From the NCBI RefSeq assembly GCF_023115465.1, contig NZ_CP096034.1, positions 3,534,001-3,598,000 of the forward strand: DNA of 64,000 nt, in the 5' to 3' direction. This document shows positions 1-64,000 of the stretch, in pieces. The DNA is from Gottfriedia acidiceleris (GTDB lineage: Bacteria > Bacillota > Bacilli > Bacillales > Bacillaceae_G). Numbering within the stretch: position 1 is the first letter of the stretch; the number at the start of each line of letters is the position of its first letter. The position numbers and the translations under genes are program-made. The notes below the pieces were generated by a model, which made no database searches, was not told where the DNA came from, and worked only from the letters and a program-made list of their open reading frames with translations.

Positions 1-279
1 TTGAAACTATACTTAATTTTGAGTGGTAATCAAAAATCATTGGAAGTATGCTGTTATGAACAAACTGATCCAACTATAAAAATTTCAAACATAATAATCT
101 TTTTTCATTCATATAAGACAGGCACTATCTACCATGCCAACCTTTATATGAAATGATTGATTTTATTTAGACAAACTATCATCCTAATGGATATGCCCAT
201 TAATAAAATTAAAAATCCTTTTCAGAAATGAACATGTCTGAATAATAAATGATTTATCTTTTTAAGAAAGGAGAAAATC
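1..279. other. Intergenic or partial-gene edge
   Basis: From base 1 one forward frame stays open for 50 codons, ending at a TGA at 151-153. It could be the tail of a gene starting outside the window, but its composition does not resemble a protein family I recognise. The rest is AT-rich upstream DNA of the coat gene. A clear Shine-Dalgarno AAAGGAG sits about 8 bases before the ATG at 280. I see no convincing promoter. Confidence 0.3.
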
Positions 280-945
280 ATGGCAAGTTTCAAAAATTTT
301 CTCAACAAACAAGTTACAATTGAAATTTCCGGTAACAGTAATGTTGATGGAATCTTAATTGAAGTTGGAAATGATTTATTAGTTGTTTTCAATGGTGAAA
401 ATTTCCTTTATATTCCACTACTTCATATTCATAACCTTAGTGAGAGTACAACTGAAGAATCCTATGGTGTTGTTCCGTCATTGCAAGAATTGGAACACGA
501 AAAAGATGAGTTATCTTTACGTAAAGTATTAACTGCAGCCAAAGGAATTTTTGTTGAAATTAATCTTTCAAATAATCGTTCTTTTCATGGCTTTATTACA
601 ACCATCATGAATAATTACTTTGTATTCTATTCACCGATCTATAAAATCATGTATATATCCCTCCAGCATTTAAAGTGGTTAACCCCGTATCTCACAGAAA
701 AAACCCCTTATATGTTAAGTAATAATTTATTACCTGTTAATCCTTCTAATATCCCTCTAGCGCGCACGTTAGACGTTCAATTAAATAAGTTGATTGGTGA
801 ATTAGTCGTAATGAACAGTGGAGAAAATTACGAATATATAGGTAAGTTGAGTTCGATTGACTCAAACTTCATAGAGTTGACTACATCTAGAGGAGAAAGC
901 AAATTAGTAGGTCTTCGTCACTTGAAATCAATTTTTATTCCGTAA
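280..945 (+). CDS. CotB-like spore coat protein (three SH3-like repeats)
   Basis: A 221-residue protein made of three similar ~50-residue units at about residues 4-55, 84-135 and 168-221. Each follows the pattern of a short beta-rich segment, a G-x-L-or-I turn and a closing H-L/I-x-x-L/I. This layout resembles the N-terminal half of the B. subtilis outer coat protein CotB (DUF2642-like repeats). The Ser/Lys-rich C-terminal tail of CotB, which is phosphorylated in B. subtilis, is absent. The start has a good AAAGGAG site, and the gene is followed by its own terminator. In B. subtilis the neighbourhood of fabI also holds coat genes (cotO, cotZ), which fits a coat role. Assignment to CotB itself is tentative; a general DUF2642 coat-associated protein is the alternative. 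Confidence 0.6.
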   Translation: MASFKNFLNKQVTIEISGNSNVDGILIEVGNDLLVVFNGENFLYIPLLHIHNLSESTTEESYGVVPSLQELEHEKDELSLRKVLTAAKGIFVEINLSNNRSFHGFITTIMNNYFVFYSPIYKIMYISLQHLKWLTPYLTEKTPYMLSNNLLPVNPSNIPLARTLDVQLNKLIGELVVMNSGENYEYIGKLSSIDSNFIELTTSRGESKLVGLRHLKSIFIP

Positions 946-978
946 GAATTAATAAAATTAAAATGCCACATTTACAAT

Positions 979-1022
979 AAAAAAGTGCCTATTTATGATC
1001 ATCGTAAGAAGGTACTTTTTTT
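979..1022 (+). terminator. Rho-independent terminator of the CotB-like gene
   Basis: An inverted repeat with arms AAAAAGTGCCT and AGGTACTTTTT (one G-T pair), followed by a T-run, 34 bases after the stop codon. Confidence 0.8.
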
Positions 1023-1288
1023 ATTTGATGAATGTCAGGTTGATTTCCCTAACAGAATGTTTACCCATATAAAGAAGAACGCCTATTTCCTCTGTATTAT
1101 GTTCACTTTTCATAGGGTTAGGGGCATGAGCCTGAGATTCCGTTTCCAGCGGGATGTTTAGCCTAGTAAGTCAATCGAGAATGAACATCACTTTATAAAC
1201 TAATTATTTAAATCTACATCAATAATGATTCACTTAATTCTGTTTTCCCTATAGCTTACTCATGAACCTTTATGATTGTTAGATTCAA
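1023..1288. repeat. Degenerate GGTTGATTTCC-type dispersed repeat; otherwise no gene
   Basis: The gap between the CotB-like gene and fabI holds no plausible reading frame. GGTTGATTTCC at 1038-1048 is the opening of the dispersed core seen better at 29104, 43408 and 63290. The following bases have decayed beyond confident alignment. CTTACTCATGAACC at 1255-1268 is repeated exactly at 17989-18002. Confidence 0.4.
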
Positions 1289-1322
1289 CAAAAAAAAATA
1301 GAAGCCATTTAGACTTCTATTG
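1289..1322 (-). terminator. Terminator of fabI
   Basis: The inverted repeat AATAGAAG...CTTCTATT is followed on the minus strand by a run of nine or more T. It lies just past the fabI stop. Confidence 0.8.
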
Positions 1323-1334
1323 TTCTTACTCTTC

Positions 1335-2105
1335 TTATCCCATTATATGGTATCCTGAATCAACATGAATGTTTTCTCCAGTAATACCTCTTGCTAAGTC
1401 ACTAAATAAGAATAAAGCAGAATCTCCTACTTCTTCTTGTGTTACGTTTCTACGTAACGGTGCTTTTTCTTCGATCTCTTTTAAGATTGTATTAAAGTCG
1501 CCTACTCCTTTTGCAGAAAGCGTTCGGATTGGTCCTGCAGAGATTGAGTTAACGCGAATATTGTATTTCCCTAAATCGTTCGCTAAATAGCGTACAGAAG
1601 CTTCTAGAGCTGCTTTAGATACTCCCATTAGGTTATAATTTTGCATTACACGCTCTCCACCTAAGTAAGTTAGAGTAACAATGCTTCCGCCTTCAACCAT
1701 TAATGGTTTTGCTTCACGAGCTACACCTACTAAAGAGTAAGCACTAATGTTTTGTGATAATAAGTATCCATCACGGCTTGTATCTACAAACTCACCTTTT
1801 AAGTCCTCTTTATTAGCAAAAGCGATACAGTGTGCTACACCATGAATTGTGCCTACTTGCTCTTTAATTGAAGCAAAGCATTTTGCTAAATCTTCATCAC
1901 TAGTTACATCACATTGAACTAAAAGATTGTTAGGATTTTCTAGTGAGTCAGCTAATTCACGAACACCTTTTTCTAATCTTTCATTTGCGTATGTAAAAAT
2001 TAAATTTGCTCCCGCGCTATGTAATGATTGTGCAATACCCCAAGCGATACTACGGAAGTTTGCAACACCCATAACAACAAAAGTTTTTCCTTGCAATGAT
2101 ATCAT
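1335..2105 (-). CDS. fabI: Enoyl-[acyl-carrier-protein] reductase (NADH), FabI
   Basis: The last reduction step of each type II fatty-acid elongation cycle: trans-2-enoyl-ACP to acyl-ACP, in the cytosol. The 256-residue product has the SDR-type nucleotide-binding loop GVANFRSIAWG at about residues 13-23. It has the FabI catalytic set Tyr147, Tyr157 and Lys164 (Y-x6-K spacing) and the SAGPIRTLSA segment typical of FabI. I start at the ATG at 2105 because AAAGGAG lies 9 bases ahead. The upstream ATG at 2114 overlaps that site. The gene is monocistronic with its own promoter and FapR box upstream. Length and motifs match B. subtilis FabI; this is the triclosan-type target enzyme. Confidence 0.97.
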   Translation of the reverse strand: MISLQGKTFVVMGVANFRSIAWGIAQSLHSAGANLIFTYANERLEKGVRELADSLENPNNLLVQCDVTSDEDLAKCFASIKEQVGTIHGVAHCIAFANKEDLKGEFVDTSRDGYLLSQNISAYSLVGVAREAKPLMVEGGSIVTLTYLGGERVMQNYNLMGVSKAALEASVRYLANDLGKYNIRVNSISAGPIRTLSAKGVGDFNTILKEIEEKAPLRRNVTQEEVGDSALFLFSDLARGITGENIHVDSGYHIMG

Positions 2106-2132
2106 ATTCTTCATCTCCTTTATTATTAGTTA

Positions 2133-2179
2133 TTAGTACTAGATACTAAAATAGTAGCACAAATACGATGAATTGGAAA
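2133..2179 (-). promoter_or_regulatory. fabI promoter with FapR operator
   Basis: TTAGTACTAGATACTAA at 2133-2149 is a near-perfect 17-bp FapR palindrome (consensus close to TTAGTACCnnnTACTAA). On the minus strand it lies directly after a candidate -10 TACTAT (2151-2156). A weak -35 TTTCCA (2174-2179) lies 17 bases further upstream. FapR is the malonyl-CoA-sensing repressor of fatty-acid genes; the regulator itself is not in this window. Confidence 0.75.
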
Positions 2180-2356
2180 TAGTAAAGTTATTTATAGCTT
2201 TATCCACAAAAAATATAAATATAATAGTTTATTTAAAAAGAGTTTATAGTTTTGAATTCCTTTAAGGACAAAAATAAATTATAATGATGATTGTCGTACA
2301 TTAAATGTGCCTATTTAAAAGCATACTAATAAAACTTATTATAGAGAGGTGAGGAC

Positions 2357-3520
2357 ATGAAGGAAGACCGTACATCTCCCTTTCAAATTGATTTCAAATT
2401 ACTTTTTATCCTTTTTTGTATTGCCACTGTAAGTTATCTTGCAATTACTAGTGCAATGCCAAGCCTTCCTGCAAATCTAAGAAACATCAATTTCGCGGGA
2501 CAACAAGTTAAATGGTATATCATTGGACTTGTTGGTATTGCCTTTATTATGATTATTGATTTTGATCGATATAAAAATGTTATTTGGTATATGTATGGTT
2601 TTGGACTACTCCTACTACTTGGATTAGAACTGCATATTCCAGGTGCTAAAACCATCAAAGGTGCAACGGCATGGTACACATTACCTGGTATTGGTAACTT
2701 CCAACCATCTGAATTAATGAAAATTTTTATGATTATTATTTTAGGAACGATTATTTCAAGACATAATGAAATGTACGCTGTTCGTGGAAAGAGAGAAGAT
2801 ATTTTACTTTTAGGTAAAATATTCGGTATTTCATTGCCTCCTCTACTACTGATTGCGAAAGAGCCTGACTTAGGTAATACAATGGTTATGTGTGCAATTA
2901 TCGCAACAATGATCTTAATTTCTGGAATTCGTTGGCGCTATATTCTTGGACTAGTTTTATTAACGATTGGCCTTGGTGCTTTCATGGTTTATCTATACTT
3001 TTATCATTTTGAATTTTTCACATCACATGTGCTTGAGGAATACCAGTTAAATCGTTTTTACGGTTGGTTAGCACCGTATGAATACCCTTCACAAGGTTAT
3101 CAGCTTACACAGGCATTAATGGCAGCTGGTTCTGGTTTGCTTACAGGTAAAGGGTTTCATAACGGTGAAGCATACTTCCCTGAGCCGCATACAGATTTTA
3201 TTTTCACAGTAATCTGCGAACAATACGGGTTCATAGGAGCAAGTGTAGTCATTTCATTATTCTTCTTATTAATTTATCGAATGATTCATATCGCTTTAGA
3301 AAGTAACGACAAATTTGGAAGCTATCTTTGTGCTGGTGTAGTCGGTATGTTTACTTTCCAGATTTTCCAAAATATTGGTATGACGATTGGTCTACTACCA
3401 ATTACAGGGATTACTCTACCATTCGTTAGTTACGGAGGAAGTTCACTTGCAACTAATCTTCTAGCAATTGGATTCATTCTTAATGTAAGATCTAGAACAA
3501 ATAAGTATATGTTTGACTAA
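2357..3520 (+). CDS. FtsW/RodA/SpoVE-family peptidoglycan polymerase (RodA-like)
   Basis: A 387-residue polytopic membrane protein with about ten hydrophobic segments. It is a SEDS glycosyltransferase that polymerises lipid II into glycan strands beside a class B penicillin-binding protein. Visible family motifs are FQPSELMK (about residue 115), KEPDLGNTMV, the extracellular HTDFIF containing the catalytic Asp, and PFVSYGGSS near the C terminus. The H-T-D-F-I-F form favours RodA over FtsW. GAGGTGAGG precedes the ATG. It stands alone between two terminators, so the partner enzyme must be elsewhere. B. subtilis has no such gene at this spot; it may be an extra RodA paralogue. Confidence 0.85.
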   Translation: MKEDRTSPFQIDFKLLFILFCIATVSYLAITSAMPSLPANLRNINFAGQQVKWYIIGLVGIAFIMIIDFDRYKNVIWYMYGFGLLLLLGLELHIPGAKTIKGATAWYTLPGIGNFQPSELMKIFMIIILGTIISRHNEMYAVRGKREDILLLGKIFGISLPPLLLIAKEPDLGNTMVMCAIIATMILISGIRWRYILGLVLLTIGLGAFMVYLYFYHFEFFTSHVLEEYQLNRFYGWLAPYEYPSQGYQLTQALMAAGSGLLTGKGFHNGEAYFPEPHTDFIFTVICEQYGFIGASVVISLFFLLIYRMIHIALESNDKFGSYLCAGVVGMFTFQIFQNIGMTIGLLPITGITLPFVSYGGSSLATNLLAIGFILNVRSRTNKYMFD

Positions 3521-3541
3521 TAGAGTAGAAATACAAAAAAC

Positions 3542-3586
3542 AGGGGTAAAAGATCTAATCAAGATCTTTGCCCCTTCTTTTTTTAT
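3542..3586 (+). terminator. Terminator of the rodA-like gene
   Basis: Arms AGGGGTAAAAGATCT and AGATCTTTGCCCCT with a T-rich tail, 20 bases after the stop. Confidence 0.85.
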
Positions 3587-3684
3587 ATTAGCAATACTCT
3601 TTTTGGAAGGTTCTTTTAGGCTGCTTTTTTGGGGCATACTACGATTATTACTAGTTGAAATAACAAACTAAAAGGATTGATAGG

Positions 3685-4443
3685 ATGAAATACGATATTA
3701 TAGGCGATATTCATGGTTGTTATAATGAATTTGTTGAATTAACTAAAAAACTTGGTTATTCGTGGGAGAATAATATTCCTGTTCACCCTGAAAATCGAAA
3801 GTTAGTTTTTGTTGGTGATTTAACGGATCGTGGACCTAATTCGCTTGCAGTTATAAAAGTAGTCTATGAACTTGTGATGAAGCATAAGAAAGCACATTAT
3901 TCACCAGGGAATCATTGTAATAAACTTTATCGCTATTTTCTTGGTCGCAATGTAAAAATTCAACATGGACTTGAAACAACAGTTGCTGAATTAGAATCAG
4001 TAAGCGGGAAAGAAAGGAGCCATTATCAAGCATCGTTTAAAAAACTTTATGAAGGCTCCCCGCTTTATAATGTTTTAGATAATGGAAAATTAGTTGTTAG
4101 TCATGCTGGTATACGTGAGGACATGATTGGTAAGCATTCAAATAATGTTAAAACATTCGTTTTATATGGAGACATAAATGGAGAAGTGCTTCCAAATGGT
4201 ATGCCTGTAAGAAAAGATTGGGCAAAAGATTACAAAGGTAAAGCATTAATTGTTTATGGTCATACTCCAATTAAAGAACCAAGAGAATTAAATAATACAA
4301 TTAATATTGATACTGGTGCTGTCTTCGGTGGTAAACTAACAGCATTTTCGTATCCGGAACAAAAATATACCCATGTAGAATCATCCATGCCATACATTGA
4401 AGAAAAATTTAGTTTTTACGAAGAAAAAGAGAGCAGAGTATAG
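3685..4443 (+). CDS. prpE: Bis(5'-nucleosyl)-tetraphosphatase PrpE (PPP-family phosphoesterase)
   Basis: 252 residues with metallophosphoesterase motifs in order: GDIHG (7-11), GDLTDRG (44-50), GNH (75-77), then SHAG and YGHT further on. These residues bind the two-metal centre. B. subtilis PrpE (244 aa) has the same GNHCNK variant and hydrolyses Ap4A asymmetrically; it has been linked to germination. As in B. subtilis it lies next to the yjbO-nadF-sasB-yjbL cluster, but here it points towards that cluster. AAAGGATTGATAGG precedes the ATG. The last ~20 residues are charged and poorly conserved. Confidence 0.9.
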
Positions 4444-4455
4444 GAAAATAGATAT

Positions 4456-4492
4456 AAAAAAAGTAGGTTTCTGATCGGAACCTACTTTTTGC
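4456..4492 (+). terminator. Terminator of prpE
   Basis: Arms AAAGTAGGTT and AACCTACTTT then T5. A second hairpin (GCTGATAA...TTATCAGC, 4491-4519) follows directly. Confidence 0.8.
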
Positions 4493-4634
4493 TGATAATG
4501 TAAGCGCTCACTTATCAGCTTAATATATTAGTCTCTTCCATCCCCATGGAGAAACACTACATACTAAAAATAAGCTATTATTCATATATTGTCAATAAAT
4601 TATACAAAATTTAGACAAATATATTACTTGACAT

Positions 4635-5522
4635 TCACCAATCCAATAACCTCTCTAAATCAGCAGGTAAAGCGATTTCAAAGTTTTTTTCCGTTTCATC
4701 AATTGGATGAACAAATGACAATTGATAACTATGCAAGGCCTGTCTTTTTAATCGATCAGTATTACCACCATATAAGTCATCCCCGATTAGTGGATGTCCA
4801 ATGGAAGACATATGGACACGGATTTGATGTGTTCTACCTGTTTCTAATTCTAATTCAACAACTGAGTAGTCCCTATTTACTAAAAGGACTTTATAATATG
4901 TGATTGCTTCTTGTCCCTCTTCAGAAACAATTCTCTCGATAATACTATCACTTTTCCTAGCAATTTTTGCTCTTATTACACCTTCTGTATCATTCATTTG
5001 CCCATGAACAATAGCTAAATACTTTCTTTGTACATTTTTTAATTCATTTTTCGAAAACAAATAATGTATATAACGATTTTTGGCAACTAACATTAAACCC
5101 GAAGTATCTTTGTCTAATCGAGTTACAATATGGATGGTCGATTGGAGCCCAATTGTTTGATAATAAAATAATAATCCATTTGCAACTGTACCATTCGGAT
5201 GCTCTCTAGAAGGTATACTTGGTATTCCAAAAGGTTTATTTATGACCAAAACAGCATCATCTTCATAAACAATTTCAAAAGGAATATCTTCAGCTATTAG
5301 ATCCTCACTTGGTTTCTCGATTGGAAAATAGATTTGTACTAGATCTAATTCTTGTAATATCGTACGGACAGTTTTTTCTACACCGTTTACTGTAATTTTT
5401 CCACCTTGAAATTTTATATCTGTGAGAGCACGTTTAGAGAGCTCCTTTAATTTAAGAAACTCTCTAAGTAAAATTCCATTATGTTCTTTTTTTACTTCCC
5501 ATGATAAACTAAATTGCTTCAT
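4635..5522 (-). CDS. RluA/RluD-family pseudouridine synthase (YjbO)
   Basis: 295 residues. Isomerises uridine to pseudouridine in structured RNA, probably rRNA. An N-terminal S4-like RNA-binding segment (about residues 15-75) precedes the catalytic domain. The catalytic domain carries the family motif HxVTRLDKDTSGL with the catalytic Asp, and later the R-T-H-Q-I-R motif. It starts 13 bases after the nadF stop with GGTGA ahead of ATG 5522. The longer frame would run into nadF and adds unrelated residues. It is the last gene of the sasB-nadF-yjbO operon, matching B. subtilis yjbO. Confidence 0.92.
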   Translation of the reverse strand: MKQFSLSWEVKKEHNGILLREFLKLKELSKRALTDIKFQGGKITVNGVEKTVRTILQELDLVQIYFPIEKPSEDLIAEDIPFEIVYEDDAVLVINKPFGIPSIPSREHPNGTVANGLLFYYQTIGLQSTIHIVTRLDKDTSGLMLVAKNRYIHYLFSKNELKNVQRKYLAIVHGQMNDTEGVIRAKIARKSDSIIERIVSEEGQEAITYYKVLLVNRDYSVVELELETGRTHQIRVHMSSIGHPLIGDDLYGGNTDRLKRQALHSYQLSFVHPIDETEKNFEIALPADLERLLDW

Positions 5523-5535
5523 ATTCTTCACCATT

Positions 5536-6327
5536 TTATTTAACAAAAGAATCAACGACACGCTTCCAAAATGGAAATGGTCTAAAACGTGCAAAACGTA
5601 CTTTTTCATGCGCTACTCGACATTGAATCGATTTAACATCTTGATGTACGATTGTTTTATGATCTAATGTAATTTGAAAATTTGCGTTTCTTACAGGTTT
5701 AAGTAAGCAAGTATGATGTTTAGGTAAAACAAGTGGTGAACCAATAGTACGAAAAACCCGATTATTAATTGAAGCCATCTCAGCAATTTGAATCGCTTCA
5801 ATTGATGGATGAATAATTGCTCCACCAAGTGCTTTATTATACGCTGTACTACCTGAAGGTGTTGAAATACAAAGACCGTCACCTCTAAATGTCTCAAAAT
5901 GCTGACCTTTTATTTCAACATCAATCACTAATGTACCTTCAAGACCTTTGATCGTACATTCATTTAAAGCTAATGTTTGCATTTCTTTTCTTCCATCCTT
6001 ATAACGGATGATTACTTCCAATAAAGGATATTCAACTACTTGAAATGGAGTCTTGGCAATTGCAATAACAAGCTTTTCTACCTCACTTGGTACCCAATCA
6101 GCATAAAACCCTAAATGCCCAGTATGAACCCCTACGAAAGATACTTTATCGAGAAGATGAGTGTAATTATGAAAAGCATGAAGTAAGGTCCCGTCACCAC
6201 CTACAGATATGACAATTTCAGGCTCTTCCTCATCAAATTTAAAATTAAAACTCTCTAAATAATCTCTCATTCGTTTCGTCAGTTCATTGGACTCTTGATC
6301 GCCCTTAGACATAATTACGAATTTCAT
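5536..6327 (-). CDS. nadF: NAD kinase (ATP/polyphosphate-dependent)
   Basis: 263 residues. Phosphorylates NAD at the 2'-OH to make NADP. The signature GGDGT stands at residues 43-47, with the VHTGHLGFY segment and the [12 protein letters not shown] substrate loop following. Length matches B. subtilis NadF/PpnK (YjbN, 266 aa). Upstream, sasB ends 15 bases before the start; downstream, yjbO starts 13 bases after the stop, so one transcript is likely. Confidence 0.96.
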
Positions 6328-6342
6328 TTTCTCGCCCTTTCC

Positions 6343-6966
6343 TTATTGGTCGTTTTTTTTCGAAAACTCTGCTTGCGCCTCTTGAATCTCTCCTCTAATA
6401 AGGGACATTTCTTCATCTAATAGAAACGCTGCTTCAGCCGCTCTTTGTAATCGTTCATGAATATTTTCGGGATATTTCCCTTTATACTTATAATTTAAAG
6501 AATGCTCTATTGTTGCCCAAAAATTCATCGCAAGAGTTCTTATTTGAATTTCAACTAAAACTTTTCGTTCACCTTCAATTGTTTGAACTGGATATTCAAC
6601 AACTACGTGATAAGAACGATATCCGCTATTCTTTTTATTTGTAATATAATCTCGCTCTTCGACAATAGTAAAATCTTTACGTTTACGAAGAAACTCCACT
6701 ACATTTTTAATATCCTCTACAAATTGGCACATCATTCTAAGACCGGCAATATCCTGTAATTCAGTTTCTAAATTCGCTAAAGGTATTCCTTTTCTTATTG
6801 TCTTATTAACAATGCTGTGAATAGGCTTAACTCTCCCAGTTACAAACTCAATTGGGGAATGCTGATTAGTTTCTTCAAACTGTTTTCTAATCCCTTTTAA
6901 CTTTACTTTCAATTCATTTACTGCTTGTTCATAAGGTGCTAAAAAACTTTCCCATTGACCATTCAT
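6343..6966 (-). CDS. sasB: Small alarmone synthetase, (p)ppGpp synthesis (SasB/RelQ, YjbM)
   Basis: 207 residues, synthetase domain only, without the HD hydrolase, TGS or ACT domains of RelA. Transfers pyrophosphate from ATP to GDP or GTP to make alarmones. Recognisable motifs are SGYRSYHVVV in the middle and the VEIQIRT-x-AMNFWATIEH segment typical of RelQ. Length and position (between yjbL and nadF) match B. subtilis YjbM/SasB, a tetramer allosterically activated by pppGpp. Confidence 0.93.
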   Translation of the reverse strand: MNGQWESFLAPYEQAVNELKVKLKGIRKQFEETNQHSPIEFVTGRVKPIHSIVNKTIRKGIPLANLETELQDIAGLRMMCQFVEDIKNVVEFLRKRKDFTIVEERDYITNKKNSGYRSYHVVVEYPVQTIEGERKVLVEIQIRTLAMNFWATIEHSLNYKYKGKYPENIHERLQRAAEAAFLLDEEMSLIRGEIQEAQAEFSKKNDQ

Positions 6967-6981
6967 CCAATCACCACCAAC

Positions 6982-7365
6982 TTACTTCTCTTCTAAAAAT
7001 GCACTTTGAACTTGCTTAACAAATTCTTCTCCATAGTTAAAATTACCTTCAACATTTTGGATTAAATAAGTTAACTCTTCATTCCAATTATTTAGTGACA
7101 GACTCTTTTCACCGACCTTTAAAAATACATTTAAATTTTGATCATTTGCTTTTTTCAAGTCCGACCAATACTCATAAGGAACTGTAACATATACAAATTC
7201 TTCATTTTCTTCTAATATATACAATAGTGAACCTTGGTCTGAGTCAGCAATCATTGTTCCTACTTCATGACACTGTTCTAAATTTATTTTTGTATCGTCG
7301 ATTAACAAAAATAAACCATCTTCATTTATATTTATTCTATTTATTTCAAGCATTTTTCTCATCAC
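6982..7365 (-). CDS. UPF0738-family protein (YjbL-like)
   Basis: 127 residues, acidic, no membrane segment or signal peptide. I recognise it as the UPF0738/YjbL family mainly by size, sequence character and its fixed place ahead of sasB-nadF-yjbO. Function is not known. The start may be the first or second Met (MMRKM); the ribosome-binding signal is weak (AGGTTGAGG about 10 bases upstream). It is likely the first gene of the sasB operon and is divergent from yjbK. Confidence 0.75.
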   Translation of the reverse strand: MMRKMLEINRININEDGLFLLIDDTKINLEQCHEVGTMIADSDQGSLLYILEENEEFVYVTVPYEYWSDLKKANDQNLNVFLKVGEKSLSLNNWNEELTYLIQNVEGNFNYGEEFVKQVQSAFLEEK

Positions 7366-7497
7366 TAAAACCTCAACCTTTTTAATGTATGTATTTTATT
7401 TAAATTTGACCATTTCTATTGTAACATATCAAATAGAAAATAGACGAAGACTAGCACATTCAATAACAAAAATAATACTAAAAATAAGGAGTTATTT
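7366..7497. promoter_or_regulatory. Divergent intergenic region, yjbL / yjbK
   Basis: 132 bases of AT-rich DNA between two divergent genes must contain both promoters. I could not pick a convincing -35/-10 pair. AAGGAG lies 7 bases ahead of the yjbK ATG. Confidence 0.4.
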
Positions 7498-8088
7498 ATG
7501 GCTAAAGAAATTGAAATTGAATTTAAAAACTTATTAACAAAAGAGGAATTTGAAAAGCTTAAATCGTATTTCCAAGTTAACGAGTCAAGTTTCCAATCAC
7601 AAACTAATTATTATTTTGAGACTCCTAATTTTACAATTAAAGAACATGGTGGAGCTTTAAGAATCCGAAAAAAGTCATTAACTTCATATACTTTAACGTT
7701 AAAAATAAAACAAGCAGTCGGACATTTAGAAATTAATCAAAAAATTAGTGAAACTGAAGCATCAACTATGCTAAAAACATATGTTCTTCCAGATGGAGAA
7801 GTAAAAGATTATATCAACGACGTACAATTAAACTTAAATGCCCTAGAATTAATAGGTGACTTAACAACAAACAGAGTAGAATTTCCATATGAAAGTGGAC
7901 TCTTAGTTTTAGACCATAGTACATATTTAAATCACGAGGATTTTGAGTTAGAATTCGAAGTTTCAGACGAAAACATTGGTAAACAACAGTTCATCGATCT
8001 ATTAGAGGATCTTCAAATTCCTCAACGTAAAACATTAAATAAAATAAGACGCTTTTTTAATGTTAAGCAAGGTAATCAAGGTAAGTGA
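7498..8088 (+). CDS. CYTH-domain protein (YjbK-like triphosphate tunnel enzyme)
   Basis: 196 residues. The N terminus EIEIEFK is the ExExK signature of CYTH proteins, whose eight-stranded tunnel binds triphosphate groups and divalent metal. Further alternating basic and acidic patches (RIRKK, TLTLKIK, ELEFEVS) fit the tunnel walls. Known family activities are triphosphatase, thiamine triphosphatase and adenylate cyclase; the substrate here cannot be told. It matches B. subtilis yjbK in position, adjacent to an alarmone synthetase gene. Confidence 0.85.
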   Translation: MAKEIEIEFKNLLTKEEFEKLKSYFQVNESSFQSQTNYYFETPNFTIKEHGGALRIRKKSLTSYTLTLKIKQAVGHLEINQKISETEASTMLKTYVLPDGEVKDYINDVQLNLNALELIGDLTTNRVEFPYESGLLVLDHSTYLNHEDFELEFEVSDENIGKQQFIDLLEDLQIPQRKTLNKIRRFFNVKQGNQGK

Positions 8089-8110
8089 AATATAAGCAGC
8101 ATTTAATTTA

Positions 8111-8152
8111 AACGCCGGAGAAACCTAAAGGGTATAATTCGGCGTTTTTTAA
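8111..8152 (+). terminator. Terminator of yjbK
   Basis: AACGCCG...CGGCGTT stem with a long loop and a T6 tail. Confidence 0.8.
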
Positions 8153-8663
8153 TAGATAGCCGATTTTATCAATCTTTTTATTGAAAAATAGAAGATTTTA
8201 CTAAACTTTTTAAACGATTAACGATCATTAAAGTCGTTTTACTAGTTTGCCATAAGAAAATAACTACTTTTGTCCACTTTATGCCTTAACCAGTATTGGT
8301 ATTAATTTCTCTTATTTGCAATTCCTAAGGCTTTAATTGAAGTTTTGCGATTTTGGAATTTCATTTGAAGATCATCCTTTATTTGCACAGATAGAATCCT
8401 TATTCGCATACCAGACCTTTTTCCTCGCTTCCGTTTCCAATATTATTTTGCAATCCGCTTTGACTTCTCAGACACCCTTTTTATCACCATACTCTAATGA
8501 ATTAAGGAAATATTAATAGATTAATGAAAAATAGTGCATCATATTTGAAATATTAACTTTCCGTTGCTACAATACCATTAGAGAAGAAACGTGTTATATC
8601 TTACAAATTAATTTTCAAGTCTGTTATAGTACGGACGTATGAATTGCATTAAGGGTGAAATAT
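8153..8663. other. Gene-free gap between yjbK and spxH
   Basis: About 500 bases with stops in all frames. B. subtilis carries yjbJ and the truncated-globin gene yjbI here; I see no remnant of either. AAACGA...TCGTTT around 8210-8240 can form a weak hairpin. The spxH promoter must lie in the last ~100 bases. Confidence 0.5.
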
Positions 8664-9536
8664 ATGAATGACAAACAATATAAAAATGAATCAATCACGC
8701 TTCCCGAGCAGAATTGTACAAAAAAATCGATTGAATTGTATGTATTCATAGATCCACTTTGTAGAAATTGTTGGGATTTTAGTACAATCTTAAAAAAGTT
8801 TCACTTAGAATATGGCCAATATTTTTCATCTACTTATATTCCAGTTAATCGATATTACACAACTAAAAAACTATTAGAAAAACGATCTTCTCAGCTTGCA
8901 TTTGTATGGGAGAAGACGGCTAGCAGATCTGATATCCTTTGCGACGATCACTTATGGATTGATAATAAAGAACTTTACCCATACTACTCTGCAATTGCAT
9001 TAAAAGCAGCTGAGCTTCAAGGTAGAGTAGCTGGCGTTAACTATTTAAAGAAGTTACAAGAATATTATTTCTTGAAAGATTTAGACATTACAGATCAAGA
9101 TGTTCTTATCGAATGTGCTAAAGATATAAATATTGATGTAAAAGAGTTTATGGAAGATTTACACAGTACCCACTCTATTAAAGCTTTGCAATGTGATATT
9201 AAAGTTACGAAAGAAATGCATGTAACTGAAATTCCAAGCGTTGTATTTTTTAATGAAAATATTGAAGAAGAAGGTTTGAAAGTTTCTGGTTTTGAAAGCT
9301 ATCAGACTTATGTAAAAATATTAGAACTTATGACGAACACAAAATTAGAAAAACGAGAACTACCTGATTTAGCCGAATTTATTAAATTCCAACCATTTGT
9401 TACGATTAAAGAATTATGTATGATTTACGAACAATCTACTCAATGTATGGAGTTAGAATTAAAAAAATTAATCCTACGTAGAAAAGTTAAGAAAATTGTT
9501 CAAAAAGATCAAATTTATTATCAGTATGTTGTTTAA
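8664..9536 (+). CDS. spxH: ClpXP adaptor SpxH (YjbH), DsbA-like fold
   Basis: 290 residues. In B. subtilis this adaptor binds Spx and delivers it to ClpXP, keeping the disulfide-stress regulator low in unstressed cells. A thioredoxin/DsbA-type CRNC motif sits at residues 33-36 after a short beta strand; a long helical insert and a cis-Pro-like EIPSVVFF segment follow near residue 190. I start at ATG 8664 (AAGGGTGA just upstream) rather than the GTG at 8655 inside that site. Its target spx and the related adaptor mecA are both in this window. Confidence 0.92.
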   Translation: MNDKQYKNESITLPEQNCTKKSIELYVFIDPLCRNCWDFSTILKKFHLEYGQYFSSTYIPVNRYYTTKKLLEKRSSQLAFVWEKTASRSDILCDDHLWIDNKELYPYYSAIALKAAELQGRVAGVNYLKKLQEYYFLKDLDITDQDVLIECAKDINIDVKEFMEDLHSTHSIKALQCDIKVTKEMHVTEIPSVVFFNENIEEEGLKVSGFESYQTYVKILELMTNTKLEKRELPDLAEFIKFQPFVTIKELCMIYEQSTQCMELELKKLILRRKVKKIVQKDQIYYQYVV

Positions 9537-9541
9537 GAAAT

Positions 9542-9577
9542 AAAAAAAGACCTAGCTTTCGCTAGGTCTCTTTTTTG
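9542..9577 (+). terminator. Terminator of spxH
   Basis: GACCTAGC...GCTAGGTC stem, loop TTTC, T6 tail. Confidence 0.9.
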
Positions 9578-9759
9578 ATGTAATATTTTACATCAAGGGG
9601 ATGGGAGAAATTTTCACGTTCAACAAAGGGGTATTTGTGTTTGTGAAGTAATTCACACCCTTATAATACAATTTATTTTAGAGTTTGGCAACCATTTGAG
9701 AAATATTTCACATTTTAGACACAAAATAGTAGGTATAAAGATATAGAAAAAGTCCGGGT

Positions 9760-9808
9760 AAAAAAACAAACACATATAGTTATGATGATGCTACATGTGT
9801 CTGTTTAA
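9760..9808 (-). terminator. Terminator of pepF
   Basis: On the minus strand, ACAGACACATGTAG pairs with CTATATGTGTTTGT and is followed by T7. Confidence 0.75.
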
Positions 9809-9811
9809 AAT

Positions 9812-11632
9812 TTATTCGTTAAATAAAAGCTCTTCCATTTCGTTTAACATTTCTTCAAATACTTTCAATGCTTCTACGATTGGTTGTGAAGAGGTCATAT
9901 CAACGCCAGCTTTTTTCAATACTTCAATAGGATAATCAGAGCTTCCTGCTTTTAAGAATCCTAAGTATCTTTCAACTGCTGGTTCGCCTTCTTCTAAAAT
10001 TTGCTTTGAAAGTGCTGTTGCTGCACTGAAACCTGTTGCATATTGGTAAACATAGTAATTGTAATAGAAATGCGGAATTCTACTCCATTCTAAACCAATT
10101 AACTCGTCGATTACGATCTCGTCGCCAAAATATTTCTTGTTAAGCTCGTAATATGTCTTCGTTAATAAATCTGGCGTTAATGCTTCACCATTTTGAGCTA
10201 ATACGTGAATCTGATGTTCAAACTCCGCAAACATCGTTTGACGGAATACCGTTCCTCTAAATGTCTCTAAATAGTGATTTAGTAAATATAGTCTTTGCTT
10301 AGGATCTTCAGTATTTTTTAGTAAATAATCATTTAAAATCGCTTCATTACAAGTAGAAGCAACTTCAGCTACGAAGATTGAATAATCTCCATAAACATAA
10401 GGTTGATTTTTACGAGTATGATAACTATGCACTGAATGACCAAATTCATGTGCTAAAGTAAATAAGTTATTTACATTGTCCTGCCAGTTCATTAGGATAT
10501 ATGGATTAGTACCATACGCACCAGAAGAGTATGCCCCGCTACGTTTTCCTTTGTTTTCTACAACATCTACCCAACGGCTTTCATATGCCTCTTTTAGAAT
10601 TTCAACATACTCATCACCTAATGGTTTTAATGCTTTTAATAAAATTTCTTTTGCTTCTTCATACTTAACTTCCATTTTTACTTCTTCTACTAGTGGAGTA
10701 AATAAGTCATACATATGAATTTCATCAAGCTTTAACGCTTTTTTACGAATAGCAATATAACGATGTAATAAATTTAAATTATCATTTACAGTAGAAACTA
10801 ATTGATCATAAACAATTTCAGGAATTTCGTTATTACTTAATGCTGCATGACGAGCATTATCATACTTTCTTACTTTTGCTTTGAAATTATCTTTCTTTAC
10901 AGCACCACTTAATGTACTTGCAAAAGTGTTTTTATACGCATCATACGTATGATAAACTGCTTCAAAAGCATCTTTTCGAACCCGACGATCTGCACTTTCT
11001 AAATAATGAATATAACGACCATGTGTGATTTCTACTTCTTCACCATTCTCGTCTTCAATCGTCGGAAATTTTAAATCCGCATTATTTAACATTCCAAACG
11101 TATTACTAGAAGAAGATAACACTTCAGAAGCTTGTGCCATAATTTCCTCTTCAGCTGCTGAAAGAACATGTGGTTTTTGCTTTAAAATTTCTTCTAAAGA
11201 GTGCTCGTACAATTTTAGTTCATTATTTTCTTCAATAAATTTTTTCAATGTTTCTTCTGAAATTGTTAATAATTCAGGCACGAAGTATGACATTGCACTT
11301 CCAGCCTTCGTGTATAGATTTTTCGCACGATCATCTAAAGCCTGATATGTAGAATTTGTTGTATCTTGATCGTAACGCATATGAGAGTATGTATACAATT
11401 TACCTAATAAAAACGAAATTTCATCTTGTTTTTTCAACGCATTTAAAAGTGATTGAGATGACTCACCTAATTTACCTTTAAACGCTGAAAAAGATGGGAT
11501 TAATTCAAGTACTTTTTTATACTCTGCTTCCCATTTTGCATCTGATTCATAAATATCTTCCAACTTCCAAGTTAATTCTTCTTGAACTTCACTTCTAGTT
11601 GGTAATTTTTTAACAGCTTTTTGTTCTAGCAT
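9812..11632 (-). CDS. pepF: Oligoendopeptidase F (M3 zinc metallopeptidase)
   Basis: 606 residues, the usual PepF length. Cytosolic peptidase cleaving oligopeptides of roughly 7-17 residues, working downstream of oligopeptide uptake. The zinc-binding HEFGH (H-E-x-x-H) lies around residue 390 in LAHEFGHSVHS. The third ligand Glu is expected in the EVASTCNEA segment that follows. The start at 11632 follows AGGGG; the longer frame adds a hydrophobic leader unlikely to be translated. It lies just downstream of coiA, as in B. subtilis (yjbF-yjbG). Confidence 0.96.
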   Translation of the reverse strand: MLEQKAVKKLPTRSEVQEELTWKLEDIYESDAKWEAEYKKVLELIPSFSAFKGKLGESSQSLLNALKKQDEISFLLGKLYTYSHMRYDQDTTNSTYQALDDRAKNLYTKAGSAMSYFVPELLTISEETLKKFIEENNELKLYEHSLEEILKQKPHVLSAAEEEIMAQASEVLSSSSNTFGMLNNADLKFPTIEDENGEEVEITHGRYIHYLESADRRVRKDAFEAVYHTYDAYKNTFASTLSGAVKKDNFKAKVRKYDNARHAALSNNEIPEIVYDQLVSTVNDNLNLLHRYIAIRKKALKLDEIHMYDLFTPLVEEVKMEVKYEEAKEILLKALKPLGDEYVEILKEAYESRWVDVVENKGKRSGAYSSGAYGTNPYILMNWQDNVNNLFTLAHEFGHSVHSYHTRKNQPYVYGDYSIFVAEVASTCNEAILNDYLLKNTEDPKQRLYLLNHYLETFRGTVFRQTMFAEFEHQIHVLAQNGEALTPDLLTKTYYELNKKYFGDEIVIDELIGLEWSRIPHFYYNYYVYQYATGFSAATALSKQILEEGEPAVERYLGFLKAGSSDYPIEVLKKAGVDMTSSQPIVEALKVFEEMLNEMEELLFNE

Positions 11633-11685
11633 GTCTGATCCCCCTAAAATTATTATTAGTATTAATAACATTCCAGTGTCTGATA

Positions 11686-12891
11686 TTAATAATCATTTGA
11701 ATCAGTTCTTGCATTAAACAACAAATCAAATGCTGTATTAGCGCTCAGACAGTCTTCATCCAATGCTTGTTGGAATGATGATGGAATAATAGCATTAGCT
11801 ATCTTCATTATTTTACCATTTTTAACACGTTTTACGATTTTAATTTTTACTAAAAAGTCAATATACTTTTCTACACATTTCTCCAAATTATCAATTTCAT
11901 TATTTTGAAATTGATTAACTCTCCATTTACCATTCTGTACTTCCATTTTTACAGACTGATTTATTTTATCGATAAAGATAAGTTGTCCTATTTCTGCCTC
12001 ATGAAAAAATTTAAAATAGATTAGCCCCTGCCAAACGATACAATGTTCTTTAATTATGCAGTTACTTTCTAAAGGAACTCCAATTACTGCCGGAAAATAA
12101 TTAATATTTTCATTGTATAAATACTGTTTAAAAACCTTTAAATTCCCTTTAGTATGCAAATGTTGATATAGTCTAAAATCCTTTTTTAAACGATTCCATT
12201 TCGATACAAATACCTTTTTATCAATTCTATTTGGAGATAAAAATTCCTTAAGACTGAAATTATTTATTGGGAATACGTCCTTTTGACCAATATATTGGAC
12301 TGGAGAAAATGCTATTAATGAGGAAAGCACTGTAAAAGATTGTAATGTAGGATTATAGAAAAGAAGTGAAAAAACGTTAATTTTAACAAGTGAATAAATA
12401 GAAATCGAATTAATATAGAAAGATGACCATCTTTTTTGATTTAACAGTTTATCATTTAGGATCCACAAAACTTTCATTCCATTATCCTTAAAAGAGTTTG
12501 TCCTCCTTATCATTATTTCTAAAGGAATAACCGAACATTGATATTCAACACACATTTCAAGAGTATTGAATTTAATAAATAAATCAGGTCTTTGATTTAA
12601 TTCAGGTATAAATTTTTCAACCTCAACATTTACATTAAACTTTTTAAAAAATTGATACAATGCAAACTTTCCTTTATAATGGTCAACGCTCTCTTTTTTC
12701 TCATTTTCACATTCAGTTAAATCTATATGTGCAAAATGAGTGACCCTCTTTACTCCAATTTTGAGCCTCACTTTTTTTTTGCAAATTGGGCAAAAGTATG
12801 GTCCGTTTTGCTTTAATCTTAATAAATCCTCTGTCGTTTTAACTTCAAATAAATTAATAGTATGCCTTTTTGTATTTAATGCGACGATCAT
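11686..12891 (-). CDS. coiA: Competence protein CoiA family (nuclease-like)
   Basis: 401 residues. An N-terminal C-x-x-C zinc finger (Cys34, Cys37 in CPICKKK) is followed by a conserved HFAH. Around residues 105-125 RPDLFI...VEYQCS resembles a PD-(D/E)xK nuclease core. CoiA acts after DNA uptake in transformation of Gram-positive bacteria. The C-terminal half is basic and poorly conserved. It overlaps nothing and ends about 50 bases before pepF. Order coiA-pepF-spxH is conserved with B. subtilis. In most Bacillaceae coiA needs ComK; I saw no decisive ComK box. Confidence 0.88.
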   Translation of the reverse strand: MIVALNTKRHTINLFEVKTTEDLLRLKQNGPYFCPICKKKVRLKIGVKRVTHFAHIDLTECENEKKESVDHYKGKFALYQFFKKFNVNVEVEKFIPELNQRPDLFIKFNTLEMCVEYQCSVIPLEIMIRRTNSFKDNGMKVLWILNDKLLNQKRWSSFYINSISIYSLVKINVFSLLFYNPTLQSFTVLSSLIAFSPVQYIGQKDVFPINNFSLKEFLSPNRIDKKVFVSKWNRLKKDFRLYQHLHTKGNLKVFKQYLYNENINYFPAVIGVPLESNCIIKEHCIVWQGLIYFKFFHEAEIGQLIFIDKINQSVKMEVQNGKWRVNQFQNNEIDNLEKCVEKYIDFLVKIKIVKRVKNGKIMKIANAIIPSSFQQALDEDCLSANTAFDLLFNARTDSNDY

Positions 12892-12970
12892 TTACCACTA
12901 CCTCCTTTCCAAATTACTTCACTATCCTTTTCGTATTTTCCTTCAAAAAAATTAAAAACGATTTTTCAAA

Positions 12971-13008
12971 TAAAAAACCTACCAAATTAAACTTTCTATT
13001 TGGTAGGT
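12971..13008 (-). terminator. Terminator of cls
   Basis: On the minus strand ACCTACCAAAT pairs with the complementary ATTTGGTAGGT arm and is followed by T6. Confidence 0.85.
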
Positions 13009-13066
13009 GACTATATGAAATATGATAAAAAATGTTCTTTCAATGTTCTATCAATAAGTTAGCTCA

Positions 13067-14614
13067 TTACAAAAGTGGTGCCATTAATCTTGATAATGAT
13101 TCAAATATCCTTTTGTATATAGGTCTCTTTTTAAAATCATTAAAAATAATTGCTTCAGAATCACGGATATCATTATTAAAATCATTAACTAGGTGATTAA
13201 TACTTTCCTCTAAATATAAAAATGCAGTGACCTCGAAGTTTAAACGGAAACTTCTCATATCCATATTTGCCGTTCCAACAGATGCGATTTCATCATCTAC
13301 AATCAATATTTTACTGTGTAAGAATCCTTGTCTATATTCATAGATTTCGACCCCTGCTTCTAATAACTCTGGAAAATATGAACGCGAGGCATAAAATACG
13401 ATTTTCTTATCGGGACGATCAGGCATTAGAATTTTTACTTTGACCCCACCATTTGCTGCAACTTTAAGAGCAGTTAAAATATCTTCATCCGGAACAAAAT
13501 ATGGTGAAGCAATGTATATACTTTTCCTTGCACTTGTAATCATCGCAAAAAATAACTCTTTTATGACTTCATGCTTTCGGTCTGGTCCACCAGAAACAAG
13601 TTGAATTGCTCCTTTGGAAGAATAACTACTAGCATTAATGTCAAAATACTCTTTTTCATCAATTAACTCATTCGTCATATAATACCAATCTTGCAAGAAT
13701 ATGAATTGTAGTGTCCGAACACCTTCTCCATTAAGGTATAGATGGGTATCTCTCCACTTTCCAAAATAATGGTCTTTCCCTAAATACTCATCTCCAATAT
13801 TTAAGCCGCCAACAAATCCTACATTCGAATCTATTACGATAATTTTCCGATGGTTTCGGTAATTTATCGTATCGTTTAATACTGGAATTTTAACTGGAGA
13901 AAATGGCAGTATTTCTACACCAGCTTTTTGTAAGTCTTTTACAAAATTTCTTGATAATTTCCAACTACCTACAGCGTCGTAGAGAAATCGAACGTTTACA
14001 CCATTCTGTGCCTTTTCAATTAGAATATCTTTTAATTGATTACCAATCTCATCATTTCTTACGATATAGAATTCGATATGAATATGGTGCTTTGCTTTTT
14101 TTAGTTCTTCAATTATTTTTGGAAATGTTTCACTTCCATTTGTCAAAACTTTTGTAAAAGTATTCATCGTGACTGGTGTATTACTCTGCTTAGCTGCGAT
14201 ATTTATTAGATACTCTAATCTTTGATTTTGCGCAATAAATTCTTTCACTTCTACATCTTCTGATCCACTTATTAATCCATTTGCATTTTGATCATTAATT
14301 GCCTTTTTTCGATAGACCATTTTCTTTTTGTAATTTTGTCCAAAAATTAGATAAAAAACAAAACCGAATAACGGGAAAATAGCCAATAGAATAATCCAAG
14401 TTAAAGTTCTAGCAGGATTTCTATTTTCTAAGAAAATAATAATCGATACACCTATAGCCGTTATCGAAAACATTATGCTTATTAATCTAAAAATAGTAGA
14501 TTTTTCAAAGAATGCAAAATTCATTAACCAAATGAATTTAATTGTTGGAGAAGCAAAATATAAAATGCATACAACAATTGATAAAAATATTAAAATCTTT
14601 AATCGAAATTGCAT
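13067..14614 (-). CDS. cls: Cardiolipin synthase (phospholipase D superfamily)
   Basis: 515 residues. Condenses two phosphatidylglycerols to cardiolipin and glycerol at the membrane. Two N-terminal membrane segments (about residues 5-60) precede two PLD domains. Each has an HKD motif: HRKIIVID followed by GFVGGLNIGD, and HSKILIVDD followed by GTANMDMRS. I start at ATG 14614 with AAAGGAG 7 bases ahead. It is preceded by mecA on the same strand, but a terminator hairpin separates them. Confidence 0.95.
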   Translation of the reverse strand: MQFRLKILIFLSIVVCILYFASPTIKFIWLMNFAFFEKSTIFRLISIMFSITAIGVSIIIFLENRNPARTLTWIILLAIFPLFGFVFYLIFGQNYKKKMVYRKKAINDQNANGLISGSEDVEVKEFIAQNQRLEYLINIAAKQSNTPVTMNTFTKVLTNGSETFPKIIEELKKAKHHIHIEFYIVRNDEIGNQLKDILIEKAQNGVNVRFLYDAVGSWKLSRNFVKDLQKAGVEILPFSPVKIPVLNDTINYRNHRKIIVIDSNVGFVGGLNIGDEYLGKDHYFGKWRDTHLYLNGEGVRTLQFIFLQDWYYMTNELIDEKEYFDINASSYSSKGAIQLVSGGPDRKHEVIKELFFAMITSARKSIYIASPYFVPDEDILTALKVAANGGVKVKILMPDRPDKKIVFYASRSYFPELLEAGVEIYEYRQGFLHSKILIVDDEIASVGTANMDMRSFRLNFEVTAFLYLEESINHLVNDFNNDIRDSEAIIFNDFKKRPIYKRIFESLSRLMAPLL

Positions 14615-14631
14615 CAATATTCTCCTTTATA

Positions 14632-14664
14632 AAGAAAAGAAACCGATCCCTAAGGCATCGGCTA
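14632..14664 (-). terminator. Terminator of mecA
   Basis: AGCCGATGCC...GGATCGG stem on the minus strand with a T-rich tail. It lies only about 20 bases before the cls start. Confidence 0.7.
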
Positions 14665-15336
14665 TTACAATAATGGAAAAATTGATTTAAAATGAGGTAA
14701 TGCTGTTTTTTCATAAATCAATTTTCCGTATTCTTCTAAAACGTGTATAGTTACTTTTGAACGATGACCATATTCAAGTAACATAGATGATAAGTAATCG
14801 ACTTGAACTTCATCAAGCAATTCTTCTTCAAATTTAACATAAAGATAGTAATAATCTTGGAAGGAATAAAGTGTAGTTTCAAATGATTCTTGATTCACAG
14901 CATGTGATAATGAAATAATGTCTTCAAGATTTTTAAAGGATAGAATAAGTTCAGTTTCCTCTTCATCCATCGATTCAAAAATATCGTCATCATCATCTTC
15001 ATCTGAATCATCTTCATCATCTACAGAGATAAATGGAATTTCTAAATTCTTTTCTCCTTCACCTAAATTCACTTCTACTTTTTTGCCGTCTTTAGAAATC
15101 ACAGCTTTAGTTACAACAACTTCCAAACCCTTGTCTAGTGCCTGTACCTGAATCCATAGGGGGCCACCAGCAATGAATTCCTCAGTCAAATGCGCTTCAT
15201 CAATTAATTCCCAGAAAAGCTCTTCACTTCTTTCTCGATCTAACCATACTTCATCTTTAGAGAAACCTCTCTCCTCGATGTCTAAGTAGGATATGGAGAA
15301 CTTAAACGTATTTTCATTAATTCTTTCTATTTCCAT
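14665..15336 (-). CDS. mecA: Adaptor protein MecA (ClpC adaptor)
   Basis: 223 residues. The N-terminal domain (1 to about 80) recruits substrates such as ComK, and the C-terminal domain (from about 130) binds and activates ClpC. Between them lies a strongly acidic linker, DDEDDSDEDDDDD. B. subtilis MecA is 218 aa with the same layout. I start at ATG 15336, which has AGGAGGGGG 8 bases upstream; the TTG 30 bases earlier overlaps that site. With spxH and spx nearby it completes the ClpP adaptor set of the region. Confidence 0.95.
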   Translation of the reverse strand: MEIERINENTFKFSISYLDIEERGFSKDEVWLDRERSEELFWELIDEAHLTEEFIAGGPLWIQVQALDKGLEVVVTKAVISKDGKKVEVNLGEGEKNLEIPFISVDDEDDSDEDDDDDIFESMDEEETELILSFKNLEDIISLSHAVNQESFETTLYSFQDYYYLYVKFEEELLDEVQVDYLSSMLLEYGHRSKVTIHVLEEYGKLIYEKTALPHFKSIFPLL

Positions 15337-15653
15337 TTGTTTTCCCCCTCCTTTAATGAACAACAAGTAATTGCGTTAGACGAAATAGAATAAATAAAGT
15401 AAAAGAAATTTATGTTAAATATAAAATTCTGAAATAGTAAATTAGAAAAATACTCTAAAAAAATTTAGCTATAATTAGTAAATTTTTATCTATCTTACCA
15501 TGAAAATTTATTAAATGCGAATAGTAACTACAATTATATTTTATGATACTATATAAAATTTTGGAAATAAAATTCACCTATTTTTTAAAAATCATCATAT
15601 ACCTATTAATAATAGGACAATCATTTAAAGCTTTTAATAAGAGAGGTGAATTC
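15337..15653. other. Divergent intergenic region, mecA / TerC gene
   Basis: About 317 very AT-rich bases. I looked for a yybP-ykoY (manganese) leader, common before TerC genes, and did not find one. No clear promoter stands out. GAGAGGTGA precedes the TerC ATG. Confidence 0.4.
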
Positions 15654-16328
15654 ATGATAGATCTTCATTATATATGGTCCTTTTTAATGATTGTAATTAT
15701 AGACATTGTTTTAGGTGGAGATAATGCTATTGTCATTGCATTAGCATGCAGAAAATTACCATATAAGCAACGTAACATAGCGATAATTTTCGGTAGTATT
15801 ACCGCAATTGTTTTACGCATTATCCTAACAATATGTGCAATTTACGTCCTTAAAGTCCCATTCTTGCATTTAATTGGCGGAATATTACTTTTGTACATAG
15901 CTTGCAAATTAATTATTCAGGAGGATGACAACCCTTCGATAAAGGAGAACTACACAGTTTTCCACGCAATTCGTACAATTGTGTTTGCTGATTTAGTTAT
16001 GGGGATTGATAACGTATTAGCAATAGCTGGGGCATCAAACGGAAAGCCTTCATTAGTCATTTTAGGTCTTTCCATCTCAATTCCAATTATTATTTGGGGA
16101 AGTAAAATCGTTTTATGGTTTTTAGAAAGATATCCTATATTGAGTTTTGTAGGGGCTTCTGTTCTTTCAATAACAGCTAGCAAAATGTTAATAGACGAGC
16201 CATTTATCAGTCAATATATAAACGGGCGGAACGATATGGAATTAATTGTCGGTTCATCTTGTATGATCTTCACCATTGTTATAGGTTATTATTTTAATCA
16301 TATTCGATACCGTAAGCGAACATCCTAA
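15654..16328 (+). CDS. TerC-family integral membrane protein (YjbE-like)
   Basis: 224 residues with about seven membrane helices. The family hallmark is two acidic membrane motifs: DIVLGGDNAIVIAL near residue 20 and DLVMGIDNVLAIAGA near residue 115. These are thought to bind metal; TerC/YjbE/YkoY proteins of Bacillus have been linked to manganese efflux and metalation of exported proteins. The start at 15654 has GAGAGGTGA upstream; the longer frame adds 37 residues without a binding site. Location between mecA and spx matches B. subtilis yjbE. Confidence 0.88.
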   Translation: MIDLHYIWSFLMIVIIDIVLGGDNAIVIALACRKLPYKQRNIAIIFGSITAIVLRIILTICAIYVLKVPFLHLIGGILLLYIACKLIIQEDDNPSIKENYTVFHAIRTIVFADLVMGIDNVLAIAGASNGKPSLVILGLSISIPIIIWGSKIVLWFLERYPILSFVGASVLSITASKMLIDEPFISQYINGRNDMELIVGSSCMIFTIVIGYYFNHIRYRKRTS

Positions 16329-16336
16329 TTGTTTAA

Positions 16337-16381
16337 AAAAAAGCTGTAAAAAGTATGCATTTAACTTTTTACAGCTTTTTA
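16337..16381. terminator. Terminator of the TerC gene, probably two-way
   Basis: AAAGCTGTAAAAAGT...ACTTTTTACAGCTTT stem with T and A runs on both sides. It could also serve spx on the minus strand. Confidence 0.85.
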
Positions 16382-16464
16382 TATAATATGAATAAGTATT
16401 TGTTCAATATGATTGAGAATCTTAATCAAGAATTGTATTTTTTTTCACAATTCAAAACGTAGAT

Positions 16465-16863
16465 TTACTCATTAACTAAACGTTGCGCTTCACGTAATTG
16501 ATATGTGCGAACTGAACGTGGTAAAAATCTTCTAATTTCATCTTCATTATAACCAACTTGTAAACGTTTCTCATCAATAATAATCGGTCTTCTAAGTAAA
16601 CCAGGATATTTCTGGATGATTTCATATAAGTCTTGTAAAGGAAGACTTTCTAAGTCTACATTTAATTCTTGGAAAATTTTTGATCTTGTTGATATAATTT
16701 CATCAGTACCACTTTCAGTCATACGTAAAATTTGTTTAATCTCATTAATTGATAATGGTTCTGAAAAAATATTTCTTTCTTTATAAGGAATATTATTATC
16801 TTCTAGCCACATTTTTGCTTTTCGACAAGACGTACAACTTGGTGAATTATACAAAATTACCAT
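16465..16863 (-). CDS. spx: Transcriptional regulator Spx
   Basis: 132 residues, ArsC-like thioredoxin fold. Contacts the RNA polymerase alpha C-terminal domain and redirects transcription under thiol stress. The redox switch CTSC stands at residues 10-13; Arg-Arg-Pro (GLLRRPI) near residue 92 is the conserved alpha-contact area. Degradation is by ClpXP with SpxH. The length is one residue above B. subtilis Spx. Divergent from the small membrane gene at 17327. Confidence 0.97.
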
Positions 16864-17326
16864 TTTGCTCTCCCCCTAACTACTCTTTTAAATAAAAGTA
16901 ATATAGTTATGTGTATTAATTTATAAGAATTGGTTAATTATAATTAGTTTAATCTACCACCATATGTTCACATTATACAGTATTGTGCAAAATAAATATA
17001 TACAAATTTGTAAAAAAATTTTAAAAAACCTATACAAAAGGTGTACAATTTTCAGTAAATTTATAAGTAAAATATAGGCTAATTTCTTTGATACATTTTT
17101 CGTATATGAAGAGCACTTTTCACACTATAAACCTGACTTTTCCCCAAAGTAGTCAAGTACTCCTTTCGTTTCACACAACTTTAGCCCTAAAAGTGCAATA
17201 CAAAAAAACCAGATTGATTTATAAAAACCCCAAAATAATTATTCAAAAAAGCTTATTTATTCTTTCTATTTCACCATATTTTTAATACAATAATAGTAAC
17301 GCTTACATTTCTAGGAGGCTAATCTT
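16864..17326. other. Intergenic region upstream of spx and the 67-residue gene
   Basis: About 460 AT-rich bases separating divergent genes. spx genes often have several promoters, but I cannot assign them here. An open frame of ~65 codons at 17088-17285 lacks a ribosome-binding site and is poor in coding character. AGGAGG is present 6 bases ahead of the next ATG. Confidence 0.35.
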
Positions 17327-17530
17327 ATGGCAGCTTACATAACTGATTTATTGATTGTTGCAGTGTTAGTAATTGGAATTACTGCACTTAATGGTGTGTT
17401 TACAAACGCGATTGGCGAAAAAATATTTGGTAGAAGTAAAAAAAGTCAATTTGTTGATATGTCTGACAGAATGTCTGCAAACTTCAAACAAGTTGGTGGC
17501 CAAGGCAAGTTCCGTAAAAAAACTTATTAA
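17327..17530 (+). CDS. Small single-pass membrane protein, unknown function
   Basis: 67 residues: one hydrophobic helix (about residues 5-27), then a basic, Gly/Lys-rich tail ending KFRKKTY. TAGGAGG lies 7 bases before the ATG and a terminator follows, so the gene is very likely expressed. I do not recognise the family. Topology by the positive-inside rule would put the C-terminal tail in the cytosol. Confidence 0.7.
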   Translation: MAAYITDLLIVAVLVIGITALNGVFTNAIGEKIFGRSKKSQFVDMSDRMSANFKQVGGQGKFRKKTY

Positions 17531-17556
17531 CAACCGTATTTAAGAAAATTACGATT

Positions 17557-17588
17557 TAAAAAAGGGCAAATGCCCTTTCTTTTTTTGC
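17557..17588 (+). terminator. Terminator of the 67-residue gene
   Basis: AAAGGGCA and TGCCCTTT arms with T-rich tail. Confidence 0.85.
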
Positions 17589-18021
17589 CTTGATTAGGTT
17601 TAGTGTATAACGATTGTAGAATTGATTATGGTCACTAGTTCCTCCTACTGTACAGTACTTTGAAATATTAAATTCAGGGGCTTTGAGTTTTAAAAATTTG
17701 TTATCATTGTAGACACTGGATTAATGTTCTTTTAAGCTTGTCCTACCATTATGACACCTAGCCTTATCTACACTTTTTATCATAAAACCTCTACCTTAAT
17801 TTTCCCTTAACTTGTATGAATCCAAAATGGGTAAGAAAAGTTCGGCTTCTTCTTTTTTTACTTTCCCTTGTACTTTTTTCGAGCTTACTCATAGAACTCT
17901 CATGAGGAACCTAATACCATCTTTTTGCTTTTTTACTTCCTCATGAACACCTCAGAGAGTAACCATATTCCAGCTTTTTGCCTTTCTACTTACTCATGAA
18001 CCCTACATATCTACATTATCG
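17589..18021. repeat. Gene-free region with ~52-bp imperfect tandem repeat
   Basis: Two adjacent units share the pattern CCA-n-CTTTTTGC-(C/T)TTT-TACTT-n-CTCATGAAC, with CTCATGAAC cores about 52 bases apart (17937 and 17989). A third, more decayed unit carries CTTACTCATAGAAC at about 17884. CTTACTCATGAACC recurs exactly at 1255-1268, and a near match is at 29333-29345. I see no reading frame here. Confidence 0.5.
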
Positions 18022-18055
18022 AAAAAAAATCCTAGCGATAAACTCACTAGGATTG
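18022..18055 (-). terminator. Terminator of the opp operon
   Basis: AATCCTAG...CTAGGATT stem followed by T8 on the minus strand, partly inside the last codons of oppF. Confidence 0.8.
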
Positions 18056-18060
18056 ATTTA

Positions 18061-18996
18061 TTATTTATACATTTGTTGATAATTTTTAAATTCTGCTTCA
18101 GAGCAAAGTACGAAATGTCCAGGACGAACTTCACGTAATTTTGGTTGTTCGTTTGAATAATCGTGTTGTTTTGGATCATAAACGATACGTTTACGATTGC
18201 GCTCATAATCAGGATCTGGAAGCGGAATTGCTGATAATAATGATTTTGTGTATGGATGCATTGGGTAATCATATAATTCATTACTATCTGCAAGCTCAAC
18301 AATTTTACCGTGGTACATTACACCGATACGGTCACTAATGTACTTAACCATTGATAAGTCATGGGCGATAAATAGATATGTTAAACCTTTTTCCTTTTGA
18401 AGCTTTCTCATTAAGTTTACAACCTGAGCTTGAATTGAAACGTCAAGAGCTGAGATTGGCTCATCGGCGATAATAAATTCTGGTTGTACAGCAAGTGCTC
18501 TTGCAATACCGATACGTTGACGTTGTCCACCTGAGAATTCATGTGGGAAACGGTTAGCGTGTTCTTTATTTAACCCTACTGTTTCAAGTAAGTCATAAAC
18601 CATTTTCATTCGCTCTTCTTTGTTACGAGCTAATCCATGGATATCAATACCTTCTGCAATGATATCTGCAACTTTCATACGCGGGTTTAATGAAGCGTAT
18701 GGATCTTGGAAAATCATTTGCATACGACGGTTAAACTTCTTTAGTTCTTTACGACTTTTCTTACCATGTACATCTTCACCATCGAAAATTACTTGTCCAT
18801 CAGTCGCATCATATAATCGAATGATTGAACGTCCAGTTGTAGATTTACCAGAACCTGATTCACCTACTAAACCGAAAGTTTCTCCACGGAAGATGTCAAA
18901 TGTAACATCATCGATTGCTTTAACTGTTGTTTTACCTGTATTAAAGTATTGTTTTAAATTTTTAACTTCTACTAATTTTTCTGCTTTACTTGACAT
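18061..18996 (-). CDS. oppF: Oligopeptide ABC transporter ATP-binding protein OppF
   Basis: 311 residues. One of two ATPases powering peptide import through OppB/OppC. Walker A GESGSGKST, signature FSGGQRQR, Walker B FIIADEP and the LFIAHDLSMV switch region are all present. The C-terminal ~60 residues are the oligopeptide-transporter extension containing the HPYTKSLLSA segment. It overlaps the end of oppD by 11 bases, indicating translational coupling. Confidence 0.95.
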   Translation of the reverse strand: MSSKAEKLVEVKNLKQYFNTGKTTVKAIDDVTFDIFRGETFGLVGESGSGKSTTGRSIIRLYDATDGQVIFDGEDVHGKKSRKELKKFNRRMQMIFQDPYASLNPRMKVADIIAEGIDIHGLARNKEERMKMVYDLLETVGLNKEHANRFPHEFSGGQRQRIGIARALAVQPEFIIADEPISALDVSIQAQVVNLMRKLQKEKGLTYLFIAHDLSMVKYISDRIGVMYHGKIVELADSNELYDYPMHPYTKSLLSAIPLPDPDYERNRKRIVYDPKQHDYSNEQPKLREVRPGHFVLCSEAEFKNYQQMYK

Positions 18997-20035
18997 TTAC
19001 TTCACCTTCCTTCATTCGTTGAATACGCTTCTTAACGGCTTCAGGTGGTTCAACTTTTGGAGCATCCTCATGTAATAGCCATGTTGCAGCGTAGTGTGTG
19101 TCAGACACTTTAAACATAGGAGGTTCCATTTCATAGTCAATTTTTAAAGCATTTGGATTACGTGGTGCAAACGCATCACCTTTTGGAGGATTTAATAGAT
19201 CCGGTGGTGTACCAGGAATTGCTACTAATTCTGCTCCTTGTTCATTATCTAAGTCAGGCATTGAAGCTAAAAGTCCCCAAGTGTAAGGATGTTTTGGATT
19301 GTAGAAAATATCGTCCACAGTTCCCATTTCAACTACTCTACCTGCATACATAACTGCAACTTTATCTGCAACATTCGCAACTACACCTAAATCATGTGTA
19401 ATAAAGATAATTGCTGAATCAGTTTTTCTTTGAATTTCTTTCATTAACTCAAGAATCTGAGCTTGAATTGTAACGTCAAGAGCTGTTGTTGGCTCATCGG
19501 CGATTAATAATTTTGGATTACATGCTAACGCCATTGCAATAACAACACGTTGTCTCATACCGCCTGAGAACTGGTGTGGATATTGTTTATATCGAGCTTC
19601 ACCATTTGGAATTCCAACAAGATTTATTAATTCTAAAGCAATTTTCTTTGCCTCAGTTTTACTCATTTTTTGATGCTTAATTAGACCTTCTGTTATTTGA
19701 TATCCAATCGTTAATACTGGATTTAAAGAAGTCATAGGATCTTGGAAAATCATTGAGATTTCTTTTCCACGAATATTTTGCATTTCTTTTTCTGATAATT
19801 TAGCTAAATCTTTTCCATCGAATAAGATTTCACCGCTCTTAATTTTACCTGGAGGGTTTGGAATTAACCCCATTAATGCTTTAGATGTTACTGATTTACC
19901 TGAACCAGATTCACCTACAATTGCTAATGTCTCACCTTTTTTAAGATCAAATGAAACTCCGCGTACTGCTTGAACTTCACCAGCATGAGTATAAAAGGAG
20001 ACACACAGATCTTTTACTTCTAATAATTTACTCAT
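18986..20035 (-). CDS. oppD: Oligopeptide ABC transporter ATP-binding protein OppD
   Basis: 349 residues. Second ATPase of the importer. Walker A GESGSGKSV, signature FSGGMRQRV, Walker B LLIADEPTTALD and FITHDLGVVA are visible. The C-terminal family extension contains HPYTWGLLAS and ends in a charged tail. It starts 20 bases after oppC and runs into oppF, so oppBCDF is one transcription unit. Confidence 0.95.
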   Translation of the reverse strand: MSKLLEVKDLCVSFYTHAGEVQAVRGVSFDLKKGETLAIVGESGSGKSVTSKALMGLIPNPPGKIKSGEILFDGKDLAKLSEKEMQNIRGKEISMIFQDPMTSLNPVLTIGYQITEGLIKHQKMSKTEAKKIALELINLVGIPNGEARYKQYPHQFSGGMRQRVVIAMALACNPKLLIADEPTTALDVTIQAQILELMKEIQRKTDSAIIFITHDLGVVANVADKVAVMYAGRVVEMGTVDDIFYNPKHPYTWGLLASMPDLDNEQGAELVAIPGTPPDLLNPPKGDAFAPRNPNALKIDYEMEPPMFKVSDTHYAATWLLHEDAPKVEPPEAVKKRIQRMKEGEVNVK

Positions 20036-20055
20036 AGTTCATTCTCCCTTCAAAA

Positions 20056-21078
20056 TTACTTACTCATTTTTGGATCTAAAGCATCGCGTAATCCGTCAGC
20101 AATTAAGTTGAAACTTAAAATTAATAAACTGATCACAACCGCTGGAATAATCATCATATGAGGGAAAGTTTGTAATGATTTGAAGCCATCACTTACTAAC
20201 GAACCTAATGATGCTTTTGGTGGTGCAATACCTAAACCGATGAAGCTTAAGAACGCTTCAGAGAAAATTGCACTTGGAATCGTGAACATCATCATTACGA
20301 TGATTGGACCCATAATATTTGGAATTAAGTGTTTTGCAATTAATTGAGTATTTGTTGCACCTAAAGTTCTTGATGCTAATACGAATTCTTGATTTTTTAA
20401 TTTTAGCATTTGACCACGTACGATACGGGACATACCTACCCAACCAGTAATTACCATCGCTAAAGCGATTGAAAGAATACCTGGGTTTTTAAATACTAAG
20501 ATGAATAAGATTACAACGATTAGATATGGTACACCCATTAGGACTTCCGCAATACGCTGCATGATATTATCTGTTCGGCCACCAAAGAATCCTGAAATAC
20601 CACCGAAAGCTACACCAATTACCATATCAATTACTGCTGCTAATAAACCGATTAAGATTGAAACTCGAGCACCAGCCCATGTTCTTGTGAAAAGGTCACG
20701 ACCTAAATCGTCCGTACCAAACCAATAGTTTTCTTTAATATTTTTGTTTTTATATACATCGTTTCCATATTGATCATATCCGTCAAATGGTAAGAATTTT
20801 ACATTTTCTAATACACCAATTTTAGGTGGTAATTTTGATCTTTTTAAGTCTTGGTCTTTATATGAGTGTCCACTCATCATTGGACCAAACAATGTAAAGA
20901 ATAATAAGATACCAAGGATAATAAATCCTAACATTGCACCTTTATTTTTTCTGAAACGTCTTCTTGCATCTTTCCAAAAAGAATCCGAAGGTCTTGAAAT
21001 TTTATCTGCATTATTCAAATCTACGTTTGCAGGTTGGAATAAATCAGATGAAATTTTTTGAGCTGTGTTGTTGTTCAT
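20056..21078 (-). CDS. oppC: Oligopeptide ABC transporter permease OppC
   Basis: 340 residues: a soluble N terminus, one helix around residue 55, then five helices of the binding-protein-dependent permease domain. The EAA loop (FVLASRTLGATNTQLIAKHLIPN) couples to the ATPases. The extracytoplasmic ~70-residue insert after the first helix is usual for OppC. Starts three bases past the oppB stop. Confidence 0.94.
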   Translation of the reverse strand: MNNNTAQKISSDLFQPANVDLNNADKISRPSDSFWKDARRRFRKNKGAMLGFIILGILLFFTLFGPMMSGHSYKDQDLKRSKLPPKIGVLENVKFLPFDGYDQYGNDVYKNKNIKENYWFGTDDLGRDLFTRTWAGARVSILIGLLAAVIDMVIGVAFGGISGFFGGRTDNIMQRIAEVLMGVPYLIVVILFILVFKNPGILSIALAMVITGWVGMSRIVRGQMLKLKNQEFVLASRTLGATNTQLIAKHLIPNIMGPIIVMMMFTIPSAIFSEAFLSFIGLGIAPPKASLGSLVSDGFKSLQTFPHMMIIPAVVISLLILSFNLIADGLRDALDPKMSK

Positions 21079-21081
21079 TAT

Positions 21082-22008
21082 TTATTTACCTCCTGCTAAA
21101 CGGATACGTGGATCAATTACACCGTATAAAATATCTACAAAGAAGATTACGATTAGTAATAATGCACTATAGAAAATTGTTGTGCCCATAATTACTGAGT
21201 AGTCATTTGTTACAATTGAGTTAACGAATTGAGAACCTAGTCCAGGTACAGCAAACATATTTTCAATAACTAATGTACCAGTCATTAAGTTTACAGCCAT
21301 TGGACCTAAAATTGTAACTACTGGGATTAATGCATTTCGTAGTGCATGTTTAATGATTACGCCTACTTGAGAGATCCCTTTTGCTTTTGCTGTTACGATA
21401 TACTCTGAGTTCATAACTTCGATTAACTCTGTTCTTGAGAAACGAGCTACAGTTGCTGTTACGAATACTGACAATGCAATTGTCGGTAGAATTGTGTATT
21501 TAAAGCTTTCCCAATATGCTACCGGGAATAAATGTAATTTTACTGCTAAGTAGTACTGTAAGATTGCCCCGAATACGAATGACGGGATGGAAATTCCTAG
21601 AACTGCTAGAACAGTAGAACCATAGTCAAATATTGTATTATTCTTTAGTGCTGCTACGATACCGAAGATTAATCCGATAAATGTTCCTAATAATAGTGCT
21701 TGAGCACCTAATTGAGCTGATGGACCAATACGAGTTGAGATCATATCAGTTACTTTACGGTTATCGTATTTATATGAATCTCCTAAATCACCTTTAGCAA
21801 GATTTTTCATGTAATTTGCATATTGCACAGGAACTGGCTTGTCTAACCCATATTTAGCAAAAATAATTTGTTTTTGTTCAGGTGTTAATTTCTCTGGGTT
21901 TTTTAATGGAGAACCTGGTAACAACTTCATTAAGAAAAATGTAACTGTACAAATCAAAAATAGTGTGACAAACATGTAAATAAATCTCTGTAGCACGTAA
22001 CGTCCCAC
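21082..22008 (-). CDS. oppB: Oligopeptide ABC transporter permease OppB
   Basis: 308 residues with six membrane helices and an EAA motif (YIVTAKAKGISQVGVIIKHALRN). The start is a GTG at 22008, preceded by GGGGGTG. It is first in the operon. In B. subtilis and the B. cereus group a lipoprotein OppA gene normally precedes oppB; here none does, and the 825 bases upstream contain no gene on this strand. Confidence 0.93.
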   Translation of the reverse strand: MGRYVLQRFIYMFVTLFLICTVTFFLMKLLPGSPLKNPEKLTPEQKQIIFAKYGLDKPVPVQYANYMKNLAKGDLGDSYKYDNRKVTDMISTRIGPSAQLGAQALLLGTFIGLIFGIVAALKNNTIFDYGSTVLAVLGISIPSFVFGAILQYYLAVKLHLFPVAYWESFKYTILPTIALSVFVTATVARFSRTELIEVMNSEYIVTAKAKGISQVGVIIKHALRNALIPVVTILGPMAVNLMTGTLVIENMFAVPGLGSQFVNSIVTNDYSVIMGTTIFYSALLLIVIFFVDILYGVIDPRIRLAGGK

Positions 22009-22833
22009 AACTGCACCCCCCTATTAATTTAAAAAATATTTTATTTTTTTTATTTTTTGATAATTTTTTTGTAAAAATGAGAGCATTTGGACCTTTCACC
22101 TATTTGGATCTATTCCACATACTCTTTAGTACCAATTATAATTCTGTAATTTTGTCGATCGATTTAACTTCTTGTCCATATTATTCTCAAACATAGGATT
22201 AATCATTTAATCCTTTTTTTTCATTTGATGTAAAATGGTGTAAATTTTTGCTTAAGCTTTTTTCCCAACAATGTAAGCGTATTCGCAATGACGCTTTTGG
22301 TCAATATTTTTTTACTGGAAAATTCTAAATTATTATTCTAAACAGATTATTCCTTACAATTTCTCCCTGATAAATTAAGCTGGGATCCTTATAAAAAATA
22401 ACTTATATAGATATTTATTCATAAATTTGGTAAAAAAATGAATGCTTATTCAAAAATTCATATTGCAATTTCAGTATAGCAAATTTATTTATCGTGACAT
22501 ATCTCGCAATCCATGATGTATACCCCCTAAGATGCTAGTACAAAAGGTTAAAATACAGAAAGTTAATATACAATTCTGAATTTTTATAGTAGAATTTTCG
22601 ATAAGTATCGATTTTTTTCTACAAATTTTATTATACATTTTTATGAGAGTTTTACAACAATTTTGACAAATAAAATTAAATAATTTGTTAAAATAAAGAG
22701 AATTATCTTAAAAATGCTAACAATTTAAAAATATTTTGTAACGTTTAGTTGAAACTGTTTACATTATTATTATAGTATAGCATTATTAAGTCTACAATAT
22801 ATAATTCTTTCCAACAGGAGGATCACAAATTAA
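22009..22833. other. Long AT-rich intergenic region, opp operon / DUF3899 gene
   Basis: 825 bases with no gene on either strand. It must hold the oppB promoter and the one for the gene at 22834. TATAAT-like boxes are present but no well-spaced -35 partner. AAGCGT...ACGCTT near 22272-22293 may form a hairpin. No T-box, riboswitch or oppA remnant was recognised. Confidence 0.4.
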
Positions 22834-23208
22834 ATGTCGAAACACTATATTATTGTCGTATTATCTGCGATAGTACTGGCAGCAATCTTTTCACTTACCC
22901 AAGGAACACTAAACTTTTTCCTTCATTTCACGAACACAGTATTCTATATTGGACTAACATTATTTGTTATTGGTGGTTTTTTATTAATCGTTCAAAGTGG
23001 ATTTTTTAATATTACTCGCTTTGGAATGCGTAAAGTATTCGGAACGAGAGACCAACAGATGGCAGAAATGACAGGTGATGAATCACTTACTGTTAAAAAG
23101 GATATAATCTACAGAAGATATAGATTTTCAATTACAAAACCATTACTGATGGCTTCAATTACTTTAGTTATTCTTTCTTTTTTATTCAGTTTTATCATTA
23201 TTTACTAA
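22834..23208 (+). CDS. DUF3899-family membrane protein
   Basis: 124 residues: an N-terminal helix (about 5-23), a second (about 34-58), a basic stretch with RMRKVFG-like character, and a third helix at the C terminus. This three-helix layout fits the DUF3899 family found beside trpS in Bacillaceae. No function is established. ACAGGAGG precedes the ATG. The trpS T-box follows after a short gap. Confidence 0.65.
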   Translation: MSKHYIIVVLSAIVLAAIFSLTQGTLNFFLHFTNTVFYIGLTLFVIGGFLLIVQSGFFNITRFGMRKVFGTRDQQMAEMTGDESLTVKKDIIYRRYRFSITKPLLMASITLVILSFLFSFIIIY

Positions 23209-23264
23209 ATGATGTATCAACATCTTGAAAGTTGAATATAATTAAGATATTATCTATAGAAAGT

Positions 23265-23524
23265 ATATATAAGCTATGAAGAAGAGTAGTACACAGATTT
23301 AGCATGTTAAGAGAGCTTGTGGATGGTGAAAACAAGTCATGCTCCCTGTCGAATGGACTTCTGAGCTTCGAACCGAACATATAGTATAAGTAGGCTTCGA
23401 CGTAACTCAAACGATAGATGAGAGCATGATTTCATGCATGAGTGATTCCTTATTTGGAATAACTAGAGTGGTACCGCGGTTTAATCGTCTCTATTGTAAT
23501 AGAGAGATTACGCCGCTTTTTTAT
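23265..23524 (+). promoter_or_regulatory. T-box leader of trpS (Trp-specific)
   Basis: A tRNA-sensing leader. The T-box core AGAGTGGTACCGCGG is at 23465-23479; its GG-ACC-containing bulge pairs with the uncharged tRNA acceptor end. The terminator follows, with GCGG...CCGC and TCTCTATT/AATAGAGA arms and a T6 tail (to 23524). The Stem I region contains ATGGACTT at about 23344, where TGG would be the tryptophan specifier followed by a purine, matching the downstream gene. Uncharged tRNA-Trp should stabilise the antiterminator and turn trpS on. Confidence 0.93.
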
Positions 23525-23543
23525 TTTATTTAGCTTTATTTAG

Positions 23544-24554
<1,011 letters not shown>

Positions 24555-24582
24555 TCCTCTTATACGTAAAATTTAAAATAGT

Positions 24583-24625
24583 AAAGGGTGTCTTAAAAGT
24601 CAAAGTACTTTAGAGACTCCTTTTT
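24583..24625 (+). terminator. Terminator of trpS
   Basis: GGGTGTCTTAAAAGT and ACTTTAGAGACTCC arms (imperfect) followed by T5. Confidence 0.65.
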
Positions 24626-24663
24626 CTTTACTATCGGAAAAGGAATAAAAAACAAGAAATCAA

Positions 24664-24706
24664 TAAAAAAAACCCACAAGGTACTTTATCCCTTGTAGGT
24701 CTTTTT
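24664..24706. terminator. Terminator between trpS and yjbA, usable both ways
   Basis: ACCCACAAGG and CCTTGTAGGT arms with A-runs before and T-runs after. On the minus strand it closes the yjbA-like gene. Confidence 0.8.
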
Positions 24707-24735
24707 GATTTTGAGGCCCTTATAAATAACCTCTT

Positions 24736-25488
24736 TTAGTTTACTTTTTGTTCGTGTTCCATTTCCCATAGTTTTTCAAAGAAAGGTTGACCTTTAACGA
24801 TTCTTCCACATAATTGCTCATGTCGCTCTGACCAACCACTCTTAATTTCATCATATAATTGAGACCAAATGTCCTCAAATGACAGATCCTGAATTTGTTG
24901 ATACGATCTTGGATTCCACTCGGTGTACCAATATCGAATCTCCGAAGGATTTTTTGATGAATGGAGTTGATCTAGCGCCATAAATAGTAATTGCTTTAGT
25001 TGTCTTTCTTTTCTTGTTAGTCCGCTCATAATAATTGGCGACGGCGATAGTATATGATGTTCTTTTGTTTCATCATTTACTGAATTTTGAAGATTATAGT
25101 GACTTTCTTCAATCTCGGCTGTCATATCATACACCATTTGTTCTTGCCTTGGTATTAAACGGCTTTTTCGAATTGGAATATTATACCCAATTGTGTCAAC
25201 CGCAATAATACCATTACCGTCAGTTACTACAAAGCAATAATCTAGCTGAATACGCTCATGATTCTTTCTTACATAAGACTTTTGGAACACTTCAGTTAAT
25301 AGACCGGAAGGAAGCTCTAATAGTTCATTTTCAATATAATGATATAACTCTGGAGTAACTTTAATGACTGGAACTTGGTCTAATAATTCAACACTATCAT
25401 CTTTTCTCCATTCAAAAAAATGACAGACATTGTAACCATTTTCTTCACCTTCAAACCAATTGACCCATACATCATGTAAATACAACAT
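24736..25488 (-). CDS. UPF0736-family protein (YjbA-like)
   Basis: 250 residues, soluble, rich in Trp and acidic residues, starting [20 protein letters not shown]. That opening and the position between trpS and yjaZ match YjbA/UPF0736. Function is unknown. AGGGG(T)AGTA lies upstream of the ATG. It converges on trpS across a shared terminator. Confidence 0.78.
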
Positions 25489-25701
25489 TTACTACCCCTC
25501 ACTTCACAACTGTATGTAACTTTCAGTATGGTCAGTGATTCACTAATTTATTCCATTTTCCACTGAATTACAAAAAGTGTTTAACAAACTGAATGAAAAA
25601 TAGTCAATAAATCATTAAAATATCATAGATTAAAACTTCTCTGATACATTAATACTGCAATACATCATTTAAGCTCTGATATGCTCTGGAATCGTTTGCA
25701 T

Positions 25702-26481
25702 TCAAATCGAAAGATAATGTATTGCATTTTCCTTAATCTTTTTACTTGGCGTTCGTAAAAGGATATCAGTTGACCATTCTGTCTGCTCTGTACAACTTTT
25801 AACAATGTCATATCCAACACTGTAACCCAATAATTTTGGAATTCCATTCCCACCATACAAGTATTTTGAAAAATTATCATCATTACTTGTTATCTCAAGT
25901 TTATCTATTAAAAATTTATTATAATATAATTCACATTGCTTGGAAGAATACTGATTTGTCCATGGTGCCTGAACTGCTTCTCCATACTTTTCTAAAACTG
26001 CAGTTTCGGCTAACCCTTCTAAAATCATTGCATCAAGTAATGTGACCTTTTTGTTTTTATATAACTTTGTCAATCTTACAATATGATGATACTCATGTAA
26101 TAATACTGCTTTATGTTGTAAAATTCCTTCTAAAGGGGACAAAAATAAACAAATACAATTTTTATGTGCAATTCCCCCCCTTTGATAAGTCGTATTTTTA
26201 AACAAATTTCCCGTTCTATGACAAGGTAAAATAAATATAGGTAGGTCAGGTCCATTAAGTTCTCTTTTTAACTTCTCAAACTCTTCAGAAAGGCTTTTCC
26301 ATATACTTTTTTCATCTAGTAGTTTCAGATCATCTTTACTCAAAGTTGACAGCCTCGATAAACCGTGGGAAAGAAGATATTTATATAAACTCTCCTCATT
26401 ATATTTCGGAAAATATGGTAAAAGTTTTTTCATTACCATTTGTTTATCTTCAATAAAATCAACCCATTTATAAGTTGGCAT
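25702..26481 (-). CDS. DUF2268 putative zinc protease (YjaZ-like)
   Basis: 259 residues. HEYHH at residues 129-133 (in AVLLHEYHHIVRL) is an HExxH zinc motif. A downstream LEGLAE near residue 155 could give the third ligand, as in gluzincin-type enzymes. B. subtilis yjaZ occupies the same place between fabF and yjbA. Substrate unknown. No signal peptide, so cytosolic. The purine-rich GAGGTGGTGA site is rather far (about 15 bases) from the ATG, so translation may be weak. Confidence 0.72.
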   Translation of the reverse strand: MPTYKWVDFIEDKQMVMKKLLPYFPKYNEESLYKYLLSHGLSRLSTLSKDDLKLLDEKSIWKSLSEEFEKLKRELNGPDLPIFILPCHRTGNLFKNTTYQRGGIAHKNCICLFLSPLEGILQHKAVLLHEYHHIVRLTKLYKNKKVTLLDAMILEGLAETAVLEKYGEAVQAPWTNQYSSKQCELYYNKFLIDKLEITSNDDNFSKYLYGGNGIPKLLGYSVGYDIVKSCTEQTEWSTDILLRTPSKKIKENAIHYLSI

Positions 26482-26570
26482 TATCCCAAGTTAATCACCA
26501 CCTCAATTTACTATTAAAGTATGATAATTAACTAGTGAAAGTTACTTTTTTTTACACTGGGATTTCTAAT

Positions 26571-26602
26571 AAAAAAAAGCTTAGGTAAAGACCTAAGCTT
26601 TC
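26571..26602 (-). terminator. Terminator of the fabH-fabF operon
   Basis: AAAGCTTAGGT and ACCTAAGCTTT arms, T8 on the minus strand. Confidence 0.9.
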
Positions 26603-26623
26603 ATGTCCAAACATTATCTATAC

Positions 26624-27862
26624 TTATTTAGTGAATTCTTTAAATGCTAAAGTTACATTATGTCCACCAAATCCTAATGAATTAGAAATTGCTGCTTTTA
26701 CATTAAAAGGTCTAGCAACATTCGGTACATAATCTAAATCACATTCGCTATCAGTTTCTTGGTGATTAATCGTTGGAGCAATTACTTTATTATGGATTGT
26801 TAATGCTGTAATAATTGCTTCAATTCCACCAGCTGCTCCTAGCATATGACCAGTCATAGATTTTGTTGAACTAATTGGTACATTGTATGCATGTTCACCA
26901 AATACTTCTTTAATTGCCATCGTTTCAAATTTATCGTTTAATTCAGTACTTGTTCCATGTGCATTAATGTAATGAATGTCTTCAACAGATAAACCAGCAT
27001 CATCAAGTGCCATTCTCATTGCACGTGCGCCACCTTCTCCTCCTGGAGCTGGTGCTGTAATATGGTGTGCATCACCAGTTGTTCCATATCCAACAATTTC
27101 AGCATAAATCTTCGCTCCACGAGCTAATGCGTGTTCTAATTCCTCAAGGAATACGATTCCAGCCCCTTCACCAATGATAAAGCCATCACGAGCATTATCA
27201 AATGGACGACAAGCTTTTTCTGGATCTGGATTTAATGATAAAGCTCTTGCAGCACAAAAACCAGCAAGTCCCATATCAGTAATCGGTGCTTCTGCACCAC
27301 CTGTAATCATTGCAACTGCATCACCACGTTGAATAATTTTGAAAGCATCACCAATCGAACTTGCACCGGAAGCACAAGCTGTAACTGTACAGCCATTTGG
27401 ACCTTTAGCACCTGTTAAGATCGAAACTTGTCCAGATGCCATATCAGGGATTAACATCGGAATAAAGAATGGGCTTACACGACGTGCACCTTTTGTTTGG
27501 AAAGTATTAAACTGTTCTTCATATGTTTCCATACCACCGATACCAGAACCAATCCATACACCAACTTTTGGAGCAATTTCTTCATCAATTGTAAAGTTTG
27601 CATCTTCTAAAGCCATTTTTGATGCTGCAATTGCATAGTGAGTAAAGCGGTCCATGCGTTTTACTTCTTTTTTATCAATATATTTTTCAGGATCAAAGTC
27701 TTTTACTTCTCCTGCAACTTTAACAGGGAAATTATCAGGATTTTTTCGAGTTAGAACACCAATTCCACTCTTTCCATTCATTAAACTTTCCCATACAGTA
27801 TTTATATCATTACCAATAGGTGATACTGCACCTAAGCCTGTAATTACAACTCGTTTTTTCAT
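26624..27862 (-). CDS. fabF: 3-oxoacyl-[acyl-carrier-protein] synthase II, FabF
   Basis: 412 residues. Condenses malonyl-ACP with acyl-ACP in chain elongation. The Cys-His-His triad is visible: Cys163 in TACASGAS, then His in INAHGTST and His in [14 protein letters not shown] start at ATG 27862 with GAAGGAGG ahead; the longer frame overlaps the end of fabH. It follows fabH by 25 bases in one operon. This is the cerulenin/platensimycin-type target. Confidence 0.97.
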
Positions 27863-27887
27863 TTCAAAAAATCCTCCTTCAATTAGA

Positions 27888-28823
27888 TTATCTTCCGAAT
27901 CGAAGTGCAATTGCACCCCAAGTCAATCCGCCGCCAAATCCAACTAATACTAATACATCATCTTCTTTAACATTTCCTTTTTTATATTCTTCAACTAATG
28001 CAATTGGAATTGAAGATGAAGATGTATTACCATGACGATCAATAATTACACTCATTTTTTCTTTAGGAAGCTGTAATCTTTCTCTTGCTGCGTCCATTAT
28101 ACGAGTATTCGCTTGGTGTGGAATTAAGAAATCCACTTCTTCTTTTGTTAATCCTGCTAACTTTAATACAGTTTCACAAGAATCTCCCATTTGACGAACT
28201 GCAAATTTAAACACTTCTCGACCATTCATAACTAAGTGATCTCCACCTTTATAAAGATGTTTACCACCTGTACCGTCCGCTCCTAATTCATAAGAAAGAA
28301 TTCCTCTACCTTCACTTACTGGACCGATAACCGCAGCACCTGCACCGTCACCAAATAAAACTGCAGTATTTCGATCTTCCCAGTTAACAATTTTAGTTAA
28401 CTTTTCAGCTCCGATTACTAGAACTCTACTGTATGTACCAGTTTTTACGAACTGAGCTGCAGTAACAACTCCGTAGATAAATCCAGCACAAGCAGCACTA
28501 ATATCCATTGCAGCTGCATTTTTAGCTCCAAGTCTTTCTTGAATTACACATGCAACTGATGGGAACGACTTATCTGGAGTAACAGTACCAACTAGAATTA
28601 AGTCAAGTTCTTCCGCTTTTACATCTGCATCTTTTAAAGCTTCTATTGCAGCTTCATATGCTAAATCAGATGTGTCTTGTTCGTCGCTAGCAATTCTTCT
28701 TTCTTTAATACCAGTACGACTAACAATCCACTCATCTGAAGTATCCATCATTTGTTCTAAATCATAATTAGTTAACTTTTTTTCGGGTACGTATGAGCCA
28801 ATACCTAAAATTCCAGCATTCAT
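27888..28823 (-). CDS. fabH: 3-oxoacyl-[acyl-carrier-protein] synthase III, FabH
   Basis: 311 residues. Starts fatty-acid chains by joining acyl-CoA, in Bacillus preferably branched-chain primers, with malonyl-ACP. Cys112 in SAACAGF, His in PHQANTRI and Asn in RHGNTSSSS make the catalytic triad. First gene of the fabH-fabF operon, with promoter and FapR operator just upstream. Only one fabH is in this window; B. subtilis has a second elsewhere. Confidence 0.97.
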
Positions 28824-28863
28824 TAATATCCCCGCCTTACTTTATTATTTTTATGTCTTCTTA

Positions 28864-28908
28864 TTATTACCTGGTACTAATTTTATGAAATAATATGTAC
28901 TTTGTCTA
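28864..28908 (-). promoter_or_regulatory. fabHF promoter with FapR operator
   Basis: On the minus strand, -35 TAGACA (28903-28908), a 17-base spacer, and -10 TAAAAT (28880-28885). The 17-bp FapR palindrome TTAGTACCAGGTAATAA (28864-28880) lies directly downstream, one base off consensus. Repressor there would block the start site. Confidence 0.8.
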
Positions 28909-29033
28909 CATTTTTATCTTTTAAAATTTAGGCTATGTAAAAAAGAAGAATCACTTCTTAAAAAGAATACCACCCAAATTGACAAACCTCAAAGCCAATG
29001 CGAAATTATAAACGAATAGTATTCTACTACAAA

Positions 29034-29066
29034 AAAGGAAATAGTTCAAAATGAACCATTTCCTTT
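29034..29066 (-). terminator. Terminator hairpin bordering a dispersed repeat
   Basis: GGAAATAGTTC and GAACCATTTCC arms, followed by T6 on the minus strand. It terminates the epimerase-like gene whose stop is 300 bases away at 29366; the DNA in between is a dispersed repeat copy. Confidence 0.75.
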
Positions 29067-29252
29067 ACGCTTATGAAAAACAATCTTTCAATTTTTACCT
29101 ATGTTTTCTCGTAAAGGAGCCCACGTAAGGTTGATTTCTGTTACAGGATGCTTGCTTTCTGAGGCGAGACCTAAGCCTCCTCGTCACGTACTTTCCTGTG
29201 AGGTCTCAAACTTCCTGCAGGAGTCGAGCATCCCTTTCTTTCTAATCAACTT
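29067..29252 (+). repeat. Decayed copy of the terminator-docked dispersed element
   Basis: It begins right at the hairpin edge with ACGCTTATGAAAAAC, similar to the CATGCTGTTGAAAAAC end of the intact copy at 43346. It continues through TCGTAAAGGAG, GGTTGATTTCTGTTACAGG, TGCTTGCTTTCTGAGG, CCTAAGCCTCCTCG, TGAGGTCTCA and CAGGAGTCGAGCA to CTAATCAACTT. No reading frame. The right end and a second hairpin copy are not recognisable. The last ~110 bases before the next gene hold TTACTCATGAAG (29334-29345). Confidence 0.75.
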
Positions 29253-29365
29253 ATACATCAAAAAAGATTACGGTTAAAACCTATATTAATATATAATTCT
29301 AAAAGATATATTTTCTACTTGGCGCCTTTTTAATTACTCATGAAGCTTAAATGAGGAATAGATCA

Positions 29366-30172
29366 TTAGTAAAGATGAAAATGCTGTTGAATTTGCTGTT
29401 TTTGTTTTTGTATACCGTCCTCAAATGAAGTTGTATTAATAATAACAAAAGGAGTTGCATCTATATAGTTTCTCATTTGAGCAAACTTTATTCCGTCGAT
29501 CATATTTTGTAATCCGGTGAAATTTCCGTCCTCTGGTAAGTACATACATTGTTTAGCTGTAATGATATATTTATGTTCTTTTAATTCTTTCTCAGAAATG
29601 ATTCGAATTGCTTTACCTACATCTTCTACAAATAAAATTTCATTAGAACCGTATACATTTTTTATGGAAACTTTCCTCTGTCCTAGCTCTTGAACAATCA
29701 ATTCATGTACTAAGCCTGCGGATGGCTCCCAAGGTCCATATAATGATGGAATTTCAATATAAGTAATATTGCAATCTATATTTTTACTCAATTCATTAAC
29801 AGTTCTTTCTAAATCTGCTAATTCTTTTTTTGTAGACAATAAAAAGATAATGTCCTTACTTTTGCCAATGATTTTGTTAAATAATTTTTCTGTAAACTCT
29901 ATACTATTAATTGAGCCTTTTAACTTTAGTTCGTCATAAAAATGACAAATAAAGATAGTATCATATTCCTCATTCTCTAAAAAAAATTGCTCTTCATCTA
30001 AAAAGACGACCCTTGCATTTCTTCCGATTGAAAAGATTTTTTCTTCACTTATTAAATCACTTTCATTTCCTTTTTCCATCACAACGGCTGAAACATCATT
30101 ATATTCCATTAGTTGGCAAACCAACTCATATCCTATAAATCCACTGGATCCAATAACAGCACACTTTTTCAT
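29366..30172 (-). CDS. NAD(P)-binding epimerase/reductase-like protein (YjaV position)
   Basis: 268 residues with an N-terminal Rossmann motif, GSSGFIGYEL at about residues 8-17, of the extended SDR/epimerase type. The usual Y-x3-K catalytic pair is not evident (SLYGPWEPS is the nearest Tyr), so catalysis is uncertain. It sits with the alpha/beta-hydrolase-like gene upstream, like B. subtilis yjaU-yjaV. GGAGGTTAATA precedes the ATG. Substrate unknown. Confidence 0.65.
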   Translation of the reverse strand: MKKCAVIGSSGFIGYELVCQLMEYNDVSAVVMEKGNESDLISEEKIFSIGRNARVVFLDEEQFFLENEEYDTIFICHFYDELKLKGSINSIEFTEKLFNKIIGKSKDIIFLLSTKKELADLERTVNELSKNIDCNITYIEIPSLYGPWEPSAGLVHELIVQELGQRKVSIKNVYGSNEILFVEDVGKAIRIISEKELKEHKYIITAKQCMYLPEDGNFTGLQNMIDGIKFAQMRNYIDATPFVIINTTSFEDGIQKQKQQIQQHFHLY

Positions 30173-30219
30173 TATTAACCTCCTTCATTTAGGAAATTTA
30201 TTCAAAAAAAATATAGAGA

Positions 30220-30945
30220 CTATAAAACATCCTGATATTTTTTTAAAAACCTTATTAAGTTTTTTCCACAGTCATATTTTTTCTCTTCTAATGAAATCAA
30301 AAGCGAAATCGGTAGATTATTTTTATGTCGCTCTTCTTCTAAAAGTCTAATATCACTTTTCCATTTATAATGATTTCTTGTTGTAGTGTAAATTTTAATT
30401 GGTGAGATTGTTTCATAAAAAAAACATTCTCTATCTATAACCATATATATATCCGATGCTTTATATGCTTTCAAAATTTCATGAACAGTTCTTTTATAGA
30501 ACAATTTATTTTCTCTTTCTAAATCTAATTCATTTTTTAAATTTAATGAAGGATTTAATAATGAAATACTTCTGACTTTTCCCTTTAAGAGGCCAAGTAA
30601 TTTACAAACGACTAATGCACCAGTACCTTCCCCAATTATATGAATTGATGGATTCAAAATTTCTTTTCTCATAACAGAATGATATAAGCTTTCTGCTAAA
30701 TCGACAGCGTCATCAGAACCCCAATTTTTCCCATACAAGTTTGAAGTGAATACTGTGTATCCTTCATCTGTTAAAGTTGATAATAGCTTTCTTTTATCAA
30801 AATGTTGCAATAAGCAACTATGTGCATTATCTACGTAATGAGTATTCCCACCGACATAGAGTACTCCGAAACCATTCGGTCTAATAGGTAGATGAATAAC
30901 TGCATATTGATCCTCTTGTTTAAAAAACCTCTCAGTTACAGGCAT
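30220..30945 (-). CDS. Alpha/beta-hydrolase-like protein (YjaU position)
   Basis: 241 residues. A GEGTGA element near residue 108 sits where the nucleophile elbow G-x-S-x-G should be, with Thr in place of Ser. A catalytic Ser is therefore not evident, and the protein may be a non-catalytic relative. Start taken at ATG 30945 with AAGGTGAT upstream. Same strand as and 47 bases before the epimerase-like gene, so probably one operon. Confidence 0.55.
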   Translation of the reverse strand: MPVTERFFKQEDQYAVIHLPIRPNGFGVLYVGGNTHYVDNAHSCLLQHFDKRKLLSTLTDEGYTVFTSNLYGKNWGSDDAVDLAESLYHSVMRKEILNPSIHIIGEGTGALVVCKLLGLLKGKVRSISLLNPSLNLKNELDLERENKLFYKRTVHEILKAYKASDIYMVIDRECFFYETISPIKIYTTTRNHYKWKSDIRLLEEERHKNNLPISLLISLEEKKYDCGKNLIRFLKKYQDVL

Positions 30946-31107
30946 TCCTATCACCTTATTATTAATGTAGTATTTTTGGGGAATTATAAAATAGATAAAA
31001 ATATTCTTAAGTTACTTTTTTTAATTAAAACTTTTTAATTATAACTTCAATTATCAAATTTCTAGGTATATAATATGATAAGAACTAACTAGATAGGAGT
31101 GATTAGA

Positions 31108-31296
31108 GTGCGTTTTATTATGACATTGTTCTGGAGCTTTGTTTTATGCCAAATGGGAGCTTACGTTTTAAGTTCAATGACTGGCGGAGAGTATAACTTC
31201 ACAACTGCTTCAGTTATGGCTGTAGTATTATCTTTAGCTATTTCAGTTCTTAGCGAAGCAATAATTCCTAACGAACCTGTTGCAAAACACCACTAA
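31108..31296 (+). CDS. DUF2929-family small membrane protein (YjzB-like)
   Basis: 62 residues with two membrane helices (about 3-22 and 32-52) joined by a short SMTGGEYNF loop. That layout fits DUF2929. I use the GTG at 31108, 8 bases after TAGGAG. Unknown function. Its place between yjaU and yjzC is the one held by yjzB in Bacillus. Confidence 0.7.
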   Translation: MRFIMTLFWSFVLCQMGAYVLSSMTGGEYNFTTASVMAVVLSLAISVLSEAIIPNEPVAKHH

Positions 31297-31436
31297 AATC
31301 TATATATAACATATGTTGTAGAACCCAAAAACGTTCAACTTGGTATATACATATGTCATCAATTATAGATTTAGATAATTTATAAAATACTAAAATTTTG
31401 ATAATTACATTCAATATTTTGTATATTGTAAACGCA

Positions 31437-31480
31437 TAAAAGAGCGCCCTCGATCAATTAATCGAAAGCGCTTTTTTTAT
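31437..31480 (+). terminator. Terminator of the DUF2929 gene
   Basis: AAAAGAGCGC...GCGCTTTT outer arms with an inner CGAT...ATCG pair and T7 tail. Confidence 0.85.
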
Positions 31481-31525
31481 ACCCCTTTTAAGTTCTAATG
31501 TTGGTTACTTTTCTAAGATCCACAA

Positions 31526-31708
31526 TTATTTAAATTTGGATTTATATGTCCATTTTCTATTATGGTTTTGTGTATCTGGAAAAACCTCTCCAGCCTGAAG
31601 TTTAATTTGTTTTGGGCGAGTTACGTTACTTCCTGTTTCACCGATTTCCACGTATACCCCATTATTTGGTGCTTTGTCGCCTGGTCGAAATTGATGTGCT
31701 TGACCCAT
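31526..31708 (-). CDS. YjzC-family small protein
   Basis: 60 residues, starting MGQAHQFRPGDKAPNNGVY and ending in basic WTYKSKFK. I recognise this as YjzC, a small conserved Bacillus protein of unknown function. GAAGGAGGAAT precedes the ATG. No membrane segment; compact and basic. Confidence 0.85.
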   Translation of the reverse strand: MGQAHQFRPGDKAPNNGVYVEIGETGSNVTRPKQIKLQAGEVFPDTQNHNRKWTYKSKFK

Positions 31709-31860
31709 AATCCATTCCTCCTTCTTTTTAGATTCTTATTGTTCCTCTAAAAAGAAAGTTATTTCTTTTAAAAAGATGGTATTATTAGTAATTATTGGCT
31801 TTTTATCCAATAATATTTTTTCTTAAAAAGATTAACATTAAAAAATAAAAGGTGATGAAT

Positions 31861-32676
31861 ATGAAAACAAAACACTTAATTGCTCTAGATTTAGACGGCA
31901 CCTTATTAACGGATGAAAAAACAATATCCGAACGTACTTTAAAAGTGATCCAACAGTTAAAGAATCAGGGTCACGAAGTATGCATTTCAACCGGTAGACC
32001 TTTTAGAGCTAGTAAAATGTATTATGACCAATTAAAACTTACAACTCCCATTGTAAACTTTAATGGTGCTTATGTTCATCACCCTCTAGATGATTCATGG
32101 GGAGTTTATCACGAATCATTACCTTTAGAAGTTGCAAAAGAGGTAATTAGTTCTTGTAGAGAGTATGAATTAAAAAATATGTATGCTGAAGTAATGGATG
32201 ATGTATACGCAGATAAACACGAAGAGGAGATTCTCCCACTTTTCCACTATTTAAAAGAAGATATAATCCACGGAGATTTAGTGATAAATCTTACTCAAGC
32301 GCCAACATGTCTTTTAATCGATAGTGAAGAGTCTCATGTTGCAAATATTCGTGAGCACCTATCAAATGTCCACGCTGAAGTAATTGATCACCGTCGCTGG
32401 GCAGCACCTCATCATATAATCGAAATTGTTAAAGCAGGTATGAATAAGGCAATAGGTCTACAAAAAGTAGCATCTTTCTATAATATTCCTCGAAAAAACA
32501 TTATAGCTTTTGGGGATGAGGACAATGATTTGGAAATGATTGAATATGCTGGTCATGGTGTTGCTATGGATAACGCAATTCTTCAATTAAAGAATATTGC
32601 AAACCACACAACATTATCTAATCAAGATGATGGAATCGCGATTTTTCTAGAAGATTTTTTCAACTTAAAATTATAA
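31861..32676 (+). CDS. Cof-type HAD-IIB sugar-phosphate phosphatase
   Basis: 271 residues. Motif I DLDGTLLTDEK (nucleophile Asp near residue 9), motif II CISTGRP, Lys in KAGMNKAIG and motif IV GDEDNDLEMIEYAG. A C2B-type cap of about 100 residues between motifs II and III marks the Cof subfamily. Likely acts on small phosphorylated metabolites; the substrate cannot be read from sequence. Start at ATG 31861, after AAAGGTGA. Confidence 0.9.
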   Translation: MKTKHLIALDLDGTLLTDEKTISERTLKVIQQLKNQGHEVCISTGRPFRASKMYYDQLKLTTPIVNFNGAYVHHPLDDSWGVYHESLPLEVAKEVISSCREYELKNMYAEVMDDVYADKHEEEILPLFHYLKEDIIHGDLVINLTQAPTCLLIDSEESHVANIREHLSNVHAEVIDHRRWAAPHHIIEIVKAGMNKAIGLQKVASFYNIPRKNIIAFGDEDNDLEMIEYAGHGVAMDNAILQLKNIANHTTLSNQDDGIAIFLEDFFNLKL

Positions 32677-32857
32677 TTCTTCTTTGTCATTAATTTCAAA
32701 GATAACTAATAATAACCACTTATAACAATTTGCTAAATGAGCATTCTATTAAGGACTTCACCAAGGGGATTATCCACTTTTTGATATTGATCAATTACTA
32801 TTGGAAATTCTTACGAAGTCAAAAACAAAAAGCTTTCCTATTTAGGAGGGAATCATA

Positions 32858-33001
32858 ATGGGCAAAAGTAATAAGTCTAAGCGCTTTATTCAACAAAGTT
32901 CTGATTCTGTTACAAAGTACTCTGAAAAATTCCCTTATCACTTTACATTAGCTGAAGCAGAAGAGCGAAAAGCTAATAATAGACAAAGCTTTAATGCTTA
33001 A
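32858..33001 (+). CDS. Small basic hypothetical protein
   Basis: 47 residues, MGKSNKSKRF at the start and ERKANNRQSFNA at the end. Highly charged, no membrane segment. TTAGGAGGG lies 7 bases upstream and a strong terminator follows 17 bases after the stop, so it is very likely a real gene. Its size and charge recall small spore-associated proteins, but I cannot place it in a family. Confidence 0.65.
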   Translation: MGKSNKSKRFIQQSSDSVTKYSEKFPYHFTLAEAEERKANNRQSFNA

Positions 33002-33017
33002 TTTAAAGCATTAAAAA

Positions 33018-33058
33018 CCAAAAACAACCATCGGAATACTCCTTTGGTTGTTTTTATT
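33018..33058 (+). terminator. Terminator of the 47-residue gene
   Basis: AAAAACAACCA and TTGGTTGTTTTT arms. Confidence 0.85.
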
Positions 33059-33094
33059 TTATAAAATTCTCGGGTTTCTTCGTTAAATCTTTAT

Positions 33095-33613
33095 TTACTG
33101 AAGAAGTTTCTGGTAAGAAATTATTTGGGTAACTGGTTTTATTTCCCCATTAAGATCCTTCTCATTAACCTTTGTTGCAACGATATTTGCTGTTATTTCA
33201 TAATCCCCATTTGGAAGGTTTTTATTTACAAAATTAACTTGCTCTTCCCAAACTTGTGCTTTTCCGCTTGGAACCACAACATTTGTAATGACTTGTGCAT
33301 ATGCCATTTCACGAGATGATTGATAAACTACTTGTCCACTTCCATCTTTAATTGTAAAATCAACTGTTTGTGATGAAGGAAAAGTAAAATTTGCAGAGAT
33401 TTTATTCTCATTACGTAATGAATATTTCGTCTTTACAAGCCCGTTAGCTTCTGTAATTTGAAGAGTTGGTGAAAGCTTTTTAACGTCAATTTCATTACTT
33501 TCACCTACAGTTTGTTTTGTACTTGGAGTTGATTTTATTTCCTTGTCACCCTTTGCACCACAACCGGAAAGAAGTAGTGAACAAGCTAGTAAGAGAATCG
33601 ATCTCTTTTTCAA
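33095..33613 (-). CDS. Lipoprotein with BsuPI-type proteinase-inhibitor domain
   Basis: 172 residues. Type II signal peptide MKKRSILLLACSLLLSGC with lipobox LSGC, so membrane-anchored outside. After a Ser/Thr/Lys linker, about 110 residues form an all-beta domain resembling the intracellular proteinase inhibitor BsuPI. It includes the YSLRN-N and FPSSQTVDFTI-D motif pair. Function on the cell surface is unproven. I start at TTG 33613, 7 bases after GGTGGAG; the GTG at 33625 lies within that site. Confidence 0.78.
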   Translation of the reverse strand: MKKRSILLLACSLLLSGCGAKGDKEIKSTPSTKQTVGESNEIDVKKLSPTLQITEANGLVKTKYSLRNENKISANFTFPSSQTVDFTIKDGSGQVVYQSSREMAYAQVITNVVVPSGKAQVWEEQVNFVNKNLPNGDYEITANIVATKVNEKDLNGEIKPVTQIISYQKLLQ

Positions 33614-33857
33614 AATAATCTCCACCTTTTTAGTATCCTTATCCTAAATTATACCAAAAAGCTGAGAAATTATTTTAAAATTCAAGTAAATATTTTAATT
33701 AGCCAGCATTGATGATACAAAAACAAATGCATAAATCTTAAAATTAAAAGAAAAATTAATTAAGTATTTATCTAATCGTTAAAATTGTCTATAAAAAATA
33801 TTAGAGCTTTATCAAAGTAATATGTCCACTTTACCCATATTTGAAAGGGGAATTTAC

Positions 33858-34451
33858 ATGATACATACTATTTTTCATTCATTCATACTAATTTTAGCTG
33901 GCATTTTACTATTAAGAATAGCTGGAAGAAAATCTATTTCACAAATGACATTGCCCCAAACGATTGTTATGATTTCGATTGGTACAATTATTGTTACTCC
34001 CATTATTGAAAAAAGCTTAACTAAAACAATTGTTGCTGCCTCTGTATTTGTATTAACTCTACTTGTATTAGAATATTTGCAGGTGAAATCGAATACTCTT
34101 GAAAAATTTTTTACAGGAAAATCAAAAATTGTAGTAGAAGACGGAAAGTTGAATGTTAAAAATTTAAAAAAGTTACGTTTAACGGTTGATCAATTAGAAA
34201 TGCGTATTCGAAATGAAGGTATTCATAAATTTGATGATATTAAGTTTGCTACAATTGAACCAAATGGCTTATTAGGATTCGAATTAGCAGAGGATGCCAA
34301 GCCATTAACAATTAGAGAGTTTAAAACACTAATGGAGTCGTACGGATTTCCACTAAATAAAAATAGTTTAAGCGAGAATACTCAAAGGTCTGCTTCAATT
34401 TTTAATGAAATAAAAGGAAAACAAAAACCCGAAAATCCTGAATTGAAATAA
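33858..34451 (+). CDS. DUF421-family membrane protein (YetF-like)
   Basis: 197 residues: three N-terminal helices (to about residue 75), then a cytosolic alpha/beta domain with KLNVKNLKKLRLTVDQLEMRIR, the DUF421 hallmark. B. subtilis has several paralogues (YetF, YkjA, YdfS, YrbG); YetF and YdfS have been linked to spore processes. Start at ATG 33858 after AAAGGGGAAT. Converges with the first YitT gene over a shared terminator. Confidence 0.82.
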   Translation: MIHTIFHSFILILAGILLLRIAGRKSISQMTLPQTIVMISIGTIIVTPIIEKSLTKTIVAASVFVLTLLVLEYLQVKSNTLEKFFTGKSKIVVEDGKLNVKNLKKLRLTVDQLEMRIRNEGIHKFDDIKFATIEPNGLLGFELAEDAKPLTIREFKTLMESYGFPLNKNSLSENTQRSASIFNEIKGKQKPENPELK

Positions 34452-34491
34452 AAAAAGACTAGCAAATCTAATCATTTTGCTAGTCTTTTTC
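34450..34491. terminator. Two-way terminator, DUF421 gene / yitT copy 1
   Basis: AAAAAGACTAGCAAA and TTTGCTAGTCTTTTT arms (near-perfect). Confidence 0.9.
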
Positions 34492-34493
34492 TT

Positions 34494-35348
34494 TTAAATC
34501 TTTCTAAATTCACCTAAAACATCAACAGTTTGTACGACATTCGTAAAAGCTTTCGGATCTACCCTTTTTATAATTCTTTCCAAATCATATAATTCATAAC
34601 GAGATAAAACAATCATTAAAATATCTTTATCTTGTTTAGTAAATGCTCCAGTAGCATTCATTTGAGTAATTCCCCGGACAAGTTTCGCATGAATTTCTTT
34701 TCTAAGCTCTTCACCTTTTGTAGTGACAATCATTGCCGTTAGCTTAACATGACTTGTATGAACACTATCAATCACACGAGTAGTAACATATAAATTGATT
34801 AAAGTATAAAGAGCTTTTTCCATTCCATATAGCTGGCCAGCTGTAACGATGATAATTGCATTAAACAAAAAGAAATAGGTTCCAACCGGTTTCCCTTTTG
34901 ATTTTGAAAGAACTAAGGCGATTATATCCAACCCACCTGTAGATCCACCAAATTTTAAAGTCATTCCAATTCCGATCGCAGCTATTAAACCACCAAAAAC
35001 TGCATTAAGAAGAATATCATCAGAAAAAATCGGTTTAACAGGTAAGATTTCCAAAAATAATGTCATGATTCCTACACTAAAGAAACTAAAAAACGTAAAG
35101 GAACGTCCAACTTTTTTCCATGCCAAGACGATAACAGGAATATTTAATAACGCTAAAAGAATCCCCGTCGTTGCAGTAAACGGAGTGTAGTCAGTAATAA
35201 TATTTGAAAGTAACTGCGCTAGACCTGCAAAACCACTGGAGTAAACATTAGCAGGGATTAAAAAACAATTCATTGCAAACGCATTTAAGAAACCACCAAT
35301 CATTACTACAACCAGCTTAAATAAAAGCTCTTTATTTCTTTCCACCAA
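34494..35348 (-). CDS. YitT-family membrane protein, copy 1
   Basis: 284 residues: five or six membrane helices (to about residue 200) and a C-terminal DUF2179 cytosolic domain (about 215-284) ending TNVVQTVDVLGEFRKI. The transported or sensed compound is unknown. Closely similar along its whole length to the protein at 35850-36701, so a tandem duplication. AGAGGAGG-type site (GAGGATCAGAG) ahead of the start. Confidence 0.88.
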   Translation of the reverse strand: MVERNKELLFKLVVVMIGGFLNAFAMNCFLIPANVYSSGFAGLAQLLSNIITDYTPFTATTGILLALLNIPVIVLAWKKVGRSFTFFSFFSVGIMTLFLEILPVKPIFSDDILLNAVFGGLIAAIGIGMTLKFGGSTGGLDIIALVLSKSKGKPVGTYFFLFNAIIIVTAGQLYGMEKALYTLINLYVTTRVIDSVHTSHVKLTAMIVTTKGEELRKEIHAKLVRGITQMNATGAFTKQDKDILMIVLSRYELYDLERIIKRVDPKAFTNVVQTVDVLGEFRKI

Positions 35349-35508
35349 CTCTGATCCTCCTCAAAACTTCTCTCTATATTAAAAAATTTGCCTCTGTAGA
35401 ACATCATAGTTGTTTAACAAAAGCCAAAATGTAAAAACGAACACACATACATAATTAAGGTGATAAAGGCAAACCTAATATTATCATTTCTTATAAAGGA
35501 GCTTAAAT

Positions 35509-35637
35509 ATGCCTACTAGTGATAATGACAAAAAAGCAAAAGATAATAACGCTATAAGAGAAAAGAAAAATGCACAAGAAAGAAAAAATGCACAAGCTGG
35601 TAAGAAATCTTTTTCTAAAAGTGTCGATCATCTTTAA
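35509..35637 (+). CDS. DUF3941-type small charged protein
   Basis: 42 residues: Asp/Lys/Asn-rich N terminus (DNDKKAKDNNA), basic REKK and ERKN segments, ending FSKSVDHL. I recognise the pattern as DUF3941, a tiny Bacillus family of unknown role. AAAGGAG lies 8 bases before the ATG. It is nested between the two divergently duplicated yitT genes but on the opposite strand. Confidence 0.72.
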   Translation: MPTSDNDKKAKDNNAIREKKNAQERKNAQAGKKSFSKSVDHL

Positions 35638-35771
35638 TATTTTAAAAACGTTTTAAACAATTCAAAACATGTAGAATTTCATCCAATAGTTTAAGTATAT
35701 TTAAATCTTTCTGAAAGACAATAAGAACTTTCTAAACTTGAAAAAGCCTTATTATTAATAAGATTCAAAAA
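35638..35771. other. Short gap after the DUF3941 gene
   Basis: About 130 bases, no gene or hairpin recognised; AT-rich. Confidence 0.3.
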
Positions 35772-35823
35772 ATAAAACTGTTCAACTTTTCCATTATTTT
35801 TGGTAAAGGTTGAACAGTTTTTC
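35772..35823. terminator. Terminator of yitT copy 2, possibly two-way
   Basis: AAACTGTTCAAC and GTTGAACAGTTT arms with inner TTTTCC/GGTAAA pairing and T/A runs on both sides. Confidence 0.8.
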
Positions 35824-35849
35824 ATGATATTTTTAATAAAATTCCACTC

Positions 35850-36701
35850 TTAAAACTTCCTAAATTCTCCAAATACATCAATTGTTTGGACGATATTTGT
35901 AAACGCCTTTTCATCAACTGATTTAATGACTTTCGATAGATGATATAGCTCATAACGGGATAGTACCATCATTAAAATTTGTTTATCTTGGTTCGTAAAA
36001 GCACCTTTTGCATTGATTGCAGTAATTCCTCGCACTAGTTTTGAATGGATTTCTTTACGCAACTCGTCACCTTTTGTTGTTACAATAAAAGCAGTTACTT
36101 TAATATGACTAGTATGAATTGCATCAATGAATCTAGACGTTACATATAGGTTTATTAGTGTATAAAGTGCTTTCTCCATTCCATAAATATAGCCCGCTGT
36201 TAAAATAATCAGCGCATTAAACAGGAAGAAGTATGTACCAACAGGTTTACCTTTCGAACGTGATAATACGAGTGCAACAATATCTAATCCACCTGTTGAA
36301 GCACCAAACTTTAATGTATACCCAATACCAACGGCAACAATTAATCCACCAAATACTGCATTTAGTAAAATATCTTTTGAGAATAGAGGCGTCACTGGGA
36401 TTACTTCTAAAAATAACGTCGTGATTCCAACGCTTAAAATCGTAAAATAAGTAAAGGATCGACCTATTTTTTTCCATGCTAAAATGATGACAGGTATATT
36501 TAATATTGCAAGTAAAATACCAGTAGAAGCCGAAAAAGGTGTAAAATCATTTAATAAATTCGTAAGTAACTGAGCTAAACCAGAAAAACCACTTGAATAA
36601 ACACTGACAGGGATTAAAAAACAATTCATCGCAAATGCATTCATTAATGCACCAAATATTACTACAAGAATTTTTATTAACAATTCTTTTTTGTCATTCA
36701 C
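35850..36701 (-). CDS. YitT-family membrane protein, copy 2
   Basis: 283 residues, same architecture as copy 1. Shared stretches include NAFAMNCFLIPVSVYSSGF (copy 1: IPANVYSSGF) and KGKPVGTYFFLFNA. The copies differ mostly in the linker helices. GTGAATG overlaps a weak AGGAGGCTTGTAGGTG site upstream. Two full-length intact paralogues suggest both are kept under selection. Confidence 0.88.
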   Translation of the reverse strand: MNDKKELLIKILVVIFGALMNAFAMNCFLIPVSVYSSGFSGLAQLLTNLLNDFTPFSASTGILLAILNIPVIILAWKKIGRSFTYFTILSVGITTLFLEVIPVTPLFSKDILLNAVFGGLIVAVGIGYTLKFGASTGGLDIVALVLSRSKGKPVGTYFFLFNALIILTAGYIYGMEKALYTLINLYVTSRFIDAIHTSHIKVTAFIVTTKGDELRKEIHSKLVRGITAINAKGAFTNQDKQILMMVLSRYELYHLSKVIKSVDEKAFTNIVQTIDVFGEFRKF

Positions 36702-36759
36702 CTACAAGCCTCCTAAACATTCATATGTTTAGTATGCCTGTAAATTGTAAAAAAATAGC

Positions 36760-36905
36760 AAAAAACCACTAGATGTGGTTTTATAGATAGTAAAAATAAT
36801 ATTGCCAGTTAATTACCAAATTTTCGTAAAAGGGTTGAGTGTGGTTGATTTCCATTACAAGATGCTCGCTTATAAAAAAACCACTTCATTCAATGAAGTG
36901 GTTTC
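36760..36905 (+). repeat. Truncated dispersed element between two related terminator hairpins
   Basis: Hairpin A (36760-36783, AAACCACT...GTGGTTT) and hairpin B (36876-36905, AAACCACTTCATT...AATGAAGTGGTTT) share the same outer arm and both face the end of cvfB on the minus strand. Between them lies ~93 bases matching the left end of the 43346 element: TTAATTACCAAATTTTCG, TAAAAGGGTTGAGTG, GGTTGATTTCCATTACA, ATGCTCGCTT. It then breaks off. This looks like an old insertion whose duplicated terminator has partly decayed. Confidence 0.7.
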
Positions 36906-36914
36906 AAAACCCAA

Positions 36915-37790
36915 TTATTGCTCTTTCTTCTCAAACAGTTCTTTTGCGTATGTCCAACCGTCTTCTTGATAGATTTTATTTTCCTTTAATAATCTACCCA
37001 TCGCTCGTTTAAATGAAGCCTTACTAATTTTAAATCTTACTTTAATATCTTCTGCGTCACTCTTATCCCAGTAAGGCATTGCCCCACCACGACTCATCAT
37101 ATATTCATAAATCTCATTTGCTTCTTGATCTAATCCTTCATGCACCCTTGGTAAAAGTGATACGTTAATACTCCCATCATCTTTAACATCAATAATGCGC
37201 CCACTTACTCTTTCACCGATGCGAGGTTCAGTTCTTCTCTGTGATTCATGGATAAATCCTATGAATCGTTCATCGGTTAAAATATAAGAACCCACTCTTA
37301 AAGTACGATAAATGATTCCTGTAACATTTTTATTAAGCATACTAGGTTCAGCCGGTACAGAGAACTCTTTCATGACTGGTTCAGTAGCAATTTTAATTAA
37401 TAGTCTACCTTTGTTTGTTTGCTTTAATGTACAAAAAATTTCATCGCCTTCTTCAGGCCAAACTTCTTGAAGAGGTGGAAGATCACCTTTTTCTAAAAGA
37501 ATATCCTTTGAAATGCCGATGTTAACAAAAACACCGACTCCATCAAGTTTATCGACTACTTTTGCAAATCCATATCCTTCAGTTGTAATGAACGGCATTT
37601 CCATCGTTGCAGAAAGTCTACCTTTAGAATCATGATATAAAAATACAGTTACTTCTTGATCTATTTCAATTTCACCTGATGCCTCATTTTTATGTAAAAA
37701 TACTTCTTCTTGATCTTGGACAAGCATATACCCAATATCCGTTTCTCGACTGCAAACTAAAGTTACAATCTCTCCTGCTTGTAAACTCAT
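36915..37790 (-). CDS. CvfB/YitL-family S1 RNA-binding protein
   Basis: 291 residues. Three consecutive OB/S1-like domains (to about residue 220) and a C-terminal winged-helix-like segment ending near the stop. VGVFVNIGISKDILL and GERVSGRIIDVKDDGSINVSL are the clearest S1 stretches. The S. aureus homologue CvfB affects virulence gene expression; YitL is the B. subtilis counterpart. Divergent from the yajQ-like gene, as yitL-yitK are adjacent in B. subtilis. Confidence 0.87.
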   Translation of the reverse strand: MSLQAGEIVTLVCSRETDIGYMLVQDQEEVFLHKNEASGEIEIDQEVTVFLYHDSKGRLSATMEMPFITTEGYGFAKVVDKLDGVGVFVNIGISKDILLEKGDLPPLQEVWPEEGDEIFCTLKQTNKGRLLIKIATEPVMKEFSVPAEPSMLNKNVTGIIYRTLRVGSYILTDERFIGFIHESQRRTEPRIGERVSGRIIDVKDDGSINVSLLPRVHEGLDQEANEIYEYMMSRGGAMPYWDKSDAEDIKVRFKISKASFKRAMGRLLKENKIYQEDGWTYAKELFEKKEQ

Positions 37791-37913
37791 TTTTTGTTAC
37801 ATCCTCTCTTAACTTTCAAACTAAAAATTATTATATCATGCATAATGAAAGTTTGTTACTTCGTCTATCATACACTATAATACAAGTATTAACGAATTGG
37901 AGGGATTCTATCT

Positions 37914-38405
37914 ATGTCAAAAGAAAGTTCATTTGATATTGTTTCAAAAGTAGATTTACCAGAAGTCTCGAATGCGATTCAACTTGCTACAAAAGAAATC
38001 GCAACTCGTTATGACTTTAAAGGAAGCAAGAGCTCAATTACATTAGAAAAAGAGGAACTAGTTTTAGTTTCTGATGACGATTATAAGTTAGAGCAATTAA
38101 AAGACGTATTAATTAATAAATTAATTAAACGCAATGTTCCAATTAAAAATCTAGACTACAGTAAAGTTGAAGGTGCTTCGGGTGGTACTGTAAGACAAAG
38201 AGCTAAATTAGTTCAAGGTATTGATAAAGATAATGCAAAAAAGATCAATACAATCATTAAAAATAGTGGATTAAAAGTAAAATCACAAATTCAAGATGAT
38301 CAAATCCGTGTGACTGCAAAAAGTAGGGATGATTTACAAGCAATTATCGCAGCTGTAAAAGGTGCAGATTTATCAATTGATATTCAATTTTTGAATTACC
38401 GATAA
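37914..38405 (+). CDS. YajQ-family nucleotide-binding protein (YitK)
   Basis: 163 residues, UPF0234. Two ferredoxin-like halves. Characteristic N terminus [18 protein letters not shown] and the [12 protein letters not shown] segment. The family binds nucleotides or tRNA, and a Xanthomonas homologue binds cyclic di-GMP; the role in Bacillus is unknown. TTGGAGGG lies 10 bases before the ATG. Confidence 0.9.
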
Positions 38406-38420
38406 ATATATACATAAATA

Positions 38421-38452
38421 AAAGAGGATGAAATTAATCATCCTCTTTTTTA
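38421..38452 (+). terminator. Terminator of the yajQ-like gene
   Basis: AAAGAGGATGA and TCATCCTCTTT arms with T6. Confidence 0.9.
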
Positions 38453-38515
38453 ACTTTATTGACTTAATTATCAAATTTTCGTAAAAGGAGTTTAGTATGG
38501 TTGATTTCCACTACA
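38453..38515 (+). repeat. Left-end fragment of the dispersed element
   Basis: It starts at the hairpin edge and reads TTGACTTAATTATCAAATTT, TCGTAAAAGGAG, GGTTGATTTCCACTACAAC before ending. This matches the first ~90 bases of the 43346 element less its very tip. The rest is missing. Confidence 0.7.
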
Positions 38516-38538
38516 ACTATTATCTTATATATATGAAA

Positions 38539-39582
38539 TTAGCTACTAACTAAAGTTAATCTCTCCTTTTTTACACATGTACCACGGACTATTATTTTAT
38601 ATGGAACGATAATACTTTTTTCAGTACCATCTGGTTCCTCAATTTTTGAAATAATATTTTTTGCTGCTTCATTGCCTAATTGATAAATATTAATATCTAC
38701 AGATGTTAATGGTGGATTTGCTAATTCTGCAAAAATTGCATTATTAAAGCTAATAATTGAAATATTATTTGGGACTGAAATGTTATGTTCACTTAATACA
38801 CTTATAATTCCTAATGCTAATACATCATCAGTTACAACAATTGCAGTCGGAAATTCCTTTAGTTCTAGCAGTTGATTTACTGCTTTTCTTCCACCGTCTC
38901 TTGTAAAAGATGTAAATATAATTTCTTCTTCATTTACAGAAAGTCCGTTTAATTGCATTGTATCTTGGAAACCTCGTAAACGGTTTTGAGTTACTAAAAG
39001 ACTACTTTCTCCTCCAACAAACGCAATTTGGTGATGTCCATAATCAATTAAATAATTCGTAACATCTCTAGCAGCTGCATAATTATCGTTATCAACATAT
39101 GTTATATCATCAATTGAATGATATGGTTTCCCTACTAATACAAAAGGAAAGTTATTTTCATTCAAATAATCAATAATCTTATCATTTTCCTTAGAGTAAA
39201 GTAGGATAATTCCATCGACCCTTCTACCTCTAATTGTTTTAATTACAGTTTGCTCAACTTCATCTTCGTTGTTTCCTGTAATAAAATATAGAGAGTAATC
39301 TTTTTGATTTGAATACGCTGTTACACCTCTAATTACTTCTGCAAAAAAAGGATTATGAAATGATGTATCTAATGCTGGTGGCAAAACTAATCCAATTGAT
39401 TTCGTAGATCGATTAGCCAGTGACCTTGCATTTAAATTTGGATGATAATTTAGTTCATCCATTACTTTTCTAACTTTTCTTTTTGTTTTTTCACTAATTC
39501 TTGGGTTGTTTGAGATAACTCGAGACACCGTTGAAGGCGCTACATTCGCTTTCTTCGCAACATCCTTAATTGTAATAGTCAT
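38539..39582 (-). CDS. LacI/GalR-family transcriptional regulator (MalR-like)
   Basis: 347 residues. N-terminal helix-turn-helix TIKDVAKKANVAPSTVSRV (residues 2-20) with the LacI hinge ARSLANRSTK; the periplasmic-binding-like sugar domain follows (about 60-335). Neighbouring amylase-family genes make a maltose/maltodextrin repressor the likely role. A perfect cre-like operator lies 26 bases upstream of its start, so autoregulation or CcpA control is possible. Confidence 0.85.
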   Translation of the reverse strand: MTITIKDVAKKANVAPSTVSRVISNNPRISEKTKRKVRKVMDELNYHPNLNARSLANRSTKSIGLVLPPALDTSFHNPFFAEVIRGVTAYSNQKDYSLYFITGNNEDEVEQTVIKTIRGRRVDGIILLYSKENDKIIDYLNENNFPFVLVGKPYHSIDDITYVDNDNYAAARDVTNYLIDYGHHQIAFVGGESSLLVTQNRLRGFQDTMQLNGLSVNEEEIIFTSFTRDGGRKAVNQLLELKEFPTAIVVTDDVLALGIISVLSEHNISVPNNISIISFNNAIFAELANPPLTSVDINIYQLGNEAAKNIISKIEEPDGTEKSIIVPYKIIVRGTCVKKERLTLVSS

Positions 39583-39607
39583 TTTAATTCCCCTTATTTA
39601 CGAATGA

Positions 39608-39622
39608 ATGTAAACGTTATCA
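39608..39622 (-). promoter_or_regulatory. cre-like operator upstream of the LacI-family gene
   Basis: ATGTAAACGTTATCA fits WTGNAANCGNWNNCW at every fixed position. CcpA and MalR-type repressors bind such sites. It lies between the degenerate amylase and the regulator gene. Confidence 0.65.
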
Positions 39623-39797
39623 TTTCTTCTTTAGATGTAGAATTTATTTTAAAAGATTATTGATTCTATTACAATCCACATCTTCCTCACAAGTCGATGT
39701 CCCTGGAATCTAGTGGATATAATCTTTTACTAAATTACTTAGAGTACTACAAAAGACAGGAATGTTTTCAAGTACTCTAAGCTCAACTAACTAGTAT

Positions 39798-41300
39798 TTA
39801 TTTCTCTTCATTATTACGTCTTCTTGCAAACAATAAAAAGATGATAAACGCCACAAAAATAGATGGAATTGCAATAATCACTCCAATGTTTAAACTAGTT
39901 TTAGGTGCAACTGCATAAACATTTGAAGATTCTCTTTTAAGGACTATATCAAATCCTTTTTTATTCGGACGAACCAAATCATCACTTAACATCCCTCTTA
40001 ATTCATTAGATTTTTTAACGACATCAAAATCTAAATGAACCTTTTGATCAAGAGAAGTATTATTTATTGCAACGATCGTAGTTTCATCATGATAATGTCT
40101 CTTAATTAAAGTCATACCTTTAGAATCATCATAAAGTACTTCAAAATCACCATCAGAAAGTGACGGTAAAGTTCTTCTTAATTCAGTCAGTTTTTTTATA
40201 TATTTTGAAAAATCTTCATCAGTACGGAAATCCATTCCTTTTCGATTATCAGGGATATTCCCACCATTTAGTGCAATTTCTGTCCCGTAATACGTCAACG
40301 GAATCCCTGGTGTTGAAAATAAATATGCAAGTGCCAACTTTAATCTTGAAGGTGGATACTGCCCTTTTGATAAAGCTTCTGAAACAAAGCGCTTAGTCAT
40401 TTCATCATCTAAATAGTTAATCATTAATGTCGAACCTAACTGCTTACTTAAATCCGCTTGTTGCTTCATTATGTCAGTTAATGATTGATTTTGTGAAGAA
40501 AACGTATTTGCTAAATCAGCAACTGAATCAACATTATAAATTCCATTAAAACCTAAATTCTTATATTTATTTATCTCTATATCACTTGAAGCATTTAAAT
40601 CAGCAAATAAAATGACATTTGGATTTTTCTTTTTTATTTCTTTGTTAAATGATTCCCAAAATGAAACAGGTACATTATTTACTTCTTGTAAATTATAACC
40701 GTCAAAATTAGCTTGATCCATCCAATACTTAGCTGTTTCAATTAAGTAATTAGCTACTTCTTTGTTTTCTTGATTAAAATCAGGTAACCCATTTATCCAT
40801 TTCTTTTCTGAACTTGTACTATTTTGAGGATTAAACCAATCCGTTTTTTTTACAAGTTCACTATTTGGCGAAGCATTATTTGCAACAAAATCAATATAAA
40901 CTTTTATATTTCTTTTATGCGCTTCTTTAACTAACTTCTTAAGTTCTTTATTTGTTCCAAACCTTGGATCAATTTTTCTAAAATTAACGACTGAGAATCC
41001 ATCATATGAATTTTCGTCATTCTCAAAAATAGGTGAAATAGAAATAGCATTATATCCAAAATCCTTAAGATAATCTAATTTTTGGGTAATACCATCTAAA
41101 TCCCCGCCCTGAGATTTATTTAAATCTTTCGGGTCTGTATTTTTATCATTCAAAGGATTACCATCAAAAAAACGATCAACTAAAATTCGATAAATCATTT
41201 CTTTTCTTAAATCAGTTGTATTTTTTTCTGCAAAACCAATACTTGGTAATGTACTAAAAAATAGTACAGACACTAGTATTAAAAAACCAAATCGCCTCAT
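39798..41300 (-). CDS. Membrane-anchored GH13-like protein with lost catalytic residues
   Basis: 500 residues. A signal peptide (1-24, cleavage after GFA), a GH13 TIM-barrel (about 30-390), a C-terminal beta domain, one membrane helix (about 474-493) and a basic RRRNNEEK tail. The fold matches secreted Bacillus alpha-amylase-family enzymes. However, where GH13 has Asp (nucleophile), Glu (acid/base) and Asp, this protein has Gln205 (GYNLQEV), Asp234 (FADLN) and Met301 (LDDEMTKRF). The usual active-site His residues are also changed (DGF for HGY, ANN for ANH). Probably no hydrolysis; it could bind glucans or scaffold. The same locus has an intact GH13 enzyme. Confidence 0.82.
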   Translation of the reverse strand: MRRFGFLILVSVLFFSTLPSIGFAEKNTTDLRKEMIYRILVDRFFDGNPLNDKNTDPKDLNKSQGGDLDGITQKLDYLKDFGYNAISISPIFENDENSYDGFSVVNFRKIDPRFGTNKELKKLVKEAHKRNIKVYIDFVANNASPNSELVKKTDWFNPQNSTSSEKKWINGLPDFNQENKEVANYLIETAKYWMDQANFDGYNLQEVNNVPVSFWESFNKEIKKKNPNVILFADLNASSDIEINKYKNLGFNGIYNVDSVADLANTFSSQNQSLTDIMKQQADLSKQLGSTLMINYLDDEMTKRFVSEALSKGQYPPSRLKLALAYLFSTPGIPLTYYGTEIALNGGNIPDNRKGMDFRTDEDFSKYIKKLTELRRTLPSLSDGDFEVLYDDSKGMTLIKRHYHDETTIVAINNTSLDQKVHLDFDVVKKSNELRGMLSDDLVRPNKKGFDIVLKRESSNVYAVAPKTSLNIGVIIAIPSIFVAFIIFLLFARRRNNEEK

Positions 41301-41405
41301 TTTTTCTCCCCCTGCAAGACACTCGCATGTACAAAAATTTCACTCTCTACATTATTTTGCAAAATATTACAATGAAATTCAAATGTTAAATTAAATTTCA
41401 TATAA

Positions 41406-41420
41406 ATGGAAGCGATTGCA
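41406..41420. promoter_or_regulatory. cre-like operator between divergent GH13 genes
   Basis: ATGGAAGCGATTGCA matches the cre consensus at all fixed positions. It lies about 110 bases from each divergent start, well placed for CcpA or the local LacI-type regulator. Confidence 0.65.
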
Positions 41421-41514
41421 CACACTATTTAATTATACTGTTACTAAATTAGATAGCAAGTTAATTCCTTGCACACATTAATAATAAAATTTACTAAAAA
41501 TAAAGGGTGGGATC

Positions 41515-43287
41515 ATGCAAATTGAATCAATATATCATCAGCCATATGATCAATATGCTTTTTCAATAGATGATAAAACCTATCGTTTAAGAATTCGAAC
41601 AAAAAAAGGTGATTGCACAGAGATTATTTTTTATTTCGGAGATCCATTTAAATATAATGATTCAGGTTGGCAAATTGAATCCCCCCTTACCATGTATCTT
41701 GCATTTTCCACAGAACTATTCGACTACTGGGAAGTAAATGTAATCCCTCCAAATAAACGAATGAAATATCAATTTCTTTTAAAAAATGAGCAAGATTCTC
41801 TATTTTATGGTGAGGGCGGATTTTCAAACAATTTTAACCCTAATGATCAGTCAAACTGTTTTACATTGCCATTTCTTCATAAAAATAATCTAATATCACC
41901 TCCAAGTTGGATTAATGATACGATTTGGTATCAAATTTTCCCCGATCGATTTGCAAGTGGCAATAACAAGAATAATCCTATCAATTCGACTCCGTGGGGC
42001 TCTACTTTACCAACCAGTTCTAGCTATTTCGGTGGTGATCTAGAAGGTGTTATTCAAAAAATAGATTATCTTAAAAATTTAGGAATATCCGGTATTTATT
42101 TAACTCCAATTTTTGAAGCAAATTCAAATCATAAATATAATACAATCAATTATTTTAGAATAGATCCTACCTTTGGAGATGAAAAAGTCCTAAAAACATT
42201 AATCGAAAAATGTCATGAAAACAATATCCGAGTAATGCTTGATGCAGTATTTAACCATACAAGTGCATCCTTCCCTCCATTTCAAGACGCATTACAAAAC
42301 GGAAGGGAATCCGCCTTTTTTGACTGGTTTCACTTTTTTAAAGATGAACAGAACAATACAGCGTATGAAACTTTTTCTTTTGTAAAGGAAATGCCAAAAC
42401 TAAATACAGAAAATAAAGAAGTACAGAATTTTTTATTAGAAATAGGTTCTTATTGGATAAAAGAATTTAATATAGATGGTTGGCGTTTAGATGTAGCAAA
42501 CGAAATCGATCATTATTTTTGGAAACTATTTAATAAAAAAATGAAGGAACTAAAAAATGATTTGTTTATTGTAGGTGAGATTTGGCATCATGCAATGCCA
42601 TGGCTAAGAGGTGACGAATTCGATTCTGTTATGAATTATCCTCTTATGAAATCACTTTTTGCTTATTTTGGGTATCAATCAATTTCAAAGATACAATTTC
42701 AATATTCGATTAACGATTTAATAGCTCAATATCCATTACCTGTAATCAAATCACTCTTCAATGTATTAGGTTCACATGATACACCAAGAATAATGACACA
42801 ATGTAATCAAAACGAAAAACGAGTGGTACTATTATATGTCTTTTTATTTACTTTCTTTGGAACTCCATGTATCTACTACGGAGATGAAATTGGTTTACAA
42901 GGTGGAAATGACCCTGAATGCCGAAGCTGTATGATTTGGGACAAATCTAAATATAATTTAAGTATCTTTGATTCAATAAAAAAATTGATTTCGATAAGAA
43001 AAAAATACTCAGTTTTAGAAAATGACGGTGAGTTTAATTGGGTACAAACTGAACAGCCCGACATTGTTATGTATGAAAGAAAGAATAATCAATTTCATTT
43101 TTTTATCATAATTAATAACTCAAGCGAAAAACAGACAGTTAAAGTACCGATAAATTTAAGTAAGAAAAGAATTACAAATAGATGGAATGGCGAACAGTTT
43201 GCAACTGAATCTGATTCAATAGCTGTTGATTTACTAGAGACCGACTTTTTAATCTTGCAAGTAGAAGATACAGACTTATTTAATTAG
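41515..43287 (+). CDS. Intracellular GH13 alpha-glycosidase (neopullulanase/cyclomaltodextrinase type)
   Basis: 590 residues, no signal peptide. N-terminal CBM34-like domain (about 1-125), then a GH13 barrel. All active-site elements are intact: DAVFNH (243-248), nucleophile Asp326 in GWRLDVANE, acid/base Glu355 in FIVGEIWH and Asp422 in LGSHDTPRI. The N domain and GEIWH favour the GH13_20 group, which degrades maltodextrins, cyclodextrins or pullulan inside the cell. GGTGGG precedes the ATG. Opposite strand to the degenerate GH13 gene, sharing the 214-base operator region. Confidence 0.9.
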   Translation: MQIESIYHQPYDQYAFSIDDKTYRLRIRTKKGDCTEIIFYFGDPFKYNDSGWQIESPLTMYLAFSTELFDYWEVNVIPPNKRMKYQFLLKNEQDSLFYGEGGFSNNFNPNDQSNCFTLPFLHKNNLISPPSWINDTIWYQIFPDRFASGNNKNNPINSTPWGSTLPTSSSYFGGDLEGVIQKIDYLKNLGISGIYLTPIFEANSNHKYNTINYFRIDPTFGDEKVLKTLIEKCHENNIRVMLDAVFNHTSASFPPFQDALQNGRESAFFDWFHFFKDEQNNTAYETFSFVKEMPKLNTENKEVQNFLLEIGSYWIKEFNIDGWRLDVANEIDHYFWKLFNKKMKELKNDLFIVGEIWHHAMPWLRGDEFDSVMNYPLMKSLFAYFGYQSISKIQFQYSINDLIAQYPLPVIKSLFNVLGSHDTPRIMTQCNQNEKRVVLLYVFLFTFFGTPCIYYGDEIGLQGGNDPECRSCMIWDKSKYNLSIFDSIKKLISIRKKYSVLENDGEFNWVQTEQPDIVMYERKNNQFHFFIIINNSSEKQTVKVPINLSKKRITNRWNGEQFATESDSIAVDLLETDFLILQVEDTDLFN

Positions 43288-43313
43288 ATCTGTTAACCTG
43301 ACATCAAATTTTC

Positions 43314-43345
43314 AAATACAGACTCATTTACGTGAGTCTGTATTT
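43314..43345 (+). terminator. Proximal copy of the duplicated GH13-gene terminator
   Basis: Hairpin with arms AAATACAGACTC and GAGTCTGTATTT. An identical 32-bp copy lies at 43863-43894; the element at 43346-43862 separates them. Confidence 0.9.
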
Positions 43346-43862
43346 CATGCTGTTGAAAAACTACCTTGTCAATTAATTATCAAATTTTCGTAAAAGGAGT
43401 AGAGTGATGTTGATTTCCACTACATGGTGCTCGCTTTCCATGGGGCGAGATTCTTTAGCCTCCTCGGCAAGCCTGTGGGGTCTCAGCCTTCCCGCTAATC
43501 CCATAGGAGTCGATCACCCCTTTCGTTCCAATCAACTTATTCAATCAAAAAAGTCTGTAATAAATACTAGTCAAATAGCCTTTACTTAGAGTAATCTAAC
43601 TGTTGTATATTAATCAGCTTGTAGATCAATTAATATCGAACAATTATTAAATCAAACTTTAAAATTTGTTTCCTAAAAATTGCCCATAATATTTTTAACT
43701 TCTAAAAAAAATCATTATTAGTGTTATTGGAATAATGAAATTGCTCAAACACTTTTACATTTAAAACCATTAAAGATCATCCAAAAAATGCTAATTTATC
43801 ATTATTAAATGTTCATTTAAAATCCGTTTTCCCTATTGACGACTTTATATTTCAACACTCTG
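43346..43862 (+). mobile_element. Terminator-inserted ~517-bp element, copy 1
   Basis: Non-coding element. Ends are CATGCTGTTGAAA and (inverted) CAGAGTGTTGAAA, matching at 10 of 13 positions. A GC-rich core at about 43405-43540 carries the GTTGATTTCC...CAATCAAC dispersed repeat; the AT-rich remainder has no reading frame over 61 codons. It is flanked by perfect 32-bp direct repeats, each the whole terminator hairpin of the upstream gene. The far copy alone keeps the full T-run, so insertion happened inside the terminator. Copy 2 (inverted) lies beyond glnK. No transposase is encoded; it would have to be moved in trans. Confidence 0.85.
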
Positions 43863-43899
43863 AAATACAGACTCATTTACGTGAGTCTGTATTTTTATT
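43863..43899 (+). terminator. Distal copy of the duplicated terminator
   Basis: Same 32-bp hairpin as 43314-43345, followed by T5. It ends 16 bases before the TnrA box. Confidence 0.9.
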
Positions 43900-43914
43900 C
43901 ACTTATTTACGATA

Positions 43915-43963
43915 TGTTAGATTTTCTAACAAATAAGATATATGTTAGCGTTTTCATTATAAT
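43915..43963 (+). promoter_or_regulatory. amtB promoter with perfect TnrA box
   Basis: TGTTAGATTTTCTAACA (43915-43931) fits TGTNANAWWWTNTNACA fully. The -10 TATAAT is at 43958-43963; the start site would be near 43970, placing the box centre near -47. That is the activating position for TnrA, as at B. subtilis nrgA. Confidence 0.85.
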
Positions 43964-44046
43964 TTTATATATTTTTTTGGGATTTTCGTGAAATTAATAT
44001 TGAATTTTGCATATATTCTGAATATGATAACTTATATAACAATTAA

Positions 44047-44063
44047 TGTTATAAAAACTAACA
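44047..44063 (+). promoter_or_regulatory. Second TnrA/GlnR-like box in the amtB leader
   Basis: TGTTATAAAAACTAACA, one position off consensus, 21 bases before the chosen amtB ATG and downstream of the predicted start site. Confidence 0.5.
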
Positions 44064-44084
44064 TTAAAGAAATGGGGAATGAAG

Positions 44085-45320
44085 ATGAACGGTATTCAAG
44101 CTGCGGATAGTGTATTTCTTTTTATTTCAACTGTTTTAGTCATGATTATGACACCTGGTTTGGCACTTTTTTACGGCGGTATGGTTAAAAGTAAAAACGT
44201 ATTAAGTACTACAATGCACAGCTATTCTGCTATGGCAATCGTATCAATCCAGTGGGTGTTAATTGGTTACTCTTTAGCATTCGGTCCAGATTTTCATCAT
44301 TTGATTGGTAACTTTTCTTGGGCAGCATTAAAGGATGTTGGTTTTACTCCAAATGATAACTACAGCGCAACAGTCCCTCATAATCTTTTCATGATGTTTC
44401 AACTGATGTTTGCAATTTTAACCCCTGCTCTTATTTCAGGTGCCTTCGCTGAGCGCATGAAATTTTCAGCATTTCTATTATTTACTCTTTTATGGACAAC
44501 ATTTGTTTACGATCCATTAGCTCACTGGGTTTGGGGAGTGGATGGTTGGCTTCGAAATCTAGGTGCTTTAGACTTCGCTGGCGGAACAGTTGTTCATATT
44601 TCCTCCGGTGTTTCAGGGTTAGTTCTGGCTCTACTTCTTGGCAAAAGACGAGATTTCGGATCTACCTCACCTCATCATTTACCACTAACTGTATTAGGTG
44701 CTGGACTATTATGGTTTGGGTGGTTCGGATTTAATGTCGGAAGTGCCTTAACATTAAATGATGTGGCATTAACTGCATTCATTAATACAAATACCGCGGC
44801 TGCTGCAGCTTCAGTTGCTTGGGTACTAGTGGAATGGTACGTAAATAAAAAACCTACTATTTTAGGTGGAGTTAGTGGTGCCGTAGCTGGATTAGTTGCA
44901 ATTACACCTGCTTGCGGATTCGTCACACCTCTCTCATCAATAGTGATTGGATTTTTAGGTGGAGTCATCTGCTTTTTAGCAGTAACATACTTAAAATACA
45001 AATTTGGATATGACGATGCTTTAGACGCATTCGGTTGTCACGGAATCGGTGGGACATGGGGAGCTATTGCAACAGGATTATTCGCCACAAAATCAGTAAA
45101 TAGCGCTGGTGCAAACGGACTTTTTTACGGTGACATATCACTTCTTTGGAAACAACTACTCGCTATCGGAGCAACCTATCTTTTTGCAGGAGTTATTACC
45201 TTTTTAATTGTGAAAGTTATAGGCTTTTTCATCCGAATTCGTGTCGATCAAGAGGAAGAAAACCTTGGCCTTGACTTAAGCATACACGGAGAAAAAGCAT
45301 ATCACGACGCAAGTATATAA
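44085..45320 (+). CDS. amtB: Ammonium transporter AmtB (NrgA)
   Basis: 411 residues, eleven membrane helices. Conducts ammonium/ammonia into the cell under nitrogen limitation. The conserved pore His pair is recognisable in GGTVVHISSGVSGLV and in DAFGCHGIGGTWGA. I start at the ATG at 44085, 6 bases after GGGGA; the ATG at 44079 is too close. It is followed after 12 bases by glnK in an operon, flanked by inverted copies of the terminator-inserted element. Confidence 0.95.
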   Translation: MNGIQAADSVFLFISTVLVMIMTPGLALFYGGMVKSKNVLSTTMHSYSAMAIVSIQWVLIGYSLAFGPDFHHLIGNFSWAALKDVGFTPNDNYSATVPHNLFMMFQLMFAILTPALISGAFAERMKFSAFLLFTLLWTTFVYDPLAHWVWGVDGWLRNLGALDFAGGTVVHISSGVSGLVLALLLGKRRDFGSTSPHHLPLTVLGAGLLWFGWFGFNVGSALTLNDVALTAFINTNTAAAAASVAWVLVEWYVNKKPTILGGVSGAVAGLVAITPACGFVTPLSSIVIGFLGGVICFLAVTYLKYKFGYDDALDAFGCHGIGGTWGAIATGLFATKSVNSAGANGLFYGDISLLWKQLLAIGATYLFAGVITFLIVKVIGFFIRIRVDQEEENLGLDLSIHGEKAYHDASI

Positions 45321-45332
45321 GGAGGGATAAAA

Positions 45333-45695
45333 ATGACTGCAAAATTAACAAAAATTGAAATCATTACTCGACCAGATAAATTTGATGTTTTAAAAGATGC
45401 ACTTTCAAAAGTAGGAATCACAGGAATGACCGTAACGAACGTTTTAGGATGTGGAATGCAATCAGGCTATACGGAAGTGTATCGAGGAAAAAAACGAACA
45501 ATCAATTTACATGAAAAAATAAAAGTTGAAATAGTCGTATGTGACGTTCCTGTTCAAGCTGTAATTGATGAAGCAAAAAGAGTGTTAAAAACAGGAAAAC
45601 CTGGGGATGGAAAAATATTTGTATACCCTATTGAAAACGCAATTAAAATCCGCACAGGAGAAGAAGGAAGAGACGCATTACAAAACGATTATTAG
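45333..45695 (+). CDS. glnK: PII-type signal protein GlnK (NrgB)
   Basis: 120 residues. Trimeric PII protein that docks on AmtB and, in B. subtilis, interacts with TnrA. The T-loop spans about residues 37-55 (GCGMQSGYTEVYRGKKR), with Tyr50 near the usual modification site. Bacillus PII is not known to be uridylylated. The B-loop KTGKPGDGKIF binds ATP. GGAGGG lies 6 bases before the ATG. Confidence 0.95.
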   Translation: MTAKLTKIEIITRPDKFDVLKDALSKVGITGMTVTNVLGCGMQSGYTEVYRGKKRTINLHEKIKVEIVVCDVPVQAVIDEAKRVLKTGKPGDGKIFVYPIENAIKIRTGEEGRDALQNDY

Positions 45696-45702
45696 ATTTT
45701 TA

Positions 45703-45733
45703 AAACCTAGTCATTCTATATGGCTAGGTTTTC
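45703..45733 (+). terminator. Proximal copy of the duplicated glnK terminator
   Basis: Hairpin arms AAAACCTAG and CTAGGTTTT. An identical 31-bp copy stands at 46449-46479. Confidence 0.9.
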
Positions 45734-46448
45734 AGAGTGTTGAAATATAAAGTCGTCAATAGGGAAAACGGACTTTAAATGCACATTTAATCATGATACA
45801 TTAGCATTTTTCGAATGATCTTTAATGGTTTTAAATGTAAATATGTTTGAGCAATTTCATGATTCCAATAACACTAATAATGATTTTTTAGAAGTTAATA
45901 ATATTATGGACTTTTTTTAGGAAAACAAATTCGATTGTTTAGTTTAATAATTGTACGATATTAATTGATCTACAAGCTGATTAATATACAACAGTTAGAT
46001 TACTCTAAGTAAAGGCTATTTGACTAGTATTTATTGCAGACTTTTTTTGATTGAATAAGTTGATTGGAACGGAGGGGTGATCGACTCCTATGGGATTAGC
46101 GGGAAGGCTGAGACCCCGCAGGCTCGCCTAGGCCGCTGAATAACTCTATGATTTTTGAAAAAGTTCAATTCCCTAAAATTTCCATCCCCACTTTTGTCTC
46201 AAAAATGGGTTAAAACTTAATGTGTCATCCCCACTTTATCTATAAAAATCGAGGTTTTTATGGGAATTGATTTTTCGTAAAAAGCAAAATTTGATCAAAA
46301 TTTACTTTTTCAGTGGCCTCGGCTCGCCGAGGAGGCTAAAGAATCTCGCCCCATGGAAAGCGAGCACCCTGTAGTGGAAATCAACATCACTTTACTCCTT
46401 TTACGAATATTTGATAATTAATTGACAAGGTAGTTTTTCAACAGCATG
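45734..46448 (-). mobile_element. Terminator-inserted element, copy 2 (inverted, carries a nested insert)
   Basis: Reverse-complement counterpart of 43346-43862, about nine in ten bases alike by eye. It begins CAGAGTGTTGAAA and ends CAACAGCATG, exactly the same termini as copy 1. Of its 715 bases, 192 are a nested insert and 8 the insert's target duplication, leaving 515, against 517 in copy 1. It is flanked by perfect 31-bp duplicates of the glnK terminator hairpin, a different hairpin from that at copy 1. The distal copy keeps the T6 tail. Confidence 0.85.
46129..46320. mobile_element. 192-bp MITE-like insert inside copy 2
   Basis: Terminal inverted repeats TAGGCCGCTGAATAA (46129) and, read inward from 46320, GAGGCCACTGAAAAA: 12 of 15 positions match. 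Flanking GGCTCGCC occurs at 46121-46128 and 46321-46328, an 8-bp target duplication; copy 1 shows the unsplit site. No reading frame. The inverted ends differ from those of the IS at 52821, so that element is not its parent. Confidence 0.85.
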
Positions 46449-46481
46449 AAAACCTAGTCATTCTATATGGCTAGGTTTTTT
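46449..46481 (+). terminator. Distal copy of the duplicated glnK terminator
   Basis: Same 31-bp hairpin as 45703-45733, with a T6 tail. Confidence 0.9.
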
Positions 46482-46605
46482 ATGATTAATTATAAGACTA
46501 ATGTGATCCCTTTTCTTAATTGCGATTCCACTTTTTTAATTGCTCTTTCCAACTTTTTATTTGTAGTCCCGCCGTACCTCTTCTTAGCTTCTTTATTTAA
46601 CCATA

Positions 46606-46634
46606 CAAAAAAGAGGTGAAAAAGATCACCCCTA
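46606..46634 (-). terminator. Terminator of asnO
   Basis: On the minus strand AGGGGTGA pairs with TCACCTCT, followed by T6. Confidence 0.85.
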
Positions 46635-46638
46635 TACT

Positions 46639-48486
46639 TTAGGCTTTCACATTAATATTGAATTTTTTAAACCAAACATGAATTTGATATAAATGAGCTA
46701 GTAATTGAGGTCCAGACATTAATTGTCCGTACCATGGAACTTGAAATGCTTTTCCTTCACTTTCAACTAAACTAGTTAATTGCTCTTTATCAAGAAACTC
46801 GTAAAGAGCTGAGCTTTTATCTTTTAAGGCTTCTTTTAATTTTTGAACAACTAATTTTGTATATACTGGGTTATGCGTCTTTGGATATGGGCTTTTTTTG
46901 CGGTATAAGATATCATCTGGTAACAGACCTTCAAGAGACTTTCTTAAAATGCCTTTTTCACGGTCGCCATACATTTTAAGCTCCCACGGGATATTCCATA
47001 CATATTCGACAAGTCGGTGATCTGCGAAAGGAACACGCACTTCAAGGCTCGCTCCCATACTCATCCGATCTTTTCGATCTAATAATTGCGCCATAAACCA
47101 CTGACGATTTAAATAAAACAGTTGTCTTCTTTTAGCTTCTAATGGACTTTCTCCTTCAAGGATTGGCGTTTCTTTTACAGTCTCATTGTATCGATCTTGA
47201 ACATACTGTGCTAAATTTAGTTTCTTACTCCATTCGTCTTTTAAAAGCTTTTGACGAAGTTCTGTTGATCTCATCCAAGGAAACGCTGGTCTATTCAAAT
47301 CATCTTCTCGATGAAACCATGGATACCCACCAAAAATTTCATCAGCACATTCTCCTGATAAACCTACTACAAAGTTCTGTTTAATTTTTTGACAAAACCA
47401 TAATAATGAAGAATCGACATCTGCCATTCCTGGAAGATCACGACACTCTGTAGCTTCATCTAAATATTGAACCAGTTCTTCATTCGTAATGACACATCTT
47501 TGATGATTTGTATTAAAGGTTGCAGACATTAACTCAATCCAAGGTACATCTGAATTTGGTTGGAATACACTTGATGTAAAATATTTATCATTTTCCTCAT
47601 AATCGATTGAATAAGTGGTTAATTGTCCTTTTCCTTCTTTAGCGTAATGATTTGCAGCGATTGCTGTAATCGTACTAGAATCCACTCCACCTGATAAAAA
47701 CGTACATAAAGGCACATCTGAAACCAATTGTCTTACGATTGCATCTTCAACATAAAAACGTACTTTTTCAATCGTTTCATCAACTGAGTCTGTGTGTATA
47801 TCGCTTTTAACATCCCAATATTTCCATATTTTAAGTCCATTTCTTGAGAATGTCATAGCATGACCACCACGGAGTTCTTTAATTCCATCAAAAACACCAT
47901 TTCCAGGCGTACGAGATGGACCAAGTCCAAATACTTCTGAGAGCCCTTCTTCAGTTAATTCAGCCTTTACCCCAGGGTTTGCTAAAATTGCCTTTACTTC
48001 TGAAGCAAATAATAATCTTTTATAATCTTCTTTATAAAATAAAGGTTTAACACCTAAACGGTCTCTTGCAATGAATAAACTTTCCTTTTCTTCATCCCAG
48101 ATTGCAAAAGCAAATATTCCATTAAATTTGTCTACACATGCTTCCTTCCACTCAATATAGCTTGTAAGTAGAACCTCAGTATCTGAATGCCCTTGAAACG
48201 TGTAGCCTCTCTTTAAAAGTTCTTTTCTAATATCCTCTGTATTATACAACTCACCATTGTAACAAAGCGTATACGTGAAGTTACCTTTCGTCTTACGCAT
48301 CGGTTGTTTTCCACCTACTGGATCAACTACAACTAATCTTTTGTGACCAAAACTACAATGATTAGACGTCCAAATATTCGTATCATCTGGACCTCGTTTT
48401 GACAATGTTTCAGCCATTTTTTTTGTGACTGAATTTACATCGGATAAATCCTTTTGAAAATCTGCCCACCCAGTTATACCGCACAT
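46639..48486 (-). CDS. asnO: Glutamine-hydrolysing asparagine synthetase, AsnO type
   Basis: 615 residues. Makes asparagine from aspartate, ATP and glutamine. The N-terminal glutaminase domain starts MCGI with nucleophile Cys2 (about 1-210). The synthetase domain has the PP-loop FLSGGVDSS around residue 262. B. subtilis AsnO (YisO) is made during sporulation and lies next to yisN, as here. AGAAAGGAG lies 5-6 bases before the ATG. Confidence 0.94.
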   Translation of the reverse strand: MCGITGWADFQKDLSDVNSVTKKMAETLSKRGPDDTNIWTSNHCSFGHKRLVVVDPVGGKQPMRKTKGNFTYTLCYNGELYNTEDIRKELLKRGYTFQGHSDTEVLLTSYIEWKEACVDKFNGIFAFAIWDEEKESLFIARDRLGVKPLFYKEDYKRLLFASEVKAILANPGVKAELTEEGLSEVFGLGPSRTPGNGVFDGIKELRGGHAMTFSRNGLKIWKYWDVKSDIHTDSVDETIEKVRFYVEDAIVRQLVSDVPLCTFLSGGVDSSTITAIAANHYAKEGKGQLTTYSIDYEENDKYFTSSVFQPNSDVPWIELMSATFNTNHQRCVITNEELVQYLDEATECRDLPGMADVDSSLLWFCQKIKQNFVVGLSGECADEIFGGYPWFHREDDLNRPAFPWMRSTELRQKLLKDEWSKKLNLAQYVQDRYNETVKETPILEGESPLEAKRRQLFYLNRQWFMAQLLDRKDRMSMGASLEVRVPFADHRLVEYVWNIPWELKMYGDREKGILRKSLEGLLPDDILYRKKSPYPKTHNPVYTKLVVQKLKEALKDKSSALYEFLDKEQLTSLVESEGKAFQVPWYGQLMSGPQLLAHLYQIHVWFKKFNINVKA

Positions 48487-48923
48487 GCTTTTTTCTCCTT
48501 TCTGGGCTATTTCCCTATAAAACTAAAGTTAATTCTATATCGTATTATTGTTTTTTAAAATAGGTGCGTTAATTCTCAAAAAAAGTTTGTAACTTATCAT
48601 TATTTGTCCATACGTTTTTTTAATTTTTGCATAGTTATAAAATAGTTAAGTTATGTCAATAAATGAAAAAAGTAGCAGCTTTATTCAAATCGAAATAAAC
48701 GCAGCTATTTTGATTTATAAATCCTAATACCGGTCGGAAAATAGAGTAAAATTTTTAATCCATTTAAACAATATTCGAGATTCAAAAAAAGGTTCGAACG
48801 AAAAAAAGATTCTATTAGATACTTAATTTTATGATTCAATAAAATGTCCGAATCACTACTTTTCACTCGAACCTATGTAATTAAACAATGAACAGCAGAA
48901 CGCTTGTAACTGGAGGTTACTTA
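48487..48923. other. Intergenic region asnO / yisN
   Basis: About 440 AT-rich bases between divergent genes. An imperfect inverted repeat at about 48667-48710 (AAAAGTAGCAGC ... GCAGCTATTTT) may be a hairpin. No promoter was assigned. Confidence 0.4.
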
Positions 48924-49487
48924 ATGCAATTTAAGCACCGATCACAATTATTTCAAAAGCAACCTCGCGCTTTTACTATTGGAGCAATTGAAGAAATAAA
49001 TGATGAATGGGTCTTTTTCGATGATGAAACTGATGAGGCATTTTTACTTGAGGATCTTATCGATGAAGATTTTGAAGTTTCTATAAATGAAGAGTGGGTT
49101 CCAGCTTCTTTAAAAAATGGTAATTTTCTTATTCAGTATTCCAAAAAGAAAAAATTACAAAATGGCGATATCCTTCGTATTCAAAGAAAGCTTTTATATA
49201 GCTTCGATTCACTATTGAAAAATTTGAGCGATGAATCATTTTATACTTTAGCGTACTTATTAAATACGCATAGTTTTTCCCTATACGATTGCTTGTACTG
49301 TCACAACTTCCTTTCATTTCAACCTGAAGGTTCACCTTCTGAAGGAGTAAATTTCATCGTATTTGATAATGGAGAACTTGTTTGTTCAGTATATCACCAA
49401 TTTAGAATTTCATCTGAAGAACAAAACCATCGATTTGAACTTACGAAAGCAACAGGTAACCGCTACCTATTAACTCAACTTTCATAA
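48924..49487 (+). CDS. DUF2777 protein (YisN-like)
   Basis: 187 residues, acidic, no membrane segments. Contains a Cys-x-x-Cys pair (YDCLYCHN) in its middle and a beta-rich N terminus. I recognise it as YisN/DUF2777 chiefly from its place between asnO and yisL and its size. Function unknown. Start at ATG 48924, 8 bases after TGGAGG. Confidence 0.75.
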   Translation: MQFKHRSQLFQKQPRAFTIGAIEEINDEWVFFDDETDEAFLLEDLIDEDFEVSINEEWVPASLKNGNFLIQYSKKKKLQNGDILRIQRKLLYSFDSLLKNLSDESFYTLAYLLNTHSFSLYDCLYCHNFLSFQPEGSPSEGVNFIVFDNGELVCSVYHQFRISSEEQNHRFELTKATGNRYLLTQLS

Positions 49488-49491
49488 ATAC

Positions 49492-49528
49492 AAAAAACTG
49501 TCACAAGAAATTTGTGACAGTTTTTTTA
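49492..49528. terminator. Two-way terminator yisN / yisL
   Basis: AAACTGTCACAA and TTGTGACAGTTT arms, A and T runs on both sides. Confidence 0.9.
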
Positions 49529-49903
49529 TTATGCAAAGAAGTGAAAACCTTGTGGTAATCTAAATCCTAAATATAATAAAGCTAAAATAAATACTGTAAA
49601 AATAGTTGCCGGAACAACCATTTTACGGTGTTTCTTAGATGACACTGTGAAATATTCAAACACACCTAACATAAGAATACCAAGTGTCATTTTTACGTTA
49701 TAAAGCATCATCATATTAGACGGCATATTTTCTTTATTAGAAATATGAATAAATAAATACAGTCCTGTTCCTAAAATAACGAAGTATAAAAGACGTAAAA
49801 TCATATGAGCAACTTTCACATTCCAACCATTTTTGTATCCGTGCCCAACAATTAAAGCTAAAATAATAGCGATTACCCACGATGTAATATGTAAGTGAAT
49901 CAT
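49529..49903 (-). CDS. DUF1516 membrane protein (YisL-like)
   Basis: 124 residues with four membrane helices and a His-rich N terminus (MIHLHITSW). This fits DUF1516/UPF0344 (YisL). Function unknown. Start at ATG 49903, 7 bases after GGGAGG. Position next to yisN and the gerP cluster is conserved with B. subtilis. Confidence 0.85.
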   Translation of the reverse strand: MIHLHITSWVIAIILALIVGHGYKNGWNVKVAHMILRLLYFVILGTGLYLFIHISNKENMPSNMMMLYNVKMTLGILMLGVFEYFTVSSKKHRKMVVPATIFTVFILALLYLGFRLPQGFHFFA

Positions 49904-50366
49904 TTCATTTCCTCCCAAATATATAGTCTAAATAATCATAACATAAGTACTTGAATAAGGAAAAATGTAGATGAAATGGAAATGGAAAAGATTTTAAAAA
50001 AATTCACAAATTGTTCAAAAAAAGCTATGATTTTATACCTATTAACCATTATAAAAAGCATGACTTACTATTCATTTTTAAAAATCATAAATTATATTAA
50101 TCTAGGATTGTAATCTACTGTCGAAAATAAATTCAATATCATCTATAGCTCCTTACAATTCGACACTCAGTATAGTTTATCCTACAAAAACCTTTCAATT
50201 TCCACTATCCCAAGATGGAATGCAGATGAATATTGTAGTATTTTGTAAGTTTTACACTTCTTTTAGCGAATGTCTTCTCATATGAAAATGATTTTGTATA
50301 ATAGCATTACATACATCGTGAGACCTAGACATAATTCCCTATTCTTGAACAAAGTTGGTGACTAAA
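49904..50366. other. Intergenic region yisL / yisI
   Basis: About 460 AT-rich bases. A TATAAT box lies near 50294-50299 in front of yisI, with no good -35, so the promoter may need an activator or another sigma factor. No other feature recognised. Confidence 0.4.
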
Positions 50367-50522
50367 TTGCTGCTTCATGTTATAGAGAAAAAACGGGCCC
50401 GAATGGTATATTATGCGGGACGATATGGCTTTACGAACAAGAAAACAGTCTTATGTAGCCAGGAATTGGACAGGCTAATGAATATGATCTCGACCTTTAC
50501 CTCTTCTAAAAGGAGAGCCTAA
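50367..50522 (+). CDS. yisI: Spo0E-like aspartyl-phosphate phosphatase (YisI)
   Basis: About 51 residues. Contains EKKRARMVYYAGRYGFTNKK and SQELDRLMN, the helical hairpin and S-Q-E-L-D signature of Spo0E-like phosphatases. These dephosphorylate Spo0A-P and delay sporulation. B. subtilis yisI lies in the same place beside gerPA. The start is uncertain: TTG 50367 follows GGTGA by 4 bases; GTG 50358 gives 54 residues. A strong terminator follows. Confidence 0.85.
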   Translation: MLLHVIEKKRARMVYYAGRYGFTNKKTVLCSQELDRLMNMISTFTSSKRRA

Positions 50523-50525
50523 TAG

Positions 50526-50569
50526 CTAGCTTGCGATTAGTTTATTCTAATTGCAGCTAGTATTTTTTT
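50526..50569 (+). terminator. Terminator of yisI
   Basis: CTAGCTTGCGATTAG and CTAATTGCAGCTAG arms, T7 tail. Confidence 0.9.
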
Positions 50570-50668
50570 GTTAAAGAATAAGATATCCCATTTCTTTTTA
50601 TTTCCCCCTAAATCCTTTTCTTCCTATTATAAAAATTAATACTTCTGAACAATACATAGTCTACAATC

Positions 50669-50696
50669 ACGTTTTTGGTTAAATAGCCATATAATA
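50669..50696 (+). promoter_or_regulatory. Putative SigK promoter of gerPA-F
   Basis: AC at 50669, 17-base gap, then CATATAATA (50688-50696), which fits the SigK -10 CATANNNTA. gerP in B. subtilis is a mother-cell SigK operon repressed by GerE. The site is 33 bases before the gerPA ATG. Confidence 0.65.
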
Positions 50697-50729
50697 CATA
50701 ATCATAAAAAGAACAAAGGGTGTACAGTC

Positions 50730-50951
50730 ATGCCTGCTTATGTTGGAGTAATTAATATTATAAGTATCGGTAGTAGCGGTGTAGTTAACGTAGGTGACGC
50801 ATATAATATCTTACCTAAAAGTAATGCTCAAACGTATGCCGGTGCTGGTTCGTTTAATACAGGTGATCATGTAACTGTTTATAACAATAAAAGTATTTCG
50901 AACGTATATGATCAAGATCAAGTTGATCAACCAATGATTGGCAACATGTAA
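50730..50951 (+). CDS. gerPA: Spore germination protein GerPA
   Basis: 73 residues. GerP proteins are made in the mother cell and sit in the coat, easing germinant passage to inner-membrane receptors. The N terminus MPAYVGVINIISIGSSGVVNVGD is typical of the GerPA/PF type: two beta strands and a conserved G-D. Paralogous to GerPF at the end of the operon. AAAGGGTG precedes the ATG. First gene of six. Confidence 0.93.
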   Translation: MPAYVGVINIISIGSSGVVNVGDAYNILPKSNAQTYAGAGSFNTGDHVTVYNNKSISNVYDQDQVDQPMIGNM

Positions 50952-50964
50952 AGGAGGGTGTCGT

Positions 50965-51162
50965 TTGAATATATATATACATCAAACAATTATTATTAAT
51001 CAACTAAAAACCGGTGGGATCGTAAACTCATCTGTTTTTCAAATTGGTACAACAGGACATATAAATGCTAAAACGATAACAAATAATACTGGAGATTATT
51101 CAGAAGCAGCACCACCAATTACTGAACCAGGTCAAATTGTTCAAACTTCGCAAGAGACATAA
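50965..51162 (+). CDS. gerPB: Spore germination protein GerPB
   Basis: 65 residues. The N terminus NIYIHQTIIINQLKTGGI..NSSVFQIGT is the GerPB pattern. The start is a TTG at 50965 with AAGGAGGG 7 bases before. An in-frame ATG at 50938 would overlap gerPA and adds nine residues unlike the family. Confidence 0.92.
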   Translation: MNIYIHQTIIINQLKTGGIVNSSVFQIGTTGHINAKTITNNTGDYSEAAPPITEPGQIVQTSQET

Positions 51163-51199
51163 TATTATTCCTGTAGCAAATTGAAAGCGAGGGAATGCT

Positions 51200-51811
51200 A
51201 TGAATCAACTTGAATTAAGACAGACTCAGATTGAGCAATTACTATATGAGCAATCTCAAATAATTGAACAATTAAAGAATAGAATAGCTCAACTTGAAGC
51301 TACTGTTATTGAACTTTCTCAAAGACCCGAGACAAAAATTGATAAAATTGAATATAAATTTGACCAATTAAAAGTTGAAAATTTAAATGGTACGTTAACA
51401 ATTGGACTGAATCCTCTTCAAGCTCCAACATTCGATGATTTAACAGTAGAAAACCAACAAATTGATATTAAACCTGACAATAATTTGAAAGCCTTGAAAG
51501 CATATATAGAAGAAAGAATTCATTTCCACTTGAAAGAAGAGGCACTAGAAACAATCCTCCAATTAGAAGCAGAACTTAGGGTTTCAGTAGATGATTATTA
51601 TCGTCAAATGATGATTGATGATATTCGAAATCAAATGGATATAAGAATACCTTATTATATCGACCTATACAAAAATAAGCCTGACTTTACTGAAAATCCA
51701 CTCCGATATTCTGAAGAAGTCGTATTACACATGTTAAATGATATTCGAACTGCGTATAGTGCCTTTTTACAAAACTTACCACATAATATTGGAAAGGAGA
51801 ATAAAGGATGA
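51200..51811 (+). CDS. gerPC: Spore germination protein GerPC
   Basis: 203 residues. N-terminal coiled coil (about 1-50, Gln/Leu heptads), a short KIEYKFDQLKVENLNGTLTIG segment and a helical C-terminal domain, as in GerPC. The stop overlaps the gerPD ATG. The largest GerP protein, needed for GerP function in B. cereus-type genes. Confidence 0.93.
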   Translation: MNQLELRQTQIEQLLYEQSQIIEQLKNRIAQLEATVIELSQRPETKIDKIEYKFDQLKVENLNGTLTIGLNPLQAPTFDDLTVENQQIDIKPDNNLKALKAYIEERIHFHLKEEALETILQLEAELRVSVDDYYRQMMIDDIRNQMDIRIPYYIDLYKNKPDFTENPLRYSEEVVLHMLNDIRTAYSAFLQNLPHNIGKENKG

Positions 51812-51984
51812 ATTTAAATGTAACAAATTGCAATTTACAAGTAGAAGAAATAAAGTTTACTGCCATTGCTTCATCTTCATTATTTTTAATTGGAGACGCA
51901 CATAATATTTCACTATCCTCTTTATATGACACACCACCAGAATCTTTAATTATTGGACCATTTGTACCTTTATCTGTAAGTTAA
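51808..51984 (+). CDS. gerPD: Spore germination protein GerPD
   Basis: 58 residues. MNLNVTNCNLQVEEIKFTAIA followed by FLIGDAHNISLSSLYDTPPES is the GerPD pattern. ATG overlaps the gerPC stop (ATGA) and the stop overlaps the gerPE ATG (TAATG), so translation is coupled on both sides. AAAGGA upstream. Confidence 0.9.
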   Translation: MNLNVTNCNLQVEEIKFTAIASSSLFLIGDAHNISLSSLYDTPPESLIIGPFVPLSVS

Positions 51985-52568
51985 TGTTTAAAATTGATCC
52001 AAGATTTCGATTAGCCTCAGTAGAGTCTTATAATGTTAACACAGTATTATTTTCAAGCGTTCTACAATTTGGAGATGCATTTTCAATCAATGCAGAATCA
52101 AATGCTCTTGCCTTACAGGAAGAGGGAAACATATTAGCAGTTCCAAACAGAGATGTTTTTGAAATTTATCCTATCTACAAAGTAATTCCAAAGCATCTTC
52201 CTTATGTTCCTAATGTGAATTTGAATCGGATAAATCTTAATCCTACAATCCAAATTGGTTTAATTAATTATATGGGTATAAGTTCAGCGAGTGCTTCTGT
52301 TATTGGGTCGGTTCATAGTGCTTCTATGTTGTCCCGTGTTCATCAAGTACGACATTTTATATCACCGATTACTATACATTATCAAACCCCAGGTCACCAT
52401 GCACAACCGACTTTTTCTCAGTTAATGCAACCATTAACTACAACATCGACACAAATAATTCCTGCACAACCTGTAATACCGGTTCCTCCAGTTGCCTCAG
52501 TACAACCGGTGTTACCAACTGCGCGAACACAAAAAACAGAAACACCAGAAACAATAATACCAGATTAA
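51984..52568 (+). CDS. gerPE: Spore germination protein GerPE, extended
   Basis: 194 residues. The first ~125 residues match GerPE (RLASVESYNVNTVLFSSVLQFGD opening). The rest is an extra Pro/Gln/Thr-rich tail (about 145-194) with repeated P-V-x-P-V and Q-P-V motifs; B. subtilis GerPE has about 133 residues. The start overlaps gerPD. Confidence 0.9.
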   Translation: MFKIDPRFRLASVESYNVNTVLFSSVLQFGDAFSINAESNALALQEEGNILAVPNRDVFEIYPIYKVIPKHLPYVPNVNLNRINLNPTIQIGLINYMGISSASASVIGSVHSASMLSRVHQVRHFISPITIHYQTPGHHAQPTFSQLMQPLTTTSTQIIPAQPVIPVPPVASVQPVLPTARTQKTETPETIIPD

Positions 52569-52584
52569 GAAAGGAGAATTATAA

Positions 52585-52800
52585 ATGCCAACATTTCTAG
52601 GTGCAGTCGTAATCCAACTCAATCAAGGAAATATCAATACTGGAGATCTTAATAATATCTCACCAAAATCTCAAACAAAAGCATATTATGGCTCAGGTTC
52701 AGGAAATACAGGTTTTCTAACACCAACAGTAAGTGGTGCTAATGCCACTAATACACTTGATGCCGATTTAGCAGATCAAAATGAAGTTGCAACTTTATAA
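52585..52800 (+). CDS. gerPF: Spore germination protein GerPF
   Basis: 71 residues, GerPA/PF type: MPTFLGAVVIQLNQGNINTGD with the conserved G-D, then an Asn/Ser/Gly-rich middle. AAAGGAG precedes the ATG. Last gene of the operon. Its terminator has been split by an insertion element right after the stop. Confidence 0.93.
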   Translation: MPTFLGAVVIQLNQGNINTGDLNNISPKSQTKAYYGSGSGNTGFLTPTVSGANATNTLDADLADQNEVATL

Positions 52801-52820
52801 AAAAAAGCGTTGCAGGAGCA
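52801..52820 (+). terminator. Left half of the split gerPF-addA terminator
   Basis: AAAAAAGCGTTGCAGGAGCA. The right half lies at 54374-54394 (TGCAGGAGCATGGCTTTTT). Joined, they give an AAAAAGC...GCTTTTT hairpin with TGC/GCA inner pairs and an AGGA loop, usable both ways. Confidence 0.75.
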
Positions 52821-54373
52821 TCGCTTCAGATTGTCGACAAAAGGGGTTCGGAATGCTCTTATTCCGAACCCCTTTGTCATTTTTTTATGTTTTGAGTGAG
52901 GATTGGCTTCTATTATCCTCATTTTTTATGCTGTTTTTGGACCACTCCATGTCCAGGTGACCATCTTTTTTAAATTCATGGATGCAAAAGTAAGCATCGC
53001 CTGCATCGACAATTTTTTAAGTCCCCTTAAAGTTGTCCAACGCATACCATGCTTTTCTTTTGCGTCTGCGAAAACGCGCTCTATTATTTTTCGTTTCGCA
53101 TAGATCGGTTTTACTTCTTCATGATGACGAAGATGTGCTACTTCTTCGATGTATTGTTGCCAAATACAAATATGACGAGTCACCACTTTTTTGATGATCT
53201 TTACTCTCCGTACATTGCGCTAAATAAAGGCATGTCGTACAAATCTTTTAGGTGATTTGTACTCACGATAGCCTTCTTTCGTAGTTGTCGAATAAGCCAA
53301 AACTTCTCCTGCAGGACAAAGATAACAATCATAGTGCTCATCATAAACATACTAGTGTTTTCGAAAAAAACCTTCTTTTGTTCGTGGTCGTGTGTATGGT
53401 AAAACTGGTGTCATTTCATTATCAATCAAGAATTTCGCAATAGCTGGTGTTTTGTATCCTGCGTCTGCTGCAACCGCAGTAGGTTTTCCGACTTTCTTAA
53501 TCACTTCTTTTACTAATGGTTCCAACATTTGACTATCATGTATGTTCCCCGGAGTCACTATACTTCCTAAGACAAAGCCGTTAGGGTCTGAAGCTGCATG
53601 AAAAGAATAGGCAAATTGTTTGGTCAGTTCATCTTTTACATAGTAGCCACTTTCTGGATCAGTTGTACTCTCTTTGATTGCTTTTTCTTCTTCTTTCTCA
53701 GGGGGAAACAGCTTTTTTCCATGGTCCTCACGTTCATCATTAATTTCTTTTTGTAGCTGTTCCTGATACGCTCGGGTCTCTTTACGAAAAACTTTCTTTT
53801 CAAACTTATGCTTATTTGCACTCGCTATCACATTGGTAGAATCAATGAAAACGTGTTCGGAACTAATTAATTTTTTCTCCAGCTAATTTTAAAATACGAT
53901 AGAAAATCTGTTCAAATAAATCGGAATCTTGAAAGCGACGCTCATAGTTTTTACTAAAGGTCGAAAATTGAGGTGCTTTATCGTAAAAGCCATAGCCTAA
54001 AAACCAACGATAAGCCATGTTTGTTTCCACTTCTTCAATCGTTTCGCATGGAACGAATACCAAATGTATATTGAATAAAGGTTAATTTTATTAAAATAAC
54101 AGGATCGATGCTTGGGCGACCCACAGGAGAATACATGTCTTTCACCAAATCATAAAATAAAAGAAAAATCAATTGATACTTCTATTTTTCGAACTAAGTG
54201 ATTTTCCCGTACAAGTTGATCAAGTGTGATCATTTCTAATTGATCTCTTTGAATTGAATGATGTTTTGAAAGCATAGATCTCACCTCTAGAAAATTTTAC
54301 TAATTCTATTTTAAAATAAAAAAGACTGTAGGCAAACTCGATATTCATCGAGTTTGTCTACAGTCTGAAGCGA
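52821..54373 (-). mobile_element. Decayed IS1182-family insertion sequence, 1553 bp
   Basis: Inverted ends TCGCTTCAGATTGTCGACAAA (52821) and, read inward from 54373, TCGCTTCAGACTGTAGACAAA: 19 of 21 match. TGCAGGAGCA directly flanks both ends, a 10-bp target duplication made of the terminator loop and inner arms. Inside, each end also folds into its own hairpin (52842-52876 and 54323-54367). It carries one transposase pseudogene on the minus strand. Confidence 0.88.
52926..54275 (-). pseudogene. IS1182-family transposase, frameshifted
   Basis: DDE transposase remnant in several pieces. Start ATG 54275 (MLSKHHSIQRDQLEMITLDQ), with GAGGTGAGA upstream. A frame change near 54063 leads to the AYRWFLGYG...FSTFSKNYERRF segment, then a change near 53870 to the catalytic FIDSTNV region. 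A third in-frame stop lies near 53350, another near 53225, and the C terminus (IIERVFADAKEKHGMRW) ends at 52926. At least two frameshifts and two stops: inactive unless complemented. Confidence 0.9.
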
Positions 54374-54393
54374 TGCAGGAGCATGGCTTTTTC

Positions 54394-57300
54394 CTATAAC
54401 TCTACAATATGACCACCATCGAAAAAGTAAAGATATTTAGCTTTAACCTTTTTATCCATCCCCGCTTCAATTGCCTTTGAATAAAGATCGAGTTGAATAC
54501 CATATCTTCTAATTGCTTCTTGCTTCAAGGCATCAATTGTTGCAAATGCACCAGTTCGATCGGTTTTATAATCAATTAATATAACCTCGTCTCCATCAAT
54601 TAAAAGTAAGTCAATGATCCCTTGGATTAATACAACTTCCTCTTCATCTTCCCAATCTTTATAAATTTCATTTGTTGAAACACCATAACTAAATGGTACT
54701 TCGCGCAGATTTTGATTTGCGTTTGCCACTAATTGACCAAGATGTGATTGACAGAATTCAAAAATCTCCAAGCTATTTACAGCTTTTCCTTGCTCTGGGG
54801 TAATTAATTCTTTTAAAACCATATTATTTATCTGATCTATGATTTCTTCATGAGATGAAACAAATTGATAATCTAGATTTTGCATTATAGCATGGGTAGC
54901 AGTTCCTTTTTCAGCTGAGTTCATTTTTTGTTCTGACATAAATTTCGGTCTTTCAAGTGGAAAATCTTTTGTTTTAGTCGCTGTAAAACTTTGACTATAT
55001 GGATCTTCCTCTTGCATTTTTCTTTTTAATTCTGTAACAGATTGTTTTGGTCGATAAAGAGTTGATTGTCTATGATAATATTGCCAGTTTAATTGATTCT
55101 CTAGTTTTTCATGCAGCTCATCATTGTTAATTTGAATCGGTTCCTTTGACTGAAAAGCTTGAAATACTTCGATTTTATTATTTTCCACTTCCTCAGTTTC
55201 CAATGATTGAATTGTAGAAGCATCTACAATAGAATAATTCCAGCGACATGGGTAAAACTGAATTTCATTTTTTGTATGCCACAAATCATCTTCGAGTCTA
55301 ATTGCATTACTAGAATCGTGCCGAATGATAGACGGACCAATCCAATCTAGATAACTTTTAGCACCACTAATAACGTTTAATGGCAGTAGCCATTCTTTAT
55401 GGTTTTCAACTTCCTTCCAATTTTCAATCATTTTTTGTGCATCATTTACCTTACCTACTAAAATAAGCTTTTCTCTTGCACGAGTTAATGCAACATAAAG
55501 AATTCGTAACTCTTCGGAAATTAACTCTGAATGCTCCTTGCGCTTGATTGTTTCCTTCAAAAGAGTTGTATTAGTCGTACGATACGCAGGATGTACAAAA
55601 TTCATACCTAATCCTAATTCCTTTTGTAAAATGAATTTTGCTCTTAAATCCTGCATATTAAATTGCTTAGATGTATTCACGACAAACACGACAGGAAACT
55701 CTAATCCCTTACTTTTATGGATTGTCATCATTTGAACGACATTTTCTTGATCACTTAAAATACGAACCTCATCTAGCTTTTCATCTCTTTCTTGCATACG
55801 ATCTAAAAATCTTAAAAACTGAAATAAACTTCTATAATTTGATTCTTCTAAAACCTTAGCACGATCAAATATCGTAATTAAATTTGCTTGCCTTTGTTTA
55901 CCACCTGGTAACCCTCCGACAAAGTCATAGTATGTAGATTCCTTTAATACCTTCCAAATAAAGATTGAAAGTGTCTCCCTTTTAACGAGTCGTTTCCATT
56001 CCTTTATCTGTGCAAAGAAATTTACTAATTTAATTGAAAGCTGTTTATGACGGTTTTCATAATTATTTAGATAATCTTGACACGCATCGTAAAAGGATCC
56101 ATTTTTATGATTAAGTCTAATCATCGTTAATTCTGGTTCCGAAAGTCCTACAATTGGAGAACGTAGGACAGACGCAAGCGGAATATCCTGAATCGTATTA
56201 TCGATTAGCTTTAATAAATTTAAAAAGACTGCCACTTCAATTGTTTGAAATAAGTCCTTTGATTTCTCCGCATATAATGGTATACCTAGCGCTTTGCATT
56301 CTTCGATATATAAATCAGCATTCGATAATGAACGGCCTAAAATAGCAATATCATTATATTTTACTGGTCTCATTTCTCCAGTCTTTTCCGTTACTAAATA
56401 TTCGCTTTCAACTAAATCCTTTATTCTTCTTGCTACGTATCTTGCCTCAATTTGTTCAAGCTTTTCTTCAACAAGATCATCTTCTTCTTGTTCACTGTAC
56501 TCAGTCACATTTTCTTCTTCATCCGAATTCGTTAATAAGATTAATTCAGCAGCGCAATCTGAGTATTCAGGATAGCTAGCACCTAGCTTTAACATTGCAT
56601 CTTCATCATATTCAATTCCACCAATTTCACTTCCCATGATTTGTTGAAAAATAAAATTGGTTGCATCTAATACTTCCGCTCTACTTCTAAAGTTTTTAGA
56701 AAGATCGATTCTTAAACCAGTTCTTTCATTTTTCTCTTTTTCATATAAATTGTATTTATTTATAAAAAGTTGGGGTTCTGCTAATCGAAAGCGATAGATT
56801 GATTGCTTAACATCTCCAACCATAAAAAGATTACCAGAAGCTCCTGAGCCTTTTGTGATTAATCTTAAAATCGATTCTTGTACATAATTCGTATCTTGGT
56901 ATTCATCTACCAATACTTCGTTAAACTTTTCTTGATAAACTCTTGCAACCGATGAAGGTACTAATAAATCTTTTTCGTCTTTTTCCTTTAAAATTTCAAG
57001 TGCATAGTGTTCTAAATCATTAAAATCTAAAATTCCATTTTCTAATTTTGCTTCTTTAAATAACACGATGAAACGATTAACTAGTTCAATTAACTTTTCA
57101 ACTAGGGGCTTTAATTCACTTATTTGTTTTAATTGAACGTCAATACTTCGATTAAAATACTTATCTTTTAGATCATCAATCTTCTTCTTTACATCTTTTC
57201 GGAAATTCGCTACTAATTCCTTTTTCTGTTGATCTCCCTCTGTCTTTTTAATAGTGGGCAATCGATTAAATACTATTTTTTGTAGACCAACATTAATTTC

Positions 57301-58134
57301 TTCCCATGATTTTTCTGAAGCATAGAATAAACATTCTAAATTACCATACTCTTCTTTAAACACTTCAGCATACTTGATTGGGCCATCAGGACTTTCTATT
57401 ATATTCAATGCTTGTTTATAAGTGTTTATACAAGCAAACATATCATCTTGAATAAATTTCTTAAGCTCTTGAATAAAAGGAATCTCATCAACTGGTTTAC
57501 CGACTACATTATATTGATGAATGAATGCATTTAAAAACTCACTTGGGTTTGGGTTAGAAATTGCATGACGATATAGCTTTAATATTAATTTTGGTAAATC
57601 ATTATCATCTCGATCACTAGTATATCGATCAACTAAATCAAAGAAGACTAAATTAGACTCATCACTGTATTCTGACTCCATCAACTCTTCTAATACTTCA
57701 TCCATCAGTAATTGAATCTCAATTTCTTCTGCAGTACGGAAGTTTGGATCTAATTCTACCATATAGTAATTTGATCGAATGACTTCAGTACAAAAAGAGT
57801 GAATAGTTGAGATTGAAGCTTTATTTAACAAAGACGCTTGTTTCCTTAAATGATCAGATTCAGGATTATTTACAAGTTGTTTCTCTAATGCCATCCCGAT
57901 CCTTTCTTTCATTTCCTGGGCACTTGCTTTTGTAAAAGTAACAACAAGTAATTCATCAACATTTATTGGATTTTCATCACGAATGATTTTTTGAATAATT
58001 CGTTCAACAAGAACAGCCGTCTTTCCAGAACCAGCAGCAGCGGCTACAAGAATATCTGACCCTTCGAAATCGATCGCTTTTTGCTGGTCAACTGTCCATG
58101 TTGTTTTACTTACGTTATTTTCTTCTTTACTCAT
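54394..58134 (-). CDS. addA: ATP-dependent helicase/nuclease subunit A
   Basis: 1246 residues. With AddB it processes double-strand breaks for RecA loading, stopping at Chi. UvrD-type SF1 helicase: Walker A AAAGSGKT at about 32-39, motif II in VDEYQDTN, motif IV QSIYRFR and motif VI LYVALTRAREKLIL. A C-terminal RecB-type nuclease domain (IIDLL...VILIDYKTDR, about 1165-1195) is intact. It overlaps addB by 8 bases. In B. subtilis sbcD-sbcC follow addA; here the split terminator and gerPF do. Confidence 0.97.
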   Translation of the reverse strand: MSKEENNVSKTTWTVDQQKAIDFEGSDILVAAAAGSGKTAVLVERIIQKIIRDENPINVDELLVVTFTKASAQEMKERIGMALEKQLVNNPESDHLRKQASLLNKASISTIHSFCTEVIRSNYYMVELDPNFRTAEEIEIQLLMDEVLEELMESEYSDESNLVFFDLVDRYTSDRDDNDLPKLILKLYRHAISNPNPSEFLNAFIHQYNVVGKPVDEIPFIQELKKFIQDDMFACINTYKQALNIIESPDGPIKYAEVFKEEYGNLECLFYASEKSWEEINVGLQKIVFNRLPTIKKTEGDQQKKELVANFRKDVKKKIDDLKDKYFNRSIDVQLKQISELKPLVEKLIELVNRFIVLFKEAKLENGILDFNDLEHYALEILKEKDEKDLLVPSSVARVYQEKFNEVLVDEYQDTNYVQESILRLITKGSGASGNLFMVGDVKQSIYRFRLAEPQLFINKYNLYEKEKNERTGLRIDLSKNFRSRAEVLDATNFIFQQIMGSEIGGIEYDEDAMLKLGASYPEYSDCAAELILLTNSDEEENVTEYSEQEEDDLVEEKLEQIEARYVARRIKDLVESEYLVTEKTGEMRPVKYNDIAILGRSLSNADLYIEECKALGIPLYAEKSKDLFQTIEVAVFLNLLKLIDNTIQDIPLASVLRSPIVGLSEPELTMIRLNHKNGSFYDACQDYLNNYENRHKQLSIKLVNFFAQIKEWKRLVKRETLSIFIWKVLKESTYYDFVGGLPGGKQRQANLITIFDRAKVLEESNYRSLFQFLRFLDRMQERDEKLDEVRILSDQENVVQMMTIHKSKGLEFPVVFVVNTSKQFNMQDLRAKFILQKELGLGMNFVHPAYRTTNTTLLKETIKRKEHSELISEELRILYVALTRAREKLILVGKVNDAQKMIENWKEVENHKEWLLPLNVISGAKSYLDWIGPSIIRHDSSNAIRLEDDLWHTKNEIQFYPCRWNYSIVDASTIQSLETEEVENNKIEVFQAFQSKEPIQINNDELHEKLENQLNWQYYHRQSTLYRPKQSVTELKRKMQEEDPYSQSFTATKTKDFPLERPKFMSEQKMNSAEKGTATHAIMQNLDYQFVSSHEEIIDQINNMVLKELITPEQGKAVNSLEIFEFCQSHLGQLVANANQNLREVPFSYGVSTNEIYKDWEDEEEVVLIQGIIDLLLIDGDEVILIDYKTDRTGAFATIDALKQEAIRRYGIQLDLYSKAIEAGMDKKVKAKYLYFFDGGHIVEL

Positions 58135-61100
58135 CTTTATTCACCACCTCGATCATTTTTTGTAATGCTTCGCTATCTTCTAAAGGAGGTAGAACACGAT
58201 ATTCATTTCCTTTTACATTTGCATCAAATTGACATACTGATTGGTACGAGCAATATGTACATGGTATTTTATCCTTTTGCTGATATGGATTTGCCTCTAC
58301 AAAGCCTTTATATATTTGCTGACCAGCTTCAGTAAATTTTTGCTTTATATAATTCGTCATCATTGGGTATTGTTCCGGCTTTACCGTTTTTGAATATTTT
58401 GCCATGTACTCTCCGGTTTTTTTAAGCCTAATCGGCACAATTTTTGAAGTGCTTCCGTCTTGAATTAATGCTTCATCCATTAACGTATTACTTTCACGAT
58501 CTTCTAAAAGTAATCCATTCATTTTAAACTTTTTAAAGATTTCATCCTGAATTTCATCGAGTTCAATATTATTTTTAACTTTAACAATCGGATTTTGTAC
58601 ATGGAAATAAAGAATACCAGCCGGGTCCGCGTTTTTTCCAAGTAATGTTGTTGAATTTGCTACAGCTATATCTAAATATGTTAGTAACTGTAAAGCAAGT
58701 CCGTAGTATACATCTGATAATTTTAATTCCTTTTTCGTTGATTTATAATCCAATATTCGTAGGTAATCGCCTTTTTCACTTGTTGCTTTATCAATTCGGT
58801 CAATTCGACCATTTAATACCATTCTTCTCTTCCCATCAATCGGAAGTTCATAAGAATTTAACTTTTTACCTATACCAAAAGGTACTTCTAAAGCAACAGG
58901 GACGAATTTACCTGCATGCTCTTGTTGACTTAAAATTGAGGATACTTTAGCAATAACATCCTTCATTTTTTTCTTTAAAAACATATATCGATTCGTACTT
59001 AGCAAAATCTCACGTTGAAACTTTGGAGAGATTTCATCTACTACTTTTGCTGCTAATTCATCACATTCTGAATTCGTTAAACTACTCCAGCTTTTTCCGG
59101 TCTGTAAAAGATTCTCTCCAATAATTGTTAAAGCACTGTGGAATAATTGACCCATATCAAATGATTCAAACTTATAAATTTCACGTTCTTGTAGCTTGAG
59201 ACCATATCGTGCAAAGTGGGCATATGCGCATTGATGGAAAAGCTCAATTCGTGAAACCGATCCACTCAATTCTTCCCCATATAATTCTGTACTTAAATCT
59301 TCTCCAAGATCTTTCGCAACATTGTTATACATTACACTACTTATTACTTTATACAGTTTATCTTTTGAATCAGAATTTTCTCGTAAAACATTATAAAGCG
59401 TCCACCATAAATCCATATTCGCTTCAGTTTCCTTAGTCGACCAAACTTGAAGCTGAGAGACTAAATTCGTTAACGCTGTATTATAATTTGTAATAGATGT
59501 AAGCTGTTCTTCTACGGAACTAAATGTTAAGTCTCCACTTTCAAAACGTTGATGTATATTTGGAAAAATCGATTTGATCCTTTGAATAAGACTTGATGGG
59601 GCAAGACTTTTCCCATCATCACTTGCTAAAGGATAACTAATGATTAACTCATGACTTGCTCGATTAATTCCAGTATAGATATTAAAATTTTCTACAAATA
59701 ATTGGTGCTTACTTGTTGGTGCTACTTCCACACCAAATGATTGTAAAAACTCTCTGGCAGTGTCGCCTAATAATCCGTCTTCATTAGCCTTCCTTGGAAT
59801 AACCCCTTCATTTACACCAATGATATAAGCACACTTTACATTTTGTAATCTTGAATGATCAAAATCAGCTATGTTTACTTGATCTAATGATGCAGGAACA
59901 TTCGCAAATTGAAGAGATTGAAAACCAGTTTGAAGAATTTCAAAAAATGTTTTACGTGATAGTTTTTCTTCTCCTATTAATTCAACGCATTCATCTAAAA
60001 GTTGAATAAACCCTTTCCAAACTTGCTCATGATCTTTGCTTTCAATTAAATTGGATCGATTTTCTGCCTCATCCTTTAAACGTTGAAGCTTCCTTGAAAT
60101 ATCTACTGATTCAACAAATTCATATAATGCTACACACATTTCTCTCGCATTTTTTGCTTGCTTTAGATTGCTTTGAAATGTAAGAATTGGCTTAACTAAT
60201 AAATCTCTTACTGAATTGATTAATGCCTCGAATTCTAACTCTTCATTTGTTGTCCCTCTATCAATACCTTCAGTTGAGCGATACTTTCGATACTTCCATG
60301 GCTCTTCAACCGTCCACCTTTTTCCTTGCTTACCATACGCTATGCAATAATTCTCAAATAACTCGAGCTGTTCACGATTCTTATCACGATTGCTTTCAAA
60401 TGGATAAACTAATTCAGTTTTATATGCATTAAAAACTGATTCATATCGCCAATTTTTTTGAATGATATCGAAAGTAGCTTGTAAAAACGTAAATAATGGA
60501 TGCGTTAGCATTGAACGCTTTTCTTCTATGAAAATGGGTATTTCGTACGCATGAAAAATAGTTGAAATCAAATGTGAATAGGAATCTCCATTTCTTAAGT
60601 AAATGGCAATATCACGATATCGGTATCCTTGATCACGTACCTTATTAATAATATCTTTTGCAATCCCATTTACTTCGGCTCGACGATTAGATGCCGACAT
60701 AATCTTAATTCCATCTGATTCAAACGAAGGCTTAACTGGTCTGTTATCAAAATTCGTTTCGAAATACTTCAAATCATTCGATTGATTTCTAAAGTTATGA
60801 TGACAAAGAACAGGTTGCTTTATTGTTTTCTTTGTATTTAAAACAATCTCTTTAATTTGTTGATATAGAAGCGCTGGTTTATAAAATAAATTTAATTCAT
60901 GTGGTAAAAAATCATCATATGGTCGATCGAGTGTTAAAGAAAAATTCACCTCACTACAACATCTCAATAGCTCCTCAACTACATTTCGCTCTTGAGGTGC
61001 CAAGTCATAATATCCATCGATATAAATAATGCTGTCTTTTATATAATCACTTTTAGGTAATTCTTGAATCAACAAATTTAAATAGTCTTCTGAATCAAGA

Positions 61101-61633
61101 TACTTATCTTTCATATATGCATTAAAAGCATCAAACACTATTTGTATATCATTTATCTTTTGTTGAATAAAGATATGATCCTTTGATGAATCTTGCTCCA
61201 TTTGTAATATAACGGAAGATAATTCATCTGAAGAAACTTGAAAACCTTTAAACTCAGCAATAAGACCTGTTAGTTCCTTATAAAATCCTTGTCGATCAGC
61301 AACGTGATGAAAAACTTTCAATTCTTCTTTCTTTTCCTCAATAATCTTTCGAAGTATCATTGAAATTCCAATTTCACCAATATGAATCCGACTGATTCCA
61401 CCTGTTTCTTGTAGAACCTTCCATGCTAATCGAGTAAAGCTAAAAACTTGGGAATTAATAATTGCTTTTTTTTCCTGCCTCTTAACTAATTCATATTCCA
61501 TCTGAAAGGTCATTTGGTCAGGTACAATAAAGATGATATTTTTTGTTTCAATCTTTAATCTATCTGTCATTTCATTTAAAATGTGATGCGTTTTTCCACT
61601 TCCTGCACGTCCTAATATAAATTGAAACGCCAT
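58127..61633 (-). CDS. addB: ATP-dependent helicase/nuclease subunit B
   Basis: 1168 residues. P-loop GRAGSGKT at 8-15, degenerate helicase motifs, and a C-terminal nuclease domain (RILDYKST) ringed by four cysteines (FHQCAYAHF and CTYCSYQSVC) for a 4Fe-4S cluster. In B. subtilis this subunit recognises Chi. The preceding region (61634-61765) holds its promoter and the lepB terminator. addB-addA are translationally coupled. Confidence 0.97.
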   Translation of the reverse strand: MAFQFILGRAGSGKTHHILNEMTDRLKIETKNIIFIVPDQMTFQMEYELVKRQEKKAIINSQVFSFTRLAWKVLQETGGISRIHIGEIGISMILRKIIEEKKEELKVFHHVADRQGFYKELTGLIAEFKGFQVSSDELSSVILQMEQDSSKDHIFIQQKINDIQIVFDAFNAYMKDKYLDSEDYLNLLIQELPKSDYIKDSIIYIDGYYDLAPQERNVVEELLRCCSEVNFSLTLDRPYDDFLPHELNLFYKPALLYQQIKEIVLNTKKTIKQPVLCHHNFRNQSNDLKYFETNFDNRPVKPSFESDGIKIMSASNRRAEVNGIAKDIINKVRDQGYRYRDIAIYLRNGDSYSHLISTIFHAYEIPIFIEEKRSMLTHPLFTFLQATFDIIQKNWRYESVFNAYKTELVYPFESNRDKNREQLELFENYCIAYGKQGKRWTVEEPWKYRKYRSTEGIDRGTTNEELEFEALINSVRDLLVKPILTFQSNLKQAKNAREMCVALYEFVESVDISRKLQRLKDEAENRSNLIESKDHEQVWKGFIQLLDECVELIGEEKLSRKTFFEILQTGFQSLQFANVPASLDQVNIADFDHSRLQNVKCAYIIGVNEGVIPRKANEDGLLGDTAREFLQSFGVEVAPTSKHQLFVENFNIYTGINRASHELIISYPLASDDGKSLAPSSLIQRIKSIFPNIHQRFESGDLTFSSVEEQLTSITNYNTALTNLVSQLQVWSTKETEANMDLWWTLYNVLRENSDSKDKLYKVISSVMYNNVAKDLGEDLSTELYGEELSGSVSRIELFHQCAYAHFARYGLKLQEREIYKFESFDMGQLFHSALTIIGENLLQTGKSWSSLTNSECDELAAKVVDEISPKFQREILLSTNRYMFLKKKMKDVIAKVSSILSQQEHAGKFVPVALEVPFGIGKKLNSYELPIDGKRRMVLNGRIDRIDKATSEKGDYLRILDYKSTKKELKLSDVYYGLALQLLTYLDIAVANSTTLLGKNADPAGILYFHVQNPIVKVKNNIELDEIQDEIFKKFKMNGLLLEDRESNTLMDEALIQDGSTSKIVPIRLKKTGEYMAKYSKTVKPEQYPMMTNYIKQKFTEAGQQIYKGFVEANPYQQKDKIPCTYCSYQSVCQFDANVKGNEYRVLPPLEDSEALQKMIEVVNKDE

Positions 61634-61743
61634 ATAATTCCCCCCTTAATGTATTAGAATAATGGTTGTTTTTTTCAGTAAAATTGTTTTGTTGATTTTC
61701 ATTTCAACGTCTCGTTTATATTACAATCTAATGTGTAATTAAT

Positions 61744-61771
61744 AAGAAAAGCCCCCATAAGGAGCTTATTT
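61744..61771 (-). terminator. Terminator of lepB
   Basis: AAGCTCC...GGGGGCTTTT arms with T-rich tail, minus strand. Confidence 0.7.
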
Positions 61772-62317
61772 GTTAAAATTCGTATTCAAACTTGAAAGCG
61801 GCCAATAAAGTAGGTCGACCTTCCCTACAATTTTATCAATTTTTACAAATCCAAACAAACGACTGTCATAACTTTTTGGTCGATTGTCCCCTTCAACAAA
61901 AACATAGCCAGGTGGAACTTTCGTTTTACCTGTAACTTCGTTTAAATTAAAATCAGGTGTAAAAGTTGTTCCTTTTAAAGAACTCTTGTAATCATTTAAA
62001 TATGGTTCATTCCATTTTTTATTGTTAACATAAAGCTGATCATCTTTATATTCGATTGTATCTCCAGGTAAACCAATGACACGTTTAACATAATCTTCTT
62101 GCTTATTTGCATGAAATACAATTACATCAAATCTGTTAATATCACCAATTTCATATCCAAATTTATTAATAACTAGTAGGTTTCCATCCTTTAAAGTTGG
62201 CATCATAGATTCTCCATCAACTACATATGTAGAAAATAAGAACGTTCTTACAATAAAAGCAATTGCGATCCCAATAATGATCGCTTTTCCCCAGTCTAAT
62301 ACTTCTTTTCTTAGCAT
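61766..62317 (-). CDS. lepB: Type I signal peptidase (SipS-like)
   Basis: 183 residues, one N-terminal membrane helix (about 9-28). Cleaves signal peptides of secreted proteins on the outer face of the membrane. Catalytic Ser37 (GESMMPTL) and Lys78 (DYVKRVIGLPGD) are in place, with GDNRPKSYDSR as the third motif. A sipV-type gene precedes addB in B. subtilis. GGGAGAGAG precedes the ATG. Confidence 0.95.
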   Translation of the reverse strand: MLRKEVLDWGKAIIIGIAIAFIVRTFLFSTYVVDGESMMPTLKDGNLLVINKFGYEIGDINRFDVIVFHANKQEDYVKRVIGLPGDTIEYKDDQLYVNNKKWNEPYLNDYKSSLKGTTFTPDFNLNEVTGKTKVPPGYVFVEGDNRPKSYDSRLFGFVKIDKIVGKVDLLYWPLSSLNTNFNK

Positions 62318-62350
62318 AAAGTTGCTCTCTCCCTTTTGAGTAATAATGCT

Positions 62351-62992
62351 TTATTGCTCATCAGATGATTCAGACGCACTCTTTTTCTCTGTTGTTTTTT
62401 CTTTGATGTCCATACGTTTCTCAATCACTTTTCCAACAATCCATAATACGAATATAAAAATTCCTATGTACAATGCTTTAATCGGCTTTTGAAATACTGA
62501 AGTTAAATCTTTCCCTAAATAACTAATCATCGCGATCATCGTAAACTTTCCAAGTACTAATGCGATTAGAAATTGTGATATTTTGATACGTGACAGACCA
62601 GCTACTATATTTATTAAAAAAGATGGTGAAAATGGAAACGCAAACATAATAAAAATTGGACCAAATCCCCTTTTTTCAATCCACCCTATTGATGATTCTA
62701 CTTTCTTATGCTTACTTACAAATGAAAAAAATCGTTTCTGACCAAATTTTCTAACAACATAGAATAGTAAAATGGAACCTAAGCAAGAACCAATCCATGA
62801 ATATAAAAAACCTAATAGTGGCCCAAATGCTGCTGCATTAGCAAATACAAAAATGACCAAAGGTAGAACTGGACAAATTGCTTCAATAAAAGGGATTGAT
62901 ATTCCAACTAATGGACCATAATCTTTGTATTGTTGAATGAGATGTAAAAAATGTTCTTCTGTAAAAAAAGCCTTTAAGTCAAAAACGTTCAT
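62351..62992 (-). CDS. TVP38/TMEM64 (VTT-domain) membrane protein (YhjE-like)
   Basis: 213 residues, about five membrane helices. The VTT motif region F-P-F-S-P-S-F-L-I-N near residue 115 and the preceding G-x-x-x-G helices define the DedA/VTT fold. The C terminus is a charged tail. Members are thought to act in membrane lipid or undecaprenyl phosphate handling. Its stop lies 33 bases before lepB, so one operon. Same neighbour as in B. subtilis (yhjE-sipV). Confidence 0.85.
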   Translation of the reverse strand: MNVFDLKAFFTEEHFLHLIQQYKDYGPLVGISIPFIEAICPVLPLVIFVFANAAAFGPLLGFLYSWIGSCLGSILLFYVVRKFGQKRFFSFVSKHKKVESSIGWIEKRGFGPIFIMFAFPFSPSFLINIVAGLSRIKISQFLIALVLGKFTMIAMISYLGKDLTSVFQKPIKALYIGIFIFVLWIVGKVIEKRMDIKEKTTEKKSASESSDEQ

Positions 62993-63201
62993 TTAAATAT
63001 GAATCTCTCCTTAAGCCGTATTTCTAAATAGATATCCTTACTGTTAACATTATCACATATAACTATTTATTCAATAATAATAAATGATTCTAACTAGTAT
63101 TTTTGTAATAATTTGACTGATTATCTTATAAAAAAATTTTTACTAATTTGTTCCTAAATAATGCTTAATGTAATTCTAATAAACTATTTTAAAAATAAAT
63201 A

Positions 63202-63237
63202 AAAAAACTACTTCACTGGATGGAAAAGTAGTTTTTT
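63202..63237 (-). terminator. Terminator bordering the dispersed repeat near the window end
   Basis: AAAAAACTACTT and AAAGTAGTTTTTT arms. On the minus strand it would end the FAD oxidoreductase gene. Confidence 0.75.
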
Positions 63238-63400
63238 CATTCATTGAAATAGAATTTGTAAATTTAATAAGTAACATCATGTTGATTACTACTACAGGGT
63301 GCTCGCTTTTTTAGTTGAGAGAGATGTGAGCTCTTCGGAACGCCTGCGGGGTCTCACCCTTCTTTCTTTTCCCATAGGAGTAAAGTTTAACAAAGCCTAT
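63238..63400 (+). repeat. Decayed dispersed element docked at a terminator
   Basis: It begins CATTCATTGAAATAG right at the hairpin edge, close to CATGCTGTTGAAAAAC of copy 1. It then has ATGTTGATTACTACTACAGG, TGCTCGCTTTT, GCCTGCGGGGTCTCACCC and CCCATAGGAGT. The far end runs into the FAD gene stop region and no second hairpin is seen. Confidence 0.75.
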
Positions 63401-63413
63401 ATGTTCAATTGAA

Positions 63414-64000
63414 TCAATTGTTTAGCAAAGGTCGCTCTTGCAAGTATAGAGCTAAATCTGGACAGTTCCCTTCAACAATTTCCTTTACAATAAGCTTCGA
63501 CAGCAGCTGGCTGTAAACCGTCCCGTTATCACCAAAGGCAAATAGGAAATAGCTATTTGGAATTGCTTCATATTTTCCGATAATCGGAAGGCCATCGATT
63601 GTGCCTCCATAAAATGCAGCTAAGTAATATTCTGGCTGTACTTGAATAGTTGGAAACATTTTATTAAACTCTTCAATCAGTTTCTTCTTTTTGTGAATCA
63701 GTTTACTATCACGATCTTCAGAGTACGAAGTATTATCATCAAGTCCGCCTATGATAATCCGGTTATCTCTAGTTGTACGCATAAATAAATAGGGACGAGC
63801 CGTTTCCCAAATGAGTGTTCTGTTATACCATTCGGAAAGATCTTTGACTGGTTGGGTAGTTACCGTATATGTACTCACAAAGGAAGCTTTTTTCTCCTTT
63901 TTAATCTCTATTCCTTCATAACCTGCTGCGAAAATAATATATCGTGCTTTGATCGAATGACCATTATTTGTAGTAACAATCATCTTTTCTTGTTCTTTAT
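63414..64000 (-). CDS. FAD-dependent oxidoreductase (DAO family), partial
   Basis: At least 194 C-terminal residues; the reading frame stays open through base 64000 (KEQEKMIVTT...). The N-terminal FAD-binding GxGxxG part therefore lies outside the window, and the ATG at 63983 is internal. Visible are the RYIIFAAGYEG beta-strand/FAD-contact motif and the C-terminal GLPIIGKYEAIPNSYFLFAFGDNG that closes the FAD site. Likely an amino-acid or related oxidase of the DAO fold; substrate not identifiable. Confidence 0.85.
   Translation of the reverse strand, partial: KEQEKMIVTTNNGHSIKARYIIFAAGYEGIEIKKEKKASFVSTYTVTTQPVKDLSEWYNRTLIWETARPYLFMRTTRDNRIIIGGLDDNTSYSEDRDSKLIHKKKKLIEEFNKMFPTIQVQPEYYLAAFYGGTIDGLPIIGKYEAIPNSYFLFAFGDNGTVYSQLLSKLIVKEIVEGNCPDLALYLQERPLLNN

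What the first reader, a model, noticed from the sequence alone, without database searches (positions are those of the whole stretch)
43314..46481. A mobile element that inserts into terminators and duplicates the whole hairpin
Two copies of a ~515-517-bp non-coding element (43346-43862 and, inverted, 45734-46448) share exact termini (CATGCTGTTGAAA / CAGAGTGTTGAAA inward). Copy 1 is flanked by identical 32-bp repeats (43314-43345 and 43863-43894), copy 2 by identical 31-bp repeats (45703-45733 and 46449-46479). Each repeat is the full hairpin of the upstream gene's rho-independent terminator, and the two hairpins are unrelated, so they are host target sequences. In both cases only the distal hairpin keeps the long T-run. 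Target duplications of 31-32 bp covering a complete structure are unusual. The effect is harmless to the host: both sides keep a working terminator hairpin. The B. cereus-group bcr1 element I know makes short TTTAT duplications, so this seems different. I know of a report that the IS1182-family element IS1272 targets inverted-repeat structures, which may be a mechanistic parallel. No enzyme is encoded.
Basis: partly seen in the sequence, partly recalled or inferred. Interest (0 to 1): 0.88.

Follow-up and report, generated by a model that had tools for sequence, protein, structure and literature searches.

The report
Jumping DNA that doubles transcription terminators
This bacterium carries dozens of copies of a small jumping DNA that inserts at the foot of the hairpin ending a gene's message and leaves a full copy of that hairpin on both sides, as do enzyme-encoding relatives of one transposon family in distant bacteria.

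Summary
The host genome has 45 tested copies with two ends; in 43 the flanks match (2 of 1,980 mispaired controls do), and 31 of 38 clean duplications (15-37 bp) are centred exactly on a hairpin. At the glnB-like terminator 10 of 11 congeners show one hairpin and no element. The 1.7-kb IS1182-family element inside six copies is not the parent; it duplicates an 8-bp loop. The likely enzyme is another IS1182-family branch: a congener holds an intact 1,536-bp element with closely similar ends and an exact 33-bp hairpin duplication, and 10 of 12 hand-picked plasmid relatives (Bacillota, Pseudomonadota, Fusobacteriota) do the same. Best model: strand transfer at the two 5' feet of a cruciform, drawn by Wan et al. 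2017 as a hypothetical pathway for IS1272, which itself removes the hairpin. A new variant of a known kind: hairpin targeting was known; ten searches of the held papers found no case of whole-terminator duplication as a rule. That this transposase moves the element, and the cruciform, are inferred.

The parts
41515..43287 (+). gene upstream of site 1 (590-aa ORF; looks like an alpha-amylase-family glycosidase, name by eye, not searched)
43314..43345 (+). proximal copy of the 32-bp terminator hairpin
43346..43862 (+). element copy 1, 517 bp, non-autonomous
43401..43545 (+). internal structured motif shared with other genomes of the order (42 predicted pairs, 12 with compensatory changes in a 10-sequence alignment)
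43863..43894 (+). distal copy of the 32-bp terminator hairpin
44079..45320 (+). gene between the two sites (413-aa ORF, AmtB-like by eye); used to find orthologous sites
45333..45695 (+). gene upstream of site 2 (120-aa ORF, GlnB-like by eye)
45702..45732 (+). proximal copy of the 31-bp terminator hairpin
45733..46448 (-). element copy 2, 716 bp including the nested mini-element
46129..46320 (-). nested 192-bp mini-element with ends like those of the loop-duplicating IS1182 group (GAGGCCACTGAAAAAG type), flanked by an identical 8-bp repeat at 46121-46128 and 46321-46328
   Evidence: compare
46449..46479 (+). distal copy of the 31-bp terminator hairpin
52827..54367 (-). decayed IS1182-family element (transposase fragments on the - strand, stop codons inside); ends CAGATTGTCGACAAA / CAGACTGTAGACAAAC
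52805..52826 (+). hairpin repeat on the left of the decayed IS1182 element (22 bp, 2 mismatches to the right one)
54368..54389 (+). hairpin repeat on the right of the decayed IS1182 element

Best explanation
The two copies belong to a MITE-like non-autonomous family moved by a DDE transposase of one branch of the IS1182 family ('branch B' here). The transposase joins the two 3' ends of the element to the two strands of a terminator palindrome, at the 5' foot of the hairpin on each strand. In linear DNA these points are 15-37 bp apart, varying with the hairpin; in an extruded cruciform they lie next to each other at the four-way junction. Gap repair then copies the hairpin on both sides, so the gene keeps a hairpin on its own side and the original hairpin with its T-run lies beyond the element. 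Shown: dispersed copies, hairpin-centred duplication, unoccupied sites with one hairpin, and like ends with the same kind of duplication in an intact relative. Inferred: that this transposase moves the element, that the target is a cruciform rather than linear DNA, and that termination is preserved.
For: Own genome: 43 of 45 two-ended copies with duplicated flanks, control 2 of 1,980; a stem ending exactly at the element boundary in 44 of 45 (left) and 39 of 45 (right) against 96 of 20,000 random positions. Of 38 clean duplications 31 are centred exactly on the dyad; pairing is 0.79-0.97 at the eight positions inside the boundary and 0.26-0.55 at the six outside, chance 0.38. An ORF end within 120 nt of the hairpin in 36 of 45, against 297 of 1,924 random positions. 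Congeners: 15 of 21 two-ended copies duplicated, control 0 of 420. Unoccupied sites. Enzyme: L215, a 490-aa ORF matching IS1182 family NF033551 (291.3 bits summed over the frame, cut-off 270), 1,536-bp element, exact 33-bp hairpin duplication; its terminal 30 bases agree with those of copy 1 at 24 of 30 (left) and 25 of 30 (right), counted by eye. Six of six copies of a 1,563-bp IS in another genus have exact 20-32 bp hairpin duplications. 10 of 12 plasmid relatives at 30% identity or more likewise; they fall in one clade, support 0.849.
Against: No intact branch-B transposase was found in this genome: the NF033551 search gave the six branch-A genes, the decayed gene in the window, whose ends differ from the element's, and one short fragment. 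Inside the terminal 30 bases the element and the L215 IS show no long match. Some duplications stop short of the end of pairing (e.g. C1:673737, read). In 6 of 21 congeneric copies the flanks score under 15; three of these score 13-14 and look like diverged copies, three score 5-9. Cruciform extrusion was not tested at all.
Confidence: 0.8

Rival explanations
1. Same transposase, but the target is linear double-stranded DNA: a transposase dimer reads the two arms of the inverted repeat and makes an unusually wide staggered cut.
For: Symmetry about the dyad is equally expected. Duplication lengths are more frequent near 19-22 and 29-37 bp, close to two and three helical turns. Another IS1182 branch leaves mostly 8-9 bp duplications, an ordinary stagger for linear DNA.
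Against: Lengths spread from 15 to 37 bp with the hairpin and the boundary follows the end of pairing. A fixed protein ruler should not track stem length.
Confidence: 0.2
2. The 2.2-kb copies with an IS1182-family transposase are the autonomous parents and the 515-bp copies are their internal deletion derivatives.
For: They share both ends and carry an intact 496-codon frame; I held this reading at first.
Against: The 1.7-kb core is itself an IS, inserted at one site of the element in both orientations (2 and 4) between 11-12 bp repeats, 8 bp of which are target if the first four belong to the IS tip (my reading); cores are 99.5-100% identical but the surrounding element parts only 77.5-95%. 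Its relatives duplicate hairpin loops, not whole hairpins.
Confidence: 0.07
3. The hairpins are part of the element (it carries terminators at both ends) rather than target sequence.
For: A hairpin is at nearly every boundary.
Against: Hairpins differ between copies (mispaired flanks match in 2 of 1,980), and unoccupied orthologous sites carry a like hairpin.
Confidence: 0.02
4. The element inserted beside hairpins in another way, and the second copy arose later by hairpin-templated repair or recombination.
For: One pair of copies differs by a double compensatory change (C1:4034340); site 1 relatives show extra hairpins.
Against: Exact flush boundaries on both sides in unrelated hosts, also in intact IS, point to the insertion step itself.
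Confidence: 0.05

Closest known systems
IS1182 family, ISBspe1 and related elements (branch B here)
   Same: DDE transposase of the IS1182 family; ends of type CAGGCTGTTGAGAAA; whole-hairpin duplication, seen here for the annotated ISBspe1-family copy on pBpOF4-01 (20 bp) and others
   Different: The window copies encode no transposase and are in high copy number; the ends of type CATGCTGTTGAAA match the L215 subgroup best among those examined
IS1272 / TnSha1 (IS1182 family, staphylococci)
   Same: Targets hairpins, terminators among them, without sequence preference (PMC5678879, PMC4923244, passages read)
   Different: Reported to remove all or part of the hairpin and leave no duplication; not placed in my tree
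Loop-duplicating IS1182 group ('branch A': the IS inside six copies; L099-L178)
   Same: IS1182 family; inserts in terminator-like hairpins
   Different: Duplicates mostly 8-9 bp at the loop; ends GAGG(C/G)CACTGAAAAAG
Wan et al. 2017 model, pathways b and c
   Same: Pathway b predicts whole stem-loop duplication, pathway c loop duplication, both from a cruciform (part 1 of the discussion read)
   Different: Drawn as alternatives in a figure; the parts I read give no natural example
bcr1 of the Bacillus cereus group
   Same: Non-coding mobile-looking repeat in Bacilli

Membership tests
MITE (non-autonomous DNA transposon) | Short, multi-copy, no transposase, defined ends | tested here: met
   35 of the 45 two-ended copies are 172-523 bp; 3 more of 664-716 bp hold a nested mini-element, 6 of about 2.2 kb a nested IS, 1 of 1,517 bp another gene; no transposase ORF in the window copies
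MITE (non-autonomous DNA transposon) | Ends shared with an autonomous element | tested here: met
   L215 IS in a congener: terminal 30 bases agree at 24 and 25 of 30. The element's own two ends are only a short, imperfect inverted repeat
MITE (non-autonomous DNA transposon) | Mobilised in trans by that transposase | not testable with these tools
   needs a transposition assay
IS1182 family (for the probable enzyme) | IS1182-type DDE transposase | tested here: met
   G011:C26 passes the NF033551 cut-off with its neighbours in the frame (291.3 against 270 bits)
IS1182 family (for the probable enzyme) | Palindrome targeting in some members | tested here: met
IS1272-type stem-loop replacement | Loss of the target hairpin, no duplication | tested here: not met
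   hairpin present on both sides
   duplications 15-37 bp
Group IIC intron (terminator-seeking retroelement; recalled) | Group II intron RNA core or reverse transcriptase | tested here: not met
   Window at Rfam gathering score: only a T-box elsewhere; element 1 at E up to 1: only a sub-threshold miRNA model; no ORF of RT size in the window copies

The most novel reading that the evidence does not exclude
The IS1182 family is a set of transposases that share recognition of a cruciform but differ, branch by branch, in where on it they join the DNA: at the stem's 5' feet (whole hairpin duplicated, branch B), at the loop (8-9 bp duplicated, branch A), or so that the hairpin is lost (IS1272). Branch B thereby homes to terminators across several phyla while leaving a terminator hairpin for each neighbouring gene.
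Probability: 0.5. Interest if true: 0.78.

Novelty: new variant of a known kind. Interest (0 to 1): 0.64.

Why it matters
Target duplications of a transposon are normally short and of fixed length, set by the enzyme (established knowledge). Here the length follows the target's own fold, a strong natural hint of structure-directed DNA joining by a DDE transposase. Because many events can be read in one genome, the question whether terminators extrude as cruciforms in living cells becomes testable. It also explains a class of long, palindromic direct repeats, and gives a transposon aimed at some of the least harmful places in a bacterial genome.

Tried and rejected
Rejected: the 2.2-kb copies as parents (searches suggested it; 33, 37, 97 overturned it). 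An autonomous partner at the unpaired ends of this genome: solo ends were read inward, ORFs were listed for four such regions without a transposase recognised by eye, and the IS1182 model found none there. The first duplication scan of 80 relatives used GTTGAAA ends and found none, because those relatives have other ends; repeated with the right ends. Exact repeats around the internal motif in 27 loci of other genomes: L070 and L073 (same genus) gave the hairpin type, and L082, from another family of the order, has a 24-bp hairpin on both sides with one mismatch; most of the other loci gave nothing. Compensatory change between the two hairpins is weak evidence: 21 ungapped diverged pairs with 37 differences; 2 base pairs compensated, 7 changed on one side but still paired, 6 broken (of 66 copies 31 identical, 10 gapped and 4 poorly aligned ones were set aside). 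A first tree included one plasmid ORF out of frame (L272), dropped. The ten paper searches listed no paper that I recognised as reporting whole-terminator duplication; I looked inside ten papers, mostly at passages. The Siguier et al. review that mentions palindromic targets is known to me only through the two IS1272 papers; a related review that I asked for was not held. From memory, unverified: ISfinder gives IS1182 duplications of 0 to about 60 bp, so specialists may know of such repeats.

Dropped rows: two of 47 paired copies (C1:409730, C1:600090) lost their left end; the remaining solo ends were not counted; one search scored 40 of 181 first-look candidates; at two copies (C1:3387734, C1:3627495) one end was set by BLAST or by hand. 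Of 80 branch-A loci 22 lacked room or an end. In one search, 15 loci were run and 7 gave no credible ends; six further fetched loci (L222, L223, L224, L226, L227, L228) were not run. The 17 plasmid loci were chosen by hand from the listed hits.
Full report
WHAT IS THERE. The window holds two copies of one element. Copy 1 is 517 bp (43346-43862) between identical 32-bp repeats; copy 2 lies inverted at 45733-46448 between identical 31-bp repeats. Each repeat is a hairpin just after a gene. Copy 2 is 716 bp because it contains a nested 192-bp mini-element (46129-46320) with an 8-bp duplication.

HOW MANY, AND IS IT CHANCE. The genome (4.69 Mb, one contig) gave 47 alignments to copy 1 when 40 of 181 candidates were scored, and 46 and 55 matches to the two end motifs with up to 3 mismatches, against 0 and 1 for the reversed patterns. 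I paired ends into 47 copies, dropped two that had lost an end, and tested 45: 35 of 172-523 bp, 3 of 664-716 bp, 1 of 1,517 bp and 6 of about 2.2 kb. In 43 of 45 the two flanks align with score 15 or more, against 2 of 1,980 mispaired flanks; the two misses are C1:2797522 (14) and C1:4109572 (11). A stem ends exactly at the left boundary in 44 of 45 and at the right boundary in 39 of 45, against 96 of 20,000 random positions. Among 38 ungapped duplications with at most two mismatches, lengths run from 15 to 37 bp, and 31 of 38 are centred exactly on the dyad of the hairpin. Base pairing is 79-97% at the eight positions inside the boundary and 26-55% at the six outside, where 38% is expected. 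So the duplicated unit is the hairpin. An ORF of 80 codons or more ends within 120 nt of the hairpin in 36 of 45 copies (median 18 nt), against 297 of 1,924 random positions; such ORFs lie on either side of the element.

OTHER SPECIES AND UNOCCUPIED SITES. In four congeneric genomes 24 loci were examined; 21 have both ends and 15 of these have duplicated flanks, against 0 of 420 mispairings. Orthologous sites were found through the gene between the two copies. At the glnB-like terminator, 10 of 11 congeners show one hairpin and no element end in the 150 nt displayed; the eleventh (G010, L255) has an element end at the same point. At the other site six of eleven congeners (L254, L255, L257-L260) show a single terminator hairpin. 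Four (L250, L252, L253, L256) and this genome show an additional degenerate palindrome upstream, in L252 128 bp away; one (L251) shows two full hairpins 141 bp apart with sequence between them that looks by eye like a decayed element. That goes partly against a clean reading of site 1 and may mark older insertions. Six genomes of other genera have different sequences there and do not bear on the question.

WHICH ENZYME. Six copies of about 2.2 kb carry an intact IS1182-family frame, which at first looked like the parent. It is not. The 1.7-kb core has its own ends (GAGGCCACTGAAAAAG), is inserted at one internal site in both orientations, is 99.5-100% identical between copies while the element around it is 77.5-95% identical, and has its own short repeat of 11-12 bp, or 8 bp if the IS tip is discounted. 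Relatives in named genomes do the same at terminators: of 80 loci (the best of 247), 58 had both ends and room, 52 of these an exact 7-13 bp duplication (42 of them 8 or 9 bp), and in 35 of the 52 the duplicated stretch is flanked by a stem, against 224 of 2,652 mispaired controls. This group duplicates the loop.

The right kind of enzyme is in another branch of the same family. A congener (L215) has a 1,536-bp element with an intact 490-aa frame, an exact 33-bp hairpin duplication, and ends that agree with copy 1 at 24 and 25 of the terminal 30 bases. A genome of another genus has six copies of a 1,563-bp relative, all six with exact hairpin duplications of 20-32 bp; its gene lies in two frames. 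The window itself holds a decayed member at 52827-54367 with a 22-bp hairpin repeat (two mismatches). Seven other loci tried gave no credible ends. Of 17 plasmid loci picked by hand from the hits, the 12 with at least 30% identity gave 10 with whole-hairpin duplications (Bacillus pumilus, Brevibacillus, Alkalihalophilus ISBspe1, B. subtilis, two Rhizobium, Sutcliffiella, Sphingobium, Cetobacterium, Vibrio; 17-30 bp), one without (Geobacillus) and one unresolved next to a second IS1182 gene (Lysinibacillus); the five below 28.2% identity gave none. In a tree of 30 transposases the nine whole-hairpin duplicators included, with the Lysinibacillus one, form one clade (support 0.849), apart from 15 loop duplicators and five distant ones. 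Sampling was by similarity to one member of each group, so the clades are partly built in; IS1272 is not in the tree.

HOW IT PROBABLY WORKS. A DDE transposase makes a duplication whose length equals the distance between its two joining points (established). Here that distance varies with the target's stem. In a cruciform the two 5' feet of the hairpins are neighbours at the junction whatever the stem length, so one enzyme could produce all observed lengths. Wan et al. (PMC5678879; abstract, passages, section 24 and part 1 of the discussion read) drew this as pathway b, with loop duplication as pathway c, while arguing that IS1272 itself removes the hairpin. Furi et al. (PMC4923244, passages read) report terminators among IS1272/TnSha1 targets, with partial deletion of the hairpin. 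A 2025 paper (PMC12056078, passages read) says little information is available on these elements. The window family and its relatives look like natural cases of pathways b and c. The cruciform is inferred, and a linear-palindrome model remains possible.

NOVELTY. Hairpin targeting by IS1182-family members is known. The ten searches of the held library listed nothing that I recognised as whole-terminator duplication as the regular outcome, as a high-copy non-autonomous family of this kind, or as branch-specific joining points. ISfinder and the main reviews were not available; from memory ISfinder allows long duplications in this family. I rate it a new variant of a known kind.

Noticed in passing
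G000:C1:3349794-3351310 (L059): A 1,517-bp copy carries a complete 300-aa ORF (EamA/DMT-type permease by eye, not searched) between the two halves of the element and is flanked by a 31-bp hairpin repeat with 2 mismatches: apparent gene capture.
   Followed up: partly
window 43401-43545; alignment A1 of 10 genomes: The core of the element is a ~125-nt motif. 38 of 60 genomes searched (own included) match the element, the distant ones over the motif only. It shows strong covariation (12 of 42 pairs changed on both sides, 0 of 500 shuffles as high) and no Rfam match at gathering score. Function unknown.
   Followed up: partly
L082 (G038, another family of the order), 1200-1223 and 1668-1691: A motif-bearing stretch of about 444 bp lies between two 24-bp hairpins that differ at one base, with other ends (CAGTTTGTG / CAGGGAAGT): probably a further element of the hairpin-duplicating kind.
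   Followed up: partly
six 2.2-kb copies and C1:3579733, 3915508, 3726348 in G000; L156, L168, L174: The internal hairpin of the element is itself a repeated target of the loop-duplicating IS1182 group: six full IS and three mini-elements at one site in this genome, in both orientations; three relatives elsewhere sit in the same motif by eye.
   Followed up: yes
G000 duplications: Duplication lengths are uneven, about 19-22 and 25-37 bp with few between, near two and three helical turns; may only reflect stem lengths.
   Followed up: partly
G000:C1:4034340-4034845 (L025): The two hairpin copies differ by one double compensatory change that keeps a 15-pair stem.
   Followed up: partly
L238 and C1:179705; L243 and C1:1182795; L237 and C1:4086220: Closely similar hairpins are occupied in two species, by old shared or repeated insertions; neighbouring genes were not compared.
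   Followed up: no
L209-L214: Six copies of an IS1182-family element have the transposase gene in two overlapping frames with equal scores; programmed frameshift or a mobile broken gene.
   Followed up: no
window 23267-23495: T-box leader, the only Rfam match in the window at gathering score.
   Followed up: no
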